Positions 1-29,526 of a DNA stretch of 29,526 nt are shown here, piece after piece. Under the pieces are notes generated by a model that made no database searches, had not been told where the DNA came from, and saw only the letters and a program-made list of their open reading frames with translations. The DNA is taken from the NCBI GenBank assembly GCA_019677205.1, contig JAAMXY010000271.1, forward strand, positions 1 through 29,526, given 5' to 3'. Position numbers and translations under genes: made by a program. Origin of the DNA: Pinguiococcus pyrenoidosus (taxonomy: Eukaryota > Sar > Pinguiophyceae > Pinguiochrysidales > Pinguiochrysidaceae). Position 1 is the first letter of the stretch, and the number at the start of each line of letters is the position of its first letter.

Positions 1-443
1 TATCGCACACGCACACGAGTCCTTTCTCAACCAATCGCAGCTCGCGGACGCCTGGCCCGCCACAGCTGAAGATAATTTATTTCTCGATTTTGCAAATCTC
101 AGATCTTTCCGAAGCCTTGAACACGCCCGCATGTGTAAACGCTCCACGTGGTCCAGGATCAGCTGACTTCACTCCGCCATCAGCGCCACTCCGCCGCCCT
201 TCGCTGCTTCCAAAGTGGCGTCTCCGTGCCGACCGCACATCCCACAGCTCTGGTGGTCCATCGCTCGAGGCGGCGACGCGGCGTCAGGCACTTGGCCTTT
301 TGAGGCCCGAGATCCCCAACAAGATCTGCCGAGAGGTCTCTGTCCGCGGGGGCGATCCGCGTCGATCTCGCGCCGCGGGACATCGCTTCTCATGAGATCT
401 TGCTGACGGCGACTCCCAGCTAAGACACAGACGCAGGCCAAGG
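1..443. other. Upstream region of the protease gene, no gene seen
   Basis: I see no convincing coding frame here. The open frames start at non-ATG codons or overlap each other in conflicting frames, and they show no recognisable domain. A short AT-rich patch lies around 70-90. The stretch probably holds the promoter and 5' untranslated region of the protease gene, but no specific element can be supported. Confidence 0.4.
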
Positions 444-2858
444 ATGGGTCCCAGACTCGCCCTCGTTCTGCTGCTGGCGCTTCGCTTCTGTCCGTCGCAG
501 CCCTTTCCGCGTTCTCCCGTGCCCGCCAAGCGCAAGGGGTCGGCGCCAGAGAGCCGGCCAAGTGACGGGCCGTGGTCCTGGGCTCGCATCAAGAGACCTG
601 AGAAGGATTCCGCGCCTGCGGCGCCGGTGGCGGCCAAAGGGCCGCATCTTGGGCGGAATTTCGCGGAGCAATTCGGCAATTTCACGGAGAATCTGCCTTT
701 TCCGAGGGATTTCCGCATTCCCAACAACACCGGCATCGGCATTTTCTTCAGCGGCCTGGGCTCCGGCATCATCCTGACCACCACGCTGCTTCTGGCGCCG
801 TCGGTGAACATGGAATCGTCGATGCGGACGTCGTTGCTGCTGTTCCAGGACGTTCTGGCGGAGGTTGAGAGGGCCTATGTGGAAGAATTGGATCCTCAGA
901 AGCTGACCGAGACCGCCTTGCAAGCCATGCTGTCCAGCCTGGACCCGTACACCACCTTGCAGAAGTCGGACGACCTGAGGGAGCAGGTCCAAGGCCGCTA
1001 CGGCGGCGTGGGCCTCGTGATTTCCGAGCCGCTGCAGATCTCGGACGTCCAGAAAGCCAAGGCGCTGCCGACGCTGAAAACGCCGAACCAGCCGAAGACG
1101 CCCAAGGGCCCGGGCATCAAAGGCTCCGGCGCAGCGGGCACGACGAGGAGCGAGGAGAGCAGCGTGGTGGTGCTGAGCGCCTTCGAGGGCTACGCCTGGG
1201 ACGCCGGCATGCGCGTCGGGGATCGCATTCTGGCCATCGACGACGCACCGATGACTGGGCTGTCGCTGGACAGCGTGCGGGACAAGCTGCGGGGCCCTCC
1301 CGACACCAAGGTCAAGCTGAAGATTGCTAGAGATGTGATGGGCTCGGGCCCGGCTGGGAAGGAGTTCGAGATCACCTTGGATAGGAAGGCCATCCAGCTC
1401 GACGACGTCCGGATCGGCACGCTCTGGGGTAGGAGAGAGGAGGGCCTGGCCTATGTGCAGCTTTCCGGCTTCGGGGGCAGCGTCGCGTCGGATCTCGCGA
1501 AGAGCCTGATCAACCTCGAAGCGCAGGCGCCCGAGGGGCTGAAAGGCGTCATACTGGACCTGCGGGGGAATCCCGGAGGCCTCCTGAGCTCTGCCGTCGA
1601 GGTGTCCTCGCTCTTGGTGCCGAAGGGCAGCACCATCGTGACCGCGGACGGCCGCGCCTTCAACACGGTGCGCTACAAGAGCACCGCGGAGCCTCTGCGG
1701 CCGCTGGATCTGCCGCTCGTGGTGCTCGTGAACTCCGGCACCGCGTCTGCCGCGGAGATCGTCGCTGGCGCCGTCCAGGATCTCGACGCCGGGGTGGTCG
1801 TGGGGATGGGAGACGGCCGCACCTTCGGCAAGGGGTTGGTGCAGGAAGTAGAGGAGCTAGAGGATGGGAACGCCATCAAGTACACCATTGCCAAGTACTA
1901 CACGCCGTCCGGGAGGTGCATTCAGTCGGACACGTACAAGTCCGCCGTGGCCAAGGCGACGAAGAAGGATGCCGGCGACAGCACGTCCTCCTCCACGCCG
2001 ATCGTCAGCGATGTGAAGGGCGAACGGAGGCCGGCCAAGGGCTTCACGTCCACGAAGATCAAGGACCAGGACAAGCGCATCTTCAAGACACGGATTGGTC
2101 GCGACGTAAGAGACGGAGGCGGCATCGAAGCTGACGTCAAGGTCGCGAACCCGCCCCTCTCTCCCTTGACGCAGGCGCTGGTGAGCCAGGGAGCCTTCTT
2201 CGACTTCGCGTCGGAGTGGACGCGAAAGCACGAGTTTGTGTCCTTCGTCGACGCCGGGAGCAACGAGGTGCTGAAGAGCTTTGAGGAGTTTGTGAAGCGG
2301 CGGGAAAGCCAGGGACTGCTCAGGCTCGATGCCGTCGTTCCGCAGCTCGCAGATATCGAGCAGGTGCGTTTTCTCACCACACCCTTTTCACCGTCTTCAC
2401 CATCATTACTTTGCGCCAGAAAGGGACTCCGAGGCATTCGGCGCTCACTCGCTTCACGACAGGGGCTCAGCGATGCGGGCCTTCCTCAGACAGTGTCGGA
2501 GGTGCAGCGCCTGCGCTCGACTCTCCGGAAAGAGCTCACGAACGATTTCCGGAAGGAAGAGGACGAGATTCGACTTGTGCTGCAGGTGAGGGTGTTCTCT
2601 TTCCTGTTGCATTGCTCGCAGTCCCATCTTCGCCGTTTGGTGAGAAGTTGGGAGAGGAGCCAGATGAGGGCATTGCGCTGTAGGATGCCAGTGTCTAACT
2701 CGCCGGTCGGTCAGGATGCCTTGTCGTCTCGGTTTTTACCGGACAAGATGCTGTCGGTGTACAAGTTGGAGAAGGACAAGCAGTTCTTGAAGGGCCTGGA
2801 GATCCTTCGGAGCAAGAGGGCCTACGAAGCTATCTTGCAGGCGCCGAAGGCCTCGTAG
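444..2858 (+). CDS. C-terminal processing serine protease (S41, CtpA-like), probably plastid-targeted
   Basis: The model joins 444-2363, 2490-2585 and 2715-2858 (719 aa); both introns are GT-AG, phase 0, after CAG. Residues 1-20 look like an ER signal peptide. A Pro/Lys/Ser-rich leader follows, then a hydrophobic segment at about 97-120, an order typical of lumenal proteins of complex plastids. A PDZ domain spans about 185-297 and carries a 40-residue insert near 200-238. The S41 core follows, with LRGNPGG near 373, the catalytic Ser435 in SGTASAAEI and Lys463 in TFGKG; the Ser-Lys spacing is 28 rather than the usual 25. Family members trim C-termini; plant CtpA matures the D1 protein of photosystem II. 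The C-terminal part (DGGGI near 558, FFDFASEW near 590, then coiled-coil-like charged helices) is longer than in plant CtpA and recalls long bacterial members. The family is secure; plastid location is inference. Confidence 0.85.
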   Translation: MGPRLALVLLLALRFCPSQPFPRSPVPAKRKGSAPESRPSDGPWSWARIKRPEKDSAPAAPVAAKGPHLGRNFAEQFGNFTENLPFPRDFRIPNNTGIGIFFSGLGSGIILTTTLLLAPSVNMESSMRTSLLLFQDVLAEVERAYVEELDPQKLTETALQAMLSSLDPYTTLQKSDDLREQVQGRYGGVGLVISEPLQISDVQKAKALPTLKTPNQPKTPKGPGIKGSGAAGTTRSEESSVVVLSAFEGYAWDAGMRVGDRILAIDDAPMTGLSLDSVRDKLRGPPDTKVKLKIARDVMGSGPAGKEFEITLDRKAIQLDDVRIGTLWGRREEGLAYVQLSGFGGSVASDLAKSLINLEAQAPEGLKGVILDLRGNPGGLLSSAVEVSSLLVPKGSTIVTADGRAFNTVRYKSTAEPLRPLDLPLVVLVNSGTASAAEIVAGAVQDLDAGVVVGMGDGRTFGKGLVQEVEELEDGNAIKYTIAKYYTPSGRCIQSDTYKSAVAKATKKDAGDSTSSSTPIVSDVKGERRPAKGFTSTKIKDQDKRIFKTRIGRDVRDGGGIEADVKVANPPLSPLTQALVSQGAFFDFASEWTRKHEFVSFVDAGSNEVLKSFEEFVKRRESQGLLRLDAVVPQLADIEQVRFLTTPFSPSSPSLLCARKGLRGIRRSLASRQGLSDAGLPQTVSEVQRLRSTLRKELTNDFRKEEDEIRLVLQVRVFSFLLHCSQSHLRRLVRSWERSQMRALRCRMPVSNSPVGQDALSSRFLPDKMLSVYKLEKDKQFLKGLEILRSKRAYEAILQAPKAS
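2364..2489 (+). other. Intron 1 of the protease gene (stop-free, multiple of three)
   Basis: The donor GTGCGT follows GAGCAG and the acceptor is CCTCAG. The intron is 126 nt, phase 0, with no in-frame stop, so the gene would still read through if it were retained. It interrupts the run of charged helices in the C-terminal region, and the translated intron is Ser/Pro/Leu-rich, unlike both flanks. Confidence 0.7.
2586..2714 (+). other. Intron 2 of the protease gene (stop-free, multiple of three)
   Basis: The donor GTGAGG follows CTGCAG and the acceptor is GGTCAG. The intron is 129 nt and phase 0, with no in-frame stop. Removing it joins EIRLVLQ to DALSSRF, restoring a continuous charged helical segment. 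Confidence 0.65.
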
Positions 2859-3112
2859 GCTGCTGCACAGCAACAAACTTGACTGGCCTGGTGTTGATTG
2901 ACGTGAGCCGCAGCGCAGAAGGCGGGGATCTGACAAAGTGCGGCTCACGGCTTTGGGGCCTCCAAGGAGAACGGACCGAAAAGACGCCGTCCTTGGAACT
3001 GCCCAGACTGTAGAGGAAAAGGCCGGAAAGGGGGGACGGAGCAGGCTCCTGCAATTCTCCACTGCCAAAAAAAGCGCGCGTTTGCAAGGCGCAGCTGAAG
3101 GAAGTTCGTCGT

Positions 3113-4021
3113 TTACGCATCTTGATCTTGATCACCCTCTCTCTCACTCGTCTTTACCGCCGCCTTCTGTGCTTCATCCCTCTCTCCAAACCGCAACAGA
3201 GGCTGATTAGACATGGACACGCTGCGGTGCGGCGCCTTGTCGTCTCCGAAATACGTCTCTCCTGTCTGCAGGTCCAAGTAGTACCACGTCTGCTCCACTT
3301 CGTCCCAGTATCTCTCCCAGCCGTCGTCCACGTCGGCCGGCGCCACCGCCTGATCTTCCGCTTCGCCGCCCTTTCGCAGCTCCGGAGGCGCGATCCAGCT
3401 GGCCTCTCCTGTCGAGAAGTTGTACCAGTAAAAGGCCTGGGCCTCATCGTCCCAGTGCTCTTCCCATTCGGAGTCCGCCTTCGCGCGCAGCTCGTTCGCC
3501 TCCTCAGAACGCCTCTTAGGGCCCTCTCGCGGCGATTCTTCCGCCGTTTTCGCAGCTTTTTCCGACGCCAGAGGCTGACCCAAGGGCGGAGGCTCAACTT
3601 GCGGCAACGTGAGATTCAAACTGGAGCCGGCACCGCTCTTCATGCGTTGCAACACGTGCGGCGGAGGCCTTCGCAACGGTTCGGGAGGGCTCAAGGCGCC
3701 ATTTCCTCTCGTTCGAATCGGATTTCCAGCGATGGAATTCGCCTTTCGCGCGAGATACCCTCTCGCAAGCGCAGCAGAGGGGAAATCCTGCGCGGAAGCG
3801 CCTAAACGCGTTGGAGCGCTGCGTTTGCGTTCAAACTTGCTGTCCACTTCGCGGCCACCGGGCGCCAGAGGCTGCGAATCCTGCATCTGCGCGTTCTGGA
3901 GACTGTACCACACCCTATCCGCCCTTGTGTGGTACTGTGGACTCTTTTGCGGCGCTAATCGTAACGGCGCTCTCGCGTGGCGCGGTGGTCTCGGTTGGCG
4001 CGGCGGCGACCGCCGGTACAT
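3113..4021 (-). CDS. WW-domain protein with one canonical and one degenerate WW
   Basis: This is a single-exon protein of 302 aa when started at the ATG at 4021 (MYRRSPP); the frame stays open upstream but only to a GTG. The first ~180 residues are Arg/Pro/Ala/Ser-rich and probably disordered. WW1 lies at about 186-213 and has both signature tryptophans (186 and 209) and the PP following the second, as expected for a proline-motif binder. WW2 at about 235-264 keeps the first Trp and the central WYYLD strand, but the second signature Trp is Phe (TYFGDD) and the following proline is lost. The tail is charged. WW proteins act as adaptors in transcription, splicing or signalling, and nothing here picks a role. 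The gene is convergent with the protease gene and divergent from the NME7 gene. Confidence 0.75.
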   Translation of the reverse strand: MYRRSPPRQPRPPRHARAPLRLAPQKSPQYHTRADRVWYSLQNAQMQDSQPLAPGGREVDSKFERKRSAPTRLGASAQDFPSAALARGYLARKANSIAGNPIRTRGNGALSPPEPLRRPPPHVLQRMKSGAGSSLNLTLPQVEPPPLGQPLASEKAAKTAEESPREGPKRRSEEANELRAKADSEWEEHWDDEAQAFYWYNFSTGEASWIAPPELRKGGEAEDQAVAPADVDDGWERYWDEVEQTWYYLDLQTGETYFGDDKAPHRSVSMSNQPLLRFGERDEAQKAAVKTSEREGDQDQDA

Positions 4022-4423
4022 TGGCACGATTATCTCACCGCATCCATCATCAATCTTAAAATTGTCACCACCAAACTTCACATCTTGGATACTGAAATCG
4101 CACTGTAGGCGAAAGAGGTGGCGGGAAAGCCGGCGCTGCGGCGCTTTTGTGGCGCAAAAGACCTGTGGTAACAGATCTCGAGATGGTACTCCATCTTGAT
4201 AATTTCGTTTCTGTACTCCAAAGAGATATTATTATTCATCTATGCTACTGACCAAAGAATCAGGATTGCGGATTTGATTGGTTGGCAAGGGAAGCTCTCT
4301 TCTTTTCAGTACTGTATTCAGTGCGAAACGGTTCGAGTTTCCCGCGCTTTTGCGGATTCAAAACCGGAGAGAAGAGAGAAGAGAGCGCCGAATTTCGGTC
4401 GACTCTTCTTGCAGATCTGAAGA
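4022..4423. promoter_or_regulatory. Divergent intergenic region (WW gene / NME7 gene)
   Basis: The starts of two divergently transcribed genes bound this 402 bp, so it should hold both promoters. It is more AT-rich than the flanking coding DNA, especially around 4195-4300. No TATA box or other defined motif can be assigned with confidence. Confidence 0.35.
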
Positions 4424-5518
4424 ATGGCGTCCGACGAAGCGCCGCTGGCGCTGCTGTGCGACTGGCTGGACCCTCAAAGCCAGCTCACCAAGCGGTTTCT
4501 CCTATGGTTCCACGAGAGCAGCAGACAAGTCGAGATGCGCGACATTGTCAAGAACCGAGTGTTTCTCAAAAAGTCTCCTGCGCCGGAAGCGCTCCACCGA
4601 GATGATCTGGTGCGTGCTCTTGTGCTCGAAACTCGGAAATGGCACTTTGGCGTTGCTCATCTCATGATGCTTTCCCCGTGATTCGGCGTCTTTTCGTTGC
4701 GCTTTCGGACCTTTGTGCTGCAGATTTTGGGCGCGAAGATCAATGTCTACGGCCGAATGCTCAGCATCGTGGACTTTGCTGACGAGACCACGCGACGCAA
4801 GCTGCAAGGCGATGGGGAGAGGCTGGGGTTGGTCGTGCAGGAGAATCTGAAGCGGCAGATCGGCGCGATTGTCAAGGTCTGCGAGAGCTTTGGCCTTCGG
4901 ATCAGCAAGCTGCGGATGGTGAAGGAGGACGGAGAGCAGCGCATCATCGGAGAGCTCTTTGGCGCTCGCGGGGGCGTTCAGAAGGACTTGGAAGCTGCTT
5001 TGCTGCAAGGTTTCGGCGCGGGAACGGCGGTGCTCCCGGAGTATCCAGAGATCGAGGACACCGGATCCACCGCAAGCTACGACAGCACCACGTGCGCGGT
5101 GATTCTGCCTCACGTGGTGAAGCGTGGCTTTGTTGGAGACATCCTGGATGATCTGGCGTCGCAGGGCTTCGACCTCGGCGCGCTGGGAATGTTCTCCGTC
5201 GGCCAGGAAGACGCGAGGAGGTTTCTGGAGGTGTACCAAGGGGTGCTGACGGATTTCCGCCATGTCGTGGACGAGCTGTGCAGCGGCCCTTGCGTGGCAC
5301 TGGAGTTGGGCAGCGAGGATGCAGTCAAGGCCCTCCGCGAGGCCGTGGGGCCGTGGGACGTGGAGATTGCCAAGGAGATCCGGCCCCACACGCTGCGAGC
5401 CAAGTATGGCGTCGATAGCGTTAGAAAAGCCATCCACTGTACAGATCTGCCAGAGGATAGCGCCTCGGAGTGCCGCTTCTTCTTCGAGACCATGTGGCGC
5501 AGCGGTAGGCTCTCATAG
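4424..5518 (+). CDS. NME7: NME7-like protein: DM10 domain plus two NDPK modules, catalytic residues eroded
   Basis: The model joins 4424-4609 and 4724-5518 (326 aa; the human protein is 376). The intron donor is GTGCGT after GATCTG and the acceptor GTGCTGCAG, phase 0. Residues 8-90 match the DM10 domain (DWLDPQSQLTKRF, VEMRD, FLKK, GAKINVYGR, IVDFAD). The first nucleoside-diphosphate kinase module (about 95-175) keeps only its beginning (LGLVVQ, FGLRISKLRM) and then collapses, with no catalytic-His motif. The second module (about 182-320) is nearly full length, with His300 in AIHCTDLPED. However, the Lys of the usual KPH motif is Leu (ILPH, 189-192) and the Asn three residues before the active His is Lys (297). 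NME7 is a gamma-tubulin ring and ciliary doublet microtubule component, so a structural role fits. Family identity is strong; loss of kinase activity is inference. Confidence 0.85.
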
Positions 5519-5973
5519 CAGATCTCCCAAAGAACCTTAGACTTGCTCGATCCCGTCGCCTTGGCTGTCTTTTTGGGCCAGGCGCATCGACATCGAGCTG
5601 TCCGATTCGTGGTCAAAACAAGACCAAGACCGACTTGCCTTCACCAAAATTCCACGGACCACTTCCCAAAATTCCACGGACCACTTCCCAAAATTCCACG
5701 GACCATTTCCCAAAATTCCACTGACCTATTCCACTGACCGACAGACAACTTGACTTGATGACCTCAGAAGGCTCCGACTCCGAATTCGATTCCGTGAATC
5801 TTGAACCCGAAACCCCGAAACGTGTGGCTATGAATCTTCGCCAGCTATGGCTTGGTTGGCGAAAGTTTCACATTCAGATTCTCCACTGTCCGCATCGAAG
5901 CCCACGATCCTATGAATTCAAAGTGTACTTGGGGCGTTCGTTTGTCTGATTCTGCGCGCGCGACGCAGTTCAA
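5519..5973. other. Intergenic region with 22-bp tandem repeat
   Basis: Between the NME7 stop and the next ORF lie a short tandem repeat (5644-5730, listed separately) and a 63-codon frame starting at 5758 that has no recognisable domain. Otherwise I see nothing functional. Confidence 0.4.
5644..5731. repeat. 22-bp tandem repeat, about four copies
   Basis: The unit CCAAAATTCCACGGACCACT plus TC repeats with a 22-base period starting at 5644, 5666, 5688 and 5710. The first two copies are identical, the third differs at one base (CCATTTC) and the fourth decays (CACTGACC). It lies just after the NME7 stop. Confidence 0.85.
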
Positions 5974-6207
5974 ATGGCCGCACACGAGATGAGCGTTTTC
6001 GTGACCCTGGACGACATCAAGAACCTGGTGACCGTGGAGGAGTTCCAGAAGGCGCAGATGGGCGGCTTCGTGGCCTACGACGACGATTTCTGCTTTCAGG
6101 CGGAGCGAAGTCCAGAGAACGTCGCGGCGCCAGCGGCCAGTTTTGAGTCCTTGGACCACACTTTGGACAGCAACGAGGAAGAAGAGATCTTCGTCATGGA
6201 GCTGTGA
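5974..6207 (+). CDS. Small acidic protein of unknown function (77 aa)
   Basis: A short ORF begins at an ATG in a GC-rich context after an AT-richer spacer. The protein is acidic, with a hydrophobic/charged N-terminal half (VTLDDIKNLVTVEEF) that could form an amphipathic helix, an aromatic DDDF patch and a C-terminal EEEE run. There is no signal peptide, membrane segment or domain I recognise. Codon use resembles the neighbouring real genes, which is the main reason for listing it. It could be a complete small protein or one exon of a larger gene. Confidence 0.45.
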   Translation: MAAHEMSVFVTLDDIKNLVTVEEFQKAQMGGFVAYDDDFCFQAERSPENVAAPAASFESLDHTLDSNEEEEIFVMEL

Positions 6208-6790
6208 GATAGACGAGGCGGAAGAGCGCAGGTGGCGCGCGTTTGTACAAAAGTTTTGACCCCCAAATGCCTCGGAATCGGTTGGGAGACAGTTTTCCCG
6301 TTCCGCCTTTTGCTTGTAAGTTCCGGTGAGAATCCCCTCGAAGTGAAAGACACTTTCTGCACGTCGCTACGTAGCCGGTACCCCCTGAAGCCGAAGCCAA
6401 AGAAGAAAAGAAGGGACCGTTTTTGACATTCGACGGTTTTCTGCGGCTGTGAAAACGTCATTGCATCTTCAAGAGAATCTTCCGAAAGACATGCAGCTTC
6501 GAGGCGTCTTCCGCCATGCTCCTTTGCGCCGGCGCATTCCAAGGACAACTGAGAGGAGACCGACGCCACCTCCAAAAACGAAAGCATTCTTGAGGGCGGA
6601 ATCACCCTAGTTGCACCTGCCCTGACGCCAGAAGATTCACGCTTCGGGGAACATGCAAGGGAGCGCCACGTCCATGCACGACGGCATGCGCTGCTCCTCC
6701 CAATCCGAAGCGCCTCCCGGGAGACCTCTCGCCGAGCCCCGCAAGCTACTCTACCCTGTCGGGTCCCTTGGTCCTGGCCTGCGTCTCGTC
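6208..6790. other. Convergent intergenic region, nothing recognised
   Basis: This 583 bp separates the stop of the 77-aa ORF from the stop of the first acyl-CoA synthetase. Short frames exist on both strands, but none has a recognisable domain or a clear boundary. It probably contains the two 3' untranslated regions. Confidence 0.35.
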
Positions 6791-9545
6791 CTAGCGGATG
6801 GCCTTCTGCCGCAGCGGTTCCAGCACCGACGCCAACGCCTTCTGGATCGGCTTGCGGTTGAGCTTGTTGCTCGCCGTGAGCAGCTGGTTCTCCGGGGTCC
6901 ATGGGCTGTTCACCGCGGCTTCCGTCTCCGGCCCATCGCCGCTGATCAGCGCGACGGTCTGCAGCATCTCATTGACCGCCAGGCCTCCGTTGCGGCCCTC
7001 CTTCCGAAGGTCCTCGAGCACCAGGTTGACGGCGGCCTCGTCTCTGCAAAGCTCTTCGGGATCCGCATTCTCCAGGCCAGTGCCCGTCATTCTCTTGCGG
7101 ATCTCGACAAGGTCCGCCTGCACGAGCGCCACGGGGCGGTCCATCTCGCCGTCGCCGTAACACATGATGCCTCCGTTGACGGCGTTCACGAAGACCGACT
7201 TGCCGTACTCCTTCTCCATGCTCTCAATCGCGATGTACTCTCCGCCCTTGAGCTTGATCAGGTTCTTCAGGCGGTCGACAATCTTCAGCGCGCCATCCGT
7301 CGTGAAGACCGCAATGTCTCCACTGTGGAAGAAGCCCTCCGAGTCGAACTCCTGCGCCGTCTTCTCCGGCTGCTTCAGGTAGCCACTGGATACGCTCGGT
7401 CCACGAATGAGAACCTGTGCCAAGAGTGTTGCATTAGTGTACAAGGAATACGACTTGAAGGCAGGCCAGCTAGGGGCGCGCCTTGGAAAGCCGGGGAAAG
7501 CCGTGAATCGGCCACACATCACCTCGCCGCGTCCCAGAACTCGTTCGCCATAGTGCATCGTGTCGGTCGAGAGGTAGGGCTCATCGTTGCGATCCAGGAC
7601 GGAGGGGACCATTCCACCGGTCTCGGCGCCCTCCTCGTCCTTCTCCGGCTCTGTGCAGTTGCGCAGCATGATCTCGACGCTGGCCACCGGCGGGCCCACG
7701 ACCAGGTTGCGGGGGTCGGACGGATACTGGACCGTTCCCGCGCAAGTCGTCTCGGTCAGGGCATAGCCCTGGCGTTATCAAAGAGTAATCCTCACGTTAA
7801 CGTGCGCGCACAAGAGGCGAAGCTTTTTCGTGTGGCTGCGGCTGCGCTGCGGCTGCGGCGGTCTTACCTGGATGAGCGGCGTAGCAAACGCGACGCGAAT
7901 GAAGGTCTGCACCTCGGAAGAAATGGGACCGCCACCGGTGATGAACAGCTTCGAGCGTCCGCCCAGCAGGGTCTTGAAGCGCTTGACGAAGAGAATGGCA
8001 TTGAAAAGGGGCGTGTCCATGTTGTGGTTGACCATGAAATTGCGGTAGCTAAAGGCCAGCTGGAAGAGGCCCCGGACCAGGCCGCTCTTCTTCGCCAGGC
8101 CGTCCTCCACGCCTTTCTTGAGGATGTCCCAGATCTTCGGAACAGCGGCCATGCAAGTGGGCCGGAACTCCTGGATGCCTCCCGGTGGCGTCGTGTCCGC
8201 GGTGTACTTCTCAGCCGCCTGGGTGACAATCGTGCCGTCATCGAGCTGACGGACGGCGCCCTTGGAGGAGATGGTCTTTGGGTCGCAAAATCCAAGCCGA
8301 GCCCCGAAGCAGATCATGGAGAACTCCGCACACAGCTCTAGAATGTGCGCGGCCGGCAAGTACGCAAGATAGGTTTCCTGCCCCGCGACCATGACCCCGG
8401 AGCTGGAGATGTAGTGCAGCAGCGCGGCAACGCTGGCGCAGATGTTGCGCTGCCGGATCATGACGCCCTTGGGCTTGCCCGTGCTACCGCTGGTGTACAT
8501 GATGACGGCCATGTTCTCCGGCTTCGGCTTGCGCAGCGCGACGGGCTGGCTGCGGCCCAGCTCCACGACCTCGTCCATGCTCAGGACGGTGATTCCGCCG
8601 CCTTCGACCTTGGGCGGCGTGGCAGCCTCCTCCGCGGTGACGTAGTTGGTCGAGTAGACGATATGCGTGAGCATGGGCATCCGGCCCGCGTTCTCCGCGA
8701 TCTTGGCCACGTTCTCGTAGTTGCAGAAGATGACCTTGACGTTGCACTCCTCCGCCGCGTCCGCCACGCTGGAGATCCCGAGCGTCGAGTAGCTGGTTGC
8801 GCACGCGAGGCTCTGGGTCATCGCGCCGATCATCGCCGTGATCCAGTCCGCGCAGGTGTTCTCGAAGATAAGCAGCGTGTGCGGGTCGGTCGTCTCCTCG
8901 TAGCGGGTGCCGCCGTTCTGTCCCTCCTGCGGGGGTAGCGGCACCATGCCCAGGTTGATGAGGCCGGCGCCGAACGCGAGCGCCCGCTCTTGAACTTGGC
9001 TGTACGTCTTCCACGTCGTCGCGCCAAAGCGCTTGAGAGAGTACTTGCTTCCCTCCTTCTTGTACGTGCCAAGATACTCGCGGGTGCCCAGGCACTCCTG
9101 GTCCGCATACATCTCAAACGCGCGAAGAACGCAGTCGATGCCGGTCTCGCAGTCGCTCTTTTGTTTCGCGGGAGAAAACGAACGGAATGCAAAAGAAGGA
9201 GGAAGATCAGCATGAGCACCACTTGCGCTTGCAGAGGGCCACAAGACCCACGCGCACGCTGCTCTTTCGTACCCATGCCGTGCTTCGAAGCGCCGTTTGC
9301 GTCGCTTCCAAGCGCTTCGCCTTCCCGACGTCCACCACCCGATAGCTGCTGGAGAAGGTCAGCATGAGCGTCTTCACCAGCCCCTTGCCCACGAAGGAGG
9401 TCAGGAGCCAGATGATGAAGTCCAGGAAGATGAGGATCCATGCGATGGGGTTGAAGAACACGCAGGCCGGACAGGTCGTGGAGGCCTTGAACGGCATGGG
9501 AGTCGCCGGCGGCGCCTTGCTCCCCTGAAGAGGCGCGCTCGACAT
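6791..9545 (-). CDS. Long-chain acyl-CoA synthetase 1 (AMP-forming, membrane-anchored)
   Basis: The model on the minus strand joins 9545-9273, 9157-7868, 7768-7523 and 7414-6791 (810 aa); all introns are GT-AG and phase 0 (115, 99 and 108 nt). The enzyme activates long-chain fatty acids with ATP to acyl-CoA. A hydrophobic anchor lies at about 27-53. The AMP-binding P-loop YTSGSTGKPKG lies near 312-322, followed by YLPAAHILE, ITGGGPIS, and GYALTET right after the second splice junction. GRGEV-LIRG spans the third junction, with the motif HSGDIAVF...DGALKIVDR and lysine-rich NLIKLKGGEY toward the C-terminus. The third intron has no in-frame stop, but it breaks the conserved GRGE/(V/I)xxRG strand, so splicing is needed. 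The first junction is the least certain. Likely located at ER or plastid envelope membranes by family habit. It is divergent in sequence from the second synthetase in this window. Confidence 0.87.
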
Positions 9546-11148
9546 CTTGGATTCCTCTGCTGCAGACTGAAAACACGAGAAAAAGCGTCAGCGGCGCCGC
9601 TTCTCCGACATCAGCTGACAGCGTCGCGGCGATGAGCGGCGCAGAATCGCTTCTCTCCACAGTGAGCTGCGTTTGAACCGCCATTCCTTCGGCGCCACCT
9701 TGATTTGCTCGGCCCTCCAAGCGGTCGAGGGCGGCTTTTGAACAGCGCCGCACGCTTCGCCGCACAAAGTCGCTCCGGCACAAGTCCGCACCAAGTGGAT
9801 TCAAAGCGTATCTAAGCTTCTGCGCGCGCGCGTTCCATTCACACGCCCTCTCCACACTTCCTAAAGGCGAAGCGTCATCTACCTCGGCCTTTAGCGGCTG
9901 ACGCAGTGAGTCTTCGCCGCCTTCCATGTGCAGAAATCCCCAATCTCTCCCCTCCTCGGCTATAGGTTACGCGCGTGTTCCCCCGTCTACGGTATACCTG
10001 CGACAGCAAAGGCCGCAGTTCTGCGTCTGCTGGTCCGCGTCGCCGGAGCGTGATGTCTGAAGCTGAAATTCTCCGCGGAGAATCTCGAAAAGCGGCGGAT
10101 CTCCAGTGAAAGTGCGGCGTAAACGGAGGAGATTTGCATCTGAAATGAATGAACTCCAGGATCCTCTTTTGGGCAAAGCGTCATACAACCGTTTACTTTG
10201 TATATTTATTTTTCGACTTCTTTGACAAAAAGCCACAATATTTTATATAGTATTTTGATTTAGAAATACTGACAACCGAGGAGCACTATCGATACAGGAT
10301 GGGGTGCTCGGCGCAGCTTGAAGTCAGCTGTCTTCGGACTGACTGGACTGTTTTCTCTCTTTTCGTACAGTTAGCAGACAGTTCGGCAAGGGAAAGCGGC
10401 GTCGGGAGGGGAAGTGTCGAACAACTTGCCGGTAACTTTGTCAGAGCCTACCAACCCTTGACGATCAGACTCGCCGAAGAAGAAGATGGGATTGGAACCA
10501 TCATCGGCATCTATCCGTCCCGCAAACAACTAGTCACCACTCGGCCGCGCGTCCTCTCCTCCTGCTATGAATGATCGACAGGCGGACTCGCTCGTCTTCG
10601 AGTGATTCCCCGGAGCAGTCTCGGAAAGGTTCCGCTGCGCGGCACTTGGCACGCGGTCGGGCCGGGGCGTACCCTTGAGTGCCGTATGCTGCAGGTTCAG
10701 TCAGCGGAAAAAAGTACAGCCACACGTCACGGGGCGGCACGCAGCGCTCGACTCGCTCGGAAGATGATTCCAAGCCACACAATGTTTTTGCCCCGCTTGG
10801 CAAGCAAGATGAGATGGAAAGCACGCGCACGAGGAGCGACGATAGGCTGACGCCATGTGCTACGCTCTCCATGTGTGCTCCGGAAAGGCGGTGGGACGTC
10901 GCGTAACCTAGGGCGCGAGTAGACGGTACAAATTGCAGGGTGTTTTCACTTCAACCGCCGCAGTGGACCCGAGCACGTGTTCGGCCCCTCTAGATCTATA
11001 CCATAGCCATGTAAGGCTCTCCGGCCACACGCAGAGGCCACGCGCTTTTCGCGATCGCTTCGCACCCGAAGGCCCCCAAAATGGCCCTTTTCCTCCCGAA
11101 TCCTCTCCGACGCCGCAGCGCCTCGGAGTCGACGCCTCGGACCCTGAG
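9546..11148. other. 1.6 kb gene-poor divergent region
   Basis: This region lies between the starts of the acyl-CoA synthetase (minus) and the surface-type protein (plus), so it should hold both promoters. A marked AT-rich patch lies at about 10190-10275. A 91-codon ATG frame at 10299-10574 (+) and a 112-codon frame at 10872-10534 (-) show no domain, and I do not call them. The frame of the downstream gene is open back to about 10933 but without an ATG. I see no tRNA, rRNA or mobile element. Confidence 0.4.
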
Positions 11149-12183
11149 ATGCTCGCAAGGAGTGGCGTTGCAGTGCTGCTGGCGCTCGGCGCCCCGCGGG
11201 CCCTGGGCAGGAACAGCTTCCAGCCCGACAGCGGCGCCGTGGCCGGCTCTCGCTTCTACAGCCGCCTGCGCGTGCAGAGCACCAGCGCCAGCCTGGCCCA
11301 GCTGTACATCTCCAAGGTGGAGATGACGGTGCCGGCGGGCGTGGTGGGGGTGAAGCCGGAGGCGAAGACGGGCTGGAACATCAGCATCGCTACGGGCGTG
11401 GTGGCGCCGTTCTTGGACCATGGCGACGAGGTGGTGGAGGGCCCCTTGCGGGTGACGTGGGAGGCGCTCAACGAGGATCACACGGTGCACAGCGACCACT
11501 TCTGGGACGCGCAGATGCAGATCCGCGTGGGCTGCGACATCCCCGAGTCCAACTTGACCACCATCTTCAACGGCTTCCACACGCTGTGGTTCCCCATCAC
11601 CTGGCACTACGCCGAGGAGGGCACGCACGAGGAGGTGGCGTCGGCGGAGACCGTCGGCGTGGCGGCGGGAGAGGGCAGCTGGTTCGGCATCCGCCCACGG
11701 GCGGCGCCTTTCATCCAGATCACGTCCACGGCGTCCTGCGGCGGCCGCAACGGAGACCCCAGCTGGCACAACGACAGCACTTGGGCGCTCACGCCGGAGA
11801 CCACTGCCAGCGAGACCTTTGTGCTGGGAGAGGTGGGCGTCCTGCGCGAGGCGCTGCTGGAGGACATGTTCCAGCTGCGCCAAAGCTTGAGCAGCTTGCA
11901 GAGCAGCATCCGCACCGAGTGCATCGCTGAGGACGACGCCGCGGGCAGTCGGCGGCGTCTGCAGTCCAGCGACTGCTTCTCAACCGCCAGCGGCTCCTCC
12001 AGCAGCGGCGGCGATGACGACGACGACGTCCGTCTGGCGCTGGGCCTCGGCCTCGGCCTCGGCTTGGGCGTCGGCCTGCTGTCCGTGCTGGCGCTGTACA
12101 TGGCGAAGAAGAAGCGGCCCGCGGCGAAGACGTACGAGTCGGTGACGGAGAAGGCCTACGTGCAAGAGGGTCACACCGCCTAG
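11149..12183 (+). CDS. Secreted/type I single-pass membrane protein, unknown family
   Basis: The chosen start is the first ATG in the frame (11149); it gives a textbook signal peptide (MLARSGVAVLLALGAPRALG) and a 344-aa single-exon protein. The ectodomain is rich in beta-type sequence and has three N-glycosylation sequons (NIS, NLT, NDS) and a few cysteines (GCDIP, ASCGG, TECIAE, SSDCF). A short Leu/Gln/Ser heptad-like stretch (about 236-255) precedes a basic RRRLQ site that could be a processing site. A Ser/Gly/Asp linker ending in five Asp leads to a Gly/Leu-repeat membrane helix at about 297-320. The cytosolic tail begins with KKKRP and contains Tyr residues in YESV and AYVQ. Topology is well supported; function is unknown. 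Confidence 0.75.
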   Translation: MLARSGVAVLLALGAPRALGRNSFQPDSGAVAGSRFYSRLRVQSTSASLAQLYISKVEMTVPAGVVGVKPEAKTGWNISIATGVVAPFLDHGDEVVEGPLRVTWEALNEDHTVHSDHFWDAQMQIRVGCDIPESNLTTIFNGFHTLWFPITWHYAEEGTHEEVASAETVGVAAGEGSWFGIRPRAAPFIQITSTASCGGRNGDPSWHNDSTWALTPETTASETFVLGEVGVLREALLEDMFQLRQSLSSLQSSIRTECIAEDDAAGSRRRLQSSDCFSTASGSSSSGGDDDDDVRLALGLGLGLGLGVGLLSVLALYMAKKKRPAAKTYESVTEKAYVQEGHTA

Positions 12184-12719
12184 GCCGGCTAGCGGCAGCG
12201 GCGTTATGTCCCAGTTGACATGTGTCTTCTTCTCTCCTCCCACTCTGCTGTGGCTTGTGGGTTAGGGTGAGGGTTCGTGTTAGGGAGGTTGAAAGGCCTT
12301 GTGTCGTGCCAACAATGTTCTTTTTTCAGTGGCTCTCTCACTCTTTCTCTTTTTGTACACGGCCTCGATCTGGCAGGGCTTCCACTCCCTGGGGATTGGG
12401 GCCGATGTCGCTCCAGCCTGACACGACGCCCAGCAGGCTAAGCCCTCCGATAGAGTCTCCAGCGGGGCCACGTAGAGCCGCGCGCCTGCGGCCAGAGCGA
12501 CAGCGATGCCACTCGCAAAGCTTCCGGAAAGGTCAGGGGCAGGCAAAGTCCATTTGCTCGGCGATGAGGAGCTCTCGAAGGAGACCTCTTGCATGCCGCT
12601 TCCTCCAGATGTCTCTTCCTCAGCTTAGCCACCGTTTGCCTCTTTGCGTGTGTTTTTCTCGCGTAGCCAGAATCCCAATCCACGATCCTCCTTTCTCTCG
12701 ATTTCTCTGCTTCCTCTCT
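12184..12719. other. Convergent intergenic region
   Basis: This lies between the stops of the surface-type protein and the TatD gene. It contains a G-rich telomere-like stretch (listed separately) and a pyrimidine-rich tract at about 12310-12360. A 104-codon minus-strand ATG frame (12594-12280) has an Ala-rich hydrophobic middle. It has no recognised domain and lies downstream of a complete gene, so I leave it uncalled. Confidence 0.4.
12258..12287 (+). repeat. Degenerate interstitial telomere-like repeat
   Basis: Two exact TTAGGG hexamers and one TGAGGG variant occur within 30 bases, in the order GGTTAGGG, TGAGGGTT, CGTGTTAGGG. It is far too short to be a functional telomere and could be chance or a relic. 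Confidence 0.4.
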
Positions 12720-13697
12720 TCATCCCCCGGTGCCTAGCGTCGCAATAAAGGCCTCCGCATTCGCCCACGTGCGCTCGGCCGTCTCGTCCAGGCTCCAGCC
12801 CCTCATGTCAGCCACCACTTCGCACACGCGCAGCATGCAGTCGTCCACCTCCGCCGGGTCCTCCAAGTCGGACTCGAGCAGCAGCCGATCATCCGGCACC
12901 ATGGCCACATTGGCGGCCATTTTCCGGCGAGCATTGTCGTCGTGGGCGTTGATCACGTAGCTGAAGCCCACGAACACCGGCACTGGAAGGGCCAAGAAGC
13001 GGGGAATCCAGTCCGGACTGGCGCCGTAGCTGTGCAGCGAGATCGCAGGGGGGATCTGGCCTCTTTCCGCAGCTTCTTCAAACACTCCAAACACCTTTCC
13101 AACCGCTCTCACGCAGTGAACGGACACCGGACGCCGCAACTCCGCCGCAATCTCCACTTGTCGCGCGAAGATCTGCTGCTGAACGTCATATTCGCACCTG
13201 CTCTCCACATCTACGCGTTAGTACAGCCCACCACCACGAAAAGAAACTTCAAAAATCACTCACCGACGCGTCTCTGGCGTCTTCGCCGCCTTATCCAAGC
13301 CGATTTCCCCCAGAAGCGCCGAGGGATTCGCCTCCAAAACCGCGCGCAAGCGCGCGTCCCAGCCGCTCTCGGCTCTGTGAGCGAACCACGGGTGAACGCC
13401 GATGCCAAAGGTGGATAAGGCTTCGGGACGCGCGGCGTGCGCGTCTAAAACGGCCGTCCAATCCGCCTCTTGAGTGGCCATGAGACACGCGCGGCTGCGA
13501 ATGGCCGCCACAGCGTGGTGGGAGCTCGGGTCGATGCCTGCGTGGCAGTGCGAGTCGAAAAGCGCCAGAGAAGACGACATCTGCGGAGCGACAATGAGCA
13601 GCAAATTCAAACGCAAAAAGCGCGGCATTTTGGGCCTTCTCGCGACGGTTACAATTCGGCTAAAGCTGGCGGGAAAGGATCGATTGGACCGTTCCAT
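12720..13697 (-). CDS. TatD-family metal-dependent hydrolase
   Basis: The model on the minus strand joins 13697-13264 and 13197-12720 (303 aa). The intron is only 66 nt, phase 2, with donor GTGAGT, an internal TACTAAC branch-site match and acceptor AGCAG. All metal-binding signatures of the family are present in order: DSHCH near residue 48, GEIGLD near 135, VHC, LHSYGAS and the ESDLEDP aspartate. TatD enzymes are metal-dependent nucleases/hydrolases of the amidohydrolase fold; the LHSYGAS...FVGFSYV region recalls the fungal Cut9-interacting (Scn1) branch. Two starts are possible. The ATG at 13697 adds a 39-residue Arg-rich leader that looks mitochondrial, while the ATG at 13580 gives a 264-aa protein with DSHCH at the usual position near the N-terminus. 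Confidence 0.85.
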
Positions 13698-13911
13698 CTC
13701 GACACATAATTTTCTTATGACTATTGATTATTATATAAATTCAATTCAATACATTGTGGTTAGTATATGGTAAAATATATATATATTTTCAACGGTCATA
13801 TAGAGTTTCCCGCCAAAAATCCGGATATTCTGCAGAACATTCGGTTCGTTTGCGTCTTCCGCGCTTTTCAAACCGCGCCGCATCTGAATCCCCCAAACGG
13901 CCCTCGCGATC
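13698..13911. promoter_or_regulatory. Short AT-rich divergent promoter region
   Basis: This 214-bp gap separates the starts of the TatD gene (minus) and the second acyl-CoA synthetase (plus). It contains TATA-like runs in both orientations: ATTATATAAA at 13731-13740, about 35 bases above the distal TatD ATG, and an alternating ATATATATAT run at about 13776-13788. Its base composition contrasts sharply with the GC-rich genes on both sides. The promoter role is inferred from position. Confidence 0.45.
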
Positions 13912-16590
13912 ATGAGTGACATCGTGGAGATGATCGTGCTGCATCTGGTGGCGCTGGTGCTGGCGCTTCTGGACGTGGCTCTCTGGCTTTTCACCCTCGG
14001 ACCTGTGTGGATGATTCTGAAGCGGAGCCAACGCCCTACAAAGCAAGTCGTGCAGGTATTCCTTCGCATCGCGAATCTCTCCCTTACTCCCGTTGAGCAT
14101 TCGCGCGCGGTTTCTGCCCCAAAAAGTGGGTGCGATGAAGTCGCAAGGAGCGTGAACGACCAAAGATGTTCAGATGCGCGGGCATTCGGCAGCTTTTGCA
14201 CCTTCGGAAGCGCCTGGCGGTCGCGTTTCTTCCTGTTCTGGTTTGCAGCCGTCATCTCTCTTCAGTCCTCTATGGTCCTGAAGGCTTCCACCAGTATCGA
14301 TTGATTGGTGTTGACGCGAAGACCTCGAGAAACGCCTCTCGCTCTCACGCAGGATTTTGCGCATTTCTGTCCTCTTCTGGTACTTGTGTCACGAACTTCT
14401 GCCATCCCCGCAGGTCGGAGAAGTGGACGTGAATGGCGCGGATATGGCGCCCTCTCCAGTGTACCGTGTAGTCATGGCCAAGGACGGTCTTTGCCGAGCT
14501 CCTGGGAAAGATCGCTTCACGGCGTACGACATCCTGAAGCAAAGCGCCGCAGAGTTCGCGGACAAGCCCGCCCAGGCGTCGCGCAGCTTCCTTCGCTTCG
14601 AGAAAGTCCGCGAGACGGACAGGTTCCCAGCGCGAGTGTATGGCGAGACCAGGTACACCACCTACGCCGAGCTGCGCGAGCAGACGCTGGCGTTTGGCTG
14701 CGGCCTCCGGGCGCTTGGCATGGAGCCCATGCCGGCAAGCGGAGATCGGCTGGAAGACAAGAGCGGCGCGTTCAAGATGATCATCTTCGAGGACACGTGT
14801 CCAGAGTGGATGGTGGCGGCCCAGGGAGCGTTCTCGCAGTCCATGGTGGTCTTCACGTCCTACGCGACGCTGGGCATGGACAGCTTCGTCTCCGCCGTCA
14901 ACGAAGGAGAGGTGTGCACCATCATGTGCAACTACAAGTCGCTGGCGGAGGTGATCGAGCGCCTGGACCAGATGCCCAGCGTGCGCACGGTGATCTACAA
15001 CGCTTTCCTGGTGGAAGGCCCCATAGCTCCGCCCATTCTTCCGAAGAGCCAAAACGTGCGGGTGGTGAGCGTCGCCGAGACGCTGCAGATCGGTCGCAAG
15101 AACCCGCTCCAGCCGCAGCCTCCATCTCCGAAGGACGTCGCAGTGGTCATGTACACATCCGGATCCACGGGCAGTCCCAAGGGGGTCGTCATAACTCATT
15201 CGCAGGTATGGGTGGCCCAGGGGCGACCTTCGAAGCAAGCCGCCGTTGACAAGGCTCACACCTCACCTCTTTTGGGGACGCCCAGCTTGTTGGATGCGTC
15301 GCGGGCATCCACACCGTCCTGGCGGGGTACCTTGTCGATGGCGAGGAATCCTACGTGGCCTACCTGCCGTTGGCACACATCCTGGAGCTCGTTGCGGAGA
15401 CGACGATGCTGAGCCTCGGCAACCTCCTGTGCTACACCAACGTCACCGACCTCCTTGCCGGGCCGGGCAAAGCGCACCCCACGTCCGGCGGCTCCCTGGC
15501 CGTCTACGGCCCCACATGCATGGCCGGCGTGCCCAAAGTCTGGGAACGCATCATGAAGGGCGCGCAAGAGAAGGCCCAGCGGGGGCCTTCTTGGAAGAGG
15601 TTCCTTCTGAAGCTCGCCGTCAAGCTGAGCTCCATCGCGATCAAGCAGGGGCGGTACACGCCCCTGTTCGATGCCCTGGTCTTCAAGCCAGTGAGATCCA
15701 TGGTTGGCGGGAATCTCAAGTTCGCGCTCAGCGGTGGAGGCCCCATCTCCAGCGAAGTGCAGCAGTTCATTCGGGCAGCCTTTGGCTGTCCGCTCGTGCA
15801 GGGATACGGCCTGACGGAGGTCGCGGGTGCCGTGTCCATCCAGACCTTGAGAAGCGTGGAGCTGGGCGTGAATGGCCCGCCGCTCGGTAGCCTCGAGCTC
15901 GTCCTCCACTCGGAGCCGAGCTTCGCGGACCATGCCGGCCAGCCGTATCTAACGACGGACAAGTACGACGCCGATGGGAATCGGATCTTCGGTAGGGGAG
16001 AGATCTGGGTCCGCGGCGTGAGCGTCTCCAGTGGGTACTACAAGAAGGCGGACAAGACGGCGGAAGAGTTCGACGAGCATGGCTTCTTCCACACCGGCGA
16101 CATCGGCCAGCTGACCGCGCAGGGCGATCTGAAGATCGTGGACCGCAAGAAGAACCTGGTGAAGCTGAAAGGAGGGGAGTACGTCGCCTTGGAGCAGATG
16201 CAGACGGTGTACAACAACTCGCAGTACGTGGACCCCGGCAATGGCGGCGTACTGGCCTACGGAGACGCAACGCTCGATCGGCCGATCCTTCTGGTCCAGG
16301 TCGCCAGCGGCCCGCTGCGGCGCCTTTCGAACGAGCTCGGCATTGAAGGCAGTGACGAGGACCTAGCGCAGAATCCCGATATCGTCAAGGCTGTCCACGC
16401 CGATCTGCTCAAGATTGCAAAGGCCGGCAAGCTGCCGAGGTTGGAGCATGCGGCTGCCATCGCTCTGCTCACCGAGGCATGGTCGCAGGAGAACGGATGC
16501 CTCACGGCGACGCACAAGCTGCAGCCTCGCGTGATCAAGATCCACAACAAGGCAGAGATTTCCAAAATGCTGCAGGCGGTGCAGAAGTAG
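13912..16590 (+). CDS. Long-chain acyl-CoA synthetase 2 (AMP-forming, membrane-anchored)
   Basis: The model joins 13912-14055, 14414-15205 and 15286-16590 (746 aa), with GT-AG phase-0 introns of 358 and 80 nt, each after CAG. The first exon encodes only an N-terminal hydrophobic anchor (about 5-36) followed by a basic stretch. The adenylate-forming core starts near IYDILKQSA-like helix DILKQSAAEFADKPA. The P-loop YTSGSTGSPKG (295-305) lies just before intron 2, and YLPLAHILE, LSGGGPIS, GYGLTEV, GRGEIWVRG, HTGDIGQL, IVDRKKNLVKLKGGEY follow. It makes acyl-CoA from free fatty acid, CoA and ATP for membrane lipid synthesis or beta-oxidation. It shares family motifs but no clear intron position with the other synthetase in this window, so they are old paralogues rather than a fresh duplication. 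Confidence 0.9.
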
Positions 16591-16813
16591 GCCTAGGCTT
16601 CTCGACAGGAGCAAACCCCGTTTCCTCAGCAGGCGTAGAAGACGACTTGGTAGATCGGTAGCAAGCAGCAGAACGTCGCAAGGCATCGCAGTTCCTTCAT
16701 TCGAAAGGGTCCGGATGCCGGAGACCATCCCCCCGCGCCAACCTGCTTCACAGCACCACCTGAGGAGGATGCACACGCGCGAGAATTGGAGCCTTCTTGT
16801 GTCTTTCCGCCTG

Positions 16814-18009
16814 CTAGTCCTCCTTCGAGGACCTGTCCACGCGATCCCGGCCGCCGAAGAGCACGTTCTGCGGCATGATGGGGATCTGCGCGCCTACCTC
16901 GCCACTCATATCCACTTCTGCCGCCACACCCGCTGCGCTTGCGGAGCCCCGCGACGCCACCGCGTCGCTAAGGAACTGTCGGAAGGAGCGGTAGTAATGG
17001 CTGCCTCCTACTCGGGACGTGTCGTTGTGCATGCCCTCCGGAATCTGCAGCAGGCGCCGCAAGACGGAGGACGTCGCCTTGTCGTGCAGCTTCTGCACCT
17101 GCGCAGGCGGCACGAGCTCGTCCATCAGGCCCGAGATGAAGAGGATCGGCATCTGCAGCTCCGCAATGAACTTCAGCGAGTCCCACCCGATGCGGAGCAC
17201 GAAGGGCTTCAGAGACGCCAGGAACGGCATCACGACGTCCACCATCTCGCTGATGCTTGTGAAGGTATTCTCCACAACGACCAAGCGCACGTGATTCGGC
17301 CGCGCATGGGCAAGATGCAAGGCCACAGCGCCTCCCAGACTCCGGCCAAACACGCCAATCTTCAGCGGGTCGACCCGGCGCTGCGTCCGCAAGGCGTCCA
17401 AGCACGCTTCCGCATCTTTCTTCAGCCCGTTCTCGCTGGGCACACCTTCGCAGAGCCGAGCATTACATCGTGAAGCCTTTCCCACCCAAAAACTTCTCTC
17501 AGCAAACCTCCCAAGATACGGGACGTACCGGTGCTGTCGCCATAACCTCGGTAGTCCACGATCATCACGTTGACGTCCAACTTCTTGTACATGGCCTCCA
17601 GGTTGTCCATACGGAAGCCGATGTTGCCGGCGTTGCCGTGGAAGTACAGCAGCGTGATCTTGTCCTCGGAGTTGGGTTGCAAGAGCAGCCACGAGTGCAG
17701 CCGCGTGCCATCTGGCGGCGCAAAGGGGATATTTTTTGGTGAATCCGCCTATTTCGGCAGCGAAAAACAGGCGATTTGCCCACCTCCAACGTCCACGTAG
17801 AAATCTTGGTAGTTGAGGTCCCTCTCGCCGGGACTCTTGTAGCCGCGCGGGTTCTGCCGCGGAGATTTGGGCAGCTGCGCGCCGGCGTCGGGGAAGTACA
17901 GCAGTTTGTCCTGGAAGGCGTACAGCAGTGCGACGGCCAAAAAGGTCAGGCCGCCGACTATGGCAACGGAGTACCGGGTGGCGTCCCAAAGAACGCTCAG
18001 AACGGACAT
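16814..18009 (-). CDS. ABHD13: ABHD13-like alpha/beta serine hydrolase
   Basis: The model on the minus strand joins 18009-17784, 17711-17529 and 17445-16814 (346 aa; human ABHD13 is about 337). The introns are 72 and 83 nt, phase 1, with donors GTGGGC and GTACGT; joining them yields the family motifs DGTRLHSWL and DYRGYGDSTGVPSENG. An N-terminal membrane anchor lies at about 12-31. The HGNAGN oxyanion motif is at 100-105, the nucleophile Ser172 in GRSLGG, the acid Asp245 in SGLMDELVPP and the base His276 in PEGMHND. The family (ABHD13/BEM46/WAV2) contains membrane-anchored hydrolases, and its substrate is poorly defined. A tail of about 45 residues after the fold is Ala/Ser/charged. A more distal ATG at 18249 exists, but the ATG at 18009 places the anchor at the N-terminus as in the family. 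Confidence 0.88.
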
Positions 18010-18532
18010 TCTGGCGGGAAATTCGAAAAAGAAACCAGCGGAAAAGCGCGGGAAACCAAGCGAAATCGCAGGATCGATACTGAGTGAAACAGGACGGATG
18101 GACACCGGGCTGTGACTGGATGGAGCCTCGTATCCACCAGTATCTTCACCTGGAATGGCAGGCGTAAGGGTTCGGTCGTAGCGAGATGATTCGATGCTGG
18201 TGAGACTTGCAAACGGTAGATTCTTATTTTGGCCATTGTTTCCGAGCATAAAGCGGATAGAAATATTTAGATTTTGAGCGTGTTATCGCAGTCGAAGCGA
18301 TGAGGGGGTGAGACATCCACTTGATTTACACTTGAATCTTGATTCGAGGTGCGCATTGACAACAACACAAATTTTGAAAGATTTCATGTTTTATTTGCCA
18401 ATGAGCATAAGTTTATGTACCAGAAAAGATGGTGATATCATCTGCCAAACATTTTTCTGAAAAGATTCACCCGCAAAAGCCCGCCACAGCTTGCGCCTTA
18501 AAGAGCGCGTGCGGCGCTTATCCGTTGCGAGG
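18010..18532. promoter_or_regulatory. Divergent region between ABHD13-like and coat-protein genes
   Basis: This 523-bp AT-enriched spacer lies between two divergent starts and probably carries both promoters. No specific box is assigned. The minus frame remains open for 80 codons above the chosen ABHD13 start, with an ATG at 18249, so part of it may be transcribed 5' leader. Confidence 0.35.
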
Positions 18533-21500
18533 ATGCAATCTCTGGGCCTTCGCGCAGATGTGCCGCTGCGCGGTGGCCTGAGCCTCTCGCGTGTGCTAGC
18601 AGCCACCGACGACAATGTGCTGGTCGCCTCCGGCACCCGACTTCACGTGTTCAGCACTCATACCAGCGGCCTCGTGGCCAGTGGCGTCCCTGGCAGCGCC
18701 ACAAGAGAGGGACGAGTTGTCAAAGCGCCAAGGTGAGCTTGGTAACGGATGAAGATCCAGTGGGGAGCCGCTGCGGACGGACAAAACACCGAAACCACGA
18801 GATGGCGACGTGGGTCGGCGACAGAGACGAAGCGCCACTGAAGTCCAAAGTGCATTCTTGATGCACCGCCTTGCTCGTATGAGTGGCAAATGTGCGAAAT
18901 GTGTGATGAGTCGTAAGCAAGTGGGGAGGAATGGGCAAAAAGCGCGGCAGTGCGGCGCCAAAGTGACAGTTGGGACAGACCGGAGTTTAAGCAGAGATTC
19001 ACCACGCTGACCAAGAGTGCTGTCTTCGATCTCCAGCCCTACGCAGTCGCTGGCCGGCTCCACGCTGGTGACCACTGGGGGCGGGGCAGGGTCCATCCCC
19101 AGCACGGTGTTTGTGATGGCGCTGGATGGGCTGAGCTTCAGCCTCTTTGATGCCCACACGGCGACGTTCTTGGACACGCTGTACATCAAGCAGAAAGGCG
19201 CCAGCGCCACCGCGATTTCACTGCTCGCAGGCTCTCGAGGCCATCCAGATCCCTTCCTCTTCGTGTGCAGGGAGGGTGGGAGAAATCTGCAGCTGGTGTC
19301 GCTGCTCGGCAAGGGCACGACCATCGTCTCCTTCCCCACCTTTCCGCTGCCGGACAACAGCTACGGCTCGGGCACCGGGAAGCCCAAGCAGCACCAGGCC
19401 GACCGCGTCGTCGCCATGGCCGCGCATCCGCATGGTCTGGGCCTGATCGTCGCCTTCGCGGATGGCTACGTGATCTTGTACGACTACGGCAGCATCCGCA
19501 CGGCGGTCGGCGACGACGATGATTTCGGCGGGTATGGAGACGACGGCGGAGGGAACGGGTATGCCGTGCACCCCGCGATGCGCTTTCCGATCCCCGTGGG
19601 TGCGGATAATCCCCATGGCAGGGATGGCGAGTGGGCGCTGGTGCCGGGCTCCGGGTTGCGACCCGTTGCGGTGCTTCTCGGGAGCACGGGCGACGCCCGG
19701 GCGTTTCCCCCGTTGCCAAACGGACCTGGGAACGCCGCCGGCGGCGTGTCCGTGAATCTGTGCTTCAAGGCCGTCGCGAACGAGGTGCTGGTCGGGGGAG
19801 TGAGCAGTACCAGCGTGGGATCCAGCGTGAGCAGCCGCGTGATGGTCTGGCGAGTGGCCATCGGATCCAGCGGTCACTACGCGGAGAACCGACTGACCAG
19901 CGCCGGGTGCCTGGGCTTCCGTGAGGCCCCTGTCCTCTCGATCGGAGATGGAAGCGTGCCCATGCGGATCGTGGATGTGGCGTTTCACCCGACGGAGCAC
20001 GTGCTCCTCGGCGTCGGCTCCGGCCTGACCGACCGCAGCAGCAATGCGTCAGCGATGCGACTCATCTCGTTCAGCTATCTCTACCCGGGCCTGCCGATCC
20101 GGTGCCTGTCTGCGGCCCTGCCGCAATGCCGCGGCTGGGCCGTCAGCGAGAGGACCAACTCGATCTGCTTCCTGAGCACGGCCAACGCGGACGTCGACCA
20201 AGGAAGTGCTCCCATCCAGCCCGCGCAGACCCCGCGCCTCCTCTTTACGACGCTGCTGGACTCCGTCGGTGCACCGTGCAACGGAGGCAACGTGGGTGCT
20301 CCGCTCCAGCTGCCGCTGAATGGCTGGCTGGAGGACCTCAGCGTCCAGGATGCCCGGATGGCTGGCCTCCCGCTTCCCCTCTGCGTGCCGTATGCCACTC
20401 CCGTGGTCAAGACGGCCAAGTCCGGGGTCAGCAATCGCTCCATCGTCAGCAAGATCGTCATGGCGGTGCAGAAGCTGGAACGCCACGTCGACTTGAAGGA
20501 GGACAAGGCGCGACCCAAGCGGCTCGGCGTGCTGGAGGGGTTCGCCGAGAAATGCAACTGGGCGCCGACGAATCCCTCGCAAGGTCGAAACGCGCTGGAG
20601 ACGCACGAAGGCGCGCTGTATCCCGTGCGCTGCGTGTGGGCGCCCAACAGCACTGCCGCGGTCTTCTTCTTCCAGACCTTGCCGGCCCGCGACGTGCTGT
20701 CGGTAGCGGATGAGGACTACGTGTTGCGCTTCGCCAAGACCCAAGCGTACTGCCTGGCCCCCACGGGCACCTCGGTGGTGAACGCGAGCATCTACGACCC
20801 CGTCCCGGAGACGCAGCTGCGGAAGGGAATCGACGCCGCTTTCGTCTGGGTGTACAAGACGGATGCCAAGGGCGCCTTCGTGCAGGTCCGAGGCTTGTGT
20901 ATCCTTGCCGAGCCCAACAAGCTTCTCCTCCAGTCCTTCGAGACCGGTCAGGTCAAGGCCAACATCGCTCTCCAGGCGCCGGCCAGAAGGATCTTCGAGG
21001 TGCCGGCCGAGATCTGCAAGGACAAGGCCCAGGCGCTCTACGTGCTGCGGCGGCAGCTGCCTGCGGACTTCATCACGGAAGGCAAGAATGGAGACCTGAA
21101 GCAGAGTGGCATGCCGTTGAGAAGTAGCTTCTACGACGAGCGATTGGGCAAGGACGGGACGGGACCCCCGGCGGCGAGCAGCATCTGCGAGATTCTCGCC
21201 TACAGCGCGCCGAACACCTTTGCCACGCCATCGCCCGGTGCCCTGGACACCCGGATTCGGCAGCGCTTCGGCGGCCGTGCGCCCGCGACCATCCTCCAGC
21301 CCGTCGGAGAGCTGAGCAACGTGATGTTCATCTTCCCTCCCGGGGAGAACATCGTGGACGCTCTCTGGCAGCCGGTGGATCCGGAGCCGGTGCAGAACGA
21401 CGCCAGCCGCTTGTGGACCAGGGCGCACCGGGAAGCTGCGACGGGGGCGCCTCACCCGGACGCGGAGGAGGTCGGCAAACCGCTGCTCGCCGTGCGCACG

Positions 21501-24500
21501 ACGCACCGGGCGCTCATCTTCGACTACAAGATGAAGCTGCTGGCGGCAACCACCGTCCCCCGGTGGCTCATCAGCACGGACTTGATGTCCGCACCGACGG
21601 AGACGATGCGCGGCAACGACGAGTGCATGTTCAGCGCGCCCATCTCGATGATCTGGGCGGCCGATACGCTCCTTGTGGGATTCGAAGGGGGCATGGTGAA
21701 GGCGCTGAGCCGCGAGGCGCCGAATGGTCAGCCAGGTCCGTCGACTAGCGTGTCCTTGAACATGTCACCCGTGCTGTCGCTCGATGCGAGCAAGGTGGCG
21801 GGAGGCTACCAGATCCTATCCGCCCTTCCTACGCGCCTGATCTTGCTCCAGCGGAGCAACGGCACGGGGGCTGGTCGCATCGTCACCCGACCTTTCTTTC
21901 CCCTCGAGCCGCTTCTGCAAGGCATCATGCATCACGTGCCGGTGTCGCCCGTGCAGGATTCCAACTCGATCCGCGGCAAGATGAAGCCCACGTTCATGGC
22001 ACTGCTGACGGCGCTCATCGCTCGCTACAGCCGCAGCAAGACCCCAAGCGCCAGCGCGCGTCCCGGTGAAGGTGCCGGAACGACGGCGGGCATCACGACG
22101 CGGGTCTTCAACATGCTATTGTCCATCCAGTGCTACGAGCTGGCGGCGCTCGTTGCCGGCGTCGCGCGTCAGTTCGGCGACAACACGGGCCTGGGGTACC
22201 GCCACCGGCCTTTCATCAGCGTGGCCGAGAAGGTGGAAGTCGCGCTGGCCATGCAGTGGTTCGAAGGGGCCCTCCTGGAGGTCACGTCGGAGAAGCCGAG
22301 TCTCAGCGAGTACCTGCAAGACCCTGATCCGATGTCCTCCGCTCCGCTGCCCCATCCGTATTCGAAGGAGGCTGCGATTGCGCACGCGATCGGGAGCTTC
22401 GCCAAGCTCTACGGCAGGTTGGACGTGGCCGCCAGGGCGTTTGATCTCTGTGGCGACGACTACTCCCTGCTCGAGGTGCTCATGGAGGCGAAGGAGATGG
22501 ACCCCGACTCGACCACCACGAGCTTGGAGAATCTGCGTGATGCGGCGGCGGCCGTCGGCAGCAGTCTCACGGTCAACCTCGCGGAAGCCATCCTGAGCGG
22601 CACTCCGCAGGATGCTGAGAGCATCGCGAAGCATCTGCACCAGGACCAGAGCCGCGATCCGCACAACGCCGGCGGACTGAACTACTTCGCCATGGCGGAC
22701 ATCGTCACCGACATTGTGCCCCCAGGCACGCGGGCCTTTCCAGACTGCAGCCGGAAGATGGACGGCATGGTGCCGTTCCAGCTCAGCACGCTTGTGCACC
22801 AGACATCGCAGCATCGGGAGAAAGCCAGCCGCTCCTTCGGCGTCGAGTTTCCGCGCAGGTCGTCCTTGATCCAAGGCCTCGAGCTGCTGCCGACGCGCCC
22901 GCCGATTCCGACGCTGTTCCAGCTGCAGCCGCTTCCGTTCCCGGCCGATTACGCTGGGCCGCTTCCCGGCCTGGAGAACGTTGAGAAGAACTTCGACCTC
23001 GCGCATTTCTACAAGCCGCCGCCGAGCTGCTCACTGCGTCCGCTGCTTCTCGATCGGCTGGAGGAGTGGATGGGGCAGACGCGGTATGCCGCCGCTGAGG
23101 AAGACACCGCGGCCGTGCTCTCCCCTACCGCCGGTCCAAGCAAGGCGGCGGCCCGTTCTGCTGGCCTCACCGGAGAGGAGGACAAGAGCAACTGGTCTGT
23201 CATGGGCAACGGCAACGACGTCGGGCTGGGTCGTGGTGAGGAGGACAACGTGGTGCTCTACATGCGCTTCCACAACCTTGAGGACGTGAAGCCGCATCCG
23301 ATCCCCAGCGGCCGCGGTGTCCGGATCAACGTGGAGGATCTGATCGGGGACCTGTTCACCCCGCCCAATCCCGCCCCGTTCGTGACGTTCGCCGCCCCTG
23401 GTGGCGTGACGTTCAAAGAGAGCATGAGTCCTGCCGACCAGGGCAACGAGAAGCGGGTGCATGGTGCTTTCGACCTCGTTTTCGGGGACGGCCCGGATGC
23501 TCTGAAGCCCGCCGGCGGGATCGCACGCCCGCCGGACAGCGTGGGGGCGCTGCTCAATGCGCTTCGTGGCCTGAGGGTCCCCGTCCCGCGGGGTGCGCCT
23601 TGTGACATTGGCGTGGCCCACCGCGACACGCCCAACCGCGCCAGCATCACGGTGGAGATGTTCATTCGGATTTCGGATGCCGGTCTGCAGGCCATCGCGG
23701 CCACCTGTGCGGCGGGCAGGAAGGCCTATCTCCTGGCGGCAAGGGTCACCGGGCCGGCTGCTGGCACGGCGGGAAAGCCGAGCGTGAACTGGTCCCTTGG
23801 TATCCTGCCGGACGGCTCCGTGGTGTGGGGTGCCGGCCTCGTGAGCGGGACGGCGAAGTGCCTGAAGACTCCAGAGCCAGTCCTGAGTGGCAATCGCTGG
23901 GTGCACTTGGCCGTCACCCTGGACTTCCGCAATGCGGATGACGGAGGAAAGCCGGGCTGCTCCCAGGCGCGTCCGAGCGGCAGCATCATCGTGAATGGCG
24001 ACGAGGTCGCCTCGGGCATGCTCCAGGGCGAGGTTGTGGACCCGAAGAACGCGAAGCGGTCGTTCATCCTCTTCGGCGCGTCGGCGCCGGCGGGCTTGTC
24101 CTTCACCGAGCTTCGGGTGTGGGCGGCAGTCAGGGAGCCGATCGAAGTGAGCGACCTTCGCGAGACCTATCTGAATGCCGCGAAGAAGAAGAGGAAGATG
24201 CGGGTCAAGATGGCGCACAAAGATGGAGAGGACGACGCGACCATGCCGCCGCCGCTGCGGAATGACCAGCAGAGCATCAGGATGGCACCGTCGCAGAACA
24301 TGGCCTTCATGTCGGTCGCTGCGGGAGCCCTTCCGGCCGCGTCGCCCCCTCCCTCCGGAGCGAAAGACTCCGAGGACAACGCCACGTCCCCTGCAGGAGG
24401 CCTGGCGAAGCCCTCGCCGTCCGGTGGCCTCGCCAAGCCTCCGGGCGGGCTCGGGTTGGCGCCTCCGCCCAAGTCGGGAAGCGCTGCCTCGCGGCGCTTG

Positions 24501-26911
24501 CGGGCGCGCGAGGCCGCCAAGAAGCCCAAGCCGAAGAAGACGGACGCGAAGGGCTTCGACGGTTTCGCCACCGGCTTTGGGGGCGGAGGCGGCTTCGCCA
24601 CGGGATTCGGCGGAGATGGTGGCGGCTTTGCGACTGGATTCTCCACGGGCGAGGGATTCGGCGGCTCTGGGGACGGCGGCGGTGGCGGTGGCTTTGCTGC
24701 GGGTGGCTTCGCCGCGGCGTTTGAAGAGCCGGAGGAGGCGCTGGGCAAGAAGGAAGACAGGGACGCCAGCGAGCCCAAGACTCCCATGAAGGAGGAAGGC
24801 GGCGACGAGCCAGTCGAGAACGGCACTCCCGTCGTGGCGGAGGAGGAGGAGGAGGAGGAGGAGGAGAAGGGAAGCGCGCTGACGAAGGACGATAGCAGCG
24901 ACGAGGACGAGGCAGCAACGCCGCGACCGCAGTCCCGTGGTCTCTTCAATGGCAGTGCCGAGGATGACGAGGACGAGGACGAGGACGACGAGGATGAGGA
25001 TGGGGCGGTGGACATCGGCGCCCTGGGCGAGGAGGCGGAGACCGCCGCTGGAGCGGCTCCTCCGCCCCTGCCGCCAAAGCCGAAGACGCTTGTTGTGCAC
25101 AGTATGGAAGAAGCCGAAGTCGGTGAAGCGCCTCTCTTCTCCCTCCAGGAAGATGATCCCAACGATCCGCGACCGGTGACTCTCCCCTCGCACAAGGAGC
25201 TCAAGGGCGTCGGGCTCCGCATCGAGGACATGCTCCAGGAGCGAAAGTCCGACTTCTTGAACGATGACCTGGTCGGCTGCTGGACCGTGGCGGCCACCTC
25301 CGCGGAGTCCAAGGATGAGGACGGCGAGAATCGTGACGATGCCGCCATTGTGGTCTTGCGCCTCAGCATGCTTGACCGCACCACGGAGAGGGCATCCCGC
25401 TACCCGATGGAGAGCGACAGCGCCATCATTGCTCCAAATCCACGTGCTCGATCGGACGGACAGCCCCGGAGAAACTTTCCAGTGCTCATGGCGCTGTACG
25501 ATCAAGAGAAGACTCGGCTGCAGGTGTATGACGTGATCCGCCGGAAGCGCATCAAGCTTCAGGGCATGGCCGTGCCGCTGGTCTTCTGGCGCTGGCTTCG
25601 CTACGGCAGGAAGCAGGACGCGGCGGACGACATCCCATACATTGGCATCGTGACGCCCGGGGTGATCTATCACTGGCCTCTCGGGAGCCTGGTTTCACCG
25701 TCGGCGCAGCAGACTCGACCGCAGAAGGTTCTGACTCGAGACGCGAACGTCGAGGACGACGAGGAGATCGTCGCTTACGACGTCACACCGGACGAGCAGT
25801 GGGCAATGCTGGTCACCACGTCAAAGACTCGTCGAGATGGGGCGCAGAGCACGGGGGACAGGGTCTCTCACGCTTGCTCCGTCATTTTGTGGCATCTTCC
25901 TTCCAAGTCCGTCGTCACCTCGGGAGACTGCCTGGGAGCGACGTTCATGCGCGTCTTCGACACCGAGTCCAACGCGGTGGTGTCCGCTTTCGCAAGACTT
26001 CTGGCGGACCAAGGCGGAGAGCAGGTCAAGCTCGATGTGAGAAAGCTTGGGACCTTCTCGGAATCCGAGCCGGAGGCTGCGATTAGCGAATCGGTCGGCA
26101 ACTTCTCGTTTGCTGCATCGCCAAACACATCCAACGGCTCGAGTGCCAGCACCAAGTCCTGGCGATGGAACATCTGTCCCTTGCTGAGACCGAGCCAAGA
26201 GCAACCCACCGATGGCGGCGCTCTCTCCATCTACGCGCCTCCCTTGAACTCGAAGACGGCTGCAATCGTGGACATGGACGCAGGAGTGATCTATGTCGTC
26301 TTCATCGGAACCGGCACGGTGCTCTTCGAGGTACGTTCTAGTCTCCAGTGCCTGAGCATGCTGTGATCCCTGTGATCCCTGTGATCCATAGAGTCTCCCC
26401 CTCCCCCCCCACCGATTGCCTTTTCTAAGCGTGGCCTTGGTTTCCCTTCTTCTTTCAGCTGTCCATTCGAGACGTGGTCGCTGCGTCGGGTGAGGTGAGC
26501 GCGGAGGAAATTCAAGTCTTGGAAGTGCGTGCCCAGGCTGGCAACCGGAGTTTGGATGCAAACAATGCTTTCAAGCAGCAACCGGTGGACACCAGGGCCG
26601 CATGCGAGCTTGCGATTTTGACAAGGTGCGCGGGGCATGCTCTCGGCTCTTTCTGGCCTTTTGGGGGAGCGACCTAAACCTGGCTTTCTTGTCCCTCCTT
26701 TCAGGGCGGGAAAGGTGTGGCGCTGCATGGTACGGTGGCCGCAACTCTTGGACCATGTTCAGGTAGGTGGAAAGGGTGATGCATGGCCTCTTGCCTTGCC
26801 TTGCCTTTGCTCATCTTTCCTTGTGCTTCCCCCTTCGCCCATCTACCGCAGTCGACGCTGAATGAAGCAGCCGTGGCCAGTGCGATCCAGACGGATAATG
26901 GGACAGATTAA
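18533..26911 (+). CDS. Giant coat protein: TTRAY1-like double propeller/solenoid fused to clathrin-type N-terminal propeller
   Basis: The model joins 18533-18732, 19016-26330, 26459-26625, 26705-26762 and 26852-26911 (2,599 aa). All introns are GT-AG with consistent phases; the first acceptor (CCAAG) is weak. Residues 1-1030 resemble the two WD-type propellers of TTRAY1/TWD40-1, a beta'-COP-like subunit of the TSET/TPLATE coat (VVAMAAHPHGLGLIVAF, VAFHPTEHVLLGVG, LYPVRC, KGIDAAF, LEPLLQG). An alpha-solenoid follows (about 1055-1420, with YGRLDVAARAFDLCGDDYSLLEVL). A ConA/LamG-like domain lies at about 1605-1790 and Gly/Phe repeats at 1910-1968. An acidic linker lies at 2008-2070. From about 2125 to 2599 the sequence reads as a clathrin heavy-chain N-terminal propeller (SDSAII, LQVYDV, LVFWRWL, IGIVTPGVIYHW) and ends at the first linker helix. 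The usual TTRAY1 C-terminal region is not seen. Homologies are by eye. Confidence 0.8.
23633..24180 (+). other. Concanavalin A / laminin G-like domain inside the coat protein
   Basis: Residues about 1605-1790 carry the beta-sandwich pattern of LamG/ConA-like domains: SITVEMFIRIS, a WSLGILPDGSVVWG strand pair, the signature NRWVHLAVTLDF, SIIVNGDEVASG, and FTELRVWAAVREPIEVSDL near the end. Such domains bind carbohydrate or protein; intracellular examples are known in BEACH proteins. The assignment rests on the hydrophobic pattern and the RWVHLAVT signature. Confidence 0.6.
24552..24730 (+). repeat. Gly/Phe-rich coding repeat (GFATGF)
   Basis: Three GFATGF units and related GFAAGGF and FAAAF motifs are spaced by glycine runs in about 60 residues. 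The segment is followed by EEPEE. The repeated Phe residues in a disordered context resemble short appendage-binding motifs of trafficking proteins, but no known motif is matched exactly. Confidence 0.7.
24838..25020 (+). repeat. Acidic coding microsatellite
   Basis: Runs of GAG and GAC/GAT codons encode long Glu and Asp stretches (EEEEEEEEE near 2008 and DDEDEDEDDEDEDG near 2049). They form a flexible acidic linker just before the clathrin-like propeller. The trinucleotide runs probably vary in length between strains. Confidence 0.8.
25190..26911 (+). other. Clathrin heavy chain N-terminal-domain-like propeller
   Basis: Residues about 2125-2599 align by eye, in order, with the human clathrin terminal domain: ESDSAIIAP (human ADSAIMNP), RLQVYDVIRRKRIK (TLQIFNIEMKSKMK), LVFWRWL (VTFWKWI), IGIVTPGVIYHWPL (VALVTDNAVYHWSM), DEQWAMLVT (KQKWLLLTG) and, across three small introns, AILTRAGKVWRCMV...LLDHVQSTLNEAAVASAI (GIIGVNRKGQVLSVCV...IPYITNVLQNPDLALRM). 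The positions equivalent to the clathrin-box groove are Q2236, Y2238, R2243 and R2245. The match in order and spacing is too good for a generic WD propeller. Confidence 0.75.
26361..26387 (+). repeat. 9-bp direct repeat, three copies, in an intron
   Basis: CTGTGATCC occurs three times in tandem inside intron 2 of the coat gene, directly after the donor-proximal in-frame stop. It is followed by a C-run at about 26399-26410. Confidence 0.85.
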
Positions 26912-26952
26912 GTCTGAAGACTAGTGAAGGAGGTCCTGCTGTGACATCTGCT

Positions 26953-27023
26953 TCTGTGTGTATGCGCGTGTGTGAGTGTGTTTGTGTGTTTGCAAGTGCG
27001 TGTGTGCAAGTGTGAGTGAGAGT
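26953..27023 (+). repeat. TG-rich microsatellite
   Basis: This is an imperfect TG/TGTGAG/TGCG dinucleotide tract about 42 bases after the coat-protein stop codon. It lies in the presumed 3' untranslated region or the intergenic space between convergent genes. Confidence 0.85.
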
Positions 27024-27162
27024 CAAAAGTATCTCGCGACTGTCGAACGTCAACGTAGCTGCCTTGCCGTAGCAGTCCCTTCTTGGTCCTGGCAGGATGC
27101 CCAAGACCAAGCGCAAATGCTTCTCAACGCAGTGTTAGTTCTTGATGTCTCTGTCTGTCTCT

Positions 27163-27477
27163 CTACGGCCCATTCTCCGCGTGAATTTTCCGCCCACCCC
27201 ACGCCCTGATGCCTGCAGCCCTCCTCTGCTTCTTCTCCTTCGCCTCGTCGGAGAACTGCTTGATCATGCGATTCAGCTCCTCTCCTTCGAATCTAGTGAG
27301 CATCATGAGCGTCCGATAGCTCTTCTGCTTGGCCCAGTCTGGCGACGAATCGCAGCACTTGTAGACGGCGAGGAGGCAGCAGCAGATCACGATGAGGATC
27401 CCCAGGATGCTGCCCACGATCATCGGGATGATCCAGGCACCGTAGCGCGCCCTGCCAGAGCTGATGGCCTCGTCCAT
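27163..27477 (-). CDS. Small single-pass membrane protein with cysteine cluster (104 aa)
   Basis: The ATG at 27477 opens a 104-residue frame. A short polar N-terminus (about 14 residues) precedes a strong membrane helix at about 15-38 (WIIPMIVGSILGILIVICCC) that ends in CCC; a further CC pair follows after LLAVYK. These juxtamembrane cysteines are plausible palmitoylation sites. The remaining 60 residues are charged and basic (SDEAKEKKQRR) and should face the cytosol by the positive-inside rule. I recognise no family. It could be a complete small protein or the first exon of a longer one. Confidence 0.6.
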   Translation of the reverse strand: MDEAISSGRARYGAWIIPMIVGSILGILIVICCCLLAVYKCCDSSPDWAKQKSYRTLMMLTRFEGEELNRMIKQFSDEAKEKKQRRAAGIRAWGGRKIHAENGP

Positions 27478-27814
27478 GGCGCGTTCCTCCAGCTACTCAA
27501 AGACCCCGCGAAAAACTTGCTTCGCACGCGTCGACCTTCCCTCTTTCCGATATCAGGCTCGAGTCGGATTGGGCGTGGCCCACGTCAAAGACACAGCTTC
27601 ATTCCCTTCCAGGCCAGACTATCGATTCGCCGCGGCGCGTGGGATCCGACGAAATGCTCAACTCCTTACGACATGCTCCGCAAGACTTCGTGAATGCCTT
27701 TGCCATCGCTCCCGACCGCCGAAGTCGGAAGGTCCGCCTCACCTCGGGAGTTTGTTGCTGGTCCGGAATCAGATCCCCGCCGAGGGGGTCCGGCAAGAGC
27801 CAGAGGAGGTCAGC
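27478..27814. other. Intergenic region, nothing recognised
   Basis: This is 337 bp between the 104-aa gene start and the end of the next minus-strand frame. Overlapping short frames are present on both strands without recognisable content. It probably includes the promoter of the 104-aa gene. Confidence 0.35.
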
Positions 27815-28297
27815 TTAACGCTTCGGCCGCGGCTCTTGGATAGGAGCCCTGCGGGAGCCCTGGCCGCCTTTGTGAACTTGCCGCTTGTATGCGACGTCCA
27901 AGCGAAGCGGTGTGACGGAGGGCGGCGCCTTGTATAGTCGCTGGGGATTCGCGAGAACCAAAATCGAGCCGACGAGGACTGAACCGCCGGAACCGCGCAG
28001 CGCAGCGCACGGATTGGTGCTTGGGACCCACTCGCCCATGGTCGCCCCCGACCATTTTCGTCGCTGAATTTCGCCGAGGCTGCGCTGCTTGAGCCGCTGG
28101 TGGTGGTACCGTGCCAGATGGAAAGTGGAGGCGCAGTAGGCGGACCAGCTCTTGCCCTGGCATTCTTGGTGCAGAACAGGCAAGACATTAACTTCTGCGA
28201 ATGTTCTGCATCGACGACGTGGAACGAACGACAGAACGATTTTCCAAGGGCGACAGCGTCCTGAATTAAAGATTCGCGCTGAGAGTACTGGGAGCAT
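27815..28297 (-). CDS. Possible mitochondrially targeted protein (160 aa), doubtful
   Basis: From the ATG at 28297 the frame encodes 160 residues; an upstream ATG at 28438 would add 47. The first ~35 residues are rich in Arg, Ser and hydrophobics with no acidic residue before the glutamate of FAEVN, as in mitochondrial presequences. A later segment (SGGSVLVGSILVLA) could be a membrane helix, and the C-terminus is basic. I recognise no family, and two other frames are also open over the same region. The call rests only on composition and position between two minus-strand genes. Confidence 0.3.
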   Translation of the reverse strand: MLPVLSARIFNSGRCRPWKIVLSFVPRRRCRTFAEVNVLPVLHQECQGKSWSAYCASTFHLARYHHQRLKQRSLGEIQRRKWSGATMGEWVPSTNPCAALRGSGGSVLVGSILVLANPQRLYKAPPSVTPLRLDVAYKRQVHKGGQGSRRAPIQEPRPKR

Positions 28298-28554
28298 TGT
28301 TGAGTGGGTTTTGATGGGTGTGAGAGTTCTGAGAGGTGACGAAGGTGGGAAGGGGCCGTTGACGACTGGGCAAAGAACGCCGTCGGACGGACGAAGAAGC
28401 GCCGCCAACAGGAACGAAGATGAAGCGCGTTCTATCACAATCTTCGCAACTTCCTCTACGTCTCATCTAAGTTCTGCTTTGTGAGACCACAACCACCATA
28501 CATCCCCGACGCCAAACTGCGCCCACGTCAAGCTGCACCTTCGAAAGCACTCAA

Positions 28555-29526
28555 CTAGGCGGAGGCAGCCCCATCCAGCGCCGCAAGCACGGCGCGGCCA
28601 GCCTCGAGGATCGTCTTGTCCTCGCATTCCGACAAGGCTACGGAATCGAGGGAAATTGAGGCCTCTCCAAAGCTCATTGCGTCCGGAATCTCGATCGCTC
28701 CGGTCTGGACCGCGGAGCACATCACGAAGGACAGCAAGAGGGCGCGGAGCAGCAGCATGAGCTGCGCAAGCATCTTCTGCGTCGCTTCTTCGCGCTGCTC
28801 CGCATCATCCGGCTGGATTTCGGACATGATGGAGCGCGTCCCCAGCTGGAACTCCGGCAGCTTGGTGGCCATGGACTCGAGCTGATCGCTGGCGGCCGAG
28901 ATCATGTCGATCGTGTCCATGACGTCGCCCTTCTTGGCCGGCTCGGCCTCGTACGCGCCGAGCAGCTGGATGTTCTGCAGGACCTCTCGCAGCCGTTCGT
29001 CGAAGTTCCAGGAGCCCACGAGCGTGCAGGCCGAGGCTCCTGCGGAGAGCGCTGGCTCGTAGATGCCGGCGCGGGATCGCCGCATCCATCGCTCGAAGCT
29101 CTTCGGGCCGGTCTCTTCTTCCTGGGGGCGCGTGATCGCACGTGGTCGAGACCGCCTCTTGGCCTGCCTCTTCCTCTTCGACTTCATCGGAGCGGCGCTG
29201 CTGGCCACCTTCCCTGAGATGCTTTGGCCTTCCTTGCTGGCCACGGCCTTCTTCCGCGGAGCCGCCACAGACCGTGAGCGGCTCTCTGGCTTGGCCTCAT
29301 CACAGTCGCTGGCGACCGCAGCGGCTGCGCGCGGAGCCGGCGCAGGAACTGGCGGAGGCGCAGCGGCTGCTTGAAGCGCGGCCATCGGCGGAGGTGCACA
29401 CAGCACCGCGCCGTAACTTCCACCGCTACTGTCGTCGCAACAGTCCTCAAGCTCCTCGCAGCAGTCGTCAGCCCGCAGCGAAGGCCTGGGTCCCTTGATT
29501 CCTCCGTCGTCCAGGGCAAAGCCTTG
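28555..29526 (-). CDS. Unrecognised protein, 5' end off the window
   Basis: The minus-strand frame ends in TAG at 28555 and stays open to the right edge of the window (323 codons). The first in-window ATG is at 29385, but the 47 codons upstream read as plausible acidic, Cys-paired protein (DDCCEELEDCCDD), so the true start probably lies outside. The order is: this acidic segment, an Ala/Pro-rich linker, a basic cluster (KSKRKRQAKRRSRPRA) that could be a nuclear localisation signal, then a more ordered helical region (SFERWMRRSRAGIYEP, VGSWNFDERLREVLQNIQLLG, DTIDMISAASDQLESMATKLPEFQLG). A Leu-rich helix (LAQLMLLLRALLLSFVM) follows. There is no recognised family. Confidence 0.6.
   Translation of the reverse strand, partial: QGFALDDGGIKGPRPSLRADDCCEELEDCCDDSSGGSYGAVLCAPPPMAALQAAAAPPPVPAPAPRAAAAVASDCDEAKPESRSRSVAAPRKKAVASKEGQSISGKVASSAAPMKSKRKRQAKRRSRPRAITRPQEEETGPKSFERWMRRSRAGIYEPALSAGASACTLVGSWNFDERLREVLQNIQLLGAYEAEPAKKGDVMDTIDMISAASDQLESMATKLPEFQLGTRSIMSEIQPDDAEQREEATQKMLAQLMLLLRALLLSFVMCSAVQTGAIEIPDAMSFGEASISLDSVALSECEDKTILEAGRAVLAALDGAASA

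Follow-up and report, generated by a model that had tools for sequence, protein, structure and literature searches.

A clathrin terminal-domain homologue at the C-terminus of a large, putatively coat-type scaffold protein of Pinguiococcus pyrenoidosus

The locus and its gene model

The window, meaning the whole stretch of 29,526 nucleotides analysed here, is contig C118 of a genome searched over 23.7 Mb in 768 contigs. Its plus strand carries a gene whose product ends in a homologue of the clathrin heavy-chain (CHC) terminal domain (TD). The features of this fusion gene are as follows, with the evidence for each in brackets.

18533..18732, plus strand: exon 1, with the start codon and the first residues of the N-terminal part (GT donor at 18733; in-frame join to exon 2)
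19037..26330, plus strand: exon 2, the bulk of the protein, including the greater part of the clathrin-like domain; alternative acceptor at 19016 (open frame, GC3)
19037..21959, plus strand: N-terminal part, supposed WD40-type propellers, a putative fold (one sub-threshold WD40 repeat; weak collinearity with a presumed plant TWD40)
21960..22883, plus strand: supposed alpha-solenoid, residues about 1042-1349 (consecutive helices in a single-sequence model, pLDDT 35.8)
23637..24149, plus strand: ConA-like lectin/glucanase domain, Laminin_G_3, PF13385 (Pfam)
24210..25085, plus strand: low-complexity, net acidic linker of 292 residues, Gly/Ala/Glu/Pro/Asp (composition, translation)
25206..26911, plus strand, spliced: clathrin heavy-chain TD homologue, residues 2124-2592 (profile, pairwise and BLASTP comparisons)
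25512..25556, plus strand: segment aligned to the clathrin-box groove (alignments; Q89, K96 and K98 read Q, R and R)
26459..26625, plus strand: exon 3, which continues the clathrin-like domain (GT-AG boundaries in frame)
26705..26762, plus strand: exon 4 (GT-AG boundaries in frame)
26852..26911, plus strand: exon 5 and stop codon (in frame, one terminal stop)

The exon model is drawn from the sequence alone, with predicted GT-AG introns, and gives a spliced product of 2592 or 2599 amino acids with one stop.

Several other coding stretches lie in the window. A Peptidase_S41 match (E 3.1e-44) occurs with a PDZ domain, the combination seen in carboxy-terminal processing proteases (396-2855, plus), and WW domains are found in two stretches (3116-4228, minus; E 4.4e-10). 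Two separate AMP-binding enzyme stretches lie on opposite strands (7781-9358, minus, and 15250-16587, plus; E 7.3e-45 and 1.9e-25), and a DUF1775 match scores above its cut-off (10912-12180, plus; E 4.3e-8). Just upstream of the fusion gene, on the opposite strand, is an alpha/beta hydrolase (Hydrolase_4, E 3.8e-11; 16817-18145, minus).

The N-terminal part and the ConA-like domain

The N-terminal part is probably built of propellers, and an alpha-solenoid is supposed to follow them. Within the first thousand residues, Pfam reports one sub-threshold WD40 repeat (E 0.068). The AlphaFold2 model of residues 572-1404, computed without an alignment, has helices at about 1042-1349, mixed helices and strands upstream and no propeller; its pLDDT of 35.8 is too poor to establish a fold, and the model was left out of the fold search. 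A PDB search with the residues encoded by 19038-22001 gave chance-level matches only (surfactant protein D, four rows, E 0.78-1.3). Among 8000 scored candidates from 5.8 billion proteins, residues 550-1480 have no relative at E up to 0.001.

We compared this part with the scaffolds that it might resemble. The likeness to TTRAY1 and TTRAY2 (TWD40-1 and -2) of TSET/TPLATE consists of supposed propellers followed by an alpha-solenoid, together with weak collinear motifs that a chain test finds in a presumed plant TWD40 sequence. Three ordinary tests against the same presumed sequence give no significant similarity, and the fusion protein differs further from the TTRAYs in its additional ConA-like domain and its clathrin TD. 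For alpha-COP and beta'-COP of COPI, the likeness is again the supposed propeller-solenoid layout, whereas there is no significant similarity to either: pairwise comparison with the genome's own alpha-COP and partial beta'-COP stays at noise level, and PF04053, the COPI second propeller, has no match in the fusion protein. The preliminary description had assigned a TTRAY1-like double propeller and solenoid to this region, a claim that these comparisons and the lone WD40 repeat do not bear out.

The ConA-like domain, absent from that description, is present by Pfam profile. Scanned alone, the piece reaches 29.1 bits (E 1.2e-6) against a curated cut-off of 27.6, and on the whole frame the match falls below this at 24.7 bits. 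The acidic linker of 292 residues, which connects this domain to the TD, is probably disordered.

These results bear on a possible reading, to which we give somewhat under an even chance, in which the TD is a true clathrin relative and the N-terminal part is no TTRAY. It would then be some other trafficking protein of propeller-solenoid or WD40 type, or a scaffold peculiar to this lineage and carrying a ConA-like domain. Ordinary tests link the N-terminal part significantly to neither COPI, clathrin nor the presumed plant TWD40, and no Pfam coat family matches it. TTRAYs and COPI B-subunits are described as scaffold proteins, and the ConA-like domain, like the clathrin TD, is foreign to the two-propeller and solenoid architecture given for TTRAYs in the portion of PMC4031984 consulted. 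The adaptor-reading mechanism proposed below would be the same, and the coat would not be TSET.

The clathrin-like C-terminus

By sequence comparison, the C-terminal part is homologous to the clathrin TD (CHC residues about 1-360; Clathrin_propel/Clathrin-link). In the clathrin heavy chain this domain is N-terminal on a leg of ~1,700 residues, whereas here it is C-terminal on another protein and lacks the leg repeats. PF00637, which represents these repeats, has no match in the window; eight matches are listed in the genome, seven of them in the true CHC. Since PF01394 matches nowhere in the genome and in none of 14 controls, profiles built from real clathrin chains were used in place of the stock models. 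With these profiles the homology to CHC terminal domains is significant. The match is strongest at CHC positions 82-175; a second, weak stretch at 317-355 scores negatively when the whole protein is run. The top BLASTP match covers CHC positions 53-239. The profile match runs out near CHC position 355, which leaves seven residues to the end of the fusion protein, and the homologue stops about where the clathrin linker and leg start. That the C-terminus is a clathrin-type domain, given as a propeller in the preliminary description, is strongly supported by these profiles and by BLASTP, although the stock Pfam models that it had suggested as a check were silent. An NCBIfam search returned nothing at E up to 1.

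When the profile made from alignment A3 was run against the PDB, it gave clathrin; 12 of the 13 rows of A3 are clathrin, so this outcome follows from its construction and is not counted as evidence. A3, with its 12 clathrins, was taken for folding, and the larger clathrin alignments A2 and A4 were dropped, having smeared the TD tail along the clathrin leg. As to a seven-blade propeller, AlphaFold2 yields a mostly beta model of the exon-2 part of the TD (last 93 residues omitted; pLDDT 51). Its best fold matches are clathrin, for a model of middling confidence that derives from a clathrin alignment.

The alignments place T87-L88-Q89-I90-F91 (PDB-chain numbering) opposite R-L-Q-V-Y, so that the clathrin TD has T87 where the homologue has R. 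Q89 is kept, and the groove basics K96 and K98 are both replaced by R. In the consulted text of PMC11543927, the clathrin box is anchored by Q89, and in the yeast chain K96 and K98 are salt-bridge or contact residues. With Q89 retained and the basic residues conserved in character, the groove for peptides may remain functional.

The domain has diverged strongly. In a tree of 20 database clathrins, the genome's own clathrin and the window TD, the branch of the latter is very long, at about 10 changes per column. A topology that unites it with those of the pinguiophytes survives the AU test (p-AU 0.416); the pinguiophyte clathrin chains rank 5th, 11th and, for the genome's own, 58th of 98 in BLASTP. 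In a search of 5.8 billion proteins, none of 7996 scored candidates is a relative of the C-terminus at E up to 0.1. This search missed even the clathrin chains, which are true homologues, and such searches therefore reach close relatives only. Viral and prokaryotic contigs contained no relative.

The very long branch and the identity of 23-33% to clathrin chains would suit a decaying, functionless fragment of a duplicated clathrin gene, caught at the end of another gene. However, the TD is open across its four exons without a stop, third-position GC is high in its exon-2 part and the groove residues are kept in kind, and we regard decay as unlikely.

Less likely still is that two genes, one for a scaffold and a separate one for a clathrin-TD-like protein, have been run together by frame reading or assembly error. 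The junction is of low complexity, a kind of sequence more prone to errors of assembly and splicing, and the gene model comes from sequence. Against this, the frame at 19011-26366 is open for 2451 codons, compared with at most 521 in 200 shuffles, with no stop between the halves, and GC3 of exon 2 stays at 0.74-0.86 in all 13 bins, including those across the junction of scaffold and clathrin parts. The parts follow one another in a single open frame. Frame length and GC3 strongly support the initial placement of the clathrin part and most of the protein in one stop-free exon, whose quoted length of 7,315 nt corresponds to the version with acceptor 19016.

Finally, an ordinary WD40 propeller, like clathrin by chance or general fold, would fit the lack of any match to the stock Pfam clathrin models (whole frame and pieces) and the E of only 0.18 reached by a single-sequence PDB search with the C-terminal domain, but we hold it scarcely credible.

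Coat components and the proposed role

The genome encodes a normal clathrin heavy chain of its own, whose closest relative among those listed is from Phaeomonas parva (87% identity over 95% of the frame), placed in Pinguiophyceae by NCBI. This points to a pinguiophyte-like ochrophyte, a single-celled alga, as the source. A short clathrin-repeat match also occurs outside the clathrin gene (G000:C644:3052-3285; E 1.6e-6, 442-aa frame). There are two separate COPI B-type proteins and 12 rows of small-subunit longin matches. A muHD search gave one match, below the cut-off and inside an AP mu-like frame. It was considered as a possible TCUP and rejected, the frame reading as an AP mu subunit. This longin and mu-homology frame (G000:C51, L018:253-1977) we take to be a probable AP mu. 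For pinguiophytes as a group, five of the six TSET subunits are given in the consulted part of PMC12167817.

We consider it an even call that the protein is a large coat-type scaffold, with probable propellers, an alpha-solenoid, a ConA-like domain, an acidic tether and a clathrin TD propeller that docks the clathrin boxes of adaptors. By analogy with clathrin's own TD, the tethered propeller would dock short clathrin-box peptides of adaptors, such as the AP-1/AP-2 hinges and epsin-like proteins. With no leg, the protein would be unable to build a clathrin lattice, which leaves it a role as a built-in reader or a competitor: it may draw the scaffold to adaptor-rich or clathrin-coated sites, or compete with clathrin for the same peptides.

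A more specific form of this reading, which we hold only slightly less probable, makes the N-terminal part a supposed TTRAY-type scaffold. The protein would then be a TSET scaffold subunit with its own clathrin TD, a hybrid coat component through which TSET, the older coat, acquired the adaptor-reading head of clathrin by gene fusion. In that case TSET might draw on clathrin adaptors while lacking clathrin legs, or assemble jointly with clathrin via adaptors common to both.

The architecture had been put forward as undescribed, and in the open-licence literature searched on TSET/TTRAY/TPLATE and clathrin heavy chain fusions, as far as its accessible text extends, we found no description of a coat-like scaffold fused to a clathrin TD. 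The words propeller and fusion are absent from the consulted main text of PMC12167817.

Here a TD has been separated from the clathrin leg and sits on the long linker of another large protein, in an organism whose genome also holds a normal clathrin gene. The terminal domain is the adaptor-reading part of clathrin, and the fusion provides a natural test of whether it can act alone as a portable adaptor-reading module. If the N-terminal part is a TTRAY, the protein would also bear on a question posed in PMC4031984: how TSET, with a scaffold of its own, came to cooperate with clathrin. One protein might thus plug into two transport coats.
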